Part shown: in pieces, positions 1 to 64,000 of the stretch
Position numbering within the stretch: the stretch's first letter is position 1
How the letters are laid out: each line of letters opens with the position of its first letter
Virus record (IMG/VR): IMGVR_UViG_3300031722_000011
Span: 39,444 to 103,443 of that record
Source of the DNA: a virus
DNA: 64,000 nt
Strand: one strand, 5' to 3'
The notes under the pieces: model-generated
Database searches by the model: none
What the model was told of the DNA's origin: nothing
What the model saw: only the letters and a program-made list of their open reading frames with translations
Translations under genes and position numbers: made by a program

Positions 1-2
1 AT

Positions 3-1100
3 GTATTTGATGATTTAGAGTATATTTATCCGTATGGAAACTATAAAGGGAAAATGGTAGGAGTGTTTGATTTATCATATATTGATACATTAACAAATGA
101 ACAGAAGAAAGCCTTATATAATAATTTAACCCCCTTAGTAACAGAAAATATGTATAAAAAATGGAAGAATGAAAACAATGCTGATAAGAAAAAAGAATTA
201 CAGTTAATTGTATTACCTCCAGATAGGTCATTAGTTGCTAGAACTAGAGTATTATCACATAATCAAAGATTAGGATTGCCAATGGGAACTCAAGCAATTT
301 TTGATTTACAACATAAACAAAAGATGAAAGATTTAGAACGTTCTATGGCTGACAAGATTATAAGAGCTATAGCCGTAGTAAAAATGAGAGATAAAGATGA
401 CAATGATGTTAAAGTAAAAGAATCGGTGCAAAGAAAAGTATTTGATAAAATAAAGAAAGCATTAGAGAAAAATACAAGTGGGAAGAATGGATTAACTTGT
501 ATATCAATGCCATCTTTTGCTGACTTTTCATATCCTGAGTTTAAAGGTGCTGATGATATATTAGATTCTGGTAAGTATGACAGTGTAAATAATGATATTA
601 CTACTGGTACAAGCATATCCTCAACATTAGCAAATGGAACAGGGGGCAATTACGCTAGTGCAAATCTAAATCTTGATATGATTTATCAAAAAATAGGTAC
701 AATGTTAGAACAAATTGAAGAAATATATAATCAATTAATTGTTATCATACTAGGACAAAATAAAGGTTCTAATTATTATTTTGAATATGATAAACAAAAG
801 GCACTTACAAAAAAAGAAAAATTAGATATTTATAAAGGTCTATCCGATAAAGGGTTCAGTATTAGACCGATGATTGAATTGATTGGTGGAGATTTTGAAG
901 CATTTATAAATGAAAGTATATATGAAATAGATGATTTAAAATTAAGAGAAAAAATTATCCCACAATTAACATCATTTACGGCTTCAGATACAGATTCAGA
1001 TCAAATAGGAAGACCTACTAATGAAGCTGATACAAATACTAGCACAATCCAAACAAAAGAAACTGATGGAAATTCAAATCCGAAACCTAGCACAACATAA
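3..1100 (+). CDS. phage portal protein, C-terminal part (5' end outside window)
   Basis: The reading frame is open back to the window edge, so the true start lies upstream; the first ATG inside the window (54) is internal. The visible residues include the stretch LGLPMGTQAIFDLQHKQKM followed by an ERSMADKIIRAIAVVKM helix, which resembles the stem/wing part of siphovirus portal proteins. The C-terminus is a low-complexity Thr/Asn/Asp tail beginning with IGRPTNEAD, similar to the GRP-rich tails of portals. The portal forms the dodecameric DNA gate of the procapsid. Its position just before the protease/scaffold and capsid genes fits. The family call is by pattern only. Confidence 0.72.
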   Translation, partial: VFDDLEYIYPYGNYKGKMVGVFDLSYIDTLTNEQKKALYNNLTPLVTENMYKKWKNENNADKKKELQLIVLPPDRSLVARTRVLSHNQRLGLPMGTQAIFDLQHKQKMKDLERSMADKIIRAIAVVKMRDKDDNDVKVKESVQRKVFDKIKKALEKNTSGKNGLTCISMPSFADFSYPEFKGADDILDSGKYDSVNNDITTGTSISSTLANGTGGNYASANLNLDMIYQKIGTMLEQIEEIYNQLIVIILGQNKGSNYYFEYDKQKALTKKEKLDIYKGLSDKGFSIRPMIELIGGDFEAFINESIYEIDDLKLREKIIPQLTSFTASDTDSDQIGRPTNEADTNTSTIQTKETDGNSNPKPSTT

Positions 1101-1114
1101 AGTAGGTGATAAAT

Positions 1115-1291
1115 ATGAAGATACTAGTAGTTAAAAAAGAAGGATTGATTACTATTAGTTCTAATGGTAAGAAATTGTTTATTGATGAAAATAGTAAATT
1201 ATACGATAAATTAAAAGAATTATCAAAAGATGATATTAAGATTTGGTATGAAACTAATAGATTTAATAATTTATTAGACTTAAATAATTAA
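1115..1291 (+). CDS. small protein of the head module, unknown function
   Basis: This is a 58-residue acidic/basic protein with no recognisable motif (MKILVVKKEGLITISSNG...). I place the start at the ATG at 1115 because AGGTG at 1104-1108 gives 6-nt spacing; the in-frame GTG at 1106 lies inside that Shine-Dalgarno sequence. It sits between the portal and protease genes, spaced by 14 and 75 nt, so it is probably co-transcribed with them. No function is proposed. Confidence 0.6.
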   Translation: MKILVVKKEGLITISSNGKKLFIDENSKLYDKLKELSKDDIKIWYETNRFNNLLDLNN

Positions 1292-1366
1292 ATATTGAAT
1301 TAATTTAATTATTTATTGTATGTATTTCAATATTTAATAGATTATACATTGAAAGGTGGTGATAAA

Positions 1367-2947
1367 TTGGAAAATAAGTTTGATAAAATTGGACAAGTCA
1401 ATATGTCTTTTAATACTTTAAATACTGTACCAAATGATCCTACAATAATGAAGGGAAAAGTAATAATATTTGATTTTGAAGAAAGTGGAAATCACCAAAT
1501 AATAACTGAAGAAATAGCTATAGAAAATATTCAAACTTTAGTTGGTAAAAGAATTTGTTGCAAATACATAACCAAAAGTGAAAATGATGGTATTGATGCG
1601 TTAGGTTCACATGAAGAACATGAAACTACTGATAGACAAGGTAATGATGTAATTTATTGCGATACTGATGCTATTGGATATATAGAAAATGTATATATAG
1701 ATGATTATACAGATAAAAATGAAATTACTAAAAGGGTTGTTTACGGTGACATTATATTATGGTGTGATGACCATTACGCAGACATAATTGGATTACTTCA
1801 AGAATGGCTTAATAACGGAATTGGTATTAATATGTCAGTTGAATATTTATATTTTAATTATTTAGTTAAGGATAAAATTGAATATATTCAATCCCCAATT
1901 CTATTTACTGCTCATACTTTATTGAATAGTGAGGATAGGGGTTATGCAATTGAAGTATTGCCATCATATGATTGTGCAACATTAACAAGCTTTAATGAAT
2001 TAAAAGACCAATGGAACAAAGCTGTAAATAGTTTAAAGTCTAACAATGAGTTAGATTCTAATAAATTAAACCAAAAGGAGGATATAAAAACAATGGAAAA
2101 TAAATTTTTAAAAGCCCTAAATGAGATTTCATTAGGCGATTTAAGAAGTAAAATTTTAGGACAACTAGGAGATGTAATGACTGCTAATGAATATGAATAT
2201 ATGTGGTTAAGCAATTATTCAATATTCCCAGAAAGTAAATATTTTATATATGAAACTTATGATAAGGAATCTGAAAAATGGGTGAATTATAAAGTTACAT
2301 ATGTATTAGGTGAAGATGATTCACTAACAGTAAACTATGACACTAAGGAAAAGATGGAATATCAATACACATTAGTTTCAGTAAATGAATTACAAGAACT
2401 TGAAACCTCTAAAAATGCAGTATTAGATTTAGAAACAGCTAATGCTAAGATTGAAGAATTGAATGGTGAAATCGTATCTTTAAATGAAAAAGTTGTTGAG
2501 AAATCAAATAACTCAAAAGTAGATACTGATAAATTTAATGAATTAACAAATAAATTAGTTGCCATGAATTCTATGATAACAGAAATGCAACCAATTGTAG
2601 ATCAATATAATAAAGAAGTATTTGAAAAATCATTAAATGAAGCAACAGAATTGTATAAAATTAAATTTACTAGCGTAAATGCTCTAGATATATTTGATGA
2701 AGATTCTACACAAGAATTAATTAAAGAATCTATTAATTCAGTAAAAGAAAAAGCTGATAAAGCCAAGTATAGTTTAAATGCTTTAATTGTTGAGAGTATT
2801 AAACCAATTGAAAAAGAGATTGATACAGATGATATTATGTTAAATGTACCTAAAATAAGTATTAATCAAATTGTTAAATTAGAAGATAATGAAGATTTAA
2901 TACCTGCAGATGACAATATCTTATCAAAATATGGACTAAACTACTAA
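1367..2947 (+). CDS. prohead protease with in-frame scaffold domain
   Basis: The protein has 526 residues. I use the TTG at 1367, preceded by AAAGGTGG, rather than the ATG at 1316, which has no ribosome binding site. Residues about 1-190 look like a herpesvirus-assemblin/S78-type prohead protease: a His-rich loop GSHEEHE (His82/His85) and the strand GINMSVEYLY with candidate nucleophile Ser157. Residues about 243-526 are Asn/Lys/Glu-rich and coiled-coil-like (for example NAKIEELNGEIVSLNEKVVE), as expected of a scaffold. The gene lies between portal and capsid. The family assignment is inferred; the catalytic residues are proposed from pattern only. Confidence 0.65.
   Translation: MENKFDKIGQVNMSFNTLNTVPNDPTIMKGKVIIFDFEESGNHQIITEEIAIENIQTLVGKRICCKYITKSENDGIDALGSHEEHETTDRQGNDVIYCDTDAIGYIENVYIDDYTDKNEITKRVVYGDIILWCDDHYADIIGLLQEWLNNGIGINMSVEYLYFNYLVKDKIEYIQSPILFTAHTLLNSEDRGYAIEVLPSYDCATLTSFNELKDQWNKAVNSLKSNNELDSNKLNQKEDIKTMENKFLKALNEISLGDLRSKILGQLGDVMTANEYEYMWLSNYSIFPESKYFIYETYDKESEKWVNYKVTYVLGEDDSLTVNYDTKEKMEYQYTLVSVNELQELETSKNAVLDLETANAKIEELNGEIVSLNEKVVEKSNNSKVDTDKFNELTNKLVAMNSMITEMQPIVDQYNKEVFEKSLNEATELYKIKFTSVNALDIFDEDSTQELIKESINSVKEKADKAKYSLNALIVESIKPIEKEIDTDDIMLNVPKISINQIVKLEDNEDLIPADDNILSKYGLNY
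2074..2081 (+). promoter_or_regulatory. internal ribosome binding site for nested scaffold
   Basis: AAAGGAGG is a near-perfect Shine-Dalgarno inside the protease gene, 11 nt before an in-frame ATG at 2093. It lies exactly at the boundary between the protease-like and coiled-coil-like parts of the protein. Confidence 0.65.
2093..2947 (+). CDS. nested scaffold protein (internal start within the protease gene)
   Basis: The ATG at 2093 is in frame with the protease gene and has its own strong Shine-Dalgarno at 2074-2081. The 284-residue product (MENKFLKALNEISLGDLRSK...) would be the free scaffold, sharing its C-terminus with the longer protease-scaffold form. The same logic is known for lambda C/Nu3 and herpesvirus UL26/UL26.5. 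That both products are made is inferred from the internal ribosome binding site and the domain boundary. Confidence 0.6.
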   Translation: MENKFLKALNEISLGDLRSKILGQLGDVMTANEYEYMWLSNYSIFPESKYFIYETYDKESEKWVNYKVTYVLGEDDSLTVNYDTKEKMEYQYTLVSVNELQELETSKNAVLDLETANAKIEELNGEIVSLNEKVVEKSNNSKVDTDKFNELTNKLVAMNSMITEMQPIVDQYNKEVFEKSLNEATELYKIKFTSVNALDIFDEDSTQELIKESINSVKEKADKAKYSLNALIVESIKPIEKEIDTDDIMLNVPKISINQIVKLEDNEDLIPADDNILSKYGLNY

Positions 2948-3052
2948 AAATAAAAATTAAATATTTGTTAATTGAAATGATATATATTAATAAATATTAA
3001 ATAAATTAAAAAGCAAAGAACAATAATTTTATAAATAAAGGAGACGATTTTT

Positions 3053-3574
3053 ATGGCTACAATTTTAAGAGACGCATTGTTCCTTCCTGGGAATCATTCT
3101 ATAAGTGAGATAAATACAATTTGGGCTAAACCAGTAGCAAATGGTGCTATTTTAACAGGTTCGAATATGGATAATGGAGGATTAGTAGAATTTGCAGGAA
3201 GAGATGCTAATGGAAATAGACAATGCAAACCATTTGATGGAACAGGAGAATATTTTATATTACAAACTCATGTTGAAGACCAATTACTAATTGATATGGG
3301 TGAAACAGATTATAAAAATTTCTACAATAAAATCGGAGAACCTGTAAGATTAGTTAGAGCAGAAAAAGGAGTAAATCAAGAAGTATCAGGATATACCGTT
3401 AAAGGTGGAGTTACTCTAGCTTTAGATTTACCTGTAATTTGGGATGCTACTAATAAAGTATTCCAAGTAATAGATGTTATAACAACTGAAACACAAATAG
3501 CAACTGTAGTTGGATTGGACACTGACTTTGGTTACAATGCTGGTGTAACAACAATTAGAATCGAATACAAATAA
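3053..3574 (+). CDS. head decoration or capsid-associated protein candidate
   Basis: This 173-residue protein directly precedes the major capsid gene and has a good ribosome binding site (AAAGGAGACG). It is Gly/Asn-rich with alternating beta-strand-like segments and no signal peptide or membrane helix. Size and position match decoration or capsid-stabilising proteins. I do not recognise a specific family, so the role is inferred from synteny only. Confidence 0.5.
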   Translation: MATILRDALFLPGNHSISEINTIWAKPVANGAILTGSNMDNGGLVEFAGRDANGNRQCKPFDGTGEYFILQTHVEDQLLIDMGETDYKNFYNKIGEPVRLVRAEKGVNQEVSGYTVKGGVTLALDLPVIWDATNKVFQVIDVITTETQIATVVGLDTDFGYNAGVTTIRIEYK

Positions 3575-3608
3575 TAAATAAATTATAAAAAGAAAGGATG
3601 ATAATAAA

Positions 3609-4670
3609 ATGGAATTAAATAAAGAATTCTTACAATTAGGTAAAAGAGTATATAACAATAAAACATCAGTAAACGAAGAAGGAGTAAATGAGGATGAAAA
3701 TGTAATAATTGAATTAGTTAATAAAGCTTATAATTCAAATGCTACTATAAACAACATTCAAGCTTATAGAGATCTAAATCAATTAATCGTGACTACTGCT
3801 GAACAATTACAAGTAGTGGATAGACAAAGATATATCGACCTAGTTTCTGATTATAAAAAAGTAGGGACTAATGATATAATGCAATATAATGTAGCAGATA
3901 AAGTAGCCAAGGTTACTACTGCTGTAACAGCAACTGGTACAGGAGTTAATTTTACTAAAGTACCTTCTTTTACAAGCAAAGTTTATGCTACTCCATTTAA
4001 ACACCAATTCGGTATTAAGTATTCTGTTTCAGATATGCTTTCAAATCCAATTAACCAATTTAGAAATGCTGTAAATTTAGTTAATGAAGAAAAGACTAGA
4101 TATATATTATCACAAATATTCGTTGCAGTAAGAGAAGCTTCTGCAAATGCTAAAATTCCTACAAAACAAAAAAGTACAGTGGCAAATATTACTTTTGCTG
4201 GATTCAAAGGAATTGAAAGTTCTCTATTAAGATATGGTAGAAATGTTAAACCTGTTATGATAGCTGATACTGCTTTTATAAGTGCTTTAGCAGATAAACA
4301 AGCTAGTGTATCTGTAACTGGAATGACTAATGTACCTTTATATTTAACAGACGCTATGAAGGAATCATTATTAAGAGATGCTACAATAGAACAAATTTCT
4401 AAAACACTTGCTATTTCTATAGATAATCCTTACACAGATAACATGAATTCAAAAGTAGATTTACCAGTTGATGAAGCAATTTTGATTGCTGGAGGTTCTG
4501 CTAGTCCATTAAAAGTTACAGAATTTGGAGATATGGCTTTACTTTCAGATACTATGCAAGAACATATCGAAAATGAAGAAGTATTTATGAAAATATCTTA
4601 TAAAGTAGATATAACTTTATTATTAAATAGAGCTATTGGTTACATAAAAGATACTTCTGTAGTTCTTTAA
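3609..4670 (+). CDS. major capsid protein
   Basis: The protein has 353 residues. It has the size, position (after protease/scaffold) and character of an HK97-fold capsid protein: a charged N-terminal arm, then AYRDLNQLIVTTAEQLQVVDRQRY, an alpha/beta central part and a C-terminal strand region. It is followed by a perfect hairpin (4682-4705), consistent with high expression and partial termination after the capsid gene. The family call is by context and general pattern. Confidence 0.7.
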   Translation: MELNKEFLQLGKRVYNNKTSVNEEGVNEDENVIIELVNKAYNSNATINNIQAYRDLNQLIVTTAEQLQVVDRQRYIDLVSDYKKVGTNDIMQYNVADKVAKVTTAVTATGTGVNFTKVPSFTSKVYATPFKHQFGIKYSVSDMLSNPINQFRNAVNLVNEEKTRYILSQIFVAVREASANAKIPTKQKSTVANITFAGFKGIESSLLRYGRNVKPVMIADTAFISALADKQASVSVTGMTNVPLYLTDAMKESLLRDATIEQISKTLAISIDNPYTDNMNSKVDLPVDEAILIAGGSASPLKVTEFGDMALLSDTMQEHIENEEVFMKISYKVDITLLLNRAIGYIKDTSVVL

Positions 4671-4681
4671 TCAATATAATT

Positions 4682-4712
4682 AGGACTTCTTTAATTAGAA
4701 GTCCTTTATTTT
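4682..4712 (+). terminator. hairpin terminator after capsid gene
   Basis: A perfect 9-bp stem AGGACTTCT/AGAAGTCCT with a 6-nt loop is followed by a short T-rich tract. It is likely a partial terminator that sets the ratio of capsid to downstream connector transcripts. Confidence 0.7.
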
Positions 4713-4742
4713 AATAATTTATAAATTAAGGAGAGAAAAATA

Positions 4743-5285
4743 ATGAGTAAAAATACAGTAACATTAGTAAGAAAACAATCTGATACATTTGAGGTAAATT
4801 ACCCTTTTGCATTACCCGATGGGAAATTAACACATTTTGATTGGACGGGAACTAAAGGTAGTATTATAAGTAGAAGAGATGTTCCAGTAGAAGTATTTCA
4901 ATGGTTAAAAGATAGTACAACTACTTTTACATCAGGACAATTAATGGTTGAAGAACAAGGTAATGAAGATTTAGAAGAAGATGTTAAATATTTAGTAGAA
5001 GATGTTGAAGAAAAACAATTAGAAATAAAAGATGCTATAAAAACTAGAGATGAAATACAAGCAATGTTAACAACAGGAAATCAACTTGTATTAAAAAAAG
5101 CTTTAAATGATTTAGTCAAAGATATTACAGATGAAATACAAGTAAAAGAAGTAAAAGCTTATATATATAGAACTGCAATTGATATCGGTATAGATTCCAA
5201 TGCAAAAAGAAAAGTAGTTTGTGAATGGTATGGATTATCAGATTATGAAAATTGTGGTTATATTTTTGATGAAGAAACTAAATAA
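4743..5285 (+). CDS. head-tail region structural protein, unknown
   Basis: The protein has 180 residues. Residues about 1-60 look beta-rich; the remainder is acidic and helical (EEDVKYLVEDVEEKQLEIKDAIKTRD). It lies between capsid and connector genes. The last about 50 nt form the left part of a tandem 89-bp triplication that reaches into the next gene's start. No family is recognised. Confidence 0.55.
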   Translation: MSKNTVTLVRKQSDTFEVNYPFALPDGKLTHFDWTGTKGSIISRRDVPVEVFQWLKDSTTTFTSGQLMVEEQGNEDLEEDVKYLVEDVEEKQLEIKDAIKTRDEIQAMLTTGNQLVLKKALNDLVKDITDEIQVKEVKAYIYRTAIDIGIDSNAKRKVVCEWYGLSDYENCGYIFDEETK

Positions 5286-5499
5286 AATATAGAAAGGTGT
5301 GATATTATAATGACTGTTACAGATTATCAGATTATGAAAATTGTGGTTATATTTTTGATGAAGAAACTAAATAAAATATAGAAAGGTGTGATATTATAAT
5401 GACTGTTACAGATTATCAGATTATGAAAATTGTGGTTATATTTTTGATGAAGAAACTAAATAAAATATAGAAAGGTGTGATATTATAATGACTGTTACA
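5233..5499 (+). repeat. three tandem copies of an 89-bp unit across a gene junction
   Basis: The unit carries the last codons of the upstream gene, its stop, the intergenic ribosome binding site and the first codons of the downstream gene. Copies begin at 5233, 5322 and 5411 and are identical as far as I can read. The junctions lie in the short shared word GATTAT. The two extra copies create 23-codon open frames with proper ribosome binding sites at 5310-5381 and 5399-5470 (MTVTDYQIMK...). The genuine downstream gene starts at 5488. Confidence 0.9.
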
Positions 5500-5901
5500 G
5501 ATTATGATACTATATGGGAAACCTTTCGAGATATCTCAGGATTAGATGACGAATTACTACCTTCTGATAGCCAAGGAATATATATAGAAATTCATAATGC
5601 AGTAAGAAAATATAATATCAAAACCGATGATCGTGAAGAAAAGTTAACCTATATAGATTCAGCAGAAACTATAAGTAGGTTGTTAGATGATAATAGATTA
5701 GAATTACTTGCATTATTTATTAAACAAAATATATTAGAAAGTAAATTGGAATACTTCGAGCAAATATATCAATATGATTTGAAAGAAGTTAAAAGTAAAT
5801 TCTTCAAAGATCAAGTTTCTACTAGACAATCCACTATTGAAAAAGTAGAAAAAGATATACTAGAAAGACTGAGTTACATGGATACTCATGATTTAAATTA
5901 A
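5488..5901 (+). CDS. head-tail connector candidate
   Basis: This is a 137-residue helical, charged protein with size and position typical of gp6/gp15-like head completion proteins. Its ribosome binding site (GAAAGGTG) and first six codons belong to the last copy of the 89-bp triplication. Its stop overlaps the next start (TAATG), implying translational coupling. The role is inferred from gene order. Confidence 0.5.
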   Translation: MTVTDYDTIWETFRDISGLDDELLPSDSQGIYIEIHNAVRKYNIKTDDREEKLTYIDSAETISRLLDDNRLELLALFIKQNILESKLEYFEQIYQYDLKEVKSKFFKDQVSTRQSTIEKVEKDILERLSYMDTHDLN

Positions 5902-7169
5902 TGAAAGATTACAGTAACTATAAAAAACATGTTCAAATTGATATGAAGGATTATAGTGGTAAATTCCATTTCAATGAACAATTAAAACAAGAAGGCACTG
6001 ATATAAAAATAAATGGGAAAAGTACACAATTAATTAATGGAGAAGAAAAGGTAATCAGAGCAATAGTTAGAAACTCAGGCGTAGAAAACAAAGAGGCTAA
6101 TGAGGAACGTTCAATAATGATTGGAAAAGAATATGCTTATAAATATGGTGACTATGTAGAATATTTAGAGGATATTTATTTAACAAATGTTTCAGTAGAT
6201 AAAGATAATCCATTTTTTAATACTGCAAAAATGAAAAGAACTAACCATCTATTCAAATGGATATATAAAGGTGTTGTATACTCTGCTTATGGCATAGGTA
6301 CTAATCAAACTAAATATACGTTAGGAACTAGTAATTTAGTTGTTGGAATCACTGAGAGTGACTCACGTTATTCAATTGACTTCCCAAATAATGTTAATTG
6401 TAAAACAATAAAAGTAGGGCAAAGATTTATATTTAATGATGGAGCATGGAAGGTAACTCAAATAGAATATGTAAGTAGCCAAGACGCTATTCGTTCTATT
6501 CTACTAGGACAAGATAGTATTAATTATGAAATTGATGATACAGAACATGAAATTGCAGGAGCATATGAAAATAAACATACTTATACATATGATATTCCTA
6601 CAAGTTTTGAAGTTGCTAACGGAAGTGAATATACTATAAATTATAGCGTTAAAGATGAATCAGGTAAAGACTTTGATTATAGTTTAGTAAATGTTACAAC
6701 TACTAACAACACATTGGTTCAAGTAACTAATACTAACGGTGTAATATCTATAAAAGGTTTATCTGTTGGAGCAGGTAGTATTAAACTTTCAGTACCTATT
6801 GGTTCAAGTAGCCAAGATTTTGACATCTCATTTGAAGTAAAAGATATTGTAGTAGATAAGATCGAATATAAATATGATTTCAAACAAGGAACTACAATAA
6901 AACAATACGTTACAAATTTAGTCACAATAACTAAATTAAACAAAGGTATTAAAGATGATACATTAAAAATAAATTATAGTTTTGACAATAATACACAGAT
7001 TTTAATTAATGCTAAAAAGATTATTATTACCGATATCAACAATTCAAGTTTCAATATCAAAAATGCTTTAGTTAGTACTAAAACTATTATTTATCTTACT
7101 GTTAATGATATAGGCACAGGAACTAAGATATTAGATAACTTCCCATTGACTTTAATTACTGGTATATAA
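5901..7169 (+). CDS. connector/neck protein with C-terminal Ig-like domains
   Basis: The 422-residue protein starts at an ATG overlapping the upstream stop, without a clear ribosome binding site of its own. Residues about 1-210 form the head-tail part, with a recognisable beta-rich stretch VGQRFIFNDGAWKVTQIEY. Residues about 225-420 look like two bacterial Ig-like (BIG2-type) beta-sandwiches (NTNGVISIKGLSVGAGSIKL). Such domains on virion proteins usually bind carbohydrate weakly at cell surfaces. No catalytic motif was seen. Confidence 0.5.
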   Translation: MKDYSNYKKHVQIDMKDYSGKFHFNEQLKQEGTDIKINGKSTQLINGEEKVIRAIVRNSGVENKEANEERSIMIGKEYAYKYGDYVEYLEDIYLTNVSVDKDNPFFNTAKMKRTNHLFKWIYKGVVYSAYGIGTNQTKYTLGTSNLVVGITESDSRYSIDFPNNVNCKTIKVGQRFIFNDGAWKVTQIEYVSSQDAIRSILLGQDSINYEIDDTEHEIAGAYENKHTYTYDIPTSFEVANGSEYTINYSVKDESGKDFDYSLVNVTTTNNTLVQVTNTNGVISIKGLSVGAGSIKLSVPIGSSSQDFDISFEVKDIVVDKIEYKYDFKQGTTIKQYVTNLVTITKLNKGIKDDTLKINYSFDNNTQILINAKKIIITDINNSSFNIKNALVSTKTIIYLTVNDIGTGTKILDNFPLTLITGI

Positions 7170-7206
7170 ACAAAATATAAAACTTATAAATGGAGGTGAT
7201 GGATAA

Positions 7207-7776
7207 ATGAGTTCGTTGGATAGTTTTAAAGTGTTTAAAGATTATATTAAAAGGTTTGTACTTGAAGACCAAGAATTACAAAAACTCATCTACTATCCTT
7301 ATAGTACTTGCTTAGATGAAAATAACTTAGCAAATCCATTTGATATATTTTCAGAAGAAACTGCAACAGATAATGAAAATGGGGTACATGGGGTGCTATT
7401 GTTTAAAAGACAATCTGATATTGTTATGAATGCAGAAATGCCATTGGTTCTAGTGTCGTTTGAGAATGCAAAGAAGAGTAAAGAGTTTTCAAACATTTAT
7501 ATAATTTTCAAAATTATTTGTAAAGGTAATAATATACAGGAATTAGAAAATGGAGATTCTAGAATTTATAGTATTCAAAGAAAAATAAACGATAATTTTG
7601 CTATGGCAAATGTAAATGGATTAGGACAAGTTGAAGAAAACTCATTCAAAGAACTTTCTATAAACTCTAATAATGATGCCATGCTCTTAATGTATAAGGC
7701 ATATTCATTCAATTCAAACATATCAACTAATAAAAACTTTAAGAAAAGAATGTTTGGTGACAATTATGCAAATTGA
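7207..7776 (+). CDS. tail completion/terminator protein candidate
   Basis: The 189-residue protein follows the connectors and precedes the tail tube gene, which is the usual place for a tail terminator. It has a strong ribosome binding site (GGAGGTGATG). The C-terminal 11 nt of the gene overlap the next start, suggesting coupled translation. The family is not recognised directly. Confidence 0.45.
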   Translation: MSSLDSFKVFKDYIKRFVLEDQELQKLIYYPYSTCLDENNLANPFDIFSEETATDNENGVHGVLLFKRQSDIVMNAEMPLVLVSFENAKKSKEFSNIYIIFKIICKGNNIQELENGDSRIYSIQRKINDNFAMANVNGLGQVEENSFKELSINSNNDAMLLMYKAYSFNSNISTNKNFKKRMFGDNYAN

Positions 7777-8587
7777 TGATTTAGAATATAGGTTGATTAG
7801 GTCGTTAAATATTCCTTATATGAGAGTCAAAATTAGACAACCTCGTTTAAGTGATATAGATGATGAGAGTGTAGGTTTATTAAGATATTCAAGCTATAAA
7901 TCTTTATTTACTCTTAGAAAAGAGCATTTAAATATGAATGAAGAATTAATTGATATAACTAAAGACAATAGTTTTTTTGAAACTTTATTTATAATAGACG
8001 ATTATTATATGAAGCAGGGTTTGATTGATAGAGTTCCATTTATTGATATGTTAATAATGTCGTTAATCTTCTTTTTAGATGTGAATGTTGATACTGATAA
8101 AATAAGTAAAAACGTTAGAGAGAAATATATTGGTATATTTAATGAACAAGAACAACCGATATTTATATTGAGCAATGATAATTTTGAAGAATTTAGTGAA
8201 TTAATTAGAATTATTTGTTGTTGTAATATGATTGAGGTTGAAAGTGATAAGCCTAAAAATCCCTATAAAAATGAAAGTCTAAGAAGAAAATTTGAAAAAA
8301 TACAAAGACAAAATGCAGAAGTAGAAGCAAAGAAGAGAAAAGAGAATGAAATAACTATTGCTGATATGATTGGCTTAATAGGAATTAATGAAATAACAAA
8401 ATATAAATTAAATCAAGATATGGATAATTTGACTATATGGCAATTAAATTATATTTACAATGGAATGTTTGTTAGAGAAAGTAATGAGTTCACAAAAATG
8501 CAATTTTGTAGTTATAAATTTTCTTTTGAAAAAACACCATCATTTAATTGGATAAAAGAGACAAAAGTTAAATTACCTGAAAAGTAA
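7766..8587 (+). CDS. tail-module protein with a central KKR-rich helix
   Basis: I choose the ATG at 7766 (GGTGA at 7756-7760) over the in-frame TTG at 7754; it overlaps the upstream gene by 11 nt. The product has 273 residues. Its second half contains ESLRRKFEKIQRQNAEVEAKKRKE followed by EITIADMIGLIGINEITKYK and an LTIWQLNYIYNGM segment. That order is seen in some phage proteins linked to tail assembly. The cluster Cys-Cys-Cys at about residue 150 is unusual. The function is uncertain. Confidence 0.45.
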   Translation: MQIDDLEYRLIRSLNIPYMRVKIRQPRLSDIDDESVGLLRYSSYKSLFTLRKEHLNMNEELIDITKDNSFFETLFIIDDYYMKQGLIDRVPFIDMLIMSLIFFLDVNVDTDKISKNVREKYIGIFNEQEQPIFILSNDNFEEFSELIRIICCCNMIEVESDKPKNPYKNESLRRKFEKIQRQNAEVEAKKRKENEITIADMIGLIGINEITKYKLNQDMDNLTIWQLNYIYNGMFVRESNEFTKMQFCSYKFSFEKTPSFNWIKETKVKLPEK

Positions 8588-8609
8588 CAAAATAAAGCAA
8601 ATGATTTAG

Positions 8610-8637
8610 TTCTTACAAATGTGTAAGGGCTTTTTTA
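8610..8637 (+). terminator. intrinsic terminator before tail tube gene
   Basis: The stem CTTACA/TGTAAG has a 4-nt loop and is followed by six T residues at 8631-8636. Confidence 0.65.
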
Positions 8638-8680
8638 TTATATACAAAATTAAACAAAAATAAAAAGGAGGAATTTTATT

Positions 8681-9784
8681 ATGATAGCAAATTCAAATTT
8701 ACTTGGTAGAATGGCAATTATAGGTGGTGCAGACGCATACATATATAGTGCTAAAACAAAAGCATTAGAAACAATTTTTGAAAATTGCAATAATTTAGAA
8801 TTAACAGCAAAGGGGGATAAAGTAGACATCAAAGAAAAAGGTGCTATAGTTATGTCTGTAGCAAAACCAATGTCTTGTACATTAAAATTCACAGCAGAAA
8901 CAACTTCTTTTGATAAGGTTGCTATGGCATTAGGTAGTGCTGGATTTACAAAAACTACAACACTTGATACTTATCAAAAAAATGAAATGTTTAGAGTTAC
9001 AGATACTGCTTCAATGGTGTTTAATTTAAAAGGAGTTGCAGAAACTCTAGATAATGTGGTTAATGTACATTTAGTTACTGAAGATGGAGAAAAAGCAAAA
9101 GTATTAGCATTTACATTAGATACTACAAAGAGAATAGTTACAGTAACAGCAGACTCAGATATTGCAGTAGGAGACTACATACGAATCAATTACAATTCTG
9201 TTGTTGCAAGTGGTAAAATGTATCAATTTAAAGTACCAAGTAAAAGTAACACAGACGCAAAGAGAGTTGTTATAGATGCAATTGGATTAAGAAAATTAGA
9301 CAAATCTCAAATATTAATGCAATTTGAATTCTATAAAGTTGCAGTTGAAGAAGGTATTACATTGTCATTTGATGGAGAAAAAGCTACATCATTTGATATA
9401 AGTATGACTGTTTTAGCTGATAATACAAAATTAACAGATATAGAAGGAAGTCAATTCTTTAGACAAATGGTATTAACAGATGATGCTAATGCTATTTCTA
9501 ATTTAGCAGGAACTTCATCTGTTGCAGGTAAAGTAGCATTAACATTTAATGCACCAACAGGGGCAACATCTGTTGATTTACAATATAAACTTTCAAGTGG
9601 TTCAACTTGGGCTTCAGTAGCTACTAGTGGAACAACTGGAGTTTATATAAGTGGAGCTTTAACTAGTGTATCAACAGGAACTACAGTTAATGGATTAACA
9701 ACAACAAGTCCATATGACTTTAAAGTAATTGTTACTGATGGTTCTTATGAAGGAACTTCAAATATCATAACAGTTACGCCCTAA
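8681..9784 (+). CDS. major tail (tube) protein with C-terminal Fn3/Ig-like domain
   Basis: The 367-residue protein has a strong ribosome binding site (AAAGGAGGAA). Residues about 1-265 have the beta-rich character of tail tube proteins. Residues about 275-367 (GKVALTFNAPTGATSVDLQYK...) form an Fn3/Ig-like domain of the kind often appended to tube proteins and displayed on the tail surface. The zero-frame stop follows a CCC codon, and the +1 frame stays open for 19 further sense codons (see the next entry), so a longer form is likely. Confidence 0.72.
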   Translation: MIANSNLLGRMAIIGGADAYIYSAKTKALETIFENCNNLELTAKGDKVDIKEKGAIVMSVAKPMSCTLKFTAETTSFDKVAMALGSAGFTKTTTLDTYQKNEMFRVTDTASMVFNLKGVAETLDNVVNVHLVTEDGEKAKVLAFTLDTTKRIVTVTADSDIAVGDYIRINYNSVVASGKMYQFKVPSKSNTDAKRVVIDAIGLRKLDKSQILMQFEFYKVAVEEGITLSFDGEKATSFDISMTVLADNTKLTDIEGSQFFRQMVLTDDANAISNLAGTSSVAGKVALTFNAPTGATSVDLQYKLSSGSTWASVATSGTTGVYISGALTSVSTGTTVNGLTTTSPYDFKVIVTDGSYEGTSNIITVTP

Positions 9785-9842
9785 TGGAGCTAGTTCTTCA
9801 CGAATTGGGACTGGCGAAATAGGTTTTGCAATCGTAGGATAA
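9779..9842 (+). other. probable +1 frameshift site and C-terminal extension of the tail tube protein
   Basis: The zero frame ends ACG-CCC-TAA (stop 9782-9784). Slipping one base forward at CCC-T reads AAT GGA GCT... and adds NGASSSRIGTGEIGFAIVG before a TAA at 9840-9842. The extension is protein-like (Gly/Ser linker then a strand) and unlike the surrounding A+T-rich spacer. Overlapping proline codons next to a stop are a known +1 slip context, and +1 frameshifting in capsid and tail genes has been reported for Listeria phage PSA. A recent single-base deletion is the alternative. Confidence 0.55.
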
Positions 9843-9857
9843 AATATAATATTAAGA

Positions 9858-9880
9858 ATGGACATCTATACGGTGTCCAT
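9858..9880 (+). terminator. weak hairpin downstream of the tail tube gene
   Basis: The 7-bp stem ATGGACA/TGTCCAT has a 9-nt loop and no proper T tract. It could attenuate transcription or protect the 3' end of the message. Confidence 0.35.
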
Positions 9881-9931
9881 CTATTAGTATTATAGAGAAT
9901 TAATAAATTAAACCTAAAGGAGAATAAAACA

Positions 9932-10384
9932 ATGGCAGATTTTGATAGTATAGAGTCATTTATACGAGAAGCTAAAAAACAAATAGAAAATACAATGAAA
10001 AAGGAGATGTTACCTGCATTAAAAGAAAAGGCACAGGAGATAGTAATAACAAAAATTTACTCTGCTTATACACCTAAAATTTATGAAAGAACAAACGAAT
10101 TAATTGAAGCATTTGAAATAGAATGCAAATGGGAAGGAGATACTTGTTGGGGTATATTAAAAGTAAAAGAAGACTTACATAGTGATAACCCAACATGGAA
10201 AGGTCAAATATATCCACTAGATGAAATCATAAATTATTACTTTGCTGAAGGACATGGATGGGGTGAAGGAACTAATAGACCAGCAGTTGATACTTTAGCA
10301 TTGACCAATGAAGAAATGATTGAAACGGGAGAAGCATTAAGAATAATATATGATGAGTTAAAGAAACATTTCGATATTATATGA
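9932..10384 (+). CDS. neck/tail completion protein candidate (HK97 gp10-like)
   Basis: This 150-residue protein has an N-terminal amphipathic helix (SIESFIREAKKQIENTMKKEM) and a Trp/Gly-rich centre (AEGHGWGEGTNRP), like small neck proteins that bind the tail terminator. It is the last virion gene before the regulatory island. The ribosome binding site is AAAGGAG. The call rests on size, context and general pattern. Confidence 0.45.
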   Translation: MADFDSIESFIREAKKQIENTMKKEMLPALKEKAQEIVITKIYSAYTPKIYERTNELIEAFEIECKWEGDTCWGILKVKEDLHSDNPTWKGQIYPLDEIINYYFAEGHGWGEGTNRPAVDTLALTNEEMIETGEALRIIYDELKKHFDII

Positions 10385-10421
10385 AATAACATAAATTGTT
10401 CATTTTAAAAGAAATATTAAT

Positions 10422-10464
10422 CTATATATTGTAGTGTTAATGGAGATGATACTACAATATATAG
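10422..10464. repeat. 14-bp perfect inverted repeat
   Basis: CTATATATTGTAGT and its reverse complement are separated by 15 nt. No T tract follows on either strand, so it may be an operator, an RNA 3'-end hairpin or a weak terminator of the upstream tail genes. It marks the left edge of the island. Confidence 0.6.
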
Positions 10465-10483
10465 TGTGTGAAAATAAAATAAT

Positions 10484-10498
10484 AAATTAATATATAAA
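10484..10498 (+). promoter_or_regulatory. A+T-rich motif AAATTAATRTATAAA just upstream of a -35 box
   Basis: This 15-mer ends 3 nt before the TTGACA at 10502. The same motif sits 4 nt before another TTGACA on the minus strand (60834-60848). That is the position of an RNA polymerase UP element. Further copies are at 10547-10561 (+) and, on the minus strand, near 56170 and 56905. Confidence 0.4.
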
Positions 10499-10501
10499 GT
10501 G

Positions 10502-10530
10502 TTGACAAGAATTTAAATTGGTATTATAGT
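10502..10530 (+). promoter_or_regulatory. sigma-A promoter of the antirepressor with overlapping operator
   Basis: The promoter is TTGACA (10502-10507), a 17-bp spacer and TATAGT (10525-10530). A palindrome AATTGGTAT-N12-ATACCAATT (10516-10524 and 10537-10545) brackets the -10 region and the expected start site, so a bound repressor would block initiation. The half-site core TTGGT/ACCAA recurs downstream of the promoter at 14301. Confidence 0.7.
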
Positions 10531-10611
10531 ATAAACATACCAATTAATAAATTAATGTATAAAACAACAGTAGATATATACGTATTTTTTAATGATGTTC
10601 TCCGACATCAA

Positions 10612-10738
10612 AATTTATTTAATGTATGTATGAGTAATTTATGACTAAGGGTAGCTCCCTTAGTCGGATTATTCTAATTAAATAAACAATGGGGAATATG
10701 ATTAAAATGTATGTGAAAATACATACATTAAATAAATT
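10612..10738 (+). promoter_or_regulatory. structured 5' leader of the antirepressor gene with two exclusive folds
   Basis: An 18-bp perfect long-range stem joins 10612-10629 to 10721-10738. It encloses a very stable hairpin GACTAAGGG/CCCTTAGTC (10643-10651, 10657-10665). The 3' arm can instead form a local hairpin ATGTATGT/ACATACAT (10707-10714, 10721-10728). The arm ends a few bases before the Shine-Dalgarno of the antirepressor gene. A small hairpin TGATGT/ACATCA (10593-10610) precedes it. The sequence shows the folds; a switching role is inferred. Confidence 0.6.
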
Positions 10739-10759
10739 ATTAAAGGAGATGTTTCAAAA

Positions 10760-11695
10760 ATGGAACAAAACAAAATTATTAAATTATTTACAGAAGGAAA
10801 GGTACAAGTAAAAGAAAGAAAGTTCACCCGTTTATTAGGAGGGTTTTCTGAGACAAGCCCGATTGTTACAACAAAACAAATTGCAGAACTTTTAGGAAAA
10901 GAAATTAAACATGTAAATGAAAGGATCAATGCAAATATTGAACATTTTGAAGATGTACATATTCTAGATTTAAAAGTAGTCGACCAAACCGACTACAATT
11001 TAGAAGCTCTGAAAACACTAGGTTATACTAATATGCAGATATCAAAAGCCAATAATATTTATATTCTTTCAGAATCGGGATTTTTATTATATTTAAAATT
11101 TGCAGAAGGCGAAAAAGCAGTAGAAATATATAAAGAATTCTTAGAGGATTATTTTAAAATTAAGGCAGAAAATAAAATTTTAAAAGCAACTTTAAAAGAA
11201 CAAATTTCTCAATTAAGAGATACATATTATGTTACTTTCGGAAAAGGAATTGCAACTGGTGATACAGAACTATTAATGAAGTCTCAACAAATTAACAATC
11301 AAATAATAGAATTAGAAAAACAATTAACTGAAGAATTAACTATAGAAAAGTATAAAGTATATGAAGATAAATATAATCAATTTATGGATAATGATGGTTG
11401 TTTCACTTTTGAAAATGCTAGTAAAATACTTAGTACAACCGCAAATAATAATGGATTAAAAGTAAAATTAAATAAAATATCACTACCTAAAATGCTAAGA
11501 GAAAAATGTATTATATCAAAAGATAAGAGTGGAGATAGTTATAGAAATTTACCTAATAGTGGATATGAAGAATATTTTAATGTTACTACTCGTAATTATA
11601 CTACTCCTGCTGGTGAAAATAAGTCTAAAACACAATCAACAATTACAACTAAAGGATTAGATTTTATTTATGGGATATTAAAAGAAGCTAATTAG
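10760..11695 (+). CDS. phage antirepressor (ORF6N/BRO-like N-terminus, KilAC-type C-terminus)
   Basis: The protein has 311 residues. Residues about 20-110 resemble the ORF6N/BRO class of phage DNA-binding domains (ETSPIVTTKQIAELLGKEIKHVNERI). A coiled-coil linker covers about 125-200. Residues about 205-311 (FTFENASKIL...NGLKVKLNKISLPKMLREKCII...TTKGLDFIYGIL) resemble the C-terminal KilAC/ANT antirepressor domain. Antirepressors inactivate prophage repressors to trigger the lytic cycle. The gene has its own operator-controlled promoter and a long structured leader, unlike the surrounding late genes. Confidence 0.75.
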   Translation: MEQNKIIKLFTEGKVQVKERKFTRLLGGFSETSPIVTTKQIAELLGKEIKHVNERINANIEHFEDVHILDLKVVDQTDYNLEALKTLGYTNMQISKANNIYILSESGFLLYLKFAEGEKAVEIYKEFLEDYFKIKAENKILKATLKEQISQLRDTYYVTFGKGIATGDTELLMKSQQINNQIIELEKQLTEELTIEKYKVYEDKYNQFMDNDGCFTFENASKILSTTANNNGLKVKLNKISLPKMLREKCIISKDKSGDSYRNLPNSGYEEYFNVTTRNYTTPAGENKSKTQSTITTKGLDFIYGILKEAN

Positions 11696-11824
11696 TAACA
11701 AATTAATAGAAATAAAACTAAACAAATGACAATATAGAAATGGACTGAAATAACGATGAGTAAACTTAGAAGACTTTAGAAATTATTGAATTAATTCTAA
11801 AGTGTTCATTTTTAAATTAAACTA

Positions 11825-11852
11825 TTGACAGATAATAGTAAAAGAGTATAAT
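11825..11852 (+). promoter_or_regulatory. promoter of the 11.86-kb antisense RNA
   Basis: Perfect TTGACA (11825-11830) and perfect TATAAT (11847-11852) are separated by 16 bp. No gene follows in this direction; the nearest downstream signal is the intrinsic terminator at 11901-11938. Confidence 0.75.
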
Positions 11853-11858
11853 AGTAAT

Positions 11859-11938
11859 TGTAAAGAAGTTAAAAACAAAATTATATAAATGTTTCATGCG
11901 ATAAGATGCTTAGTTCCAGTAAGTATCTTATTTTTTAT
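11859..11938 (+). ncRNA. candidate antitoxin RNA (par/RNAII-like)
   Basis: This about 80-nt transcript is bounded by a consensus promoter and a terminator hairpin (ATAAGAT-CTTA stem, 7-nt loop GTTCCAG, then six Ts). It has no ribosome-binding-site-led frame. It contains AATGTTTCATGC (11889-11900), which is complementary to the translation start region of the opposing peptide gene (12169-12180). Its terminator loop GTTCCAG is complementary to CTGGAAC, which can sit in a 7-nt loop near the 3' end of that mRNA (plus 11984-11990). This dispersed complementarity is the arrangement known from the pAD1 par (Fst) locus. Confidence 0.6.
11889..11903 (+). repeat. direct repeat copy A (14 of 15 nt match with 12169-12183)
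   Basis: AATGTTTCATGCGAT here and AATGTTTCATGCCAT at 12169-12183 are direct repeats read by opposing transcripts. The two RNAs are therefore complementary over this stretch, which covers the peptide's start codon. A shorter pair, AGTTCCAGT, lies at 11912-11920 and 11983-11991. Confidence 0.75.
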
Positions 11939-12054
11939 ATGTAAAAAGAACTTTCTATATTGCTTCATTACCATCTCACATGAGTTCCAGTCACGCTTTT
12001 TAATTACACAATATTTACTCGTTCTTATTTCCAACTATTAAATTTTTCGATTAG

Positions 12055-12177
12055 TTATTTAATTATTGGGATATGTATATTTAAAACTGATGCTATCATA
12101 TTAAAAAGTCCGCCTAAGAAGATAAGTACTGATTTCAACAATTCGTTATCTATAGTAAATTTCTTGCAATGTTTCAT
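12055..12177 (-). CDS. 40-residue membrane peptide, candidate Fst-like type I toxin
   Basis: MKHCKKFTIDNELLKSVLIF... has one hydrophobic helix (residues about 14-34) after a charged N-terminus. A strong ribosome binding site (GGGAGGGAGG, 7 nt from the ATG) and a consensus extended promoter (12223-12251) show it is a real gene despite its size. With the predicted start at 12216, the mRNA would begin GCCATC, which pairs with GATGGC just before the start codon and would hide it. This matches the translation-blocking 5' stem-loop of Fst mRNA. Sequence similarity to Fst is not claimed; the resemblance is architectural. Confidence 0.6.
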   Translation of the reverse strand: MKHCKKFTIDNELLKSVLIFLGGLFNMIASVLNIHIPIIK

Positions 12178-12216
12178 GCCATCGCCTCCCTCCCAATTAG
12201 GAATATTCGAGATGGC
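12178..12216 (-). promoter_or_regulatory. 5' stem occluding the toxin start codon
   Basis: On the minus strand GCCATC at the predicted 5' end (plus 12211-12216) pairs with GATGGC (plus 12178-12183) directly before the ATG, looping out the Shine-Dalgarno region. Confidence 0.5.
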
Positions 12217-12222
12217 AATATA

Positions 12223-12251
12223 ATTATAACATTGTATGGAAGTAATTACAA
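12223..12251 (-). promoter_or_regulatory. promoter of the 40-residue peptide gene
   Basis: On the minus strand the promoter is TTGTAA (plus 12246-12251), a 17-bp spacer and an extended -10 TGTTATAAT (TATAAT at plus 12223-12228). It lies back to back with the plus-strand promoter at 12272-12301. Confidence 0.7.
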
Positions 12252-12271
12252 TTTAATGGAAAATAAATTTA

Positions 12272-12301
12272 TTGTAAATAAGTATAGAATTGTGATATAA
12301 T
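12272..12301 (+). promoter_or_regulatory. promoter of the 12.3-kb antisense RNA
   Basis: TTGTAA, an 18-bp spacer and an extended -10 TGATATAAT (TATAAT 12296-12301) point rightward into a region with no plus-strand gene. Confidence 0.7.
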
Positions 12302-12307
12302 GGAGAT

Positions 12308-12454
12308 AATAAAAAGAAAAAGCCTAGCGTTGAAGCACTAAGCTATTTCTATAAACAATATCACGTTTTTAAAGTTTTCAAAGGACTATTGAATTGATAT
12401 GTAAATGAATACTAAATCACTGAATTAGCACTACTTAGTGGGGGGTGCTTTTTT
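12308..12454 (+). ncRNA. candidate antitoxin RNA (RatA/SR4-like)
   Basis: This predicted transcript of about 145 nt runs from the promoter at 12272-12301 to an intrinsic terminator (AGCAC/GTGCT with an inner CACTA/TAGTG stem, then six Ts, 12427-12454). It is fully antisense to the 3' part of the 46-residue peptide's mRNA, including its last seven codons, stop and 3' UTR. That is the 3'-overlap arrangement known for txpA/RatA and bsrG/SR4 in Bacillus. Confidence 0.6.
12312..12344 (-). terminator. terminator of the 46-residue peptide mRNA
   Basis: On the minus strand a 9-bp stem AGCTTAGTG/CGCTAGGCT (two G-U pairs, 6-nt loop) is followed by TTTTTCTTTTTATT. It sits immediately beside the start of the opposing antisense RNA, so the two transcripts overlap by nearly the whole antisense length. 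Confidence 0.7.
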
Positions 12455-12575
12455 CAGTTGTCTCAAAATAAAAATCTTTGTAATGAATTTTAACTAGGTT
12501 TTCGGAATTTAGTGCTTTATATAAAATTAATATAATACCTAATAATTCAATTACTTTAATAATAAAATCAAACAT
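12435..12575 (-). CDS. 46-residue membrane peptide, candidate TxpA-like type I toxin
   Basis: MFDFIIKVIELLGIILILYK... has a hydrophobic helix at residues about 3-19, then a charged tail ending ETTEKSTPH. The Shine-Dalgarno AGGAGGTG (plus 12588-12595) is 12 nt from this ATG and 6 nt from an in-frame TTG at 12581, so the true start may be two codons earlier. One helix plus a charged tail, a 3' antisense RNA and a dedicated terminator are hallmarks of TxpA/BsrG toxins. The upstream promoter is not obvious; a hairpin CCGAT/ATCGG precedes the gene. Confidence 0.55.
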   Translation of the reverse strand: MFDFIIKVIELLGIILILYKALNSENLVKIHYKDFYFETTEKSTPH

Positions 12576-12713
12576 ATCCAATAGCAACACCTCCTAGAAT
12601 TATATTTTCAATAATCCTTTGAGGTAGGAAACGTAATCAACCACCGATCCACCATATCGGCATTAAAACAAATTAATATAAAATAAATTAATACTAAAAG
12701 GAGAGAATTAAAA

Positions 12714-12734
12714 ATGTTATATATAAAACTATAA
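12714..12734 (+). other. six-codon minicistron with a good ribosome binding site
   Basis: AAAAGGAGAG followed by ATG TTA TAT ATA AAA CTA TAA encodes MLYIKL. It has the normal gene-start context but stops at once. It may be a scar left by deletion of a gene, or a leader peptide; nothing downstream supports attenuation. Confidence 0.4.
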
Positions 12735-12831
12735 CTATAGTTAATTTCTTTTAGTACAAAATTAGTATACCATATATTTGTAAAAATGGATATAGTTAAA
12801 TAAATATATTTGTTTATAAAATATGTAAATA

Positions 12832-12860
12832 TTGTAACATTCCCTTACAAATGGTATAAT
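12832..12860 (+). promoter_or_regulatory. promoter of the secreted wall-binding protein
   Basis: TTGTAA, a 17-bp spacer and an extended -10 TGGTATAAT (TATAAT 12855-12860) lie 35 nt upstream of the gene. Confidence 0.7.
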
Positions 12861-12894
12861 TAGAAAAATACTATTTAATAGGGGTTGGATAATA

Positions 12895-13650
12895 ATGAAT
12901 AAAATCTTTAAAAAGTTTATATCAATAGGAATAATAGCAAGTTCAATAAGTATATTACCTTTAACTGGGGCAAGTGCAGAATGGAAACAAGACACTAAAG
13001 GTTGGTGGAATGCTGAGGACAGTTCGTGGTCTAAAGGTTGGAAACAAATAGATGGCAAATGGTATTATTTTGGGCAAGACGGGTATATGGCTCATGATAC
13101 CATAGTTGATGGATTTAAAATTGATAATAATGGAGTATGGATTCAAAATAACACTGTAAATAATACAACTGAAACAAGTACAAATGTTTCGAATACTGCT
13201 AATAGTAATAATAGTTCTAATACTAATTTAACTAGCAATGTAGATAATAGTACAAGTAGTAATGCAAGTGTAACATTAAATAATACTGGTGTGATTAATG
13301 CAAATACAACTAATAATGTAGCCGTAGATAATGTAAGTAAAGAAGAAAAAGATTATTATAAAGCATTGAAGAAAATCCAAGAAACTAATCAACAAAATGC
13401 TCAAAATGCCCAAGATAATTTAAAGGCATATTATCAAAAACAATTAAAACAAGCAAAAGATGATTTAGCAGAAGCACAAAAAGAATTGAATAATGTCAAA
13501 GGGCAATTAACTAATAAGACATTAGTTAAACAAGCAGATGGAACATGGCAATACGTATATGTTGCAGATACTCAAAAAGTTGCACAGTATGAAAAGAAAG
13601 TGAAATCTTGTCAAGATAATGTTGATTATTATGAAAAATTAGCTAAATAA
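12895..13650 (+). CDS. secreted cell-wall-binding protein with C-terminal coiled coil (accessory gene)
   Basis: The 251-residue protein has a signal peptide at about 1-28 (basic start, hydrophobic core, cleavage near GASA-EW). Residues about 29-85 hold two choline-binding-type CW repeats (WSKGWKQIDGKWYYFGQDGYM). A long Asn/Thr/Ser linker covers about 86-150, and a Gln/Lys-rich coiled coil about 152-251. The repeats resemble those of the endolysin at 36.3-36.7 kb, so it probably decorates the host wall. It has its own promoter and terminator, typical of a gene expressed from the prophage. Superinfection exclusion or lysis control are possible roles, unproven. Confidence 0.65.
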   Translation: MNKIFKKFISIGIIASSISILPLTGASAEWKQDTKGWWNAEDSSWSKGWKQIDGKWYYFGQDGYMAHDTIVDGFKIDNNGVWIQNNTVNNTTETSTNVSNTANSNNSSNTNLTSNVDNSTSSNASVTLNNTGVINANTTNNVAVDNVSKEEKDYYKALKKIQETNQQNAQNAQDNLKAYYQKQLKQAKDDLAEAQKELNNVKGQLTNKTLVKQADGTWQYVYVADTQKVAQYEKKVKSCQDNVDYYEKLAK

Positions 13651-13663
13651 TTCTAAATTGATT

Positions 13664-13697
13664 AAGACTTTAGATATGAATGTCTAAGGTCTTTTAT
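13664..13697 (+). terminator. terminator of the wall-binding protein gene
   Basis: An 11-bp stem AAGACTTTAGA/TCTAAGGTCTT with one G-U pair is followed by a T-rich tail. Confidence 0.75.
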
Positions 13698-13722
13698 TGT
13701 TGTGGGAAGTTGTAAAATATGT

Positions 13723-13749
13723 AAGACTAGAATTTTGAGTTCTAGTCTT
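13723..13749 (-). terminator. terminator overlapping the 3' end of the repressor gene
   Basis: The 10-bp perfect stem AAGACTAGAA/TTCTAGTCTT with a 7-nt loop includes the repressor stop codon. It has T residues on its plus-strand side and a T-rich stretch further along on the minus strand, so it may work in both directions. Confidence 0.6.
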
Positions 13750-14224
13750 TTTCCAATTCGTACTTTTCATCATCTAAAAATTGTATTCCTGTTTTTAATG
13801 GTTTATAATTTTTATTTAAATATTCAAATATTTCAACTAAAGATTTATTTAATTCTTCATTTTTCAATATTATTGAAAGCATCATTAAATTGTTGTCAGT
13901 ATTTTTATTCAAAGGATTAGCTAATGCAAATATGTTAGAAATAAATCCTTCAAACAAATTTATATCCATATGACCACGTTTTAATTGTGTTATTATTCCA
14001 GAATCAACCTTTGTCTTAGGAATCCATGCTAATTCACAATCTAATATATCAGCTAAGGCTTTTACCTCGGTATATCTAACTGTATCTCTATTCAATTTAT
14101 TAGTAAAAGCATTTGTAGTAGTAGATATTCCATAATTATTTAACTTATCAATTATTTCGAAATATTTTAAATCACTATTGAATATATATTCTTTTAATTC
14201 TGTTTTTGTAGAGTTTTTATTCAT
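13742..14224 (-). CDS. HTH-type transcriptional repressor
   Basis: I start at the ATG at 14224 (GGAG, 9 nt) rather than the ATG at 14233, which abuts the Shine-Dalgarno. The product has 160 residues. Residues about 5-70 look like an XRE-like helix-turn-helix fold (KYFEIIDKLNNYGISTTTNAFTNKLNRDTVRYTEVKALADILDCEL). The remainder is helical and probably mediates dimerisation. The gene lies divergent from the gene at 14460, with promoters back to back. A role in lysogeny or island control is inferred from the two TTGGT/ACCAA operators nearby. Confidence 0.6.
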   Translation of the reverse strand: MNKNSTKTELKEYIFNSDLKYFEIIDKLNNYGISTTTNAFTNKLNRDTVRYTEVKALADILDCELAWIPKTKVDSGIITQLKRGHMDINLFEGFISNIFALANPLNKNTDNNLMMLSIILKNEELNKSLVEIFEYLNKNYKPLKTGIQFLDDEKYELEKD

Positions 14225-14247
14225 AAAAATCATCTCCTTACATTTAT

Positions 14248-14276
14248 ATTATAGCACTAAGTGTCAATTGATACAA
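14248..14276 (-). promoter_or_regulatory. promoter of the repressor gene
   Basis: On the minus strand TTGTAT (plus 14271-14276), a 17-bp spacer and TATAAT (plus 14248-14253). The spacer contains the palindrome CACTAAGTG, a possible autoregulatory site. Confidence 0.6.
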
Positions 14277-14300
14277 ATATAAAAAATAATTACTAATACG

Positions 14301-14329
14301 TTGACAAGGTAACTAATGAGTGATATTAT
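14301..14329 (+). promoter_or_regulatory. promoter divergent from the repressor, with operator-like repeat
   Basis: TTGACA, a 17-bp spacer and TATTAT (14324-14329) are followed by TTGGT-N7-ACCAA (14342-14346, 14354-14358) just downstream of the start. The half-sites match those of the antirepressor promoter at 10.5 kb, suggesting a common regulator. Confidence 0.65.
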
Positions 14330-14459
14330 AAATACATAAGGTTGGTAAACAAAACCAATCTAATAAAAATAAGGCAATAACAAAAGTAGTTATCACCTAG
14401 TATATCGCAAATATTAGTATAACACATGTTAGAGTCTAATTCAAGGGAGATGTTGTATT

Positions 14460-15158
14460 ATGGAAAATTTTATGCAAACAGGTTTGAAAAGAGAAGCAAT
14501 AATTGAGAACAATGAAGTGAGCAAGTACATTAAAGAACTGCATAAAGAATACGATTGGTTTTGTCAGTTTTACGAAATAGAAGATGTAGATTTTATAGGT
14601 AATTATGAATTGTTCTTATCTTGTGGACATGTAGAATGGAATATTGATAGGCAAAATTTTTATTCCATTAAAGAAAATCAATTATATAATTTCTTTAGAA
14701 GATTAAAAACTGGTATTTATAGAAGTATTTTAGTTAATGATAAAGAAGTATTAATTGATGATGATAACCTTACAGATTGTTTGTATAAAACTTTAGTTGA
14801 AAAAATAGAAAACTCAAGTATTGTTATGGGTTGTGACTCCTTAAAAGTCATACATATATATGGAGAAATAAGTGAACTAAAAGGATATGATGAAATGTCA
14901 TATTTTGAAATATTTACAAGACAATTTTTAAATAATGAATGTGGTGAAGATTTTGGATTGATTGTTAAAAACGATCCTTATCAAAATGAGTTTAAGGATA
15001 CTCAGTTTAAAGATGTTGATGACTATTATAAGAGATGTAGTAATATAGTATTTGCTGAATATGTAGAAGAAAACAAATCAATGAATGGCAATGCTATTAG
15101 AGTTCAGTATAAAGGACGAGATGGACAAGTATTGAGTGAGATATGGCAACCGATATAA
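14460..15158 (+). CDS. unknown cytoplasmic protein
   Basis: The 232-residue soluble, acidic protein has no signal peptide or membrane helix. Notable stretches are KELHKEYDWFCQFYEIEDVD near the N-terminus and QYKGRDGQVLSEIWQPI at the C-terminus. It is the first gene from the repressed promoter at 14301, behind a 130-nt leader, with a GGGAG ribosome binding site. I do not recognise a family. The regulatory setting suggests expression at induction or in lysogeny. Confidence 0.55.
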   Translation: MENFMQTGLKREAIIENNEVSKYIKELHKEYDWFCQFYEIEDVDFIGNYELFLSCGHVEWNIDRQNFYSIKENQLYNFFRRLKTGIYRSILVNDKEVLIDDDNLTDCLYKTLVEKIENSSIVMGCDSLKVIHIYGEISELKGYDEMSYFEIFTRQFLNNECGEDFGLIVKNDPYQNEFKDTQFKDVDDYYKRCSNIVFAEYVEENKSMNGNAIRVQYKGRDGQVLSEIWQPI

Positions 15159-15167
15159 AATTAAATA

Positions 15168-15195
15168 TTGTTTAAATGAATAAATATGGTATAAT
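15168..15195 (+). promoter_or_regulatory. promoter of the 15.2-kb antisense RNA
   Basis: TTGTTT, a 16-bp spacer and an extended -10 TGGTATAAT (TATAAT 15190-15195) precede a region with no plus-strand gene. Confidence 0.6.
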
Positions 15196-15201
15196 TAGAG
15201 T

Positions 15202-15312
15202 ATAATAAAAGAAAAAGGACGATTGCTCGTCCTATGTATCTCAGCCAGATGTAGGCTCTAATTTAAGTATTCGGCTCTTTACTTCAGAATATTTATAATT
15301 AGAGTCTTTATT
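15202..15312 (+). ncRNA. candidate antitoxin RNA of the third small-peptide locus
   Basis: A predicted transcript of about 110 nt runs from the promoter at 15168-15195 to a weak terminator (GGCTCT/AGAGTC, 15273-15306, then TTTATT). It is antisense to the 3' end and 3' UTR of the 59-residue peptide gene. The terminator hairpin encloses that gene's stop codon, as at the 12.4-kb locus. Confidence 0.45.
15205..15232 (-). terminator. terminator of the 59-residue peptide mRNA
   Basis: On the minus strand a perfect 6-bp stem GGACGA/TCGTCC closed by a GCAA tetraloop is followed by TTTTTCTTTTATT. It is next to the antisense start, mirroring the 12.3-kb locus. Confidence 0.7.
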
Positions 15313-15458
15313 ATGTCTTGGTTAACACCATTTACAATAGCTTTAGATATCGAGTCTAATGCTAAAATAAACAATATAACTTTCCAAAGGCTTAATCCAT
15401 TCTTTTTAACTGAAACTGGTTTAGTTTCGTAATCCAAATGAATACGTCTCTCTTTCAT
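15279..15458 (-). CDS. 59-residue membrane peptide, candidate type I toxin
   Basis: I start at the ATG at 15458 after the strong AGGAGGTGA (plus 15464-15472). MKERRIHLDYETKPVSVKKN is a basic N-terminus, followed by a hydrophobic helix at about 24-40 (WKVILFILALDSISKAIV). It is longer than typical TxpA/Fst toxins, with the helix in the middle. It shares the locus layout of the 12.4-kb peptide: own terminator and an antisense RNA over the 3' end. A toxin role is inferred from that layout. Confidence 0.5.
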   Translation of the reverse strand: MKERRIHLDYETKPVSVKKNGLSLWKVILFILALDSISKAIVNGVNQDIIKTLIINILK

Positions 15459-15471
15459 CAAAATCACCTCC

Positions 15472-15527
15472 TCCAAAGTATTTTACCTTAAAAATAACTT
15501 ATTATATCTAAGATAAAATACTTTGGA
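15472..15527 (-). repeat. 14-bp inverted repeat around the promoter and ribosome binding site of the 59-residue peptide
   Basis: TCCAAAGTATTTTA (15472-15485) and TAAAATACTTTGGA (15514-15527) match perfectly. The inner arm abuts the Shine-Dalgarno on the minus strand and a TATAAT-like box (plus 15501-15506) lies in the loop. A transcript starting further upstream would fold and hide the ribosome binding site; one starting in the loop would not. Confidence 0.55.
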
Positions 15528-16045
15528 TTATGGTCGTTAGAACCATGAAAGACTACGTGATTTACTATATTGTTATAGATATTAATCTAATGTTTTAAGG
15601 TTTAATTTTGGACATGATTTGTTCAAATTCATTTTTCATAACATTTCATTTTTAACCCTTTATCTATTTTAATACAGTGAATACATTATACCATAAATTT
15701 GAAAATATAGATATTATTATTTTAATGAATTGATATTATAGGAATTGAAGAAAAGAAATTTAGAGATAACTTTATGCATACATAACGGAATTTGAGGATA
15801 AAATTAATATAATTATTGAATTAAATGGTGAAAGACAAGAATATATTTTGGAAATAGCTTAATTAATTTAATGGTTATTTAGAGTTGATTATAGGCAGAA
15901 ATGCTTTATAATATAGATATGGAAGAAATAGATGTGGAATAAGGTTCGAAACTTATATTACATTGAACGGGCTATCTCCAATTAGCTTTTCTTCCTTTTT
16001 ATTAATATTGGAGAAATAAATTAAATTATATTGGAGGAATTTAGG
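15528..16045. other. non-coding stretch with gene remnants
   Basis: No intact gene was found in these about 520 bases. Around 15760-15862 short protein-like stretches (for example EDKINIIIELNGERQEYILEIA, ending in TAA) read on the plus strand but lack a start, so they look like a decayed gene. A small hairpin GCTA/TAGC followed by T-rich sequence lies near 15973-16000. The ribosome binding site of the next gene (GGAGG) is at 16033-16037. Confidence 0.4.
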
Positions 16046-17293
16046 ATGAACATAGGTAACTTAGAAGTATATGGAATTATATATAAAGTTGAAAATTTAG
16101 TTAATGGAAAAGTTTATATTGGACAAACTACAGAAGATAAAGGATTTGATGGACGATATTGTAGAAAAGGAGAAGATGTAGAAAGAGTTTATAAACAGAA
16201 TAAAAGATTAAAAGAGTTAGGATTAAGTTATAATAAACATTTATTAAGTTCTATAGAAAAGTATGGTTTTGATAATTTTAAAGTAGATAAAGAACTTGAT
16301 TATGCCTTTAGTCGCAATGAATTAAATATAAAAGAACAATGTTGGATAAGTATTTTTAACAGTTTTAATAATGGATATAATAATAATCATGGAGGAGCTG
16401 GGAATTCAGGATATGAAGGGCTAAAAGGAATAGATAATCCTATGAGTAGAGAAGTTGTACAATTATCTTTAGAAGGAATTTTTATAAAAACGTGGGACTG
16501 TATGGAATATGTTTCTCAAGCATTAAATATAAATAAAGCACATATATGTGGAGTATGTAATAATACTTATGGAAGAAAATCAACTGGTGGTTATATGTTT
16601 ATGTATAAAGAAGATTATCAAAAACTAACTAATAAGGATACTATACATTATAATAACGAAATTGGAGAATATAACAAAGAACCAGTTATGCAATTAGATT
16701 TGAACGGTAAATTTATTCAAGAATTTAACTCTATTTCAGAAGCTAGTAGATTAGTAAATGGAGCAACAATAGCAAAGATATCTAAGTGTTGTAAAAAAGA
16801 GAGAAAGTCGAATGGTGGTTTCATATGGATATATAAAAAAGATTATTCTGATAACAACACGTATTCATGGAATGGCATACACAACGGAAAATCAAAAGAA
16901 GTTATACAATTATCTCTGAATGGTGATTTTATAAGTGAATATTCTTCTATTACTGAAGCTTCTAAATTTGTAAAAAATACATCAGTAAGTAAAATATCAA
17001 AATGTTGTAATGGAAATTCAAAATCTCATGCAAGTTATATATGGGTATTTAAAAATGATTATAATAAAGACATCAATTATAAGTTAGATACAAAACATAC
17101 TGGAAAATCTAAAAAAATAATTAAATTATCATTGAATGGAGATTTTTTAAATGAATATGATTCAGCAAAAGAAGCCGAAGAAAGTAATAATATATCAAGA
17201 AAAGCGATAACTAAATGTTGTAGTGGAAAAAGTAAAACATCAGGAGGATATATTTGGAAATATAAAGAAGATTATAATAAAATAGCAATATAA
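16046..17293 (+). CDS. GIY-YIG homing endonuclease with repeated DNA-binding modules
   Basis: The 415-residue protein starts at the ATG at 16046 (GGAGG, 8 nt). Residues about 7-30 carry the GIY...YIG signature in the form YGIIYKV...GKVYIGQT, and the nuclease domain runs to about 120. Four repeats of about 60-70 residues follow (V.QLSLNGDFI.E..SI.EAS...K.I.KCCNGK.K...GYIW.YK.DY), matching NUMOD-type DNA-recognition modules. Such enzymes nick intron- or gene-free target sites and spread their own gene. It is one of several homing nucleases here. Confidence 0.8.
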   Translation: MNIGNLEVYGIIYKVENLVNGKVYIGQTTEDKGFDGRYCRKGEDVERVYKQNKRLKELGLSYNKHLLSSIEKYGFDNFKVDKELDYAFSRNELNIKEQCWISIFNSFNNGYNNNHGGAGNSGYEGLKGIDNPMSREVVQLSLEGIFIKTWDCMEYVSQALNINKAHICGVCNNTYGRKSTGGYMFMYKEDYQKLTNKDTIHYNNEIGEYNKEPVMQLDLNGKFIQEFNSISEASRLVNGATIAKISKCCKKERKSNGGFIWIYKKDYSDNNTYSWNGIHNGKSKEVIQLSLNGDFISEYSSITEASKFVKNTSVSKISKCCNGNSKSHASYIWVFKNDYNKDINYKLDTKHTGKSKKIIKLSLNGDFLNEYDSAKEAEESNNISRKAITKCCSGKSKTSGGYIWKYKEDYNKIAI

Positions 17294-17298
17294 AATGA

Positions 17299-17328
17299 TT
17301 GGAATAATTATCTAACATATGGTATATT
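17299..17328 (+). promoter_or_regulatory. promoter of the small membrane protein
   Basis: TTGGAA, an 18-bp spacer and an extended -10 TGGTATATT (TATATT 17323-17328). Confidence 0.5.
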
Positions 17329-17351
17329 ATACTATAAGAGGTGATTATACT

Positions 17352-17633
17352 ATGGGATTAAATCAAATTATTTTTTTGTTAATTATTTTAATTGTTATAA
17401 GTTGTATTATATGGCAATTATTTAAAAGTAGACAGTTATTTTTAGCAGGATTTATATTAAATTCTAATTCATATATATTATATTTATTTTCTTTAATAGT
17501 TCCGTTAGTAGGAATTATAGTTGGTTCTATAAAGATTAGCAAAGATGATAATTATAATAGAAATGTAGGGATTAATTGTATAATATTAAGCATAGTATCA
17601 ACTATTATAGGGATAATAATTATTACAAAATAG
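17352..17633 (+). CDS. small integral membrane protein
   Basis: The start ATG at 17352 follows AGAGGTGA. The 93-residue protein has three predicted membrane helices (about 3-20, 33-55, 70-90) separated by short basic loops. It has its own promoter and a good terminator, so it can be expressed independently of the tail genes. Superinfection immunity proteins often look like this, but no motif supports a specific role. Confidence 0.55.
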   Translation: MGLNQIIFLLIILIVISCIIWQLFKSRQLFLAGFILNSNSYILYLFSLIVPLVGIIVGSIKISKDDNYNRNVGINCIILSIVSTIIGIIIITK

Positions 17634-17662
17634 GAATATGAAAATAATATAATAATTTAGAT

Positions 17663-17690
17663 AAGACTTAGTAAATCTAGGTCTTTTTAT
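17663..17690 (+). terminator. intrinsic terminator ending the island
   Basis: A 9-bp stem AAGACTTAG/CTAGGTCTT with one G-U pair and a 5-nt loop runs into five Ts. An almost identical terminator occurs at 32946. Confidence 0.75.
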
Positions 17691-17719
17691 TATGTAAAAA
17701 ATAAAGGAGAAATGTATAA

Positions 17720-18253
17720 ATGGGAATTTTAGAAAAACACCAAAAGTCAAATATTAGATATTCAAATAAAGATATAACATTTTTTGAACCTACTGATGAA
17801 CAATTAAAAGAAGTAAAAGAAATCATTGAAAATAACATTACAATGATAAATGAACTAACAGTAAATCAAGAATTAGATACAAAAAGTATAAGATTTATTA
17901 TTCGTGAATTAACCAACATTGGTGCAGAAATAGACGAATTTACAGATGAAGAATTATTAAATAAATTAAATGATGGTGATAGAATTTTAAAACTTTTATT
18001 AAGAGAAGTGCAAAAATTTGTTAATGAAGTAGTAGATGACATATTAGATGAACAAATTGAAAATGTAAAAGCTTTTAATACCTTAATTAATATTTTAAAT
18101 AGTAAGCAAGATATTAAAATATTAGAAACAAAAGTAAATAAATTCTTTAAAAGGAATAAAATAAACATGAAATTTGAGGAATTGAAAGATTTTAAAAATA
18201 ATCCAGAAAAAGCACAAGAATTAATAAATAAATTAAATATAAAAACTAAGTAA
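17720..18253 (+). CDS. tail assembly chaperone candidate
   Basis: The 177-residue all-helical, strongly charged protein lies directly upstream of the tape measure gene, where siphoviruses encode tail assembly chaperones. I see no second overlapping frame or slippery heptamer, so the usual G/GT frameshift pair is not evident. The ribosome binding site is AAAGGAGA. The call is from position and composition only. Confidence 0.5.
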   Translation: MGILEKHQKSNIRYSNKDITFFEPTDEQLKEVKEIIENNITMINELTVNQELDTKSIRFIIRELTNIGAEIDEFTDEELLNKLNDGDRILKLLLREVQKFVNEVVDDILDEQIENVKAFNTLINILNSKQDIKILETKVNKFFKRNKINMKFEELKDFKNNPEKAQELINKLNIKTK

Positions 18254-18287
18254 AGAAGTGCCAAATAATCGGTACTTCTTTTATTTT
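18254..18287 (+). terminator. hairpin between chaperone and tape measure genes
   Basis: A 9-bp stem AGAAGTGCC/GGTACTTCT with one G-U pair is followed by TTTATTTTT. It probably reduces read-through into the tape measure gene. Confidence 0.65.
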
Positions 18288-18313
18288 TGAAATGAAAGGA
18301 GAAAAGATTATAA

Positions 18314-21300
18314 ATGGCAGGACAATATAAAAATTCAATTAGCTTAGGTATAAAATTACAACCTACTAGTGAGGTACAAATAGAATTAAAAACTGCAATA
18401 GAACAATTGAATAAAAATTCCAGTATAGATTTAAAAATAGATACAACACAAATAAATCAATCTTTAAAAGATTTTTCAAGTACTTTAATGAATGTTGGAG
18501 ATCAATTAAAATCACATTTTAATATGCATGGTGTAAGTGATGAGATTGATATGTTACAAAAAAAGATTACAAAAGTCAAAGGAAGTTCCTTAGATATTGG
18601 AGATGGTTCAAAGGGATTTGATGAACTTCAACAACGTGCTAAGGTAATTAGGGAAACTGTTGATGAATTAGCTAAAATCAGTTTTAATACAACAAAAAGT
18701 GGTTCAGTTAAAGACGCAAGTATTACGTATACTGATAATATGGGAAAACTTGTAACCGAAACGATGAAATGGAAAAATGTTTCTGGAGATGCTGAAAATG
18801 AAGTTAAAAGAGTATTTACTACTACTAATATAGCAGTTAGTGAAAATATTAAAACATTAGAAAATTATAAGCAAAAACTAGAAGAAACTAAATCTAAAAT
18901 GCAATCTAGTTTGAATACATTATCAAGTAATTCAAAAAACAGTAATAATCTTAATGGGTTCATAGATGAATCTGTAATAAAAAGTATACAGTCACGATTG
19001 AATTCTATTAATACAAATACTGCCGATAGTGAGATTAAGGAATTACAAAATACTATTAAAAACTTAGGTAGTAGTGAGTCACAAATAGTAAGAGTTCAAA
19101 ATGCAATATTGAAGCTAGAAAATGGATTGACTAACCTACGTGGAAAATATTCTGGATTAGTGGGGGACTCAAGTTCTAAGGCTGAATTGTCAAATTATAT
19201 TTCTCAAATAGAAAATCTTAAAAAGGTATTATCTAGTTTAAATAATGGAGATAGTTTGAATGGAGCTAAAATATCTCAAGAAATAGGAAAAGGAACTAAT
19301 GCTAGTAGAGAATTAAGTACGGCAGTTAAAAACTCATCCAATGCACTTAAGCTTGCAACTACAGACAGTGAATCATTTGGACAAAGCATAAGAAGAACCC
19401 TAAGCAATGCAGGCATTTACATGGGAACTTATCAAGCTATAAACATGATTACTAGTGCTTTAAAAGATGGTATAAAAAATATAATAGACATAGATACACA
19501 AATGCGTGATTTAGCTAAGGTTAGTAGTGCAACTACAGAACAACTATCAAAGTTTTCACAAGTAGCAAATAAAATAGCAATAAATGTTGGAACTTCTACT
19601 GAATCTGTAATATCTGCTACAACTTATTATAGCAAACTAGGATATTCTATAGAAGAAGCAAGCAAACGTGCAGAAAAAGCTAGTATATTTGCAAATGTTG
19701 CAGATATGGGAATAGATGATGCGTCAAAGGCTTTAATAACTATTCAAAAGGGTTTTGATTTAAATAGTTTAGAAGATATGAATAGAGTAATGGACGTAGC
19801 AAATGCAGTAGGAAATAACTATTCATCAACTTCTCAAAATGTTGCCGAAGGTTTAAGGCGTATGGGTAATGCTATGAAAGAAGCAGGAAATAGTTATGAG
19901 CAATCAGTAGGTTTATTTGTAGCTGGTAATGCTTCGGTTCAAGATGCTGAAGTTGTAGGAAATGCCATCAAAACAATAACTATGAGATTACGTGGAATGA
20001 AGACCGAAATAGATGAAACAGGCATCCCTGCAACCAAATTAAGACAAGCAATTAAAGATGTGACAGCAACAACTGGGCAAGAAATTGATATTATGAAGGA
20101 TGATAATACATTCAAATCTACTTATCAACAAATGACTGAATTATCGCAAGTTTATCCAAAATTAACAGATGCTCAAAGGTCTTATTTACAATATGTAATT
20201 GCTGGTCAAAGGCAAGGAAATATTTTTAGTGGTATGATGACTAACATGAAAGAAGGAACAGACGCTTACACGACTGCATTGAACTCAAATGGATCAGCTA
20301 TGCGTGAACAACAAATTTTTATGAATAGTATTGAAGGTAAACTAAACAAATTAAAAGAAACATTTAAGCAATTTTGGGTATCAACGATATCAAGTGATTC
20401 TGTAAAAAATATGGTTGATGGATTAACTAGTGTAGTTTCAATTTTTGGGAATTTGCCCAGTATTGTAGGACTTGCAACTACTGCTTTTTTAATATTCAAA
20501 GGACAAGCAATAATAGGTGCTATTAGTGGATTAATGCAATATGCCACAACATTAACTTCAGTTATATCAAGAGTAGGTTTAATGAAAATTGCAATTGGCG
20601 AATTAAGCATTGCTATGTCTACGAATCCTTTTGGTTTATTAGCAATAGGTATAACTACAGCAGTTATTGCATTAGATTTATTTGGAACATCTACAGAACA
20701 AGCTAAACAAAAAAATGAAGAATTATTAAAAAGTATTCAACAAAGTAAAACTGATATTAGTTCATTGGAACAATTAAAAACCCAATATGAAAATTTAAAT
20801 AAAGAATTAGATAATGGAAGTCTTTCTACGGAACAAGCAAAGCAAAAGAAACAAGAATTATCAGGAGTATATCAAAAATTAATCCAACTAGCACCAGAAT
20901 TAGAAGGTTTATTGAACAGTGAAAGTGAAGATTACAAAAATCAATCAAAAGCTATTCAAAATATAATTGATTTAAAAAAACAAGAAATGGCTTTGAAGTC
21001 TGAAAAATATTTTGATGATAATAGTATCAGTGATAAAACCATACAACAAAAAATAGAACAAATGAAGAGATATAGACAAATGATGGAGTCTAATGCGAAA
21101 TACGCAACGATGTCTGATGAAGAATTAAAAAATAATAATGCACTTGGTTGGAGTAGTGGAGATACTGTCAGGGATCAAAATAAACATTCAGAATTACAGA
21201 ATAAACAGAAACTTATGGATATAAATCAAGAATTACAAACCATTATGACAAATTATAATACTCTCAATGGTATGGGTTTAAAAAGTCCAATAAGTAATGA

Positions 21301-24300
21301 AATGATTAATAGTATAAAAGAAGCATCATCAAGCATGGATGTTTATGGTAAAGAAATAAAAACTACATCATCAAATGCTAATAGTAATACTAAATTAGTT
21401 TCTGAGGCTATGAATCAAATAAGACAGGGTTCTTCGGTAAGTTCGGAAACTATTAGTAAAATATCACAATCGTATCCTAACTTAGGTATAAATGCAAGTA
21501 ATGCAAAGCAAAAAATTCAAGAATTAAATAAAGCAATTTCTGATACCCCAAGTGTAGATGACCAAACAAATAAAGAACAAGAAAATGCAAATGCTATAGC
21601 AAATGCTACTAAAGAATATGGAAAATCTACAGAAGCAATTGCCAAAATGCAAGGATATCTTGATAAAATTAATAAAACACATTCGTTAACACCGACTCTT
21701 GTTACACAAATCTCTAAGGCTTATCCTGAATTAGCGAGTCAAGTTGGAAATGTAACACAACTTGAAGAGTCGTTAAAACAAAAGATACAAGAACAAGCAG
21801 ATTCTCAGTTGGCTAACTATGAAATCATGATGGGATCAGACCAAGAATTTTATTCACAAAAAATAAAAAACAATCAAAGCTTTGAAGATTCGCTTAATGC
21901 ATTTCTAAATTCATTTGTGACTAATAGTGAAGATGCTTACAATATTGACACAAATAATTACAAAACACTAAATGAACTTAAGCAAGGCATTCAGGGAGAT
22001 TTTGGCGAATCGATTAATCAATGGCTTAGTCAGTATGTTGATACATCTGTAAAAGGATATTCTATTGATCTAAGTAATTTTAAAAGTTTAGCAGATGCGA
22101 AACAAGGTATATTAAAAATACTTAAAGGTGAAATGGATAAACTTAATCAAGCTATGGCGACTATGACTAAAAATATAGCAGACCAAGCCAAAGCTATAGA
22201 TAATGCTAAAAGTAGTGATGTTAACTCTCTAAATTCAGAAAAGCTATATGGTAAAGATATTCAAGCGTTAGAAAGTTTAGCTGATAAACAAAAACAAGTA
22301 CAAGGTGGAATTAATGATTTTAATGCTAGTTTTGATAAGTTCGGAATAGCTGAAAAAGGTCTTAGTGGTGGAAGTATAGGTAATGGTGGGACTGGAACAC
22401 CAGCTAAAGACACCTCGAAAGCAGATGCTAAAAAAGCAGAAAAAGAACTTGAAGATTCTGAAAAGAAAATGATTGATAATATCACTGATGCTTATAATAA
22501 AGCAAAAGATATCATATCGAATGATATTGAAGAAATAGATGCTAAAATAACTGGATTAGGTGATATAGATGATTCTAATTTTACTCAAAAAGTTTCACTT
22601 GTAAATGATAAAATAGGTGAACAAAAGAAAATAGTAGATGAAGCTGATAAACAGTTACAAGCTTTAAAAAACACAACAGTAACTACAGCAGATGCACAAG
22701 AAAGTCTAGAAAATGCGACACTTAAAGCATCGAAAGAATTACGGCAAGAAAGTTTAGAAGTAGCAAAACTTCAATCAGAAATCGAAAAAACTGATATTGA
22801 TGAATTAAAGAAGATGTATGAAGACCAAAAGAGCATTGAAACTGAAACTTTAGAAGCTAATCAAAAAGCACAAACAGATAAAATAGAATCTATTAAGCAA
22901 GCACAAGAAGATGCACATAACCAAATAATGAATGATTATGAAGATGAATTAACTGCTTTAGATAACAAATCTAAGAAATTAGATGAAGATAATGACAAAA
23001 TAGAAAGAGCTAATGAATTAGAAAAAGAGAAAAATGATTTATTAGAGAAGCAAAAAGAGTTAAGTAACTTAGAATCACAAAAGACTGTAAAAACTTTAAA
23101 ACAGGATAGTTCAGGGGCATGGTCATATGTAGGTGAAGTAGACACTACTGCTATAGCAACTAAACAAAAAGAAGTTACAGAAGCTCAAAAAACTCTCGAT
23201 GATACAAATAGAAAAAATGCTTTAGATGATGCAAAAAAAGAAATAGAAGATAAAAAAACTGTTATTGAAGCAGAAAAAACAGCAGAAGATGACTTGTATA
23301 AAAAGAAAAAAGAATATTTAGATAAGTATTCAGATGATTTGAAAGAATCACAAGATAGAGATACGAAGCGTCTCGAGAATAATTATTCCGACATTGAAAA
23401 AATGGCAAAAGATACATTAAAAAAATTAGAAGAAGAACACAATAATGATTGGAATGCTATTTCAGATTCAATTTCGCTTACATTAACTAGAACTAAGAAA
23501 GCATTAGAAGACTTAACTACATTAAGAGCCAATTTTACAACATCAGAAGCAAATGATGCTATTAATAGTGGAGATGTATCAGGATATGTAACAAAAAATA
23601 AGGATAAAATGAATCTAAAAGCAAATGTAGATGAAAGTGACATAGATGCTCATTTAAGTGCTATTAGTGATAATGCAGATGAGGCTACTACTTCAATTAC
23701 CATATTAAATAAAACCTATGATGAGTTATTATCTAAGAAAAGTATTAGTAATATAACCGAAGCTGATATTAATGATAAAAAAGTACAAGTTCAAAAAACG
23801 GTGGATATAGACAATGAGGGCTTAACTAATACTCTAAATAATTTAAAAACTATTAATGCTACAATTGAAGCAGAAATAGATTCTCACTATGCAAAATTAC
23901 TTGATAAACAAAATATATCGCAACAAAGTGAAATGGACAGTTTAAAGGTTTTTGCAGAAGAATATACTACTTATTATAATAAATTTTTAGAATTAGTACA
24001 AACAGTTAATGACTTTAGGTTTAATAATATTGTAGTTAATGTGCAAAGTTCAGTAGATAATGTATTACAAGGATTAGAAGTTATTGCAAAAGCTTATGAA
24101 AAATATGCTAAAGCCTATAATATTATGCATCCAAAAGACAAGATTTCATCCAGCGTAGATATATCAGATGTGCAAAGTGCAAATAATACATATAAGCAAT
24201 CTGTAACAGGCTATCAAGCTAATGTATTAGCATCTTATTCAACAGAGTCATTTGAAAAATATGCAAGTCAAATAGGAAGTGGTATAGGAGATAGTATAGT

Positions 24301-24505
24301 TAGTAAATTAAATAGTTATTCTTCTTCAACTGGTGTTTCAACAAGTACTAGTAACTCCACAACTAATAATAGCAATAAGTCAACAACAAGTAGTACAAGC
24401 ATTGTAATAAACGGAGTAACTGTGAATGCAGATAATGCAGAAGATTTCCTAAGTAGTTTATTAACAAAAGCAAAGCAAACAAGTGTATTAAAATCAATAA
24501 ATTAA
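18314..24505 (+). CDS. tail tape measure protein
   Basis: The 2063-residue protein has a coiled-coil-like N-terminus. A conserved TP901-type tape measure core follows at about 360-600 (SIRRTLSNAGIYMGTYQAIN... and TQMRDLAKVSSATTEQLSKF). Hydrophobic stretches at about 709-742 and 770-790 could form the pore through the host membrane. A long Lys/Glu/Asp coiled coil covers about 1450-1700, and a Ser/Thr-rich end about 2000-2050. Tape measure length sets tail length, so this predicts a long flexible tail. No peptidoglycan hydrolase motif was evident. Confidence 0.85.
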   Translation: MAGQYKNSISLGIKLQPTSEVQIELKTAIEQLNKNSSIDLKIDTTQINQSLKDFSSTLMNVGDQLKSHFNMHGVSDEIDMLQKKITKVKGSSLDIGDGSKGFDELQQRAKVIRETVDELAKISFNTTKSGSVKDASITYTDNMGKLVTETMKWKNVSGDAENEVKRVFTTTNIAVSENIKTLENYKQKLEETKSKMQSSLNTLSSNSKNSNNLNGFIDESVIKSIQSRLNSINTNTADSEIKELQNTIKNLGSSESQIVRVQNAILKLENGLTNLRGKYSGLVGDSSSKAELSNYISQIENLKKVLSSLNNGDSLNGAKISQEIGKGTNASRELSTAVKNSSNALKLATTDSESFGQSIRRTLSNAGIYMGTYQAINMITSALKDGIKNIIDIDTQMRDLAKVSSATTEQLSKFSQVANKIAINVGTSTESVISATTYYSKLGYSIEEASKRAEKASIFANVADMGIDDASKALITIQKGFDLNSLEDMNRVMDVANAVGNNYSSTSQNVAEGLRRMGNAMKEAGNSYEQSVGLFVAGNASVQDAEVVGNAIKTITMRLRGMKTEIDETGIPATKLRQAIKDVTATTGQEIDIMKDDNTFKSTYQQMTELSQVYPKLTDAQRSYLQYVIAGQRQGNIFSGMMTNMKEGTDAYTTALNSNGSAMREQQIFMNSIEGKLNKLKETFKQFWVSTISSDSVKNMVDGLTSVVSIFGNLPSIVGLATTAFLIFKGQAIIGAISGLMQYATTLTSVISRVGLMKIAIGELSIAMSTNPFGLLAIGITTAVIALDLFGTSTEQAKQKNEELLKSIQQSKTDISSLEQLKTQYENLNKELDNGSLSTEQAKQKKQELSGVYQKLIQLAPELEGLLNSESEDYKNQSKAIQNIIDLKKQEMALKSEKYFDDNSISDKTIQQKIEQMKRYRQMMESNAKYATMSDEELKNNNALGWSSGDTVRDQNKHSELQNKQKLMDINQELQTIMTNYNTLNGMGLKSPISNEMINSIKEASSSMDVYGKEIKTTSSNANSNTKLVSEAMNQIRQGSSVSSETISKISQSYPNLGINASNAKQKIQELNKAISDTPSVDDQTNKEQENANAIANATKEYGKSTEAIAKMQGYLDKINKTHSLTPTLVTQISKAYPELASQVGNVTQLEESLKQKIQEQADSQLANYEIMMGSDQEFYSQKIKNNQSFEDSLNAFLNSFVTNSEDAYNIDTNNYKTLNELKQGIQGDFGESINQWLSQYVDTSVKGYSIDLSNFKSLADAKQGILKILKGEMDKLNQAMATMTKNIADQAKAIDNAKSSDVNSLNSEKLYGKDIQALESLADKQKQVQGGINDFNASFDKFGIAEKGLSGGSIGNGGTGTPAKDTSKADAKKAEKELEDSEKKMIDNITDAYNKAKDIISNDIEEIDAKITGLGDIDDSNFTQKVSLVNDKIGEQKKIVDEADKQLQALKNTTVTTADAQESLENATLKASKELRQESLEVAKLQSEIEKTDIDELKKMYEDQKSIETETLEANQKAQTDKIESIKQAQEDAHNQIMNDYEDELTALDNKSKKLDEDNDKIERANELEKEKNDLLEKQKELSNLESQKTVKTLKQDSSGAWSYVGEVDTTAIATKQKEVTEAQKTLDDTNRKNALDDAKKEIEDKKTVIEAEKTAEDDLYKKKKEYLDKYSDDLKESQDRDTKRLENNYSDIEKMAKDTLKKLEEEHNNDWNAISDSISLTLTRTKKALEDLTTLRANFTTSEANDAINSGDVSGYVTKNKDKMNLKANVDESDIDAHLSAISDNADEATTSITILNKTYDELLSKKSISNITEADINDKKVQVQKTVDIDNEGLTNTLNNLKTINATIEAEIDSHYAKLLDKQNISQQSEMDSLKVFAEEYTTYYNKFLELVQTVNDFRFNNIVVNVQSSVDNVLQGLEVIAKAYEKYAKAYNIMHPKDKISSSVDISDVQSANNTYKQSVTGYQANVLASYSTESFEKYASQIGSGIGDSIVSKLNSYSSSTGVSTSTSNSTTNNSNKSTTSSTSIVINGVTVNADNAEDFLSSLLTKAKQTSVLKSIN

Positions 24506-24510
24506 ATAAT

Positions 24511-24540
24511 AGAGATACTAGATAATATTTTAGTATCTCT
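24511..24540 (+). terminator. hairpin after the tape measure gene
   Basis: A perfect 10-bp stem AGAGATACTA/TAGTATCTCT has a 10-nt loop. The T tract is poor, so it may act as an RNA-stabilising or attenuating hairpin. Confidence 0.55.
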
Positions 24541-24562
24541 TACTCTATAAGGAGGAATTATA

Positions 24563-24838
24563 ATGTCCCTACATAAAGATTTAATAGAAACAATAGATAT
24601 TAGAATTCAAAAATATTTAAATGAATTTACTTATACAACTGAAAAAATTGGAGTAATAACTTCCTTAATAGATGGAAATGAAAAACACAAAGTAAAAATT
24701 GATGGAGTAGAATATGATATTCCCAAAAAGAATAATGATAATACAGTTTACCAAATAGGAGATAATGTTATTATACGTTTTTTCAATGGGAATTTTAGTA
24801 GAAAATATATAGAATGTAAAAAACCAAATTGGAAATAG
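24563..24838 (+). CDS. small beta-rich tail protein
   Basis: The 91-residue protein has an N-terminal helix, then VKIDGVEYDIPKK...YQIGDNVIIRFFNGNFSRKYIEC, which has the look of a small OB/SH3-like barrel. It lies between the tape measure and the hub-like gene, with a strong AAGGAGGA ribosome binding site. It may be a baseplate or hub accessory (PBSX XkdS/DUF2577-like in position). The family was not confirmed. Confidence 0.45.
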   Translation: MSLHKDLIETIDIRIQKYLNEFTYTTEKIGVITSLIDGNEKHKVKIDGVEYDIPKKNNDNTVYQIGDNVIIRFFNGNFSRKYIECKKPNWK

Positions 24839-24875
24839 AATAAATTATTACATAAATGAAAGGAGGATTACTAAA

Positions 24876-26024
24876 ATGTCAACTAATGCTCAAGAAATAT
24901 GTGCAAGGTCTAGGAACAAAAAAACGTTAGTTAAAGTACAACTTTTAGATAGTAATTATAATGTAGTAGATGAATTACAGGGAAAAGCTACTAGTGGAAG
25001 TATAACTATAAAAAATAGTGTAGATAGTAATTATAGTAGGCGTAGTGGCAGTTTAGACATGGTACTTACAAAAGATTTAAGTACGCAGTATTATAAAATT
25101 GATTTAATACATAAGGTGAGAGTAATAATTACTGTTACTGACATTATCACATCTATATCTGCTGATTACAACATGGGTATTTTTGTTTTAAGTAATCCTC
25201 AAATATTAAAATCAACTACAGATCAAAAGATAACAATTAGTTTAGTAGATTTAATGTCACAATATGATGGTACTTTTGGAGGAAGTCTTGACGAAAGTAT
25301 GACTACAAAAGTAACAAGTGGGACTAATATATCAACAGCAATACAAACAACTGCTATTAATATCATGGGCATATCAGTAGATAAAATGAAAATAGAAGCG
25401 ACAAGTTTGGTTACAATTGAGGAAATATCTTCATCTCCTGAGTCTAATGTTACTGACCATTTAAAATCAATTATGGACGATGCTTTAAATTATGATTTAT
25501 ATTTCAATGAGGACGGTATATTAGTTTTTGAATATATAAATGATAGGACAACTGATGCTATATTTCAAGAGTTTATTGAATCAGACGTAGTAGTTTCATA
25601 TGAAGTAGATGAAGATTTTACAAATGCTCGTAACGTGGTCAATATTATTGGTGAAACAATAGAAAATTCAACAATACAACAAAAAGGACAATATAAAGAG
25701 ACTAATCTGAATAATCCTTTAAATATTTATAGTAAATATGGAGAAAAGCCAATAACAATAACTAATGATAAATTGCAAACTACTGAACAATGTAATAATC
25801 AAGCAAAATATGAATGTCAAAAGAGAACAAACTATAAAGAAAAATTATCAATGGAAATATTACAAGATTTTAGATTACAACCAAATAAGAAAATAAAAGT
25901 AAAATATACTTCAGATAATTTGATTATAGATAATGATTATCTTGTAGATGAGATTTCTATAGACCTAAAAGTAGGTGGGTTAATGACCTTAACTAATCAC
26001 AAGATATATTATCCAAGCACATAA
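24876..26024 (+). CDS. tail hub/baseplate protein (gp27/XkdQ-like)
   Basis: The 382-residue beta-rich protein has a distinctive opening (SGSITIKNSVDSNYSRRSGSLDMVL), a centre LKSIMDDALNYDLYFNEDGILVFE and a C-terminus with NDYLVDEISIDLKVGGLMTLTNHKIYYPST. This is the character of tail hub proteins of PBSX/Mu type (XkdQ, gp27, gpD). It follows the tape measure, as expected. The family call is from pattern and order. Confidence 0.55.
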   Translation: MSTNAQEICARSRNKKTLVKVQLLDSNYNVVDELQGKATSGSITIKNSVDSNYSRRSGSLDMVLTKDLSTQYYKIDLIHKVRVIITVTDIITSISADYNMGIFVLSNPQILKSTTDQKITISLVDLMSQYDGTFGGSLDESMTTKVTSGTNISTAIQTTAINIMGISVDKMKIEATSLVTIEEISSSPESNVTDHLKSIMDDALNYDLYFNEDGILVFEYINDRTTDAIFQEFIESDVVVSYEVDEDFTNARNVVNIIGETIENSTIQQKGQYKETNLNNPLNIYSKYGEKPITITNDKLQTTEQCNNQAKYECQKRTNYKEKLSMEILQDFRLQPNKKIKVKYTSDNLIIDNDYLVDEISIDLKVGGLMTLTNHKIYYPST

Positions 26025-26083
26025 ATCGTAGATTTTAACATGATTTAAATAAATTAAAAAAATAGAAAGGAGTTGAAAAATGA

Positions 26084-28771
26084 TTGATTAATAAGATAAA
26101 ATTAGGGACACTTTTTATGAATGGTGTGCAAGTTAAATTTAATCAAAGTACACCTACACAATTTATTAATGGTGCAACATTAGAATTAAAAACTAGTAGT
26201 TCAGATTTAAATTATCAAATAGAATGGGTTAGTTTCACAGATGGAAGTAAAAATATATTGATTTCTGATAGAAATGTGCTATCTAACATTTCATATAATG
26301 ACTTATCAATTCAAGGTTTAATAAGTGGAAATACTATTGTAACATTGCAGAATATAAAATATAAAGTTCTTTTAATGGCTTCTGATGAATATGATAAGTA
26401 TTTGTTAAATTCTATAAACCTAAATACATTATTAACTCCTACAACTTTAGATGAAACAAATGGTGGTTATTCGGATAGTACAATATCATCTAGTGATTCT
26501 AATAATTTATGGAATTGGTGGAAAACTCCTTGTTTAACTCAAACATTGACAAGCAGTAATAATATAATACGCGGTGGAAATACAATTAATGCTTCAAGTA
26601 CAATAAATGTAAATACAAAATCTAACTGGCGTTTAATGTTATCTCAATATAATACACCACCTACTATATCAGACTCAGATACTACATTAGGTAGTTATAC
26701 ATCTAATATAGTAAAGGCTTATACAATTACTGATCCTGATGATGATTTGTTTAAAATTGTAGAAATGATTGATTCGAATACAAATATTAGAACATTAGAA
26801 AATCAATCTTCAAAAAATGAATTTACTTTTACACTATCAACTGAACAATGGAAGAGTTTAAGTGCAGGCGTTCATACAATAAATATAGTGGTTACAGATA
26901 GTTATGGAAATATTGCTACAAGAAATTGGTTATTCAACAAAGTTGTAGATTCAACTGTGGGTACATCATCAGCTTTAACAAGACCTGTAATAGTGACACC
27001 TAGTAATTCACTATCTTTATCCCCTTTTGATGCTACATTTGATGAAATTATCTCTTTTACAGTAACAGGTGGAGATATGGTTTATGCTAATGAAATAAAT
27101 ATTATAGATAATTCAAATTCATCTATAATTGTTTATAATAAAAAAGTTGAGTCCTTTGATTTTGAAAACATTATACCAAAGAATACATTAATTAATGGAA
27201 AGACATACCAAATTAAAATACGTACTTATAATACAAGTGGACAATATAGTGCATGGAGTGATACTGTTTTGGTAAAAGCACTAACCACACCACAATTATT
27301 AGTAACAACTATTGTAGATGATATGATACAAACGCCTAATCCTGTAATGCAAGCTACGTATTATCAAGCAGATAATGATAGTGTATATAGTTATGTATTC
27401 AATCTATTAAAAGATGGGGTACAAGTAGATTCTAGTAATGTTTTATTAGACAAAGCTTTGCAATACCAATTTTCTAACTTAGATAATAAGGCAAATTACG
27501 TGATAGAATTAAAAATTCAAACTGCAAGTGGAATGATAGCGACAATACAGAAAAGCTTTTACTGTATATATTTACAATCTAAATTACCCGCAGTAATGAC
27601 TTTAATCAATGATAATGCTACAGGTAGTGTTAAAATAACTACTTATGTCAGACAGATACTTGGAAGAGTATATAGTGGTGATAATGTGACTTATATAGAT
27701 GGTGAGTGGGCAAATCTACATAATTCTACTGTAATTTGGGACTCCGATGGTGCATTTAGGTTAGATGGTGATTGGACTGCTAAAATATGGGCAAGAGACT
27801 TAGAAGATAATGATGTTATGCTTGTGAAATTTACTTTAGATGATGGAAATTATATTCAATTGACTAGATGGGGAAATATGTTCTCATTAACAAAGATAGT
27901 TAATGGAATCAAATTATATGAATTACATAAAACTATAGAAGGTGACATATTATCAACTGACGAATTATATTTCTTTATTCAAAATGATGTAGATTTAGGT
28001 TTAATGAACTTTGATGTAAAGCGAATAACTGACGGAAGAAGCACATGGTTCACTAAAAGTCATACAGAAGATGTAATACCTAGTTATGCTAATATAGATG
28101 GATTTTTAAGCCAATTAGATAGTAAATTTGTTAGTTTATTAAAAGATAAAATTATAGATGGTGAAATAATGAAAGTTCGTATACCTTCTATGAATGATTT
28201 CTCATCTACACCTTCAATAGGAACATCTGCCAAAATAGGTCAATTAATAATAGGACAAGCTATACTTGGCGATTCATCAACTAATGAATTTAATGCAATG
28301 TTATCAAATGGCAATTATTTTACAAGAGATATTTCAATAGATGATAGCAATAAGTTAATAGCTATTAATAATATTGGAAAGAAATATAATGCCTTTCCAA
28401 ATGACAAAACAATAGGAATAAGAATCATGGTAGACATTCCAAGTACAACAAAAGTATCAACCATAAAAGACCGTACCGATGATTGTTATTTTATTACGAC
28501 AAAAATTTTCAATTTATTTGATATACAACAAATATCTAATTTAAAAGTTGGGGATGGAATAAAAAGTAATAGTATCAGATATAAAGAAAATGTCATCAAA
28601 TTTACAATAAATAATATAGATTCAATTAATAATACTATTACTTTAATTAGTGATGTGATTGATATGGGAAAAGAATTTGATGCAAGTGAATCTGTATATA
28701 TAAATGGTAATCCAAATTGGAATACATCAAATTTACAACAATGGCTAAATAGTAATGTAAAAATAGGCTAG
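26084..28771 (+). CDS. large tail/baseplate protein with Fn3-like and carbohydrate-binding-like domains
   Basis: The 895-residue gene starts at a TTG (26084) about 11 nt after AAAGGAG, because an earlier ATG at 26080 reads into a stop after three codons. Residues about 30-185 resemble a domain with a WNWWKTPCLTQ motif. Fn3/Ig-like repeats cover about 195-490 (TPPTISDSDTTLG; TRPVIVTPSNSLSLSPFDATF). A beta-sandwich at about 500-650 (YVRQILGRVYSGDNVTYIDGEW) follows, and the C-terminus ends GNPNWNTSNLQQWLNS. It probably forms the tail tip that contacts the cell surface. No catalytic site was seen. Confidence 0.55.
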   Translation: MINKIKLGTLFMNGVQVKFNQSTPTQFINGATLELKTSSSDLNYQIEWVSFTDGSKNILISDRNVLSNISYNDLSIQGLISGNTIVTLQNIKYKVLLMASDEYDKYLLNSINLNTLLTPTTLDETNGGYSDSTISSSDSNNLWNWWKTPCLTQTLTSSNNIIRGGNTINASSTINVNTKSNWRLMLSQYNTPPTISDSDTTLGSYTSNIVKAYTITDPDDDLFKIVEMIDSNTNIRTLENQSSKNEFTFTLSTEQWKSLSAGVHTINIVVTDSYGNIATRNWLFNKVVDSTVGTSSALTRPVIVTPSNSLSLSPFDATFDEIISFTVTGGDMVYANEINIIDNSNSSIIVYNKKVESFDFENIIPKNTLINGKTYQIKIRTYNTSGQYSAWSDTVLVKALTTPQLLVTTIVDDMIQTPNPVMQATYYQADNDSVYSYVFNLLKDGVQVDSSNVLLDKALQYQFSNLDNKANYVIELKIQTASGMIATIQKSFYCIYLQSKLPAVMTLINDNATGSVKITTYVRQILGRVYSGDNVTYIDGEWANLHNSTVIWDSDGAFRLDGDWTAKIWARDLEDNDVMLVKFTLDDGNYIQLTRWGNMFSLTKIVNGIKLYELHKTIEGDILSTDELYFFIQNDVDLGLMNFDVKRITDGRSTWFTKSHTEDVIPSYANIDGFLSQLDSKFVSLLKDKIIDGEIMKVRIPSMNDFSSTPSIGTSAKIGQLIIGQAILGDSSTNEFNAMLSNGNYFTRDISIDDSNKLIAINNIGKKYNAFPNDKTIGIRIMVDIPSTTKVSTIKDRTDDCYFITTKIFNLFDIQQISNLKVGDGIKSNSIRYKENVIKFTINNIDSINNTITLISDVIDMGKEFDASESVYINGNPNWNTSNLQQWLNSNVKIG

Positions 28772-28827
28772 AGATTAATTTCTTTGGTCTATTTTTGTAT
28801 TAAAAAAAATAAGGAGGGAATTAGTAT

Positions 28828-30474
28828 ATGGCAATAACTATGACGGATAATGAAGCAATAAAGTGGTCTAGTTTTACTACAGATGATAATTTAACAATGG
28901 ACGATTTTATTGTATTTCAAGATATAGATAAAGCACATTCAGATATGATAGATAGATATTATGTATTAAAAAATAAGACATACACAACTGATGCAGAAAA
29001 AGCAGAAATGACAACTTTATTAACTAACTTACAAGAATATATGCCTACAAGCGAGACTTGGAATAAATTATGTGCATGTATAAGGACTATGCAAATGTAT
29101 ATGAGAGATGGAGTAGTAGTTTTCTACGAACAAAAACAACAAGAGTTTGAAAATTTACTTAAACAGTATAAAGATCGTGGTGATTGGAATTCAACTACAA
29201 CATTTGTTTTAGGTAATCTAGTAAAACATAATGGATATGGGTTTATGAGTATATATGATGGAAATAATTTAAATCATGAACCAAATGAAAATATATCTAG
29301 TGATACATATTGGACAAGATTTACCATCAAGGGAGATAAAGGAGATCCTAGTTTAAATATAAATTATAAAGGTGAATATTCATCAACTACTACTTATGCA
29401 ATAGGAGACGCTTGTAGTTACAATCAAATAATGTATTATGCCAAACAAAACGGAACAATAGGAATATTACCAACAGATAATACAAAATGGACATATATTG
29501 ATAAATTTGTTGTTAGTGCAACTCAACCAACAGATACTCATATGATATGGTGGGATACTACTATTAATAAATTAAAAAGATATAATGGTACTGATTGGGT
29601 AGTTCCAACAAATAATGCTAGTGATATATCAATAACTGACAGTGCTAACTATTTTACAAGTGGAAATGTTGAAGGTGCTTTATCAGAAGTAATGAATAAA
29701 GTAAATAATATTGATTTGACTGCTAGTAAAGTTGCAGTTGTTGATACTGCTAATTTATATAGTGGAAGTACTGCTGAAACATGTTTAGCTGAGGTGATGA
29801 CTAAAGCAAATTCAGCTTCTAGCAAGGCTGATACTGCACAATCTCAAGCAAATATAGCAACAAGTAAAGCTGACACAGCACAAGCAAGGGCAGATTCGGC
29901 TTTTACGTATGCCAATAACGGGAAAACTAGTGTTGCTGGTGTTGTTGGTAATTTATCAAGCAGTAACACATTTGCTGAAATCACAAATGAAATTCAATAT
30001 GATAAGAATATTTTAGCTGGTAATTTAGGGAATAAAGGTATTAGTGCTAGTAGTGGAGATACATTGAGAAATTTAGCTGGATTAGTAAATAATATAACTG
30101 TACAAAGTATGGGTGGAACTAATTATGCAAGTGGTGCAATTACATTAGAGTGTTCTGATACTTCAAATATTAACTGGGTTAATAATAATTTAACAATTAC
30201 TCTTCCTAATCTATCATTTACTCCAAAAGTATATTATGTAATCGCATACCCAAATAATAACACTACTCAATTTTATACTTATACTGCAATTAATATGACT
30301 GAAAGACCGGGATGGCGTGTTTTCCGTGGAAGTCATTATAATACAGCTACAATAACGTCAGCTTCGATTACCTTGCCAACCATTATAGTTGGAACAGATA
30401 CTAGTGGTGCAGTACAGTCTGCGTGGACTTACAACGGTACTAGTAAGACGGTGTGCTGGTATGCATACGCTTAA
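28828..30474 (+). CDS. tail fibre/baseplate protein with two chitin-binding-like modules
   Basis: The 548-residue protein has a helical N-terminus. Two CBM5/12-like modules follow: GDWNSTTTFVLGNLVKHNGYGFMSI (about 112-165) and KGEYSSTTTYAIGDACSYNQIMYYAK (about 187-230), separated by a collagen-like GDKGDP. A heptad stretch of Ala/Ser/Asp (about 330-365) and a beta-rich C-terminus complete it. It probably trimerises and binds wall glycans. The ribosome binding site is AAGGAGGG. Confidence 0.65.
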   Translation: MAITMTDNEAIKWSSFTTDDNLTMDDFIVFQDIDKAHSDMIDRYYVLKNKTYTTDAEKAEMTTLLTNLQEYMPTSETWNKLCACIRTMQMYMRDGVVVFYEQKQQEFENLLKQYKDRGDWNSTTTFVLGNLVKHNGYGFMSIYDGNNLNHEPNENISSDTYWTRFTIKGDKGDPSLNINYKGEYSSTTTYAIGDACSYNQIMYYAKQNGTIGILPTDNTKWTYIDKFVVSATQPTDTHMIWWDTTINKLKRYNGTDWVVPTNNASDISITDSANYFTSGNVEGALSEVMNKVNNIDLTASKVAVVDTANLYSGSTAETCLAEVMTKANSASSKADTAQSQANIATSKADTAQARADSAFTYANNGKTSVAGVVGNLSSSNTFAEITNEIQYDKNILAGNLGNKGISASSGDTLRNLAGLVNNITVQSMGGTNYASGAITLECSDTSNINWVNNNLTITLPNLSFTPKVYYVIAYPNNNTTQFYTYTAINMTERPGWRVFRGSHYNTATITSASITLPTIIVGTDTSGAVQSAWTYNGTSKTVCWYAYA

Positions 30475-30503
30475 TAAATTAAAATAAGTGAGGTGATAAT
30501 ATA

Positions 30504-31421
30504 ATGTTTATTACAAGAAAAGGATTCGGAAATGGAGAACCTTTCATTGGTAATTGTCACACTTCTAAAAAAGTATCTTCACTAATGGTATCCAATAGTA
30601 TATCTGATGAACTCAAAATAGATGAAACTTTGGATAGTACAAATTCAATAGCTAAAGAAGATTGGGGAATTGATACTGCATTTGATTGGAAAGCATTAAA
30701 TACACTTGAAGCAGGAAATGTTAGTGGTTCAGGTTCAAAAATACAAAAGATAAGATTTAAACGTAGAAAAGTTGGAGAATTGAAATGGGAAACTATGATA
30801 GATATAAACTATGACTTAAATATAGAAAATTATGATTTATTAGATTATCTCATTGAAAATAGTACATTGTATGAATACGCATTAGTTCCTATATTGCAAG
30901 GTTTTGAAGGTGTGGGAGTTACAAAAACAATAACAACAGAATATTTCTCAATGTTTTTAACTGGAAGAGATACAATTGGTGAGCTGAAGAATTACCCGTT
31001 AAGATTTGATTTAAAAACAAGCGAAATAAAATTAAATGAAGACAAAGTTTATCAAAAGACATTATCTTCAAAATTTCCTGCATTATTGTGTGGTGAAAGT
31101 AAATATTTAACAGGAAATATAAATGTAAAAATAATTTCACCTACAACTGAGAATGATAATGGAAAGGTAGATATAAAAGCTGAAAAAGTATATAGGGAGG
31201 CATTTGAGTCATTTATACATAGTGGAAAACCGATTTTAATACGGAATCACAGTTTATACATATTAGGCACTATTGGAGAGCCAAGTAAAAATCCTTCATT
31301 TGACGAGGAAACAGGATTTTCTATATATGACTATTCACTTTCTTTCACCGAGTGTGGTGATGCTAAAGATATGAACACATTACAAAACAACGGATTAACT
31401 TATGATATTAACTTAAATTAA
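30504..31421 (+). CDS. tail-associated structural protein, unknown
   Basis: The 305-residue beta-rich protein ends in FSIYDYSLSFTECGDAKDMN. It lies in the fibre cluster and has a GTGAGGTGA ribosome binding site. The sequence shows long beta stretches without an enzyme motif, like baseplate adaptor proteins that carry receptor-binding fibres. No family is recognised. Confidence 0.5.
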   Translation: MFITRKGFGNGEPFIGNCHTSKKVSSLMVSNSISDELKIDETLDSTNSIAKEDWGIDTAFDWKALNTLEAGNVSGSGSKIQKIRFKRRKVGELKWETMIDINYDLNIENYDLLDYLIENSTLYEYALVPILQGFEGVGVTKTITTEYFSMFLTGRDTIGELKNYPLRFDLKTSEIKLNEDKVYQKTLSSKFPALLCGESKYLTGNINVKIISPTTENDNGKVDIKAEKVYREAFESFIHSGKPILIRNHSLYILGTIGEPSKNPSFDEETGFSIYDYSLSFTECGDAKDMNTLQNNGLTYDINLN

Positions 31422-31450
31422 ATAAATTATAAACGAAGGTGATGAAAAAA

Positions 31451-32917
31451 TTGAATACATTGAGAAAAATAAATTTAAAAGATGGCGAAGTATTGCACTC
31501 ATCAACTTTTGATATAATAAATGAAAATTTTGAATCAATGATAAATACTATCAACAACAGTTATTTATCTAATATTTCATTAGAATCAGAAATAATATGG
31601 AAAAATCAATCAAATGGCAAAGAGCCTATATACTCAAGTCCAATACTAAAAACATTATCAACAGGAGTTAAAGCCTTAATATACACTAGTTGGGACTGGT
31701 ATATTTATTGTAGAAATGCAAATACAGGTGAACTCATTTGGCGTTATGCTACAGGTGATGTCTGTTATGGACGTTGCCAAGCCGAAGATGTAAATAATGA
31801 TGGTAAAATAGAGATATTTGGAGCTTCACATGATGGTACTATTTACTGTTTAAGTGAAAGTGGTACTCTACTTTGGTCATTTAAAAACCTTTACGATAGA
31901 GAAGGAATTGGTGAAGTTAAAACTGCTGGAAGTTATTTTTTAGAAGACACAACTAAATCGTGGGTAGCTAATTCATTTATACGAGGAGTTCAAGGACTCA
32001 ACGCAAGTGTTCAAATAACAAGTGGAACTGGTAATGGTCAAATATTAGAGATATCTGGAGTTGAATCAAATAAATTATGGTTCTATGACAATTGGACAAC
32101 TGTTCCCGACAGTACAAGTACGTATAAAATTATACCCAAGTATACAAGCGATATAAATTATCAACATTGTGGAACATTGAGTGAAGAAGATACAGTTTAC
32201 TATCTATATATAACTGGATTTGACGGACAATTAGTTAAAATTAAAGCTAGTGATGGACGTTTAATATTTAAAAAGTCTATCCTTGAAGGTATCGAACCTT
32301 ACCCTATAGTTTTAGATGTAAATAATGATGGTATTTTAGAAGTTTTAATTAACTGTTTAGATAAACATGTATATTGCTTAAAAGCTACTGATGGTTCGGT
32401 TGTATGGTCTACCTCTTTTGTTGAGGGTAATGACAGTTTCTTATCTGTAAAAGATATTGATAATGACGGTATTTTAGAAGTATTAGTATCTAGTAGGGAT
32501 AATAGAGTTTACATACTAAATGGAAATACAGGAGTGGTAAAAAATTATACCAAGGATGTAGGTGGAGATATAGATTGTCGTCCGTTAGTTGAAAATTCAT
32601 TAGATGGTTTTGTATGTGGAAGTGATACTGGTTATATTTGTGGATATGATAAGACTGGTGAATGTGAATGGGTTTACAAAGCTATGGATTCTACTAATAC
32701 AAGTATGATATCAGCAATATTAAATGAAAGTTTGATATTAATTCAAGGAGATCAGATTGGAGGTCTTCATTTCTTAAATGTAAATGGAAAACTCATAAAA
32801 CAAATGTGTATTCGAGGTGGAATAGAAGGAACGCCATGTATAGAGCAATATGATAGGTATTTTATCTTATATATTACAACAATTGAAGGATGGACATATG
32901 CAATTAAAATATCATAA
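31451..32917 (+). CDS. receptor-binding protein candidate with FG-GAP/PQQ-like beta-propeller
   Basis: I place the start at the TTG at 31451 (GAAGGTGA, spacing 9); an ATG at 31442 lies too close to the Shine-Dalgarno. The product has about 488 residues. Residues about 1-40 share an anchor motif with the next fibre gene (INLKDGEVLHSSTFDIINEN). The rest is built from blades with Asp-Xaa-Asn-Xaa-Asp-Gly loops (EDVNNDGKIEIFGASHDGTIYCLSESG; LDVNNDGILEVLINC; KDIDNDGILEVLVSSRDNRVYIL). These are calcium-binding FG-GAP/PQQ-like propeller repeats, unusual for a phage fibre. Confidence 0.65.
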   Translation: MNTLRKINLKDGEVLHSSTFDIINENFESMINTINNSYLSNISLESEIIWKNQSNGKEPIYSSPILKTLSTGVKALIYTSWDWYIYCRNANTGELIWRYATGDVCYGRCQAEDVNNDGKIEIFGASHDGTIYCLSESGTLLWSFKNLYDREGIGEVKTAGSYFLEDTTKSWVANSFIRGVQGLNASVQITSGTGNGQILEISGVESNKLWFYDNWTTVPDSTSTYKIIPKYTSDINYQHCGTLSEEDTVYYLYITGFDGQLVKIKASDGRLIFKKSILEGIEPYPIVLDVNNDGILEVLINCLDKHVYCLKATDGSVVWSTSFVEGNDSFLSVKDIDNDGILEVLVSSRDNRVYILNGNTGVVKNYTKDVGGDIDCRPLVENSLDGFVCGSDTGYICGYDKTGECEWVYKAMDSTNTSMISAILNESLILIQGDQIGGLHFLNVNGKLIKQMCIRGGIEGTPCIEQYDRYFILYITTIEGWTYAIKIS

Positions 32918-32945
32918 AAATAATAAATTATATTATTACGTAAAT

Positions 32946-32974
32946 AAAAGACTTAGAGAAATCTAGGTCTTTTA
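32946..32974 (+). terminator. intrinsic terminator between fibre genes
   Basis: A 12-bp stem AAAAGACTTAGA/TCTAGGTCTTTT with one G-U pair and a 4-nt loop. It is nearly the same sequence as the terminator at 17663. Confidence 0.7.
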
Positions 32975-33012
32975 TTATATAAAAAATAAAATATGAAAGG
33001 AATGATTTAATT

Positions 33013-34515
33013 ATGTCAGATATAATTTTAGACCAATTAAATTTAAAGACGGGGGACATAGTAACACAAGCAGTTATAGATACTATTGATGAAAATACAA
33101 CTAAAACTCAAGATGCAATTAATTCAAATTCAGATAAACTTGGAGATTTAACTGGAAATGGATTAACAGAAACAGATTTAGCGACTGCAATTAAAAATGA
33201 CCGTTCACAATTGTCCAAAAATGTGCAACAAATAAGGACTACTCAAAATAATCCTACTAATTATAGTGGTGCGATAGTTACATTTATTGATGATGATGCA
33301 ACTTGGCTTTACCCCCAATGGTGGGATTCTATTTTATCCAATAAAAATATTAATATAACTTTAGCTACCATAACTAGTAAAGTTGGTACTGGTGGGTATA
33401 TGACTTTACAACAATTAAAAGATAGACAAGCACAAGGTAATGATATAGTTTCACATTCTGAAACACATTCTGACTTTGGAACATTAACTCCAACACAGGC
33501 TGATACAGAATGCAAAAACTCACAACAATGGCTAAAAGATAACAACTTTGATGGATATGATACTTTTGTATATCCTGGTGGTTTGTTATCAACCAATGTT
33601 GCACTTAAAAATGTAACAAGAAAATATTATACGCATGGTGTTGCTACATGGGATGCTGATAATATACATGTAAATACTATGCCAGTAGACAACTGGGCAT
33701 TAAAAAGAATATTTATTGCTACCAACACATTAGACCAATTAAAATTGGCAGTTGACAATGCTAATGCTAATAATCAATGGCTTATAGTATTATCACATTC
33801 AGCAGACTTTGTTCAAGCAGATTCAGACAAAATAAGCAGTTTTATAGATTATGTAAAAGGTAAAAATATACCTATATTAAAATTTAGCGAAGCTGTAAAA
33901 TACAAAGGAAATGCGGTAGCTTTAGGAGAATATACAGATTCTAGTAGTACATTTATAGGTATTAACGGTTCAATTAAATCACCAATTAAAGTGCCTATGT
34001 CAGTTAATAGCGCTACTGCTTCAAATTCAATGGATGCAGTTATTAGTACTTACCCAAAAGATGTATTTACAACAAAAGTTTTAGATGGTGATACTGATAC
34101 TTGCATTCACAATGGTGGTATCATGACTGTCTTTAGAAGTTCGGCACATGATTTATATACACGTGCTTTATTTTATCCATATCAATATAATAGGGTGTAT
34201 TCAAGACGTTGGGATTTTACTAATTTAGTATGGCTACCTTGGGAAAGGGTTGATAAAACAGATATAGCGTTAACAGTTGATGCAGGAAATATATTAAATC
34301 AACCTATAACTTACTTTGAAAAAAGAATGGTATATATGACACCTGTGTCTAATAGTATTAATGCACCTGATGGTTCAACAGGAGGAGTTTTAAATACATA
34401 TAGAATGGTAGACGATACTTATTCTTATCAAATTTATAAATTCTTTAATGCAAAAACTACTTATCATAGAAGATGGGCAACAAGTGCTTGGAGTGCTTGG
34501 GAATTAGTATCTTAA
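33013..34515 (+). CDS. tail fibre with polysaccharide deacetylase (CE4/NodB) domain
   Basis: The 500-residue protein has an N-terminal anchor (LNLKTGDIVTQAVIDTIDEN). Residues about 85-300 have the NodB-type motifs in order: TFIDDDATW (motif 1), SHSETHSD (the metal-binding H-S-x-x-H motif 2), YPGG (motif 3) and IVLSHS (motif 5). C-terminal Trp/Tyr-rich pyocin-knob-like repeats (YNRVYSRRWDFTNLVWLPWE; YSYQIYKFFNAKTTYHRRWA) lie at about 365-500. It could remove acetyl groups from capsule or wall polysaccharide to reach the receptor. Motif 1 has three Asp in a row instead of TFDDG. Confidence 0.75.
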   Translation: MSDIILDQLNLKTGDIVTQAVIDTIDENTTKTQDAINSNSDKLGDLTGNGLTETDLATAIKNDRSQLSKNVQQIRTTQNNPTNYSGAIVTFIDDDATWLYPQWWDSILSNKNINITLATITSKVGTGGYMTLQQLKDRQAQGNDIVSHSETHSDFGTLTPTQADTECKNSQQWLKDNNFDGYDTFVYPGGLLSTNVALKNVTRKYYTHGVATWDADNIHVNTMPVDNWALKRIFIATNTLDQLKLAVDNANANNQWLIVLSHSADFVQADSDKISSFIDYVKGKNIPILKFSEAVKYKGNAVALGEYTDSSSTFIGINGSIKSPIKVPMSVNSATASNSMDAVISTYPKDVFTTKVLDGDTDTCIHNGGIMTVFRSSAHDLYTRALFYPYQYNRVYSRRWDFTNLVWLPWERVDKTDIALTVDAGNILNQPITYFEKRMVYMTPVSNSINAPDGSTGGVLNTYRMVDDTYSYQIYKFFNAKTTYHRRWATSAWSAWELVS

Positions 34516-34516
34516 A

Positions 34517-34545
34517 TTGTAATATACCCCACTATTATGTATAAT
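34517..34545 (+). promoter_or_regulatory. promoter of the SGNH hydrolase gene
   Basis: TTGTAA, a 17-bp spacer and an extended -10 TGTATAAT (TATAAT 34540-34545) follow the stop of the deacetylase fibre by one base. Confidence 0.7.
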
Positions 34546-34569
34546 ATATAGGGTTAGGGGATGATTATA

Positions 34570-35274
34570 TTGAAAAAAAATAACAAAAACATATTAACAG
34601 TATCATTAGTTTTAAATTTAATAGGTATATTAATTCTAGGAGTCGTATCTTATAAATATATGAATCTTAGAAAAGAATATCATTCATTGGATGGAGTAAG
34701 GGCAAGTATAATAAATTCGGGTTCAAATGCATTGGACAAGCAAGAGCACGGGAAAATTGTTTTTTTAGGTGATAGTTTAACAGAATTTTGTCAATGGAAT
34801 GAATTACTCAAAAATAATGATGTAGTAAATAGAGGTGTTGGAGGAGATACTACAAAAAACGTTTTAATTAGACTTGATTCTATATTACAATCAAAGCCTA
34901 AAAAAATACTAATAATGATTGGTATAAATGATATTATGACAGGGGCGGATATAACTGTTATTTTAGATAATTATAACAAAATTATAAATTCCATCAAAGA
35001 AAAAACACCCGATACTAAAATTATAATACAAAACATATTACCTATTACTAACATAAGTAATCATGAATCGAAAAACATTTATATAAAGGAAATAAATCAA
35101 TCAATATCTAAAATAGCTAAAGATAATAATATTGAATATATAGATATTAATGAAAAACTTATAGCTAAAGATGGGCAACTCAATAAGGACTTTACAATTG
35201 ATGGAATACATTTAAATGCACAAGGTTACGATATTTGGAAACAAACAATTGAAAGATATGTTAATACACAATAG
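34570..35274 (+). CDS. membrane-anchored SGNH/GDSL hydrolase (accessory gene)
   Basis: I start at the TTG at 34570 (AGGGG, spacing about 10); an ATG at 34561 abuts the Shine-Dalgarno. The 234-residue protein has an N-terminal membrane helix at about 8-30. The SGNH blocks then appear in order: FLGDSLTEF (nucleophile Ser), GVGGDTT (Gly), IGINDI (Asn) and IDGIHLNAQGYDIW (Asp and His). Such enzymes add or remove acyl groups on surface glycans. Its own promoter and terminator between fibre and lysis genes suggest expression outside the late operon, for example surface modification by the prophage. Confidence 0.75.
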   Translation: MKKNNKNILTVSLVLNLIGILILGVVSYKYMNLRKEYHSLDGVRASIINSGSNALDKQEHGKIVFLGDSLTEFCQWNELLKNNDVVNRGVGGDTTKNVLIRLDSILQSKPKKILIMIGINDIMTGADITVILDNYNKIINSIKEKTPDTKIIIQNILPITNISNHESKNIYIKEINQSISKIAKDNNIEYIDINEKLIAKDGQLNKDFTIDGIHLNAQGYDIWKQTIERYVNTQ

Positions 35275-35330
35275 GAAAAAATGGTGTAGAAAACAATAAA
35301 ATTGGAATTAAAATTTAATAGGTATAGGTT

Positions 35331-35363
35331 AGAGATTTGGAGTATTTGCTAAATCTCTTTTTT
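35331..35363 (+). terminator. terminator of the SGNH hydrolase gene
   Basis: An 8-bp perfect stem AGAGATTT/AAATCTCT with a 12-nt loop runs into six Ts. The 300 bases from here to the endolysin hold only the repeat at 35459 and the hairpin at 35621. Confidence 0.75.
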
Positions 35364-35458
35364 ATGTCAGAAATAAAACATATAAGTAAGAACTCAATCA
35401 AATGGACTTTTTACTTGGAGTTAGTAGTTTTATTAAAATAACCATTTTAAAACAAAAT

Positions 35459-35506
35459 ATGATTTTAAGAATGGGGCTATGACTAGGTTTTAAAATTAGA
35501 ATAATC
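35459..35506 (+). repeat. intergenic repeat element, copy 1
   Basis: This about 48-nt non-coding segment reads ATGATTTTAAGAATGGGGCT and onward. It matches 37678-37725 (ATGGTTTTAAGAATAAGGCT and onward) at roughly four of five positions, including a shared CTAGGT. The copies flank the lysis cassette. Its nature is unknown. Confidence 0.5.
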
Positions 35507-35620
35507 TTTAAAAATCAATAATACTAAAGAGACAATAATTTTATTATGTAACATAACATAGTGAAATTTAATTAATTCGTAATTTATCTATAACTCAAAA
35601 TTAATAGAAACAGTAATTCT

Positions 35621-35653
35621 AAAGGTTTGGTTGAAACATATCAAGCCTTTTTA
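35621..35653 (+). terminator. terminator upstream of the endolysin
   Basis: A 9-bp stem AAAGGTTTG/CAAGCCTTT with one G-U pair is followed by TTTTTATAT. Confidence 0.65.
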
Positions 35654-35690
35654 TATGCAAAAATTAAAATATGAAGGGAAGTAATAAATA

Positions 35691-36716
35691 ATGGGTAATA
35701 TCAAAGGGATAGATATAAGTAATAATGATGGTGCAGTAGATTTTAGTAAAGTTTTAAATGATGAAATAGAATATATTTATGTTAAAGCTACTGAAGGTCA
35801 GTCATTTAAAGATTCTTATATGGATACTTTTTATAATGATGCTAAATCACATGGATTAAAATTAGGTGCTTATCATTTTTTAGTTGGCACAAGTTCTCCA
35901 GAAGCACAAGCAAAGAATTTCTATCAAAAAATTAAAGATTATGAATGGGACTTAGTACCTATGATGGATATAGAAACAAATTTTGATGGACTATCTGACT
36001 ATGTAATTAGATTTATTAATGCTTTTAAACAATTAAGTCCATTACAATTAGGTATATACTCTTATACAAGTTTTATAGAATATATTAGTGATATTCAAGA
36101 TACTATAAAAGATATGCCATTTTGGGAAGCTAATTATAATAATGACCCTTGGAGTTTAAATGAGACTTTCTTTACTAATAGAATAGGACATCAATATACT
36201 GAAACCGGTAGAATAAGTGGTGTAAATTGCAATTGTGATGTCAATGTATTTACTGAAGGAGTTCTATTGGATAATGATACTATCAAAGGAGAATGGATAG
36301 AAAAAGATTCTAATTGGTGGTATAAGCATAATGATGGTACTTATACATCTAATGGTTGGGAAAAGATTGAGGACAAATGGTATTATTTTAATGACTCAGG
36401 GTGGATGGTCTATGATTGGAAAAAGGACGGGAATAATTGGTATTACTTAGGTGATGCTAATGATGGTTCTGCTAAAATTGGCTGGTTACTAAAGGATAAT
36501 AAATGGTACTATTTCGACACAGACGGATCAATGCAAACAGGGTGGCAAAAAATAAATGATAACTGGTTTTATCTAGACAAATCGGGAGTTATGGCGACTG
36601 GTTGGGTTAATGTAGATAACAAAGATTATTGTTTATATTCTACTGGTCAAATGGTTCATGATTGTGATTATATCGGATATCATTTTGCACGTGATGGAGT
36701 AGCTACCAAATTATAA
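35691..36716 (+). CDS. endolysin: GH25 muramidase with CW-type wall-binding repeats
   Basis: The 341-residue protein has a GH25 lysozyme domain at about 1-195: GIDISNNDGAVDF at the start, YVKATEGQSFKD, the strand AYHF and the acidic MMDIETN, which holds the expected catalytic Asp/Glu. Residues about 200-341 carry about six choline-binding-type repeats (W.KIEDKWYYFNDSGWMVYDW; GWLLKDNKWYYFDTDGSMQTG). There is no signal peptide, so release needs a holin. It is followed by a zinc-ribbon protein and a holin gene. Confidence 0.9.
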   Translation: MGNIKGIDISNNDGAVDFSKVLNDEIEYIYVKATEGQSFKDSYMDTFYNDAKSHGLKLGAYHFLVGTSSPEAQAKNFYQKIKDYEWDLVPMMDIETNFDGLSDYVIRFINAFKQLSPLQLGIYSYTSFIEYISDIQDTIKDMPFWEANYNNDPWSLNETFFTNRIGHQYTETGRISGVNCNCDVNVFTEGVLLDNDTIKGEWIEKDSNWWYKHNDGTYTSNGWEKIEDKWYYFNDSGWMVYDWKKDGNNWYYLGDANDGSAKIGWLLKDNKWYYFDTDGSMQTGWQKINDNWFYLDKSGVMATGWVNVDNKDYCLYSTGQMVHDCDYIGYHFARDGVATKL

Positions 36717-36740
36717 ATAAAAACAAAGGAGAGTGATAAA

Positions 36741-36929
36741 ATGTCAAATACCAAAGATTATTATTGCAAGGATAAAGAATGTGGTCACAAACTAATTAAA
36801 TATAGAGATGTTTATATTTGTATGGAATGTAAAAGTGCATATCAATTAATAGACAATTCAGAGAAATTAATTATAGGTGATATTGTTATCACTCTAGGGA
36901 AATTAGAATTATTAGTAAAAATAAATTAA
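36741..36929 (+). CDS. small zinc-ribbon protein
   Basis: The 62-residue protein has four cysteines arranged as CKDKEC...CMEC (about residues 9, 14, 28, 31), a plausible zinc ribbon. It lies between endolysin and holin with a strong AAAGGAGAGTG ribosome binding site. The function is unknown; a regulatory or structural role in the lysis cassette is possible. Confidence 0.55.
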   Translation: MSNTKDYYCKDKECGHKLIKYRDVYICMECKSAYQLIDNSEKLIIGDIVITLGKLELLVKIN

Positions 36930-36953
36930 ATAAAATGAAAGAAGGAATATAAA

Positions 36954-37631
36954 ATGGATATTAATCAAATCTCAGGTATTGCAATGCCAATTATTTTAGG
37001 AGGAGCAGTATATCTAGTAAAAAAACTTATAGTTCCAATTGGAGATGTAGTTATTGATTATTTAGTAGAAAAGAAAACTACTTTAGGAATTACTAAGCAA
37101 TTAGCACAACATCAAGATGAACTATTAACTGCTAAATCTGTATGGGGAATAGTTGAAGAAAAATATAGAATTACTGAAAAAGTAGAAGACTTATTAGTTT
37201 CCAAGTCACAAATATTTGATGAATTATTATTGAAAAAAATACCTTATTTAACTCAAGAAAATCTTGATGATTTAAGGCAATCAATAGCTGGAGAATTTAA
37301 TAAAGGAAAACAAGCAGTAATTACAGATGATACATTAAAAGCTTCTCAAATTGAATTGACTAATACTAATGCTTCACTTACTGATACAAATTCTACTTTA
37401 CAAGCTACTAATGAACAATTACAAGCAGAAAAAGATATATTGCAATCAAAGTTAGATTCGATTACTAGTGCTTTGAACCCAATAATAACTCCTGTTGCAG
37501 ATACTACTATTCAACCAGTAGTAGATAATATTATTCCAGCAACTCAAGAAATTGTACAACCTGTAGTTACAAATGATGTAGTAGATAATAGTGCTTTAGG
37601 AACTGTTGTTGGAACTATTATACAACAATAA
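36954..37631 (+). CDS. holin, LL-H-like
   Basis: The 225-residue protein has an N-terminal hydrophobic helix at about 7-30 (ISGIAMPIILGGAVYLVKKLIV). An amphipathic helical region like that of phage LL-H holins follows (AKSVWGIVEEKYRITEKVEDLL...LTQENLDDLRQSIAGEFNKGK). An Asn/Thr-rich, then Pro/Val-rich C-terminal tail is unusually long. Placement right after the endolysin supports the call. Confidence 0.65.
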   Translation: MDINQISGIAMPIILGGAVYLVKKLIVPIGDVVIDYLVEKKTTLGITKQLAQHQDELLTAKSVWGIVEEKYRITEKVEDLLVSKSQIFDELLLKKIPYLTQENLDDLRQSIAGEFNKGKQAVITDDTLKASQIELTNTNASLTDTNSTLQATNEQLQAEKDILQSKLDSITSALNPIITPVADTTIQPVVDNIIPATQEIVQPVVTNDVVDNSALGTVVGTIIQQ

Positions 37632-37677
37632 TAAAATATATAAAATACCACATAGAATTAAGATTTTACCGTAAGTT

Positions 37678-37725
37678 ATGGTTTTAAGAATAAGGCTATA
37701 GGCTAGGTGTAGAATTTGAATAATT
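37678..37725 (+). repeat. intergenic repeat element, copy 2
   Basis: This is the second copy of the element at 35459-35506, immediately upstream of a terminator hairpin. The spacer from 37632 to 37831 has no gene. Confidence 0.5.
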
Positions 37726-37757
37726 AGACTAGGGATTAATTTCTCTGGTCTTTTTTG
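37726..37757 (+). terminator. terminator of the lysis cassette
   Basis: The stem AGACTAGGGA/TCTCTGGTCT contains G-U pairs, has a 6-nt loop and is followed by six Ts. Confidence 0.65.
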
Positions 37758-37831
37758 TTATGTAGAGATTTATTTTCATAAAGCTTATCAGATATTGGTG
37801 GGTTTTAAAAAATAAAATATAAACAATAATA

Positions 37832-37860
37832 TTGACAATGATACCCTAATAAGGTATTAT
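37832..37860 (+). promoter_or_regulatory. promoter of the 37.87-kb structured leader and GIY-YIG gene
   Basis: TTGACA (37832-37837), a 17-bp spacer and TATTAT (37855-37860). The spacer holds ATACC-N7-GGTAT, an inverted arrangement of the half-site seen at 10521-10541. Confidence 0.7.
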
Positions 37861-37866
37861 TATATT

Positions 37867-37933
37867 AGAAACTAGATAAGGAAGTCATGAGCCTTATTGA
37901 AAAGGAGATTTTGTTAACCGTCTCCGAGTTTCT
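37867..37933 (+). ncRNA. structured RNA leader with three-way junction
   Basis: Starting a few bases after the promoter, AGAAACT (37867-37873) pairs with AGTTTCT (37927-37933). This encloses ATAAGG/CCTTAT (37876-37881, 37892-37897) and GGAGA/TCTCC (37904-37908, 37921-37925). The loop of the last hairpin contains TTTGTTAACC (37910-37919), complementary to GGTTAACAAA at 37947-37956. Its GTTAACC core is also complementary to GGTTAAC at 37973-37979, which overlaps the ribosome binding site of the next gene. A TTTTTAT tract follows the closing stem, so termination and translation could both be controlled. Confidence 0.55.
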
Positions 37934-37983
37934 ATTTTTATACAATGGTTAACAAATAAATTTAAAAAGTGAGGTTAACGAAA

Positions 37984-38742
37984 ATGAACATTAACAAATT
38001 AGAAACAGGAATGGTACTAAAAAGTTATAGAGAGTTATGTAAGGTTTTGGATTGGGAAATTGCAAGTGGCAACGCAAAAAAGAAACAACTAAGAATACTT
38101 AGAGAATTGTGTAAATATGAAAAGCGAGGGAATACTTTCATTATAAAAGAAATATATGATGTTAAGAATGTATGTTTGGATATGAGAGGAAAAGCCATTG
38201 GAATAGATAGTAATAGTTGGAAAGAATATGAGCAACTTAAAATTTCTTATGAGGAAAGAGATAATATAGGAATTTACTATATTATAAAAGACAAGGATGT
38301 TTATATTGGTTCTACTACATGGGGATTCAGAAATAGATTTTTACAACATTATCATGGATATGACGAATTAATGAAACATACCTATGAACTATTACAAGAT
38401 AGTGGTGAATTTTATATACTTCATGATATGACAGGTATAGAAGATGAAGTATTGATAAGGCAAGTGGAAGATAAATATATACAATATTTTAAAAATAATA
38501 CTGATTATAATGTTATTAATAAAAAAGAAAATGCCTACAGTTTAACAGAAAAGAAGATAAAAAATAAAAAGATAAAATACAGAATACTTAAACTAAAAAT
38601 TAAAGAAGATAAATATGAACAAGCTATGCAGTTATTAATTAACAATGGATTATTAGATTTAGAAGAAGAAAATACTCCTACTAATAATTATATTTTAAAT
38701 GGTATGCTTGGAAATTTTGATATAAACAATATACCATTTTAG
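37984..38742 (+). CDS. GIY-YIG endonuclease with shared N-terminal domain
   Basis: I start at the ATG at 37984 (GTGAGG, spacing 9); this aligns with the paralogue at 38828. The product has 252 residues. Residues about 1-62 (MNINKLETGMVLKSYRELCK...GNTFIIKEIYD) are shared with the next gene. Residues about 92-170 carry the GIY-YIG core (NIGIYYIIKDKDVYIGSTTWGFRNRF) with an Asp/Glu-rich end. The Lys-rich tail is about 190-252. It is probably a selfish or regulatory nuclease, expressed from its own promoter through the structured leader. Confidence 0.7.
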   Translation: MNINKLETGMVLKSYRELCKVLDWEIASGNAKKKQLRILRELCKYEKRGNTFIIKEIYDVKNVCLDMRGKAIGIDSNSWKEYEQLKISYEERDNIGIYYIIKDKDVYIGSTTWGFRNRFLQHYHGYDELMKHTYELLQDSGEFYILHDMTGIEDEVLIRQVEDKYIQYFKNNTDYNVINKKENAYSLTEKKIKNKKIKYRILKLKIKEDKYEQAMQLLINNGLLDLEEENTPTNNYILNGMLGNFDINNIPF

Positions 38743-38762
38743 AAAATTAAATAAGCAAGATT

Positions 38763-38795
38763 AAGAGATTAGATTTAATTCTAGTCTCTTTTTTG
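38763..38795 (+). terminator. terminator after the GIY-YIG gene
   Basis: The 11-bp stem AAGAGATTAGA/TCTAGTCTCTT with one G-U pair has a 6-nt loop and six following Ts. Confidence 0.75.
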
Positions 38796-38827
38796 ATGTG
38801 GAAAATTATTAGAAGGAGATGTTAATA

Positions 38828-39928
38828 ATGAATATAGATAAATTAATAGAAGGTTTAGTGGTTAAAAATTATAAACAAATGTGTGAGTTACTTAGCCAAA
38901 CTGTAAAAGGTGGAGATAGTAAAAAGGCACAATTAAAAGAATGGTCTACATATTTCAACTATGAAAAGGATGGAAATAAATTTGTAATTAAAGAAATTTA
39001 TGACGCACAACTAGAAAAAGAAGATGGTAGAAAAATATTAAGCATAGATGACAAAAGATATAATAGTGTATATGGAGATGATATCCAACAATTATTATTG
39101 CTTTTAATTGCTTCTTCTTCTGAAGATGATGAAATAATATTACCAGCCACAGTATTATTGAATAAATTATCTATGATTAATAAAAATTACTCTTTGGCTA
39201 GAAAGAATCAAGATAAGTTATCTGAAATATTGGAAATAGATGAAAAATACATAAATGAATTCTATGGAACAACACATAGTAATTTAAAAGCTAGTTTAGA
39301 ATCTTCTATGAATTCATTAAGAAGACGAGCATTAATTACTTGGACTACTGTTAGAATGGTATGTAAGAAAGTATTAGTAACAAATTATAATGAACTTGAT
39401 GAAATAGTTATTGATGATATGGATAAAATTTCTTATTCAATAAAAGAAGAATATAGTATTGCAGATAAAGAACAAGATCTTATAATTCTTGAAGCTGAAA
39501 GATTGACATTAAAAGACATGGAATATGAAAGTATAGGACAAGTTATAAGAGATGGTAAAATTAAAGATTTTTATACTTCTGTTTATAAAATGATACAATC
39601 TAAAGCAAATATAAAATATTATTTCAATGCCTATCAAATTAAGTTTAATAAAGATTTAATCATTGATGCTTTAGAAATGTATGGTGAAGACTTAAATCAT
39701 ATAAAAATTCAATTGAATAATAAAGTGAAAGAAAAGTTATTTGATAATGCTATTAACAGACAAGAAAAAGTAGAAAATGAAATAAAAGATATAATAGGAG
39801 TTCCTAAATTAAAGAAAAATCAAAAGTTGAGAATTGAAAAAGATTATTTAGATAATATTCAATTATTGATTAATACTGTTATACATATGACTTCTAAAGA
39901 TATAAGAAACAAATTAAAAGTTGACTAA
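38828..39928 (+). CDS. paralogue sharing the N-terminal domain, no nuclease motif
   Basis: The start ATG at 38828 (AAGGAG, spacing 9) gives MNIDKLIEGLVVKNYKQMCEL, aligned with MNINKLETGMVLKSYRELCK upstream. The protein has 366 residues. The shared domain (about 1-65) ends GNKFVIKEIYD. The remaining about 300 residues are helical and charged, without GIY-YIG signatures. The shared domain may bind DNA or RNA. The gene's last codons contribute one arm of the alternative hairpins at 39916. Confidence 0.55.
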   Translation: MNIDKLIEGLVVKNYKQMCELLSQTVKGGDSKKAQLKEWSTYFNYEKDGNKFVIKEIYDAQLEKEDGRKILSIDDKRYNSVYGDDIQQLLLLLIASSSEDDEIILPATVLLNKLSMINKNYSLARKNQDKLSEILEIDEKYINEFYGTTHSNLKASLESSMNSLRRRALITWTTVRMVCKKVLVTNYNELDEIVIDDMDKISYSIKEEYSIADKEQDLIILEAERLTLKDMEYESIGQVIRDGKIKDFYTSVYKMIQSKANIKYYFNAYQIKFNKDLIIDALEMYGEDLNHIKIQLNNKVKEKLFDNAINRQEKVENEIKDIIGVPKLKKNQKLRIEKDYLDNIQLLINTVIHMTSKDIRNKLKVD

Positions 39929-40042
39929 CTATCACCCACTATAATAGACAAGGACGATTTTGAATATACGTCCCGTATATAATATATAGTTAGTGATTTA
40001 TAGTCAACTTTTGATAAATTATATTAAACTAATCAAAAGTTG
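39916..40042 (+). repeat. mutually exclusive hairpins at the 3' end of the paralogue gene
   Basis: AAAAGTTGACTA (39916-39927, including the stop codon) is complementary to TAGTCAACTTTT (40001-40012). The overlapping segment CAACTTTTGAT (40005-40015) is also complementary to ATCAAAAGTTG (40032-40042). CTAACTAT/ATAGTTAG (39925-39932, 39986-39993) and GGACG/CGTCC nest inside. Only one of the two long stems can form at a time. No T tract follows either. Confidence 0.6.
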
Positions 40043-40080
40043 TACATAATTAATAACCTCAATAGAAAAACAAATTAAAG

Positions 40081-40238
40081 TATCATTTGGATTGTGAGGA
40101 ACGAACAAGACAAGCCTTTGGTTCTTGTGGCTACAAGAATATATATTAACAATCAACAATCAATAGAAGGCTTAGACCAGCCCGAACGTTCCGTTCTCCT
40201 CGGTCTTGTCTGCCAAACGAGTTGGCATCCAAATGATA
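40081..40238 (+). ncRNA. novel structured RNA candidate upstream of a GIY-YIG gene
   Basis: This 158-nt element has about 42% G+C, far above its surroundings. The helices are: closing stem TATCATTTGGAT/ATCCAAATGATA (40081-40092, 40227-40238); ACAAGAC/GTCTTGT (40105-40111, 40203-40209); AAGCCTT/AAGGCTT (40112-40118, 40167-40173); hairpin TTCTTGT/ACAAGAA (40122-40139); hairpin TGCCAA/TTGGCA (40211-40227). GGAACG (40098-40103) could form a pseudoknot with CGTTCC (40187-40192). I could not match it to a known class, and no group I intron core was seen. Confidence 0.6.
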
Positions 40239-40278
40239 TTTGTCAACTATTTAAAATAAATTATTAAGGAGATTAAAT

Positions 40279-40602
40279 ATGAAAGTTGATAATAAAATGG
40301 GTGTATATATTCTAATAGACAAACAAAGAAGTGATGAAGAAAATATAGTTTATAAAATTGGATTCAGTTCAAAAGTTAGAAATAGAATAAATCAAATTAA
40401 AAAGACGTATTCATTTTTGGGACAAGATAATGAACTTGAGGTATTTACTATTATATATTGTAATCAAGCAAAAAAGTTAGAAGGTCACTTACATACTATG
40501 TTAAAATTTGCAAAGCTGATAGATAAACATGAGTGGTTTAAAAGTAGCTATGAAACATTAAACAATAGGCTTTTTAAAATTTCATTAGCAGATTATAAAT
40601 AA
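40279..40602 (+). CDS. small GIY-YIG protein (T5orf172/MUG113-like)
   Basis: The 107-residue protein carries MGVYILIDKQ...VYKIGFSSKVRNRINQIKKTY and a distal Glu in KKLEGHLHTMLKFAKLIDKHEWFK, the layout of T5orf172/MUG113-type GIY-YIG domains. It has a ribosome binding site (AAGGAG) 41 nt after the structured RNA at 40081-40238. The catalytic roles are inferred from the family pattern. Confidence 0.7.
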   Translation: MKVDNKMGVYILIDKQRSDEENIVYKIGFSSKVRNRINQIKKTYSFLGQDNELEVFTIIYCNQAKKLEGHLHTMLKFAKLIDKHEWFKSSYETLNNRLFKISLADYK

Positions 40603-40614
40603 AATATATCATGT

Positions 40615-40649
40615 GATAGAGATTAGAAAATAAAATTCTAGTCTCTATC
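40615..40649 (+). terminator. long hairpin terminator
   Basis: A 14-bp stem GATAGAGATTAGAA/TTCTAGTCTCTATC with one G-U pair. The tail is only moderately T-rich. Confidence 0.6.
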
Positions 40650-40674
40650 TATCAATATTCACGTAAAACATTTG

Positions 40675-40697
40675 TTTTATTTTATTTTATTTTATTT
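40675..40697. repeat. TTTTA pentanucleotide tandem repeat
   Basis: There are about 4.6 copies of TTTTA. The rest of the gap 40650-40927 holds no gene. It contains A+T-rich sequence and, just before the next gene, AAAAGGAGGA as ribosome binding site. Confidence 0.7.
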
Positions 40698-40927
40698 GAA
40701 ATTATAAACTCTGTAAGCAAGTGATAGCCTTATTGTTAAATGTGAATTATTTTTATAAAGTCTATTTAAAAAAATAATTAGTAGACTTTTAAAGATAATT
40801 TTTGCAAAGATTATACAAATGAGCACAAAATACAAAATGATAACAATTAATATAAATTGAATTACAACAGAAAAAATTATGGAAAAGGGTGATAAATTAA
40901 AAAATAAAATAAAAGGAGGAATAAATA

Positions 40928-41383
40928 ATGGCAATACATGAATATCCAATGGGCTTGGATTATAAAAATGGAGTTCAACAAATTAGTTGTCTTGAAAGGG
41001 ACTTTGGTGGGGTTCGTACTACAGGAATTAATTCAGGATCAACATGTAAAATCATAGACAAAGCATTTGAATTAGTTTACGAACAAGAAACTCAACAATG
41101 GTATAAACAAAAGGTATTAGCTAATGGTGAATTATTATCACCAGAAACTATAGAATTTCTATCAACAGATTGGATACTAATAGCATCTAATGATACAGAT
41201 TATGTTGAAGGATTGACACTATATAAATTAACTATTACACATAATTTGAATACTACTATATTTAATAGTTATGTTTATAATTCAGACAATGATGAAATGG
41301 CTTGTTATGGAGACACAACAGATGCTAATAATGTAAAAATAATAAGTAATGAAATTTTTAATGGAAAGGTGGTATTAATTTAA
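40928..41383 (+). CDS. fibre-cluster protein, unknown
   Basis: The 151-residue soluble protein has beta-rich character and many Asn/Thr residues (ITHNLNTTIFNSYVYNSDNDEM). It starts the second fibre cluster and is followed within one base by the propeller fibre gene. It may be a fibre adaptor or chaperone. No family is recognised. Confidence 0.5.
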   Translation: MAIHEYPMGLDYKNGVQQISCLERDFGGVRTTGINSGSTCKIIDKAFELVYEQETQQWYKQKVLANGELLSPETIEFLSTDWILIASNDTDYVEGLTLYKLTITHNLNTTIFNSYVYNSDNDEMACYGDTTDANNVKIISNEIFNGKVVLI

Positions 41384-41384
41384 T

Positions 41385-43055
41385 ATGAGAGAAAAAGATA
41401 TACAAATTCAATTATATAAAGTTGTTAATATTGAAAATACTATAGATGCTAAAATAGCAGAAAAAAGTGGTATTTCAAATCTCAATTCATTTACATCGGA
41501 TAACTTAACACAAGGAACAAATAATTTATATGCTACAAGTACCGAAAAAGCAAATTGGAATGCGAAAGCTAACCAATTAGATTTAAATACTACAAATGTA
41601 AATGTTACAAAAAATACTTTTGATATAGCTAATGTTAATGCATCCCTATCAGAAAAAGCGAATGAAATTATGAAAGCATCAATGCTTATAAACGCAACAA
41701 ATATTAATAATATTACAAATCCAAAAGTATTAGATATACCAACATACGACCTGAATCCAAGCGTAGGGCATCCAAGTATATTATATATTCAAGAAGGGTT
41801 TGCAGGGTTCAAATATTGGATGGCTTATACACCGTTTCCAGCAGAACCTAGAGAAAATCCTTGCGTAGTTGTAAGTAATGATGGAGAACATTGGATTAAT
41901 CCACCGTGGTTTACGAATCCGATTTTTTCAGCAACAGACGCAATTAATGATGGACTATCTTATAATTCTGACCCCGATATATTACTTATGAAAGATGGAA
42001 CAATTGGAGTCTATTGGAGAGGGTATAAGTCTAGTCCCAAAAGAGATGTTATTTACCTTAAAACTTTTAGCAAAGACACTTTAACATGGTCAGCTAGACA
42101 AATTGTAATAGATATCCCTACTTTTGCTTTAGCACCTTCTATACTATTAGAAAATGATGGTTCATATAGCATGTATAGTGTAGATACTAACTTAGCTACT
42201 AACCTGCAGGTTCAAAGACGTACATCTTTTGATGGCATAGTTTGGAGCGTACCAACGTCATGCATTCTTTCAACAGTAAATACAATATTTTCATGGCACA
42301 TTGAAGTTAGGAAAGTGTCAGATGGGTATATATTATTAAATTGTGATTCTGCTAGACACCTTATTTATTACAAGTCAACAGATGGTATTCATTTTAACGG
42401 TTCTAGTATACCACTAGTTCAAAGTAACAATTTAGGTTGGGATAACGGAGGATATTACCGAAGTAGTTTTTTAGTATTAGAAGAAAATCCATTAAAATTA
42501 TGGGTGTTTTTAACAGGTATGACTGATTCTACATCGTCAGCTACATGGAGAATAGGAAGCAAAATAGTAAATAAACTACCTATTTATTCAAATAGAAATA
42601 GTGCTAATTTAATTTTAAATCCTACTTTAACAACAGGGACTAGTGGAGTTGCTACAGGATTTACGTCTTCTAATATTGCGGGAATAACTTCCACGTATTC
42701 AATAGATGGTGGTCAAAAAATACAAATTACTGCGAGTACAGTTGCAAGTGCCTCATGTATAGGACAAACAATAACAACTATAGATTTATCAAAGACTTAT
42801 ACTATATCAGCGATATTAAAAACGTTGGGGAACGTTGTTGCACACATATATATAGATTGGTATAATGGTGCAACATATTTGAATACGACTGATGTAACAG
42901 CCGTGTCTAGCTATGAGTACGATTTAGTATCTAACACCACTATAACACCTTTAGCAAACTCTACTAAGTGTAAAATATCATTTGGAATACTACCACTGGC
43001 AATCGGCAACGTTGGTTCGGGTTGGTTTAAAGAAGTGGTATTTGTAGCTAATTAA
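41385..43055 (+). CDS. tail fibre with sialidase/GH43-like propeller and C-terminal carbohydrate-binding domain
   Basis: The 556-residue protein has an N-terminal anchor with coiled coil (about 1-100). Residues about 110-400 have repeated propeller features: PSILYIQEGFAGFKYWMAYTPF, NPCVVVSNDGEHW, DPDILLMKDGTIGVYWRG, RTSFDGIVWS and YKSTDGIHF. The NDG/TDG/FDG-W turns resemble BNR Asp-boxes. Residues about 400-556 look like a CBM4/9-type sandwich. It may recognise or cleave a surface glycan; catalytic residues are not certain. Confidence 0.6.
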   Translation: MREKDIQIQLYKVVNIENTIDAKIAEKSGISNLNSFTSDNLTQGTNNLYATSTEKANWNAKANQLDLNTTNVNVTKNTFDIANVNASLSEKANEIMKASMLINATNINNITNPKVLDIPTYDLNPSVGHPSILYIQEGFAGFKYWMAYTPFPAEPRENPCVVVSNDGEHWINPPWFTNPIFSATDAINDGLSYNSDPDILLMKDGTIGVYWRGYKSSPKRDVIYLKTFSKDTLTWSARQIVIDIPTFALAPSILLENDGSYSMYSVDTNLATNLQVQRRTSFDGIVWSVPTSCILSTVNTIFSWHIEVRKVSDGYILLNCDSARHLIYYKSTDGIHFNGSSIPLVQSNNLGWDNGGYYRSSFLVLEENPLKLWVFLTGMTDSTSSATWRIGSKIVNKLPIYSNRNSANLILNPTLTTGTSGVATGFTSSNIAGITSTYSIDGGQKIQITASTVASASCIGQTITTIDLSKTYTISAILKTLGNVVAHIYIDWYNGATYLNTTDVTAVSSYEYDLVSNTTITPLANSTKCKISFGILPLAIGNVGSGWFKEVVFVAN

Positions 43056-43060
43056 TTGAG

Positions 43061-43089
43061 TTGTTAAAATCTTAAACTAATGATATAAT
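43061..43089 (+). promoter_or_regulatory. promoter of the acetyltransferase gene
   Basis: TTGTTA, a 17-bp spacer and an extended -10 TGATATAAT (TATAAT 43084-43089), directly after the preceding fibre gene. Confidence 0.65.
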
Positions 43090-43125
43090 TAACTAAAATG
43101 CAATTAAATGGAAGGATAGTGCTAC

Positions 43126-43689
43126 ATGATTATGGGAATTAAAACTAAAATAAAGAAGTATTTACTTTTGAAATTAACAGGGCAAATTGATTTTGGCACT
43201 CTAATTAAAAGAGGTTTAAAAGTTGGTACAAATTTTAGTATGCAGAAAGAATGCATTATCGATGATTCGCATTGTTCATTAATAACTATAGGAAATAATG
43301 TTACTTTAGCCCCTAGAGTTCACATTCTTGCACATGATTCAAGTACTAAAATGTTTTTAGGTTATACTAAAATTGGAAAAGTTACCATTGAGGATAAAGT
43401 TTTTATTGGAGCAGGAAGTATAATATTACCTAATGTTAATATTGGTAGTAATGTAATAATAGGTGCTGGAAGTGTGGTAACACAGAGTATTCCAAATAAT
43501 TCAGTTGCAGTTGGCAATCCTTGCAAGCCAATAGGCAAGACTGATGAGTACATTGATAAAACTAAACAAAGTATGGAATCCAATCCAGTATTTGATGAAA
43601 CTTATACGCTTCGTTCTAAAGAGTATACCAAAGAAAAAGAACTTGATATGATTGAAAGAATTGGTGCTGGTTTAGGTTATATTGAATAG
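43126..43689 (+). CDS. hexapeptide-repeat acyltransferase (surface glycan O-acetyltransferase candidate)
   Basis: The 187-residue protein carries left-handed beta-helix repeats at about 70-150 (ITIGNNVTLAPRVHILAHDSS; VTIEDKVFIGAGSIILPNVNIGSNVIIGAGSVV; IPNNSVAVGNPCKPIG). The His in HILAHD is the likely catalytic base. This is typical of NodL/Maa/WbbJ-like acetyltransferases acting on sugars. It has its own promoter and terminator within a fibre cluster. It may alter host surface glycans in lysogens, complementing the SGNH hydrolase and deacetylase fibre. Confidence 0.8.
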   Translation: MIMGIKTKIKKYLLLKLTGQIDFGTLIKRGLKVGTNFSMQKECIIDDSHCSLITIGNNVTLAPRVHILAHDSSTKMFLGYTKIGKVTIEDKVFIGAGSIILPNVNIGSNVIIGAGSVVTQSIPNNSVAVGNPCKPIGKTDEYIDKTKQSMESNPVFDETYTLRSKEYTKEKELDMIERIGAGLGYIE

Positions 43690-43720
43690 TGAATTTATAC
43701 GTAATCGGGAAAATAGTTAA

Positions 43721-43751
43721 AGAGAGTAATTAGTTTTACTCTCTCTTTTTA
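43721..43751 (+). terminator. terminator of the acetyltransferase gene
   Basis: A perfect 9-bp stem AGAGAGTAA/TTACTCTCT with a 6-nt loop runs into CTTTTT. Confidence 0.8.
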
Positions 43752-43849
43752 TAATTAAAAACAAATTAAATGAACCAATTAAAATTCATATTTTAAAAGA
43801 ATATTACCCTTGAAAAATGGAGCATATTAAAGCATTGACGAGCATTTAA

Positions 43850-43904
43850 GAGTTATTTTATTAAAGATTATAAAATATTAAGGTAATTTTTAATAAAATA
43901 ACTC
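43850..43904 (+). repeat. 16-bp inverted repeat in the leader of the next gene
   Basis: GAGTTATTTTATTAAA and its perfect reverse complement are separated by 23 nt, about 38 nt before the ribosome binding site of the gene at 43959. It could be a leader hairpin or operator. Confidence 0.55.
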
Positions 43905-43958
43905 AATTAATATAATATATAGTTTTCATAAATAAAAATGATAAAGGAGGAATTTATT

Positions 43959-44768
43959 ATGTCATTTGATGCAGTACAATATGCGTTGGGTAAAAAAAAT
44001 AGAAAAGTTACATTACAAAGTAGTACAAACATAACAGTCGGTGGATTAAATGTTGATACAGAAATTAAAAATATGGATACAAATGACTTATTCACAACTA
44101 TGCTAATAAAAAGTTTAGCACCTAAGACAAAGCTTGAATTTTATGATTCATCAGATACTCTTATAGATCCTACAGTATTGAGAACTTCAGGGATACCATT
44201 ATTAATAAAAACAATAAAAGCAATATCAGAAAAATCTACCGAGTCTGACATTATCACAAGCATGGAAACATATTCAAATCCAGCAATAAGTGAATTTGCT
44301 AAATTAGATGTAGAACCAAATTCAGACTTAAATACATGGACTTTCAATGATATTACAATTGATGAAACAGTTACATTTTCTGTAATATCAACTAATAATC
44401 AAGGATTAATTGGAAAAAATAATACAACTTTTAATTTTGTAAATTGTTGTTATGCAGGAATTGTCCCTAGTACAACCACAATAACTTCAATATCCGAAAC
44501 AGATATAAAAAATGGTAAAAACATATTGCAACAAAAGAGTGATATAGATAATTTATTTACTGGAAATGGTAAAATGTTTTTTGCATATGAATCTACTTGG
44601 GGATATGCAAAATCAATAGTTGATGTACTAAATAATATGAATATCACAACTGCATTTGAGAAAAAAGAAATAGACATATCTAATATGAGTGGGACTGTAA
44701 AATATATAGTTTATTTAGCCAATATACGAGGTAATTATATTGGAAGCGAAGTTGCATTAAAGTTTTAA
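43959..44768 (+). CDS. fibre-cluster structural protein, unknown
   Basis: The start ATG at 43959 follows AAAGGAGG. The 269-residue beta-rich protein has stretches like LNTWTFNDITIDETVTFSVIS. No signal peptide or enzyme motif is seen. It probably connects or caps fibres. No family is recognised. Confidence 0.5.
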   Translation: MSFDAVQYALGKKNRKVTLQSSTNITVGGLNVDTEIKNMDTNDLFTTMLIKSLAPKTKLEFYDSSDTLIDPTVLRTSGIPLLIKTIKAISEKSTESDIITSMETYSNPAISEFAKLDVEPNSDLNTWTFNDITIDETVTFSVISTNNQGLIGKNNTTFNFVNCCYAGIVPSTTTITSISETDIKNGKNILQQKSDIDNLFTGNGKMFFAYESTWGYAKSIVDVLNNMNITTAFEKKEIDISNMSGTVKYIVYLANIRGNYIGSEVALKF

Positions 44769-44797
44769 AAATAATATTGTGAGGTGAAAATGGTTAA

Positions 44798-45568
44798 ATG
44801 AAAAGAATTAAAAATTATATAAAAGAAGGTATTAAGAAATTCATATTAGTTCTATTACATGATTATATCGAAAAAATAAAAGAAGATATAAAAAAAGAAT
44901 CACTGGAAAGTAATATAATATATATTGAAAATAATATGTCTAAAAAAATATATGAAAATATAGGTGATATTAATATAATTACAAATGATATTGAAAGCAA
45001 ATTTGATAGTAAAATAGTAAAATTGATGGAAGTTATTAATGATAATAATAATTCTTTATCAGTTAGTATTCGAGATGTAATGAATAATATAAACAAATTA
45101 CAAAAGGAATTAGAAGAGTTTAAGAGATTGTTAGATTGTAAAGATAATGAATTATCAGATAAAATAGATGATAATTGCAAAACAATTAAAATAACTTTAA
45201 GTGATGAATTATCTATAAAAGAAAAAGAAATATTAGATTTTATAAGTCATTATAAAGAAGAAATTAATGATAAGATAAATGTTGTAAATGATTTTGTAAA
45301 AGAAATTAAAGAGAATGATAATTTGAGGTTATTGGAGATACAAAAAACTACTGAAGACGTAAATATTATTAGAGAGACATCACAATCAAAACAAATTAAT
45401 GAACAATATGTATCGTTTCCTAATGAAAATATTATAGGCAATGGGGATAAAGAAGTTAAAGATGGAACTATATCTTATGACTATTCAGGTAGTCAAATTA
45501 TTGAAAGAGTGTATTTTGATGGAGAGTGCGACAACCAAATAATAATACAAAAGAAGTACAAACAGTAA
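44798..45568 (+). CDS. coiled-coil fibre shaft protein, possibly frame-disrupted at its end
   Basis: The 256-residue protein is nearly all coiled coil (KKIYENIGDINIITNDIESKFDSKIVKLME...), rich in Lys/Glu/Asn. The last 40 residues turn beta-rich (TISYDYSGSQIIERVYFDGE). The frame ends shortly after, while the -1 frame stays open for a further stretch (45526-45726) with matching character. The gene may therefore be frameshifted, naturally or by mutation. Confidence 0.55.
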   Translation: MKRIKNYIKEGIKKFILVLLHDYIEKIKEDIKKESLESNIIYIENNMSKKIYENIGDINIITNDIESKFDSKIVKLMEVINDNNNSLSVSIRDVMNNINKLQKELEEFKRLLDCKDNELSDKIDDNCKTIKITLSDELSIKEKEILDFISHYKEEINDKINVVNDFVKEIKENDNLRLLEIQKTTEDVNIIRETSQSKQINEQYVSFPNENIIGNGDKEVKDGTISYDYSGSQIIERVYFDGECDNQIIIQKKYKQ

Positions 45569-45726
45569 AAAATTATGTAAATATAGATAATATTACAAGA
45601 GAATTTGACAAAGATTTAATATTTTCTAAGGATAAATCAATTATTATTACAGATAGTTTAAATCACGATGATAAATATAAAATAATAATAAAGAGTTCAA
45701 ATATATTTTTAGAGAAAATAAAATAG
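45526..45726 (+). CDS. possible -1 frame continuation of the coiled-coil protein
   Basis: A 66-residue frame overlaps the upstream gene by 43 nt in the -1 frame. It would begin at GTG with no proper ribosome binding site, so it probably represents the original C-terminus (KDKSIIITDSLNHDDKYKIIIKSSNIFLE) reached by frameshifting. No canonical slippery heptamer is visible in the overlap; a small indel is equally likely. A separate gene is the less likely reading. Confidence 0.4.
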   Translation: MRQPNNNTKEVQTVKNYVNIDNITREFDKDLIFSKDKSIIITDSLNHDDKYKIIIKSSNIFLEKIK

Positions 45727-45742
45727 AAAGGAGATATTTTAA

Positions 45743-48700
45743 ATGAGTGATTTTTTAAAAGGAAATCCGTTAATAATGCCAAATTATTTTCTTGGAGATG
45801 TACCAATGGATACGAAGACAAAAGCATCCTCAGTATCGGAAGTTTTGACAGTTCTTGCAAAAGAAAATAGATATACAGGATTGACAATATATTGTGAATT
45901 AGAAGAAGAATTTTATTGCTTTAAGACTGGAATTGAAGATTCTGATTTTATAAAAACAGGTGGTTCTACTTCACTTATTAAAGTTGCAAATTTTGCTTCA
46001 TTGCCTACTATAAACCAAGACTCTACTGCTATATACATAGCATTAGATACAATGATTGAATACATATGGAATGTTAATATTTGGAGTACATTTAAAAACA
46101 TAGCAGATAATATCTCGTTTAATAATAGTCCAAATGGTACTAATATTTATCCTACTGATTATCAAACTGTGCAAAAAGTTTTGGAACAAAATAAAAAAGA
46201 AGTTGATTTAAAAGTAGATAAAATAGATGTTGTAACAGTTGCTACTCCGAATAAAATATTAAAATTAGATGAAAATAGTAAATTACCTACAAGTATAACA
46301 GGTGATTCTGATACGATTGATGGAAAGCATGTAGATGATACAAAGACTGGAATAGATGCTACTACAAATAATGCATTATGGACAGCAAATAAAGTTAAAA
46401 ATTATGTAGATACACAAGATAATTTAAAACAGAATATTATAGAAAATACGTTGACTACGACAACTAAAACTATACCTTTGGCAATCAATGAAGTAAATAC
46501 TGTAATAACTAATCATAAATCAGATACTAATAATCCTCATTTAACTACTAAAAGTCAAGTTGGATTAGGAAATGTAGATAATATTCAGCAAATACCAATA
46601 AATCAAAAAGGTGTTGCAAATGGAGTAGCTACTTTAGACTCAAGTGGGTTAGTTCCATCTATTCAACTGCCTAGTTATGTGGATGATGTTTTAGAATTTA
46701 TGAATCTAGCTAGTTTTCCAACTACAGGCGAAACAGGGAAAATATACGTAGATAAAACTACAAATAAAACATATAGATGGAGTGGTTCTGTATACACATA
46801 TATTACTAGTGGTGCAGTTGATAGTGTTAATGGTAAAACAGGCGTTGTTGCTTTGACAAAAGCTGACTTTAGTGATTTGAATTTAGTCGATAACATAGCA
46901 GATGCAAATAAGAATGTCTTAAGTGCAACAAAGCTTACAACTACAAGAGCTATTTCTTACACAGGAGATGTAATTGGATCAAATACCTTTAATGGTTCTG
47001 TTGATGTAACTACACCTATGACATTAGCTAATAGTGGGGTAACGGTAGGAACTTATACGAAAGTTACAGTTGATTCAAAAGGACGGACTACTAGTGGAAC
47101 AAATTTAATAGCTACAGATATTCCTATCTTAACATCTTCAAAAATTTCTGATTTTGATACACAAGTTAGAACAAGTACGTTAAATCAAATGGCAAGTCCT
47201 ACAGTAGATTTGTCAATAAATAATAAAAAAATAGTAAATGTTGCCAACCCAACACTATCTACAGATGCAGTTAATAAATCATATTCAGATACACAGGATG
47301 CACTTAAACAAAATATAACCGAAAACACACTAACAACAATTAATAAAACTATACCAACGGCTATAAACGAAGTAAATACTACATTAAATTTAAAAGTAGA
47401 TAAGGTTACAGGGAAGAGTTTAGTTTTAGATACAGAAATAACTAAATTAGCTACTATTGCAAACGGTGCAGAAGTTAATGTACAAGCTGATTGGAATAAC
47501 ACTGTTATAACCGATGATAGTTATATTAAGAATAAGCCAGATTTAGATTTGTACCAAACTAGAATAGATGATAGTTTACCAACTGCTAATAAAAACGTTG
47601 TAGGTTCAATTGGAGAAGTTTGTTTAAGTATGACTCTACAAGGACTTAAACCTTTATATGAAACACATCCATTTGGAAATAGTACAAGTGTAACTCAGTC
47701 ACAAATACAATCATGGTTTGATAATAATGCTTATCTTATAAATTTTGAAAGTTATGACACAATAAACCCTTCTACAGACTGCAATGTATCGATAGGTTGT
47801 GATGAAGGTTATGTATTATGGTTAGGTAGTAACACATGGTATTATAGTTTAAATAATGGAAGTGGTGACTATTGGTCTAATATGACACCTATGGCATCTA
47901 AAGGAGATTTTACTCTAGGGGAAATAACAATGATTGCAATGGGTAAAAAATTTATACCAACTAAAGCTGATTTGACTCACTCACATGTTAAGTCTGATAT
48001 TACAGATTTCGCACATACTCATGTAAAAAGTGATATAAGTAATTTTTCTCATACACATACTAAATCAGATATAACAAACTTTACACACACACATTTAAAA
48101 GCAGATATCACTGATTTAACTAATGTTACTCAATCTGCTAATGGTTTAATGATTCCTACTGATAAAACAAAATTAGATAATATTTACTCATTATCTTCTT
48201 CTAGTAGAGATTTTAAAACTGCATATAGTGCCAGTGGCGTATATAGGATGGCAAACCCACTTAGTAATATTCCCCCAGGTTATGAGCAAGTATACGGTGA
48301 TTTTTGGGTAGATGTTAAATATCTTGATGCTAATAATCAAAACCTAACTGTTTATGATATTAAATCTTCTGCTATTTGGAGATTATCTTGTGTTGCTGGA
48401 ACATGGAGTGAATGGTCTAGATTAGACTATGGTACTTCAGCTTCTTCTGATAAAATAAATTCACCTGATACTAGGGGAGTATCAGGTTATTCACTTCCAT
48501 CAGACTATATATCAAAAGGCAAAGGTGTTATGTACGAGTTTAAAAATATTACAAATATAGCATTAAGTCCTACAACTTTTCCAGTAATAGGTACAATGTC
48601 GTTTTGTCAAGTAGAAACAAAAATACCTTGGAATGATTCTAGTGGGGGGGGGTATCCTACACAAACAGCTACTTGTTCAGGATATGTTTTCACAAGAACT

Positions 48701-49069
48701 GGTACTAGTGGCTCTACTTGGGGAAATTGGACACAGTTTATGACAGTTCCAGCTAGTGTTGATTACGTTATAGAAACATGGAGAAGTGGAACAGAATGGA
48801 GAAGAACATATAATAGTGGTTGGGTAGAACAAGGTGGATATGTTACTATTAAATCAGATAGTAGTACGGTTATAACACTTCCTATTACTATGGCTGATGT
48901 CAACTATTCAATAATGACTAGTGTAAATTGTACTAATTCAACAGGGGGTAGTTCAGATGCTTCTTACTATGGAAGCGTGACTACTACTGGATTTACACTT
49001 TATAGTGATTATGCTAGTAACTCATATAAGTCTGGTATAAGATGGGAAGTTAAAGGACAAAAAGCATAA
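45743..49069 (+). CDS. large tail fibre/receptor-binding protein
   Basis: The 1108-residue protein has a beta-rich N-terminal anchor (about 1-120). Alternating coiled-coil and triple-strand repeats follow (NKVKNYVDTQDNLKQNIIENTLTT...). A His-rich repeat HSHVKSDITDFAHTHVKSDI at about 745-795 is typical of metal-stabilised fibre shafts. C-terminal pyocin-knob-like repeats (about 820-1040) end in a tip WRSGTEWRRTYNSGWVEQGGY. A run of nine G residues at 48644-48652 lies in the knob region (codons for SGGGY). Confidence 0.75.
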   Translation: MSDFLKGNPLIMPNYFLGDVPMDTKTKASSVSEVLTVLAKENRYTGLTIYCELEEEFYCFKTGIEDSDFIKTGGSTSLIKVANFASLPTINQDSTAIYIALDTMIEYIWNVNIWSTFKNIADNISFNNSPNGTNIYPTDYQTVQKVLEQNKKEVDLKVDKIDVVTVATPNKILKLDENSKLPTSITGDSDTIDGKHVDDTKTGIDATTNNALWTANKVKNYVDTQDNLKQNIIENTLTTTTKTIPLAINEVNTVITNHKSDTNNPHLTTKSQVGLGNVDNIQQIPINQKGVANGVATLDSSGLVPSIQLPSYVDDVLEFMNLASFPTTGETGKIYVDKTTNKTYRWSGSVYTYITSGAVDSVNGKTGVVALTKADFSDLNLVDNIADANKNVLSATKLTTTRAISYTGDVIGSNTFNGSVDVTTPMTLANSGVTVGTYTKVTVDSKGRTTSGTNLIATDIPILTSSKISDFDTQVRTSTLNQMASPTVDLSINNKKIVNVANPTLSTDAVNKSYSDTQDALKQNITENTLTTINKTIPTAINEVNTTLNLKVDKVTGKSLVLDTEITKLATIANGAEVNVQADWNNTVITDDSYIKNKPDLDLYQTRIDDSLPTANKNVVGSIGEVCLSMTLQGLKPLYETHPFGNSTSVTQSQIQSWFDNNAYLINFESYDTINPSTDCNVSIGCDEGYVLWLGSNTWYYSLNNGSGDYWSNMTPMASKGDFTLGEITMIAMGKKFIPTKADLTHSHVKSDITDFAHTHVKSDISNFSHTHTKSDITNFTHTHLKADITDLTNVTQSANGLMIPTDKTKLDNIYSLSSSSRDFKTAYSASGVYRMANPLSNIPPGYEQVYGDFWVDVKYLDANNQNLTVYDIKSSAIWRLSCVAGTWSEWSRLDYGTSASSDKINSPDTRGVSGYSLPSDYISKGKGVMYEFKNITNIALSPTTFPVIGTMSFCQVETKIPWNDSSGGGYPTQTATCSGYVFTRTGTSGSTWGNWTQFMTVPASVDYVIETWRSGTEWRRTYNSGWVEQGGYVTIKSDSSTVITLPITMADVNYSIMTSVNCTNSTGGSSDASYYGSVTTTGFTLYSDYASNSYKSGIRWEVKGQKA
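48644..48652 (+). repeat. G9 homopolymer inside the fibre gene
   Basis: Nine consecutive G residues encode Gly-Gly-Gly in a genome of about one quarter G+C. Loss or gain of one G would shift frame and truncate the fibre tip. For example, with eight Gs the new frame stops within about 35 codons. Confidence 0.85.
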
Positions 49070-49105
49070 TAAATTAAAATAAAAATAGAAAGGAATGGTG
49101 AGAAA

Positions 49106-49312
49106 ATGGCAGTTGTAAGGACTAAAGAAGGATATCAAATCAACTCTCCAACCAAGGAATTTACTGCAAACGAAGGAGATATATTTCCAGATAATACAAA
49201 TAATTTACAAGGATGGATTCAAAATGGGAGTTGTATGAATTTAATAATGGATAATAATAGTTTAAAAGTATTAATGTTTAATGAAAAAAATAACGTATGG
49301 TTTGAAATATAA
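49106..49312 (+). CDS. small fibre-cluster protein, unknown
   Basis: The 68-residue protein (MAVVRTKEGYQINSPTKEF...) with a GAAAGGAATGGTG ribosome binding site is the last gene of the second fibre cluster. Two strand-turn segments suggest a small beta-fold. It may be a fibre assembly or tip protein; no motif is seen. Confidence 0.5.
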   Translation: MAVVRTKEGYQINSPTKEFTANEGDIFPDNTNNLQGWIQNGSCMNLIMDNNSLKVLMFNEKNNVWFEI

Positions 49313-49783
49313 ATAAGTAATAAATTAACTTGATAAAACTGCCCTTTTACAATGATAAATTATAACAGAATAGTGAGTAGAAAAATATCGTGGGTTACTC
49401 TCCTACTCACTAAATATGTTTGTGCAATTTAGTATTAAATATTTATTATATCATATGTTGAGATTTTATGGAACAGATAGAGAAATAAATTTAAGTGTCA
49501 GAAATTATTTATACTTGTAATTGTGCTACTGAAAGCTATTTAAATTGATGATTAATAGTCAAAGTCAAAGTAAGTCAGTAAATGACTAAGTAGATTTGTA
49601 AATTGACCAAGTAAGTTAGAAATAATGCTTATAAACGTGATGAACAGGTAATTTTATAGTTGGAATTTGGAATAAGTAGTTTCAAGTAATGACCTAGTAG
49701 ATTATTACGACCGTTCTCGTTGTGGTTAGTTGGTCTTAAATGTGGGTGATGGTTAATGATATGGGCGAACGAGAAATATAAAG
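49313..49783. other. non-coding region with inverted repeats and short iterated words
   Basis: No gene was found in these 470 bases. AGTGAGTAG/CTACTCACT (49372-49380, 49403-49411) forms a 9-bp hairpin. TTCTCGTT/AACGAGAA (49714-49721, 49768-49775) brackets a more G-rich segment. Between them, short words such as GTCAAA, AAGTCAG and AAGTAG recur around 49560-49625. It could hold an origin, recombination site or RNA; nothing allows a choice. Confidence 0.4.
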
Positions 49784-49814
49784 AAAGTAGAAAAGTTTTA
49801 CACTCTCCTACTTT
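49784..49814 (-). terminator. terminator of the RHH regulator gene
   Basis: On the minus strand the 7-bp stem AAAGTAG/CTACTTT is followed by TTCTTTATATTT. Confidence 0.55.
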
Positions 49815-50055
49815 AATATAATCTTACCTTGTTAAGAAATTCATGTACACTCTCTTCTGATTTTAATATATCAATCAACATAACATCTAACATTTTGCTC
49901 ATAGGATAGTTTGTTAATTCAGATATTTCTTCAAAATCAGATAATAAATCATCCCTTACCATTGTACTTAATCTACGTCGTTTACCTAATTTAGTATAAT
50001 CATTAGCATATTTTATGTTGAATTTATTACCATTAGCACCTCTCATTGTTCTCAT
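49813..50055 (-). CDS. ribbon-helix-helix-like regulator
   Basis: The 80-residue basic protein (MRTMRGANGNKFNIKYANDY) has STMVRDDLLSDFEEISELTNYPMSKMLDVMLIDIL at about 30-64. This fits a CopG/Arc-type strand-helix-helix fold. GAGGTG precedes the ATG. The gene is divergent from the resolvase gene, with its own promoter (50081-50109), and may control both. Confidence 0.6.
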   Translation of the reverse strand: MRTMRGANGNKFNIKYANDYTKLGKRRRLSTMVRDDLLSDFEEISELTNYPMSKMLDVMLIDILKSEESVHEFLNKVRLY

Positions 50056-50080
50056 ATGTAAATATCACCTCTTTTTATAC

Positions 50081-50109
50081 ATTATAACATATGGACAGTT
50101 ATTGTACAA
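50081..50109 (-). promoter_or_regulatory. promoter of the RHH regulator gene
   Basis: On the minus strand TTGTAC (plus 50104-50109), a 17-bp spacer and an extended -10 TGTTATAAT (TATAAT at plus 50081-50086). Confidence 0.65.
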
Positions 50110-50256
50110 GCGTGATACTAGCAGAAAATGATGTTTTCCCGATAGTGTAATGGTAGTTAATAGAATGTTGTTTATAGTATATGTAGTAAGGGTTTAGTAA
50201 TTGTACATAGGTTTTAGAATTTTAAAAAATACGAAATTAGAAAAGGAGAAAATATT

Positions 50257-50823
50257 ATGGGAAAAGATACAGTAGTTATTGAATTTAACCAAGACAATTT
50301 AGACAGGTTTTTAACAGAATATTATAAGACTCATAGAAAAGGTAAAAAGCCTATTGTAGAAAGTCCAATGTCAAGGTCATTAAATAAGATGCTTGTAATT
50401 ACAAATCGTATTGTACAAAATACGCATAAGCAAAATATGAAAGCTTATACTTGCTTTGTAGTAAAAGACTTAGGATTAGAAAATTTAGGTATTAGTTCTG
50501 CAAATTTGAATGTACATTTTGTTTTTCCTACAAAAATTCGTCATGATCTAGATAATTTCCTTGGAGGATGTAAAGAACAAGTTGATGGATTTTCGGAAAT
50601 TGGATTAATTGTAGATGATGACTATTCACATATACATACCATTTCCAGTTCAGCAGAATACATAAAAGGAGAAACAAAAATGATATTTACATTTAGTAAT
50701 TGTAAATTTGATTTAGATGAATTAAAAGAAGTACAAGCTAAAGAAAAAATAAGAAAAGAAAAACGTGAAGAAAGTATGGCTGAAAAGAAGAAAACCAAGA
50801 AAAAGAGTATTAAAAAGAAATAA
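50257..50823 (+). CDS. RusA-like Holliday junction resolvase
   Basis: The 188-residue protein contains the RusA pattern VHFVFPTKIRHDLDNFLGGCKEQVDGFSEIGLIVDDDYSHI, with the acidic residues expected at the active site (DLDN and VDDDY). A Lys-rich tail (KKKTKKKSIKKK) may bind DNA. RusA enzymes cut four-way junctions and tidy recombination intermediates before packaging. The ribosome binding site is AAAAGGAG. Confidence 0.75.
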   Translation: MGKDTVVIEFNQDNLDRFLTEYYKTHRKGKKPIVESPMSRSLNKMLVITNRIVQNTHKQNMKAYTCFVVKDLGLENLGISSANLNVHFVFPTKIRHDLDNFLGGCKEQVDGFSEIGLIVDDDYSHIHTISSSAEYIKGETKMIFTFSNCKFDLDELKEVQAKEKIRKEKREESMAEKKKTKKKSIKKK

Positions 50824-50846
50824 ATTATATTATTGGAGTGAATGAG

Positions 50847-51029
50847 ATGGATAAGAAAAAACTATATACATGTAAAACATTAAGGCTTTGTAATTGGTTG
50901 AATAAGATATATGACATATTATCAGTTGTTCCAGACAAGGATAATCCTAGATTTAGTGTATTTCTGTTCGAGGATAGTGATGAATTTAGAGAATATCTAA
51001 GCAAATATAATAACGGATTAAGTAAGTAA
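50847..51029 (+). CDS. small protein, unknown
   Basis: The start ATG at 50847 is 8 nt after GGAG. The 60-residue soluble protein (MDKKKLYTCKTLRLCNWLNK...) has two early cysteines and an acidic C-terminal half. It lies 23 nt after the resolvase gene and is closed by a terminator, so the two form a small operon. Confidence 0.5.
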   Translation: MDKKKLYTCKTLRLCNWLNKIYDILSVVPDKDNPRFSVFLFEDSDEFREYLSKYNNGLSK

Positions 51030-51032
51030 ACT

Positions 51033-51064
51033 AGACACTTTTAAGGAATTGGAAGTGTCTTTTA
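51033..51064 (+). terminator. terminator of the resolvase operon
   Basis: A perfect 8-bp stem AGACACTT/AAGTGTCT is followed by TTTTATT. Confidence 0.7.
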
Positions 51065-51120
51065 TTATGTCTAATTTTAATTATAAAAAATAAGAAATTA
51101 ATAAGAAAGAAGGAATTTAA

Positions 51121-52677
51121 ATGAATAAGTTTGAAGAATCAGAACAATTAATATTAAAATTTTGTAAAGAGAATAAAAGAATACCAACAAATGAAGAATT
51201 AAAATTTAAATGCAAAATTAAACCTGAGATAAAGTCATTAAGAGAGTATTATAGAAGTAAAAATTTTGACAATCATATTGAGTATTTTAGAGACTTAGGA
51301 TATCCGGTAGGAAAAGGAGAAGTATTTTTAAATAGTAAATATATATCAATAAAGAAATTAAATATTTTGGACTTGAAAAAATTAATTAAACAATTTATAG
51401 ATATGTATGAACATTTTCCAAAGCATTTTGAATTCAATATTAAGAATAATTTGCCAAGCTATACATCTACAAAAGGAATCTTAGATAATAATAATTCTAG
51501 TTTTAATGAAATATCTTTAGAATTGGGACAACATAGGATGACTAATAATGAAGGTTATGAGTATTGGTTAAATAAATATAAGGAGGTCATGATAAATGGA
51601 GAACCGTTAGAATACAGAGACAATAGTAAATTTATATTACCAGATGTTAGATGGTTTATAACTAATTGTAAAAATAGCAAAGTCAAAACATATAATGATT
51701 GGGTAAGATATGAATTAAACTTAATACCTCATGTAAATGTAAACAAAGAAGAATGTATTATCATGGCTAAAAGAATGGAGATTGATTTAAAAAGACCATT
51801 AATGTATGAAGATGTTACAAAAGCCAGTAATACTCAAAGAACAGTTAATATTGGATCTATAAAAAAGCATTGGAAAAATATGAACGATATGAAATTAGAA
51901 CTTGGTATGGAAATAATTCAAGAAGATATGATTATAAGACATAAATCTAAAGATGAAATGCTTAATGATATGCAAAAATTAATAGATGAGTTAGATAGAT
52001 TACCAACAACTAAAGATATCGTTGAATGTCCATATATTAATAATAGTGCCTGTTATAGCATATATTTTGGAGGTATAAATAATGTATTCATACAACTAGG
52101 ATATATACCTAATAAAAAATGTGTATCATTACATATGACAAATGAAGATATAATTAATATTTACAAGGACTTTATAGATGACTGCGGAGTTGTTCCTTCA
52201 TATAAAACTGCACAATATACTTATATATTACCTTCTCCTAAAACAGTAATAAGAAGATTCAACTGTTTATGGAATGAGTTCATAGAAATGATTGGTTATA
52301 CTCCAAATGAATGTAGATATATTTCCGCTGAAGCAAAAGACGGGACAAGATGTACTTCGAGTTGCGAAGTAATTGTACATAATTACTTATTAACTTTACC
52401 AGTTGATAAATTAGAAAAAGAAACAATGTATAGAGACATTTTAGATGATACGACTTTACAAATTGAAGCTGGATTTAAAAGGTTAGATTGGACATTTGAT
52501 TATAATGGATTTCATTATTATATTGAATTATTTGGAATGATGGGATTTAAAGAATATGACAAAAGACATGATGAAAAAATAAGTTTAATTACTAGAGATA
52601 ACAAATTAAATAATTTTATAGCTATTTATCCAAAAGATTTAAATAAATTAAAAGACATATTTAGCTATATAAAATAA
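51121..52677 (+). CDS. homing endonuclease candidate (EDxHD/VSR-like) with helical DNA-binding repeats
   Basis: The 518-residue protein starts with repeated helical modules of about 55-70 residues, each with an 'R.P...' turn (NKRIPTNEELKFKCKI; YEHFPKHFEF; LKRPLMYEDVTKA; LDRLPTTKDIVEC; CGVVPSYKTAQYTY). The C-terminal about 110 residues look like a VSR/EDxHD nuclease: TSSCEVIVHNYLL, RLDWTFDYNGFHYYIELFGMMGFKEYDKRHDEK. This resembles phage-borne EDxHD homing enzymes such as I-Bth0305I. It sits directly upstream of the recombinase gene. Confidence 0.6.
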   Translation: MNKFEESEQLILKFCKENKRIPTNEELKFKCKIKPEIKSLREYYRSKNFDNHIEYFRDLGYPVGKGEVFLNSKYISIKKLNILDLKKLIKQFIDMYEHFPKHFEFNIKNNLPSYTSTKGILDNNNSSFNEISLELGQHRMTNNEGYEYWLNKYKEVMINGEPLEYRDNSKFILPDVRWFITNCKNSKVKTYNDWVRYELNLIPHVNVNKEECIIMAKRMEIDLKRPLMYEDVTKASNTQRTVNIGSIKKHWKNMNDMKLELGMEIIQEDMIIRHKSKDEMLNDMQKLIDELDRLPTTKDIVECPYINNSACYSIYFGGINNVFIQLGYIPNKKCVSLHMTNEDIINIYKDFIDDCGVVPSYKTAQYTYILPSPKTVIRRFNCLWNEFIEMIGYTPNECRYISAEAKDGTRCTSSCEVIVHNYLLTLPVDKLEKETMYRDILDDTTLQIEAGFKRLDWTFDYNGFHYYIELFGMMGFKEYDKRHDEKISLITRDNKLNNFIAIYPKDLNKLKDIFSYIK

Positions 52678-52704
52678 ATTAAAAACGAAAGGACTTGATA
52701 TAAT

Positions 52705-53706
52705 ATGACAGATATTAATATGAATATGGTCAGAGATAGATCATTAAAATTACCAATTGTTACAGATGAAATGTACAATCAATGTAATCAAGAAACTAGA
52801 GAGATGATACAGGAGTTCTTTGACAATAAAGCTTCGTTGTCTCCAGATACTAAAAAACAGTATTGGTCAGCATTAAGGCAGTTTGCACATTGGATGCATG
52901 TTTCTTGTGCCGATAAGCCACTGTATAAAATTAAGAAGAGAGATTTTACAAGGTTTATGTCTTATCTTGTAAATCGAGGAATGTCCTCAAGTGGTTTAAA
53001 ATTTAAGAAATCAGCTTGTAGTTCATTATGTGGCTATATAGAAGATAATATAGTAGAAGATGAAGATATGAAAGATTATGAAACATTTAGAAATTTCACT
53101 ACTTCATTTAAGGATATACCATTGAATTACGTATATGAAAAAATACCAATTTCAGAAGAAGAATACAACAAATTAAAAGAAGTTTTATTAGAAGATGGGA
53201 ATTATATGGCACTAGCATGGGTAGTTTGTGCTTTTAATTGTGGAGCTAGACGTAGTGGAATCGTACAATTCAAGGTAGATTGTATTAAGGATGGTATTCC
53301 GGAAGGTAAAAGTTATGTATTAAGTAACAAGGTGAGGGAAAAAGGGCGTAGTTTAGATGGCAAGGTGTGCCAGTACATGTTAAATCAAGAATGTATAGAT
53401 TATATAAACTTATGGTTAGAACATAGGGGATATGAACATGAATATATATTTACAACAAAATATGGTGAATTAAAACAAGCGTCTAGAGAATGGGCAGATG
53501 ACATATGTATAAATATTTTATCAGATATATTGGGAAGACGAATAAACGTTCATTTGTTCAAATCGTCAGCCATCACGAATCTTTTAAATAAAGGGAAAGA
53601 CATGAAAACTGTGTCGAAATATGTCGCACAACATAATGATATTTCGACAACTCAAAAGTTTTATGATCTTCGTCCAGAAGAAGGTTTAGATAATCTTTTT
53701 GATTAA
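52705..53706 (+). CDS. tyrosine recombinase/integrase
   Basis: The 333-residue protein has a SAM-like core-binding domain at about 35-120 (LSPDTKKQYWSALRQFAHWM). The catalytic domain includes GARRSGI (first Arg, about 178), HLFKSSAITNLL (His about 281 with Lys where the second Arg is usual), QHNDISTTQKFYD (second His about 309, Tyr about 319). It could integrate the phage or resolve circular dimers. Nested inverted repeats follow immediately downstream. Confidence 0.8.
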   Translation: MTDINMNMVRDRSLKLPIVTDEMYNQCNQETREMIQEFFDNKASLSPDTKKQYWSALRQFAHWMHVSCADKPLYKIKKRDFTRFMSYLVNRGMSSSGLKFKKSACSSLCGYIEDNIVEDEDMKDYETFRNFTTSFKDIPLNYVYEKIPISEEEYNKLKEVLLEDGNYMALAWVVCAFNCGARRSGIVQFKVDCIKDGIPEGKSYVLSNKVREKGRSLDGKVCQYMLNQECIDYINLWLEHRGYEHEYIFTTKYGELKQASREWADDICINILSDILGRRINVHLFKSSAITNLLNKGKDMKTVSKYVAQHNDISTTQKFYDLRPEEGLDNLFD

Positions 53707-53760
53707 TAACTATATATAAACTCGTATTTCAATACATAAAAACCAAAACCACACAAAAAC

Positions 53761-53842
53761 TAATCTCATAGCTCTTAATAATTTAAAACAATTAACACTG
53801 GAGAGTGGAAAAATTATAAAAATATAAAAGACTATGAGATTA
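53761..53842. repeat. 11-bp inverted repeat downstream of the recombinase
   Basis: TAATCTCATAG (53761-53771) and CTATGAGATTA (53832-53842) are perfect complements 60 bp apart. The intervening DNA has no gene. Confidence 0.6.
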
Positions 53843-53869
53843 TAACTAATTAAATAAACTAAAAGGTAA

Positions 53870-53946
53870 AATATTAATTGTAGAACCATTATAAGCTAAA
53901 TAACCAAACTTATAATTAGCATAATAATAACTCTACAATTAATATT
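53870..53946. repeat. 15-bp inverted repeat with nested arms, candidate recombination site
   Basis: AATATTAATTGTAGA (53870-53884) and TCTACAATTAATATT (53932-53946) are perfect complements. They enclose a smaller pair TTATAAG/CTTATAA and a GCTAA/TTAGC pair. Nested repeats right after a tyrosine recombinase gene suggest its att, res or dif-like target, which is inferred from position only. Confidence 0.5.
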
Positions 53947-54011
53947 ATTTCCACAAATCTAAAAAATATACATGTTATTATACAAAGTAATGAAAGGATG
54001 GTGTCACTCCT

Positions 54012-54239
54012 ATGAATAATAACTTAAACAATTCTAATAATACCCTATTAAAATCACTAATAATTCAGGTAGAACATAGAGATATTTTATTAAAGCAATC
54101 TGAAAGAGAACTAGAAGTTAATCTAATAAAATTAAATGAAGAATCTAGAAGATTGAAAAACGCTATCCAATTGAATAAATTCCTAATAGTTTCATTAATT
54201 ACAAGTATAATAATGTGCATTTATTTTATATATCACTAA
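54012..54239 (+). CDS. coiled-coil protein with C-terminal membrane anchor
   Basis: The 75-residue protein has a polar Asn-rich start, a helical heptad region (about 12-50) and a C-terminal membrane helix (about 52-73, LIVSLITSIIMCIYFIYH). The ribosome binding site is AAAGGATGG. It sits 100 nt upstream of the BhlA/UviB-like gene, so it may be a lysis accessory. Confidence 0.5.
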   Translation: MNNNLNNSNNTLLKSLIIQVEHRDILLKQSERELEVNLIKLNEESRRLKNAIQLNKFLIVSLITSIIMCIYFIYH

Positions 54240-54299
54240 ATTATCACTAAATTAAAGTATTAAATATAAATAATTTTAAAGAAAGGACAGTGTTTAATA

Positions 54300-54311
54300 A
54301 TGAATAAATAA
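54300..54311 (+). other. three-codon minicistron
   Basis: GAAAGGACAGTG is followed by ATG AAT AAA TAA and then the usual intergenic sequence. It looks like the scar of a deleted gene between 54239 and 54340. Confidence 0.35.
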
Positions 54312-54339
54312 AATAAATTATGAAAGGAATGATTAAATT

Positions 54340-54615
54340 ATGGATCAAATGTTCATAGAAATTTTTAAATTATCACCAATAGTAGGAATGTTACTTATAA
54401 TGTATTACTACCAACGAAAAGATTATACAAAACTTGTGGAGGATACAAGAAAAGAAAGTAAAGAAAGAGAAGACAAAATGCAATTAACTATTAATAAAAA
54501 CCAAGAAATTATAGGTAAGAATCAAGAAATAATTGGTGATTTAGCTAATAAATTTGATGTAATTGAAGAAATTAAAGACGATGTTCAACAAATCAAAGGT
54601 TATATTTTTAAATAA
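54340..54615 (+). CDS. BhlA/UviB-family holin-like protein
   Basis: The 91-residue protein has one N-terminal membrane helix (about 8-25, FKLSPIVGMLLIMYYYQ) followed by a charged coiled coil (KLVEDTRKESKEREDKMQ...) and FDVIEEIKDDVQQIKGYIFK. This matches BhlA/UviB bacteriocin-associated holins common in Clostridium. It lies 17 kb away from the main lysis cassette. Confidence 0.75.
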   Translation: MDQMFIEIFKLSPIVGMLLIMYYYQRKDYTKLVEDTRKESKEREDKMQLTINKNQEIIGKNQEIIGDLANKFDVIEEIKDDVQQIKGYIFK

Positions 54616-54647
54616 AAAGAAGTCAACTTTTACAAGCTAACTTCTTT
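54616..54647 (+). terminator. hairpin after the BhlA-like gene
   Basis: An 8-bp stem AAAGAAGT/ACTTCTTT begins just after the stop codon. It has no strong T tract. Confidence 0.5.
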
Positions 54648-54752
54648 AAAAATAATATATTCATCAATTAACTATGCCATGCTGAATATATTATTAAGAT
54701 TAGTTCCAATATAATTATATCAATTAAATTAACAAATATCAATATATATTTT

Positions 54753-54811
54753 ATGGGTAGTATACTAAAATAGCACATTTGTGTTAAATAGTATACTACC
54801 CATATTTTTTT
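54753..54811 (+). terminator. strong terminator at the late/early boundary
   Basis: A perfect 15-bp stem ATGGGTAGTATACTA/TAGTATACTACCCAT with a short inner hairpin is followed by eight Ts. It ends the plus-strand block where the minus-strand genes converge. Confidence 0.85.
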
Positions 54812-54890
54812 TCGTTTTATGAAGAACGAATGGAGTTATCACTATTATAAAAACTTTCTGCATTAATATTATATGTTGATTATTTTATAT

Positions 54891-56153
54891 TTATACACTT
54901 AATTTTCTACAATTTCTGAATAGTTTAATTTCATTTTTATCTAATTCTTCATTAATAATATTCTTAACTCTACAATATTGATAATTTGAACTACTCAAAC
55001 TACATTGACATTCGACTATATCCCCTATTTCAATGTCATTATCATCGCTAATAAAATTCTTTAAACTAGCACTATCATAAGTAAATTCTACCTGATAAAT
55101 TTTAGTTGTAATAGTATCTCTTTCTTTAATAGTAATGAAATAATCTTCAATGTCATTAAAATATTGAGTAATTCCACTAATCTTTCTAGATAATGCTCTT
55201 TGAATATATACATCACTTTCTATTAGTTCTATTGGTATTATCTTATCAAAAGCTCTAGTGTCTAATATTTCTACATCATTAGCATTTATATGTAAGACTT
55301 TGTTCCCGTATACTATAGCCATAGAAGTACCGTCATACAGTACATCTCCAGTTTTATAACCTCTTTTAGATAATTGTTCTTTAGTTATATATTTTGCTTT
55401 GGTTATATCAAAGTTTACTTTATCAATAGGTTCTTTAATATTATTATCACATGGTTTAAACCTAATATCAGAATACCAAGATTTAATTCCGTTATCATCA
55501 AGTACGAGATATCCACAATTATCTTTATCATATATCTTATATAGACTGCCTATTGTTAAAGCTAAATTGCCAGTATCATTATCAATACACTTTAAACATT
55601 CTGCATTGTTGGTATCATTTAAAGCAACATTATCTATAGATCCTTTTGTATATATCTGTGCAAAATCTATTTCTGAAAACTCATAAACTTTAAAATTATC
55701 TTCCTCGTCATAAGAATCTAAATCTCCAACGGCTATTCCATCTCCGTATTCAGAATCAAATTCATAACAAGTAAGGTTTTTATAATCATTATAATAAGTT
55801 TCATTCTGTATTTCATCTCCATCTGACCATGTGGTAATTCCATTAGTAATTAATACACCAAATAAAATTTTGGCTTCTTCTTTTGATTTGCAATGAATTG
55901 CTATGTCTTTATTTTTAAAGTCTTGAATATTAAAAATCCAGTTGTAATAATCTTTTGGATTTTCTGTAGTTTCATATTCTTCACCTTTGAATTGAATATC
56001 TTTAATCATATCTTTCATACAGTCGTCACATTCGATAAATTCACTACATTTGTCATTGTTTAAACCAAAATCACTGGGACATAATTCCTCTTTTACAGTT
56101 TGTTTTAGAAAGTCTTCTCTTGTCATGTTCTTTGCCATTTCATTAATATTCAT
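54891..56153 (-). CDS. unknown early protein
   Basis: The 420-residue acidic protein has an N-terminal Cys cluster (CPSDFGLNNDKCSEFIECDDC, a possible metal site). Beta-rich modules follow (for example LTIGSLYKIYDKDNCGYLVLDDNGIKSWYS, resembling small SH3/KOW-like barrels). The C-terminus is another beta-rich segment (IEIGDIVECQC). It lies at the end of the early operon. No family is recognised. Confidence 0.5.
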   Translation of the reverse strand: MNINEMAKNMTREDFLKQTVKEELCPSDFGLNNDKCSEFIECDDCMKDMIKDIQFKGEEYETTENPKDYYNWIFNIQDFKNKDIAIHCKSKEEAKILFGVLITNGITTWSDGDEIQNETYYNDYKNLTCYEFDSEYGDGIAVGDLDSYDEEDNFKVYEFSEIDFAQIYTKGSIDNVALNDTNNAECLKCIDNDTGNLALTIGSLYKIYDKDNCGYLVLDDNGIKSWYSDIRFKPCDNNIKEPIDKVNFDITKAKYITKEQLSKRGYKTGDVLYDGTSMAIVYGNKVLHINANDVEILDTRAFDKIIPIELIESDVYIQRALSRKISGITQYFNDIEDYFITIKERDTITTKIYQVEFTYDSASLKNFISDDNDIEIGDIVECQCSLSSSNYQYCRVKNIINEELDKNEIKLFRNCRKLSV

Positions 56154-56218
56154 TTTCTAATTCCCCTTTATACATTAATTTATTAAATAGTTTCTAAAAT
56201 TATCCTTTTATTTAAATA

Positions 56219-56281
56219 TTAAAAATAACATATTGCTAAACATATAATACATAAAGCTATTATTAATGCAACTGTTACCAT
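56219..56281 (-). CDS. 20-residue membrane peptide
   Basis: MVTVALIIALCIICLAICYF is essentially a single membrane helix. The Shine-Dalgarno GGAGGT lies in the last codons of the upstream gene, 11 nt from the ATG. It is tiny but well placed for coupled translation. Small membrane peptides of this kind are common in phage early regions; no function is proposed. Confidence 0.4.
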   Translation of the reverse strand: MVTVALIIALCIICLAICYF

Positions 56282-56282
56282 A

Positions 56283-56873
56283 TTACTCAGCGACCTCCTT
56301 ATTTAAGCACAACTCTTTAAAGCTAGGTAATGTCTCAATCCACTTACAAAACTCTCTCCATTCTGGAAGCCTGTGACTTTTACGTTGACTATAAAGAGTT
56401 TTTAAACATCTATAATTAGTTGTTAATCTAGCAGTTAATTCAAATCCAGCAGGAACATTATATAGTATTTCTAAATATAATTCTTTTGCAATATCACAAT
56501 TTTTATCAGTAATTGAATTATATAATTCTACCTTTTGTTGAAGTTTTTCTATTGTACTATCCCATACGTATTTATTACATTGCTTTTTAATATCTAATTT
56601 AGTTATTCTATGCATAGTTGATTGTGAACTTACAAATTCTAAGAATCTATATCTTTCAGCTTCTACCCATGCTTTATTACTAAAGGTAACATCAAAGGCG
56701 ACTCTTATGCCAGTTAAGAATTGATCATGCCCCTCGCCTTTATTACTATTTCCTAATGCTAATACGGTTTTAGTAATATCTTCGCTACAAGAGTTTGTAT
56801 CTATTGTCATTGGATATTTACTTGCTTTTATGCTTTCTTCTAAATCATATACTTTTATATTTTCAATTTTCAT
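56283..56873 (-). CDS. ThyX-like conserved phage protein
   Basis: The 196-residue protein contains AERYRFLEFVSSQSTMHRITK and NVPAGFELTARLTTNYRCLKTLYSQRKSHRLPEWREFCKWIETLP. These are the most conserved blocks of a phage protein that looks related to flavin-dependent thymidylate synthase (ThyX, motif RHR-X7-S). The motif here is altered (RYR then Ser after eight residues), so activity is uncertain. It belongs to the early, nucleotide-metabolism side of the genome. Confidence 0.5.
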   Translation of the reverse strand: MKIENIKVYDLEESIKASKYPMTIDTNSCSEDITKTVLALGNSNKGEGHDQFLTGIRVAFDVTFSNKAWVEAERYRFLEFVSSQSTMHRITKLDIKKQCNKYVWDSTIEKLQQKVELYNSITDKNCDIAKELYLEILYNVPAGFELTARLTTNYRCLKTLYSQRKSHRLPEWREFCKWIETLPSFKELCLNKEVAE

Positions 56874-56938
56874 ATTCTTTCATTCTCCATTCTTACTATT
56901 ATTTTATACATTAATTTGTTATTGTATATTTAACTTGA

Positions 56939-57250
56939 CTAAAATTTATAATCTTTATCCATTTCAGCATATACGCTTGTTAATAATAAAGTTTCTTCTT
57001 CAGTCCATCCGCCTTGATTATTTTTATCATTTTTAAGAATTTCAAGTTCAATTTGATTTTGAGCTATATTATGTAGTAATTCAACGTCATTCCTTAACTG
57101 TTCATTTACCATTTCTAGTTCATAGTTATTAGCTTTTAATATTTCATTTTCAAGTTTTAACCTATTCATTTCAGTATATAAATCCATTAAAGTCGGACTT
57201 TCTTTAATTTTTAATTGTGATAATTCCCCTATTTTACATGCATTACTCAT
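56939..57250 (-). CDS. coiled-coil protein with C-terminal Myb/SANT-like segment
   Basis: The 103-residue protein has a coiled coil (about 20-72, LYTEMNRLKLENEILKANNYELEM) and then GGWTEEETLLLTSVYAEM, like the start of a Myb/SANT or phage RsfA-type helix. It is probably a small DNA-binding regulator. The ribosome binding site is GGGAG. Confidence 0.5.
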   Translation of the reverse strand: MSNACKIGELSQLKIKESPTLMDLYTEMNRLKLENEILKANNYELEMVNEQLRNDVELLHNIAQNQIELEILKNDKNNQGGWTEEETLLLTSVYAEMDKDYKF

Positions 57251-57299
57251 TTTAATACAACTCCCTCATAATTCATTATTTTATATTTACTTTAATTTG

Positions 57300-57491
57300 T
57301 TAACTTTTCTTTTCTAGTTTAACATCATACCACCAGCGATTTAATCTTTTTGTTTTTAAATTAAATACTTTAGTTATTTTAGGATCATTAGTATATTCTT
57401 CTAAAATTGTATCTCTCATCTTGAATCTGTTTTCATTTAAGGATATTACTTGAATTGGATTTGTGTTAGTATCTTTTACTGATGTTTTCAT
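57300..57491 (-). CDS. small basic protein, unknown
   Basis: The 63-residue protein (MKTSVKDTNTNPIQVISL...) ends in a Trp-rich basic segment (LKTKRLNRWWYDVKLEKKS). A good AAAGGAG ribosome binding site precedes it. It may bind nucleic acid, judged only from composition. Confidence 0.5.
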   Translation of the reverse strand: MKTSVKDTNTNPIQVISLNENRFKMRDTILEEYTNDPKITKVFNLKTKRLNRWWYDVKLEKKS

Positions 57492-57505
57492 TTGTATTTT
57501 CTCCT

Positions 57506-58261
57506 TTAATTTATATTTTGTTTATTAGATTCTTTTATGTGTAGTTTATAATCTTCATTAATCCATTTATAAATTTTGCCTAATCTCTCTTCACTATAGA
57601 ATTCTTTATCTTTTGTATACCACATTTCTAAACCTTCAGTATGTTTACTGCTATTACATATCTTACATGATGGTATACAATTTGATAAGTCATTAGAACC
57701 TTCATGGTTTACATGTTCTTTATGGAAATCTGTCCATCTCATTTCACCAGCAAATTTATTAAAATGTTCTTCAATGGGTACTCCACAATAGGCACATTGA
57801 TTATTAAAATATTCTTTACATAATTCCCATTCCTTTTTAGTTATTATATGAGTTTTATGTAATTCTCTATACTCCCTATATTTCTTCAACTTCTCAGGAT
57901 TATTACGTTCCCATTCTAAATATTTTCCACTTGCACGATTTCTTCTTGATACTTCTCTAAAATATTCTCTTTTGTCTGGAGCATATTTAATTTTATGTTC
58001 ATTTCTTTTATATTCTAAGTAATGTTCTCGGTTGTCAATTTGATATTTACCACTCTTTTTTGAAGTACATCTTTTACAATAAGGGCTTAAACCATCTTTG
58101 GTGTTTGATTTATTTTTATAGAAATATTCAGTATCACACAACATCCATTCATCTTCATCAGAAAAATAATCTTTATGTATAGAACATTTTTTATATAATA
58201 CTCCATCTATCTCTTTATGATTATTTTCATAATTAATGCGTTGCATTTCTTCTCGATTCAT
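57506..58261 (-). CDS. HNH endonuclease
   Basis: The 251-residue protein has a Cys-rich N-terminal segment (CSIHKDYF...WMLCDTEYFYKN...SPYCKRC, a likely zinc knuckle), a basic helical linker, then the HNH core: CAYCG, DFHKEHVNHEGSNDLSNCIPSCKICNSSK at about 155-215. It lies between early genes and is probably a free-standing homing or group-type nuclease. The ribosome binding site is weak. Confidence 0.75.
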   Translation of the reverse strand: MNREEMQRINYENNHKEIDGVLYKKCSIHKDYFSDEDEWMLCDTEYFYKNKSNTKDGLSPYCKRCTSKKSGKYQIDNREHYLEYKRNEHKIKYAPDKREYFREVSRRNRASGKYLEWERNNPEKLKKYREYRELHKTHIITKKEWELCKEYFNNQCAYCGVPIEEHFNKFAGEMRWTDFHKEHVNHEGSNDLSNCIPSCKICNSSKHTEGLEMWYTKDKEFYSEERLGKIYKWINEDYKLHIKESNKQNIN

Positions 58262-58308
58262 TTAATCACTCGCTTTATATTTTATTCTAATTATGTTTTA
58301 TAATTTAT

Positions 58309-58407
58309 TCAATCATCTTCTTCTTGGTTTTTAGTTGCACCATTAAAGAAAGCTAGGACAATTGCTAGAATTAATACGTAACCTATTATAATTTTTGTTA
58401 AGAGCAT
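58309..58407 (-). CDS. 32-residue membrane peptide
   Basis: MLLTKIIIGYVLILAIVLAF is one membrane helix followed by the acidic tail GATKNQEEDD. A strong AGAGGTGATGG ribosome binding site is spaced correctly; an in-frame ATG two codons earlier is too close. It lies between ligase and HNH genes. The function is unknown. Confidence 0.5.
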   Translation of the reverse strand: MLLTKIIIGYVLILAIVLAFFNGATKNQEEDD

Positions 58408-58446
58408 TTCCATCACCTCTTTTCTTATTCAGATTTTTTACGTTAA

Positions 58447-60528
58447 TTAATTACCTTTAATAATTTGTAGGAATTCATCTTCAGTTAATAAAGTAATATT
58501 ACTCTTACCACTTACATTATCATCCATAGCTTTCTTATCTTTACCACTCTTAGACATATCATGTCCACAAATAAGATAATCAAGTTTAGTCTTGTAGCCT
58601 ATTTCTACTATAGCACCTAGACTTTCAAGTAATTCTTTTAATTCTTGTTTTTTCATATTAAAGCCACCAGTAGGGTATACTTTTTTGCCTTGGAATGGTG
58701 TTTGTTGAGTTACTATTACTTCTTTTGGTTTATCTTCAATAAAAGTTAATTCCATTTGGGTTAGATAACCTAATACTTCTATATTACTTGAATCATGAAA
58801 CCAATTATAAATACTATTTGCTACAACCTCACCACAATCTTCCATCTTTAATAAATCCTTAACTTTTAATTGTAATATATTATTTATTGTATCTAATGGA
58901 ATTTCACCTTTCGCAAATTCAACTAAGGTTTGTGAAGTTTTAATTCCCACATTTGCTATACCTAATGCAAATATAAAACTAGGTAATTTACATTTCTTAG
59001 ATTCTTCTATAGCTTTAATCAATTTATTATATGAAGGTAATTGGAAACCTTCTTGTTTTAGTATCAATTCTTTATTACTCTCTTTCTTTAGAATATAAAT
59101 ATCTGCTATTGATTTTAATATTCCCAATTCAATAAACTTTTCAATCGTTTTTTCTGATAAACCTACAATATTCATAGCACTTCTTGAACAATAGTGGTCA
59201 ATAGATTTTGATAATTGTGCTTTACAACTCATAGTATTTGTACAATATACATATCTAGTTTTATTATCTTGTCTTATTTCTGTATCAGCACCACACGATG
59301 GACATTTACTAGGTGGTATAATATCTTGAACATCTGCATTTTTTAAGCTGTCTTCAACTACTCCCATGACCTCTGGTATTACGTCATTACTTCTTCTTAC
59401 AAAAGCCTCAGCATTTATTTTTATACCTTTTCTTTCAATATCATCTATATTATTCAATGTAGCACGACTTACGGTTGTTCCTCCTAATTCTACAGGTTCT
59501 AATATTCCAGTTGGTACAACTTTTCCTTGCCTACTAGTATTCCATTCGATATCTAAAAGTTTTGTAGTTGCTTCCTCAGCCTCATATTTATATGATATTG
59601 ACCATTTAGGGAATTTAATTGTATATCCCATTAATTCTCTAGTTTTTAAATCATTTAATGATACAACTGCCCCATCTATATCGTAAGCATAAGTATTTCT
59701 TCCTTCTTCAATAACATCAATACAACTTATTATTTCCTCATATGTATAACACACCATATATTCTGCTATTGGTAAACCTCTATAACCCATATATTCTAAC
59801 TGTTGTTGATAGGTTTCGTGTTCCATTATATTTGATTCAAAATAATTAATATTATAGAAATATATAATAGGTTTTCTTTTAGCGGTTTCTTTTGGATTTA
59901 AATTTCTTATTGCTCCAGCTACTCCATTTCTACAATTCTTCAATGGCACTATTGCTTTTTTATTATATTCAACCAATGCTTTTCTTGGCATTAAACATTC
60001 ACCATGAAATGAAGCAAAGGTCATAGCTTTATCATTATCTTCTAATTGTAAAGGTAGATTAATAACTGCTTTACATTGTTCTGTAACTAATTCTCCAACA
60101 ACTCCTGTTCCTCTAGTTGAACCTTGTATGAAATCAATACCTTTATAATCACACTTCATTGTTAGTCCATCAAATTTCTTTTCCACTACATATTGTGGAG
60201 TTGGTAATTTATCTGTATGTGTTCTATTATATTCTCTTACAAAAATCTCACATTTTTTCATCCAATCTTTTAATTCATCAAATGATTGTGCTTTATCTAG
60301 TGACCATAGTTTGTTTTTATGTTGTACTTTTTCAAAACCTTCTAAAGTTTGTCCACCTACCTTAACAGTTGGTGAGTTAGGTAATACTATTCCTGTTTCT
60401 TTCTCTAATTGTACTAATTTAGCATATTCTTTATCATAATCTTTATCACTTTTAGAAGGATTATCTAATGTATAATATTCATAATTCCATTTATTTAGCT
60501 TGTCTACTAATTTCTGCATTTCTTCCAT
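58447..60528 (-). CDS. ligA: NAD-dependent DNA ligase
   Basis: I use the ATG at 60528 (AGGAG, 8 nt). The 693-residue protein has the full bacterial LigA layout: Ia/adenylation domain with the active-site lysine in KKFDG (about 120), OB fold (about 320-400, KVVPTGILEPVELGGTTVSRATL), a four-Cys zinc finger (CPSCG...YCTNTMSC, about 405-430), helix-hairpin-helix region (about 445-590) and a BRCT domain (about 610-690). It seals nicks in phage DNA replication and repair. Confidence 0.93.
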   Translation of the reverse strand: MEEMQKLVDKLNKWNYEYYTLDNPSKSDKDYDKEYAKLVQLEKETGIVLPNSPTVKVGGQTLEGFEKVQHKNKLWSLDKAQSFDELKDWMKKCEIFVREYNRTHTDKLPTPQYVVEKKFDGLTMKCDYKGIDFIQGSTRGTGVVGELVTEQCKAVINLPLQLEDNDKAMTFASFHGECLMPRKALVEYNKKAIVPLKNCRNGVAGAIRNLNPKETAKRKPIIYFYNINYFESNIMEHETYQQQLEYMGYRGLPIAEYMVCYTYEEIISCIDVIEEGRNTYAYDIDGAVVSLNDLKTRELMGYTIKFPKWSISYKYEAEEATTKLLDIEWNTSRQGKVVPTGILEPVELGGTTVSRATLNNIDDIERKGIKINAEAFVRRSNDVIPEVMGVVEDSLKNADVQDIIPPSKCPSCGADTEIRQDNKTRYVYCTNTMSCKAQLSKSIDHYCSRSAMNIVGLSEKTIEKFIELGILKSIADIYILKKESNKELILKQEGFQLPSYNKLIKAIEESKKCKLPSFIFALGIANVGIKTSQTLVEFAKGEIPLDTINNILQLKVKDLLKMEDCGEVVANSIYNWFHDSSNIEVLGYLTQMELTFIEDKPKEVIVTQQTPFQGKKVYPTGGFNMKKQELKELLESLGAIVEIGYKTKLDYLICGHDMSKSGKDKKAMDDNVSGKSNITLLTEDEFLQIIKGN

Positions 60529-60564
60529 TTTCATATCTCCTTTATTTATAATTTAATTTATTTT

Positions 60565-60708
60565 TTATATAACTTCTTTTAAATCTTCTTTCTTTAGTTC
60601 TGCGATATAATAAGCAACTGCCATTTTCCCATATTCATCTGAATAACTCCATTCATTATACTTATCTTCTCTTTCACAACCATAATCTTGTACACTTGAT
60701 AACATCAT
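60565..60708 (-). CDS. 47-residue acidic protein
   Basis: MMLSSVQDYGCEREDKYNEW... is small and soluble, with a GGAGGG ribosome binding site 7 nt from the ATG. It is the first gene after the minus-strand promoter at 60801-60829 and lies 36 nt upstream of the ligase gene. The function is unknown. Confidence 0.55.
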   Translation of the reverse strand: MMLSSVQDYGCEREDKYNEWSYSDEYGKMAVAYYIAELKKEDLKEVI

Positions 60709-60800
60709 ATTACTTCCCTCCATTTATTTATATAATTTATTTTCTATGTATTATTTAATAATATTTAGGTTATTTGGAACTATTTAATGTCCATATGTAT

Positions 60801-60829
60801 ATAATAATATATTTGGATTCTTTTGTCAA
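60801..60829 (-). promoter_or_regulatory. promoter of the ligase operon
   Basis: On the minus strand perfect TTGACA (plus 60824-60829), a 17-bp spacer and TATTAT (plus 60801-60806). The UP-like motif AAATTAATATATAAA (plus 60834-60848) ends 4 nt before the -35 box. Confidence 0.7.
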
Positions 60830-60860
60830 TGTATTTATATATTAATTTGTTAAAATATTT

Positions 60861-63800
60861 TTAATTGATTTCTTGGTCTCCCCACGTAATAATTATTGAT
60901 CCATCTTCATTCTTCTCTTTAACCATTAAACTATTTAACATCCATGAATCTATACCAAATTGTTCATATAATTCTTCTTCGTCAATATCTTCATTTTTCA
61001 TAAACATACACAACTTTTCTTTTGCCATATTAAGTTTTAATAAATTCACTTCTATAGATTTTTCATAGAACACATTATAAATATCGGTTATATTATCACT
61101 ATTCATTCTACTAAAACGGGCTTTAAATTGTTGCATAGAACTTTCATTCCATAACATTTCAGTAATTATTACCTTATCAACAAACCCTATATTCATACTG
61201 CAAGATAGACTTTGTTGAGTAGCTATCACTATACAATCACCATTTTCTTTCATTTGATTTACTAAGTCTTTTCTTTGTTTTAGAGTTGTATCTTTACCAG
61301 TTATTCTAAATACCTTTCTATTAGGATATCTTTTTAATAATTCGCTATAATATAAATCTACAGTTTTGACTCTAGTACACCCTATAACTACTCTTTCATT
61401 AAACCCATCTATTAATTCAAATACTTTTAAGAATTTACTACTAATTGTATTCCCATTATATTCTTTGAATGCATGAGGTGTACTACAAGCTTTAAGCAAA
61501 GTATTAAGTTGAGCGAGAATACGAAACATCGAATCTTTCCTACTGTTGCCAGTGTGTATCTGATATTCTGCACTCATAGAATAAAACTCTTCTAATATAG
61601 TCTTATATAAGGAATATTCAGCATCATTAAACTTACAAGTAACTTGATGTGGCTCTGTTAAATCTCTGCCTGTTATATCCTTTAAAGTCCTTGTTATTAT
61701 AGTCTTATCTATGAGTTGTTTTAAATTATCTTTATTCAATATATCTTGATTGAACTTAGCCATTCCAAAAACAGTTATTTTTTTAGGAATAAAACTGTTA
61801 TTAAAATATTCATAGCCTTTTCTGTATGGTGGAAATGGTCGCATATAAATATCATTATTAGTCTTTTTTAATTCCTTAGTATCATCATCTATTTTATATA
61901 TGTATTCATTAGTAGAAATCATATTAATTGAGTTATTGTAAAGCAATTCTAATTGCGTATATATTTCATTAATTGAATTTCTAGTACTTGTACCAGACAT
62001 TAGTAATTTATATGGTAATCTTCTAAAACAGTTTAATGAAGCCTTGCAACGTTTTGACATTGTATTACTTATTCCATCTGCTTCATCAACCATTAAGGCA
62101 AATCTTTTATTATTAATTTTAATAATTTTTTTGACCTGTCTTTGTAGCTTTATAAGCATATTGAATGTAAATAATAAAAATTCACCATCCTGTATATTAT
62201 TAATATCTTCTATAGAGTTAATTATTCTATAATTAACTCTATAAGTTTCTAACATATCTACATATGTATTTTTTATGGCAATTGCAGGAGCAACAACTAT
62301 AATATTTTTAACATGATTAAATTCTAATCTATATAATGCATAAAATAAACTAGATAAACTTTTTCCACTTCCTGTTGACCATTGGTTGTACCCATATTTC
62401 TTTTGTAATATCTTATTGATATCAAATCTTTGTTTATCTGTTAATCTTATTTCTTCCTCCTTTATATAATCATATAAGTATTTTTCTTGTAACCATTTAT
62501 TAATACTTTCATCTAACTTCATATCATCAAACTTAATAGATTGATATTCAAATTCTCTTTTCTTTTTATCTATAATTTTCTTGTATTTATTATCTTCAAA
62601 AGAATATCCGCTCAAAACCAAATCATTAATACCAACTATATTATTTTTCACATTTTGAACATATTTTCTTGTGTTATCTGAATATCCTTTTAATTTAATA
62701 TGATAATTAGTTTTAACTAATTCCACTTTATCTTCGTCTTTAAGATGTTGATTTTTTAGAACTGTTTTTAGCTTCTTAAACACCGTTTCTTTAGTGACCA
62801 TTATCTTCAACCATTCATCCATATTTAAGCTTTCAGGCTTTTTCTGATTATAATATAATTGATAGTAATTATAACATTCAGTATATTTAAGCTGAATACT
62901 TTTAGTTCTTTTAATATCAAATAGCATTTTAGTGACTTTATCATTAAATATTTTATCTTCATCTGTATATTGTCTTAGGTTCTCAAGCTTGATACTAGAC
63001 TTATACTTTCCTTGTAGGTCACGTATAGGCTTAATATAATTATTATATATAAAGTTACTATCACCACTTATAAATTCATTAGAATAAGGATTAGAAGGTA
63101 TGAATTCACTCTTCTTACTAAACAGTATTATCTTTGTTTCAAAGTTATCTATCCCTAAATATTTAAATGCTTTATGATCTAATAATATTTGCCCTATGAA
63201 ATTAAAATTCTTATCCACGTATTCAATATCTGACTTATTTATAAATTCATCATCAAGAAATGATTTAGGGACTATTAAAGCTAATAAACCACCATTTTTA
63301 AGTAATTCACAACTTTTCTGTATATAAATCATTTGTGAATATAATTCTTGATTTCTATATCTTAGTCTTAAATTAAAAGGAGGATTGCCAATAATGGTAT
63401 CAAAAATCATATGTGGATTATATTCTCTCATGTCTCCATGTGTTATATTTGCTAGTGAATATAAATGTTTTGATATCTTGTAAGCTTTTATATCAATTTC
63501 ATTCCCATATATATTATATTCATTAGGTAGAAAGTTGAATAAAGAGCCACTACCACAAGTTAAATCTAATACTGTTTCATATTCCGATATATTTAACATA
63601 TCAACTAAATATTGTGACTCTTGTACTCCTGTAAAGAACTGTCCATTTTCAATCTCCTGTTTAGCTTTTGTATAACTATGAAAAGAATTATAATTATTAA
63701 AATTTAATCCATGTAATCCTCCATCCCCAGTATATGAGTTATAAATAATTTCCTTAGTTAGACCATACTTTTCACACATTTTATTATCTATGCAATATAA

Positions 63801-63866
63801 TATCTTTTCATTGATTTGTTTTCTTTGTTCCTGCGGTATATTCTGATTTAGATTTTTATATTTCAT
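60861..63866 (-). CDS. N6-adenine methylase fused to SF2 helicase
   Basis: The 1001-residue protein has an N6-adenine methyltransferase at about 80-265: DLTCGSGSLF binds AdoMet (about 101-110) and IIGNPPF (about 158-164) is the catalytic NPPY/F motif. A linker follows, then an SF2 helicase at about 475-960 with Walker A QWSTGSGKS (about 497), DEAD-type VDEAD (about 595), LMSGTSTRN and a C-terminal VIGCTR...IVIATQQSLSCSMN. It resembles fused modification-translocation proteins of defence or anti-restriction systems more than replicative helicases. The ribosome binding site is AAGGAGG. Confidence 0.75.
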   Translation of the reverse strand: MKYKNLNQNIPQEQRKQINEKILYCIDNKMCEKYGLTKEIIYNSYTGDGGLHGLNFNNYNSFHSYTKAKQEIENGQFFTGVQESQYLVDMLNISEYETVLDLTCGSGSLFNFLPNEYNIYGNEIDIKAYKISKHLYSLANITHGDMREYNPHMIFDTIIGNPPFNLRLRYRNQELYSQMIYIQKSCELLKNGGLLALIVPKSFLDDEFINKSDIEYVDKNFNFIGQILLDHKAFKYLGIDNFETKIILFSKKSEFIPSNPYSNEFISGDSNFIYNNYIKPIRDLQGKYKSSIKLENLRQYTDEDKIFNDKVTKMLFDIKRTKSIQLKYTECYNYYQLYYNQKKPESLNMDEWLKIMVTKETVFKKLKTVLKNQHLKDEDKVELVKTNYHIKLKGYSDNTRKYVQNVKNNIVGINDLVLSGYSFEDNKYKKIIDKKKREFEYQSIKFDDMKLDESINKWLQEKYLYDYIKEEEIRLTDKQRFDINKILQKKYGYNQWSTGSGKSLSSLFYALYRLEFNHVKNIIVVAPAIAIKNTYVDMLETYRVNYRIINSIEDINNIQDGEFLLFTFNMLIKLQRQVKKIIKINNKRFALMVDEADGISNTMSKRCKASLNCFRRLPYKLLMSGTSTRNSINEIYTQLELLYNNSINMISTNEYIYKIDDDTKELKKTNNDIYMRPFPPYRKGYEYFNNSFIPKKITVFGMAKFNQDILNKDNLKQLIDKTIITRTLKDITGRDLTEPHQVTCKFNDAEYSLYKTILEEFYSMSAEYQIHTGNSRKDSMFRILAQLNTLLKACSTPHAFKEYNGNTISSKFLKVFELIDGFNERVVIGCTRVKTVDLYYSELLKRYPNRKVFRITGKDTTLKQRKDLVNQMKENGDCIVIATQQSLSCSMNIGFVDKVIITEMLWNESSMQQFKARFSRMNSDNITDIYNVFYEKSIEVNLLKLNMAKEKLCMFMKNEDIDEEELYEQFGIDSWMLNSLMVKEKNEDGSIIITWGDQEIN

Positions 63867-63876
63867 TTAAACCTCC

Positions 63877-64000
63877 TTAATTAATAGCATAGCTTGTATA
63901 TTCATTTGCAAATTCTAATGCTTTAACTCCATTAGTAAATACTAAATCTACTTTTCCATTTTTATAGAATTTAGTTGATGTACAACATGTGAATTCAAGG
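63877..64000 (-). CDS. 3' end of an unknown early gene (start outside window)
   Basis: A minus-strand frame open to the window edge ends ...KVDLVFTNGVKALEFANEY... with TAA at plus 63877-63879, 10 nt before the start of the methylase-helicase gene. Too little is visible for a family call. Confidence 0.5.
   Translation of the reverse strand, partial: LEFTCCTSTKFYKNGKVDLVFTNGVKALEFANEYTSYAIN

Follow-up and report, generated by a model that had tools for sequence, protein, structure and literature searches.

On the plus strand of the window (the whole 64,000-nt stretch of DNA analysed here, which covers 39444-103443 of a virus record of 103,443 bases), the segment 40081..40238 belongs, as a divergent member, to a family of phage elements that had not been listed before. 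The 13 distinct loci of this family share an intergenic placement and an orientation with the upstream gene, their downstream neighbours change, and their halves have been exchanged. The reading we put forward, at a probability of about 0.4, is that the element is a separate phage RNA of a new, fast-evolving non-coding family.

The original prediction described a G+C-rich, multi-helix RNA at these coordinates, and both the coordinates and the composition are confirmed: the G+C content of the 158 nts is 41.8%, against 27.3% for the window, and only 9 of 3,193 sliding 158-nt windows have an equal or higher value. The minimum free energy (MFE) of the element is -45.0 kcal/mol (z -3.64), a stability that one of 200 dinucleotide shuffles reaches, and none of 300 shuffles has a terminal inverted repeat as long as its 12 bp. 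The minus strand folds better than the plus strand (MFE -49.9), so the strand is not given by stability alone. Against the 4,227 families of Rfam 15 the element falls below every gathering threshold, and a permissive search (E<=5) returns no match beyond chance, in line with the prediction that no known class fits. The statement that no intron core is visible also holds, as no Rfam intron model matches at E<=5 over 39900-40300. Neither the 12 relatives at curated thresholds nor L108 and L030 at permissive thresholds match any Rfam ribozyme or intron. Retron, tRNA-like and HEARO readings were rejected, with no Rfam or ARAGORN match.

The route to the relatives was the protein encoded upstream (family phrog_36702), a search with which returned 64 loci in viruses and 11 in genomes. 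Sequence relatives of the element lie 3' of phrog_36702 genes, with E-values from 1e-10 to 1e-3. BLAST matches the element to L041/L044, L076 and L030, and L039 and L071 connect to the family through L030 and L076. Pattern scans with the shared pieces contributed seven further distinct loci, and a third such scan contributed none. The 13 loci are the window, L030, L039, L041, L071, L076, L104, L106, L107, L108, L113, L115 and L120. The carriers are Firmicutes-type phages, most of them with a YonO-like RNA polymerase, and there is about one copy per phage record, with two in G001. Direct nucleotide searches of phage and plasmid collections with the window element yield chance matches only, and searches with the relatives L030, L041, L039 and L108 find none. 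We discarded the 24 matches of a 16-base pattern scan, all due to chance, and the matches of L124-L126 to the middle pattern, whose number is about the chance expectation. The exact 3' motif has no copy in 397 Clostridiaceae genomes, and in 77 host genomes from a single genus blastn finds nothing.

Across the family the element measures about 130-190 nts and has a modular anatomy. The 5' block, GGATTGTGA(n)GAACAAGACAA, is followed by a variable module that is pseudoknot-like in the window, L076, L030 and L041, then in most members by a middle hairpin AAC-AA-CC[GNNA]GG-GC-GUU, and in ten loci by the 3' block GTCTTGTAGCTANCGCTACGCTTTTCTTCC(AC)CTTACGG(TG)TCAGANAAT. The window has the 5' block TATCATTTGGATTGTGAGGAACGAACAAGACAA at 40081..40113 (plus strand), which includes the family signature GGATTGTGA..GAACAAGAC and aligns at 97% over 33 nts with L041 and L044; the match to L076 extends over 46 nts at 87%, and much of the block is also present in L104 and L106. 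Of the 3' block GTCTTGTAGCTANCGCTACGC the window keeps only GTCTTGT, to which it adds a hairpin of its own; the remainder is missing, and model R1 has no match at the element. Its placement is that of the family, intergenic and 3' of a same-strand gene and of that gene's long-loop hairpin. Halves are swapped among loci, with a 5' half common to L030 and L041 and a 3' half common to L030, L039 and L076. The 5' halves of L030 and L041 are 93% identical, and their adjacent genes 77%, or 48% at four-fold sites. In L106 a 5' block runs into a 3' block in inverted orientation, and a terminase gene lies a short way downstream.

All of the helices named in the original prediction can be located on the plus strand of the window, and comparison with the relatives separates them. 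One that the relatives support, by the recurrence of its sequence, is the putative first 7-bp helix, P2 (ACAAGAC/GTCTTGT, 40105-40111/40203-40209). Both of its strands are perfect in L030, L076, L104 and L108; L115 and L120 have six of seven, and P2 is absent or altered in L039, L071 and L107. In the MFE fold of the element it is register-shifted. The relatives do not support the other emphasised helices. The 12-bp closing helix (40081-40092/40227-40238) stands out against the shuffles and is specific to the window: L041, the nearest relative, keeps the 5' strand and lacks the partner, with only 5 bp possible. The second 7-bp helix (40112-40118/40167-40173) and the proposed 6-bp pseudoknot (40098-40103/40187-40192) have no counterpart in the relatives. 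The pseudoknot-like module lies at 40113..40139 on the plus strand, where an AGCC...GGCT stem (40113-40116/40129-40132) is interleaved with a hairpin (40122-40128/40133-40139). Directly 3' of P2, the hairpin TGCCAA-ACGAG-TTGGCA (40211..40227, plus strand; stem 40211-40216/40222-40227) takes the place at which relatives have GTAGC-TANC-GCTAC.

Some of these parts show paired changes. Within an otherwise identical 20-nt stretch, AGCC/GGCU in the window becomes AGGC/GCCU in L076, one compensatory pair, and the module of L030 and L041 agrees in topology and differs in sequence. The 3' hairpin changes from UUUUCU/AGAGAA to UUAUCU/AGAUAA between L108 and L120 (U-G to A-U), and the middle hairpin includes a C-G to U-A change. 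The stem of the 3' hairpin also has a 2-nt insertion on both sides that is jointly present or absent in ten loci, and that differs within the sister pairs L039/L071 and L108/L120. The compensatory pair supports a probable upstream pseudoknot-like fold, and the coordinated indels support a probable 3' hairpin. Formal covariation in the family is weak: two-sided changes occur in 1 of 11 pairs (six sequences), and shuffles do as well in 250 of 500 cases. The folding z-scores of the relatives, from -1.4 to -3.5, are not exceptional, and their minus strands fold about equally well. In a hand-made list of helices, G-U pairs outnumber A-C pairs by only 7 to 2. A further candidate pairing, GCGTTAG/CTAACGC, is perfect in five loci, has one mismatch in L030 and L107 and is missing from the rest; for these reasons we do not treat it as conserved. 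The likeness of the two G001 copies could reflect gene conversion rather than selection. The original prediction had named homologues without compensatory changes as evidence against it, and the outcome is divided, since some helices do have paired changes and the emphasised ones do not recur. Its broader claim of a structured RNA of an unlisted class gains support from the family of relatives, from the lack of an Rfam match and from these paired changes.

The neighbours of the element vary on both sides. The upstream gene belongs to phrog_36702 in 6 of the 13 loci, encodes a 244-253-aa protein in three, a DEAD/ResIII-like (helicase-like) protein in two and a 616-aa protein in one; L106 has none within reach. 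Downstream there is a GIY-YIG gene in four loci, a YonO gene in two, a terminase gene in one, a convergent gene in L104, and unknown genes in the rest. Because the genes on both sides vary, the sole constant is the position behind a co-directional gene, a same-strand gene preceding the element in 12 of 13 loci. Directly upstream of the element, most members have no promoter above chance. The predicted small GIY-YIG neighbour is real, a T5orf172/MUG113 gene of 107 aa (40279..40602, plus strand) with its own ribosome-binding site, AAGGAG. Such a gene adjoins the element in the window, L041, L039 and L071 and is missing beside the other nine, so that the neighbourhood is not a constant one. The only close relative of the window's GIY-YIG gene found in IMG/VR, L002 (58% identity), has about 30 nts upstream of it and no element; the pairing of gene and RNA is therefore not obligate. 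We also considered an intron reading in which a repeat, AAAGTTGA, at 39917 and 40282 would allow 365 nts to be removed and the frames to be joined. We rejected it on account of the missing intron core, the gene's own ribosome-binding site, and the GIY-YIG gene that stands alone in L002.

The phrog_36702 gene of the window (38828..39928, plus strand) encodes 366-369 aa depending on the start, with a predicted N-terminal winged-helix-like domain; its fold model (pLDDT 88) has no PDB match at E<=0.001. That the 244-aa genes share this winged helix was proposed and dropped, as profile comparison gave no support. The preceding gene (37969-38742) has its N-terminal 65 or so aa in common with the phrog_36702 gene, after which comes a GIY-YIG-like stretch, GIYYIIKDKDVYIGST; it is a fused version of the element's neighbours. 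A long-loop hairpin, AAAAGTTGACTA/TAGTCAACTTTT plus inner pairs, lies over the stop codon of the phrog_36702 gene (39913..40015, plus strand). Genes of this family (loci L029-L103) commonly have a hairpin of the type AAAAGTTGNC...GNCAACTTTT at their stop codon or shortly after it, the stem measuring 12-25 bp and the loop 20-60 nts. The median best-hairpin score is 13.0 for 57 phrog_36702 genes versus 7.5 for 204 other gene ends, with scores of at least 15 in 20/57 versus 4/204, and the gaps 3' of phrog_36702 genes are somewhat more structured than controls (median z -3.1 versus -1.9, p 0.003). Other structured pieces occur near these genes. In the Bacillus-type loci L051, L093 and L098, a loop GGA-NC-GNA-GN-GGA is found about +160 to +210 after the phrog_36702 stop, between that gene and a YonO-type gene, with a G-C to A-U paired change (GGAGCGCAGCGGA / GGAACGTAGTGGA). 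In Geobacillus virus E3 (L027:2447-2622), the phrog_36702 homologue gp200 is followed by a hairpin, a promoter-like site TTGACT-17-TATAAT and an element of about 137 nts with a closing stem of about 27 bp (z -4.4), for which a search of other phages gave no relative. A phage contig related by phrog_36702 has a Pistol ribozyme according to Rfam (L036:7824-7891). It is a speculative idea, which we consider improbable, that after phrog_36702 genes there is regularly a long-loop hairpin and next a structured RNA specific to the lineage (the present family in one phage group, the GGA-NC-GNA-GN-GGA hairpin RNA in Bacillus-type phages, the 137-nt element in Geobacillus virus E3), and that protein and RNA together make up a system, so far undescribed, of phages with a YonO polymerase, which would evolve by swapping RNA modules.

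A protein of family phrog_8308 is encoded in 10 of 14 records (the 13 carriers and the record of L002); among 14 control genomes it matches only in Bacillus subtilis, and its SPbeta counterpart is the single-chain RNA polymerase YonO (PMC5467207). The 2017 characterisation of YonO left its promoter requirements open, and mentions an ncRNA, not annotated, at the site from which YonO begins late transcription (PMC5467207). The yonN-yonK gap of SPbeta (L152:6407-8089) is 1.7 kb of non-coding sequence with a DUF3800-VIII RNA at 7767-7832. In several records the YonO-like match is broken by stop codons (G000:C1:19084-20760, outside the window, and G001, G008, G009 and G013), and in the SPbeta-like phage BUCT083 the yonO gene carries an inserted GIY-YIG gene; these interrupted genes probably contain introns or insertions. 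At 10612-10738 the window has a 20-bp perfect inverted repeat, AATTTATTTAATGTATGTAT, with a second hairpin inside its 87-nt loop; a ribosome-binding-site-like AAAGGAGA comes shortly after the repeat.

The family is found after many different genes, and a stand-alone RNA is therefore more probable than a GIY-YIG partner. We infer that such an RNA would be transcribed in the direction of the upstream gene, by read-through, as that gene's 3' region behind the long-loop hairpin. It may then be cut out of the read-through transcript, or end it, to give a separate phage RNA, which may act by binding a partner of phage or host origin by way of the conserved GGAUUGUGA..GAACAAGAC and GUCUUGU(AGCUAACGCUACGC). 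Four rival explanations compete with this separate RNA. The one we weigh most heavily, although we hold it less probable, is a modular inverted-repeat DNA element, BOX-like or marking a recombination or homing boundary, whose folds would be by-products of its inverted repeats. Pieces shuffled and inverted at the DNA level, such as the exchanged halves and the inverted 3' block of L106, fit it, as do the near-equal folding of both strands and the clustering of T5orf172 nucleases and gene swaps at these sites; T5orf172 genes have been reported at boundaries of genetic exchange in phages (PMC10448857). Against it stand the single copy in most phages, the lack of the 3' motif in the Clostridiaceae genomes, the co-orientation with the upstream gene in 12 of 13 loci, and the paired point changes.

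Somewhat less probable again is a role in cis, as a leader or transcript element of the genes downstream, for example as an antitermination element of the HK022 put/EAR type or a translation/attenuation switch. In the window, L030, L039, L041, L113 and L115 the element does follow a terminator-like hairpin, with a start codon a short distance downstream; in G010 and G011 it immediately precedes YonO genes; and put RNAs, which phages carry, lie downstream of early promoters (PMC9378689). However, the varying downstream gene and the convergent gene in L104 argue against a leader of one gene, which as a general reading is excluded, and in L108 and L120 a promoter-like TTGACT-17-TAATAT lies between the element and the next gene. 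That the RNA is the functional partner of the small GIY-YIG protein, as originally proposed, is very improbable: the four adjoining T5orf172-type genes speak for it, but L002 without the element and the nine elements without the gene leave the proposal unsupported and, as a general rule, largely refuted. Equally slim is the chance of a self-cleaving ribozyme or intron remnant, which the compact multi-helix fold and pseudoknot-like module might suggest, but for which the Rfam searches of the window and its relatives found no match.

Several known systems resemble the element in part. BOX/RUP-like repeats are modular, structured, intergenic and mosaic, with inverted pieces, as is the element; they differ in copy number, as the element has about one copy per phage and no multi-copy host repeat was found. 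DUF3800 RNAs, which have no function assigned in Rfam, are likewise small structured phage RNAs beside genes of unknown function, but no Rfam model matches the element, and we found no DUF3800 gene in the element-carrying phages. HEARO and omega-RNA are structured RNAs near a nuclease gene, as in some element loci, whereas the element mostly lacks such a gene and has no Rfam match. The HK022 put RNA is also a structured intergenic phage RNA with one or two copies per genome; at about 70 nts, with two stem-loops, and downstream of early promoters (PMC9378689), it differs from the longer element, which has no constant downstream operon. If the element is an RNA, it would represent an unlisted modular ncRNA family in phages with their own single-chain polymerase YonO, and would offer RNA-seq and knock-out experiments a small, concrete target. 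A mosaic DNA element would instead mark recombination boundaries beside homing-type nucleases.
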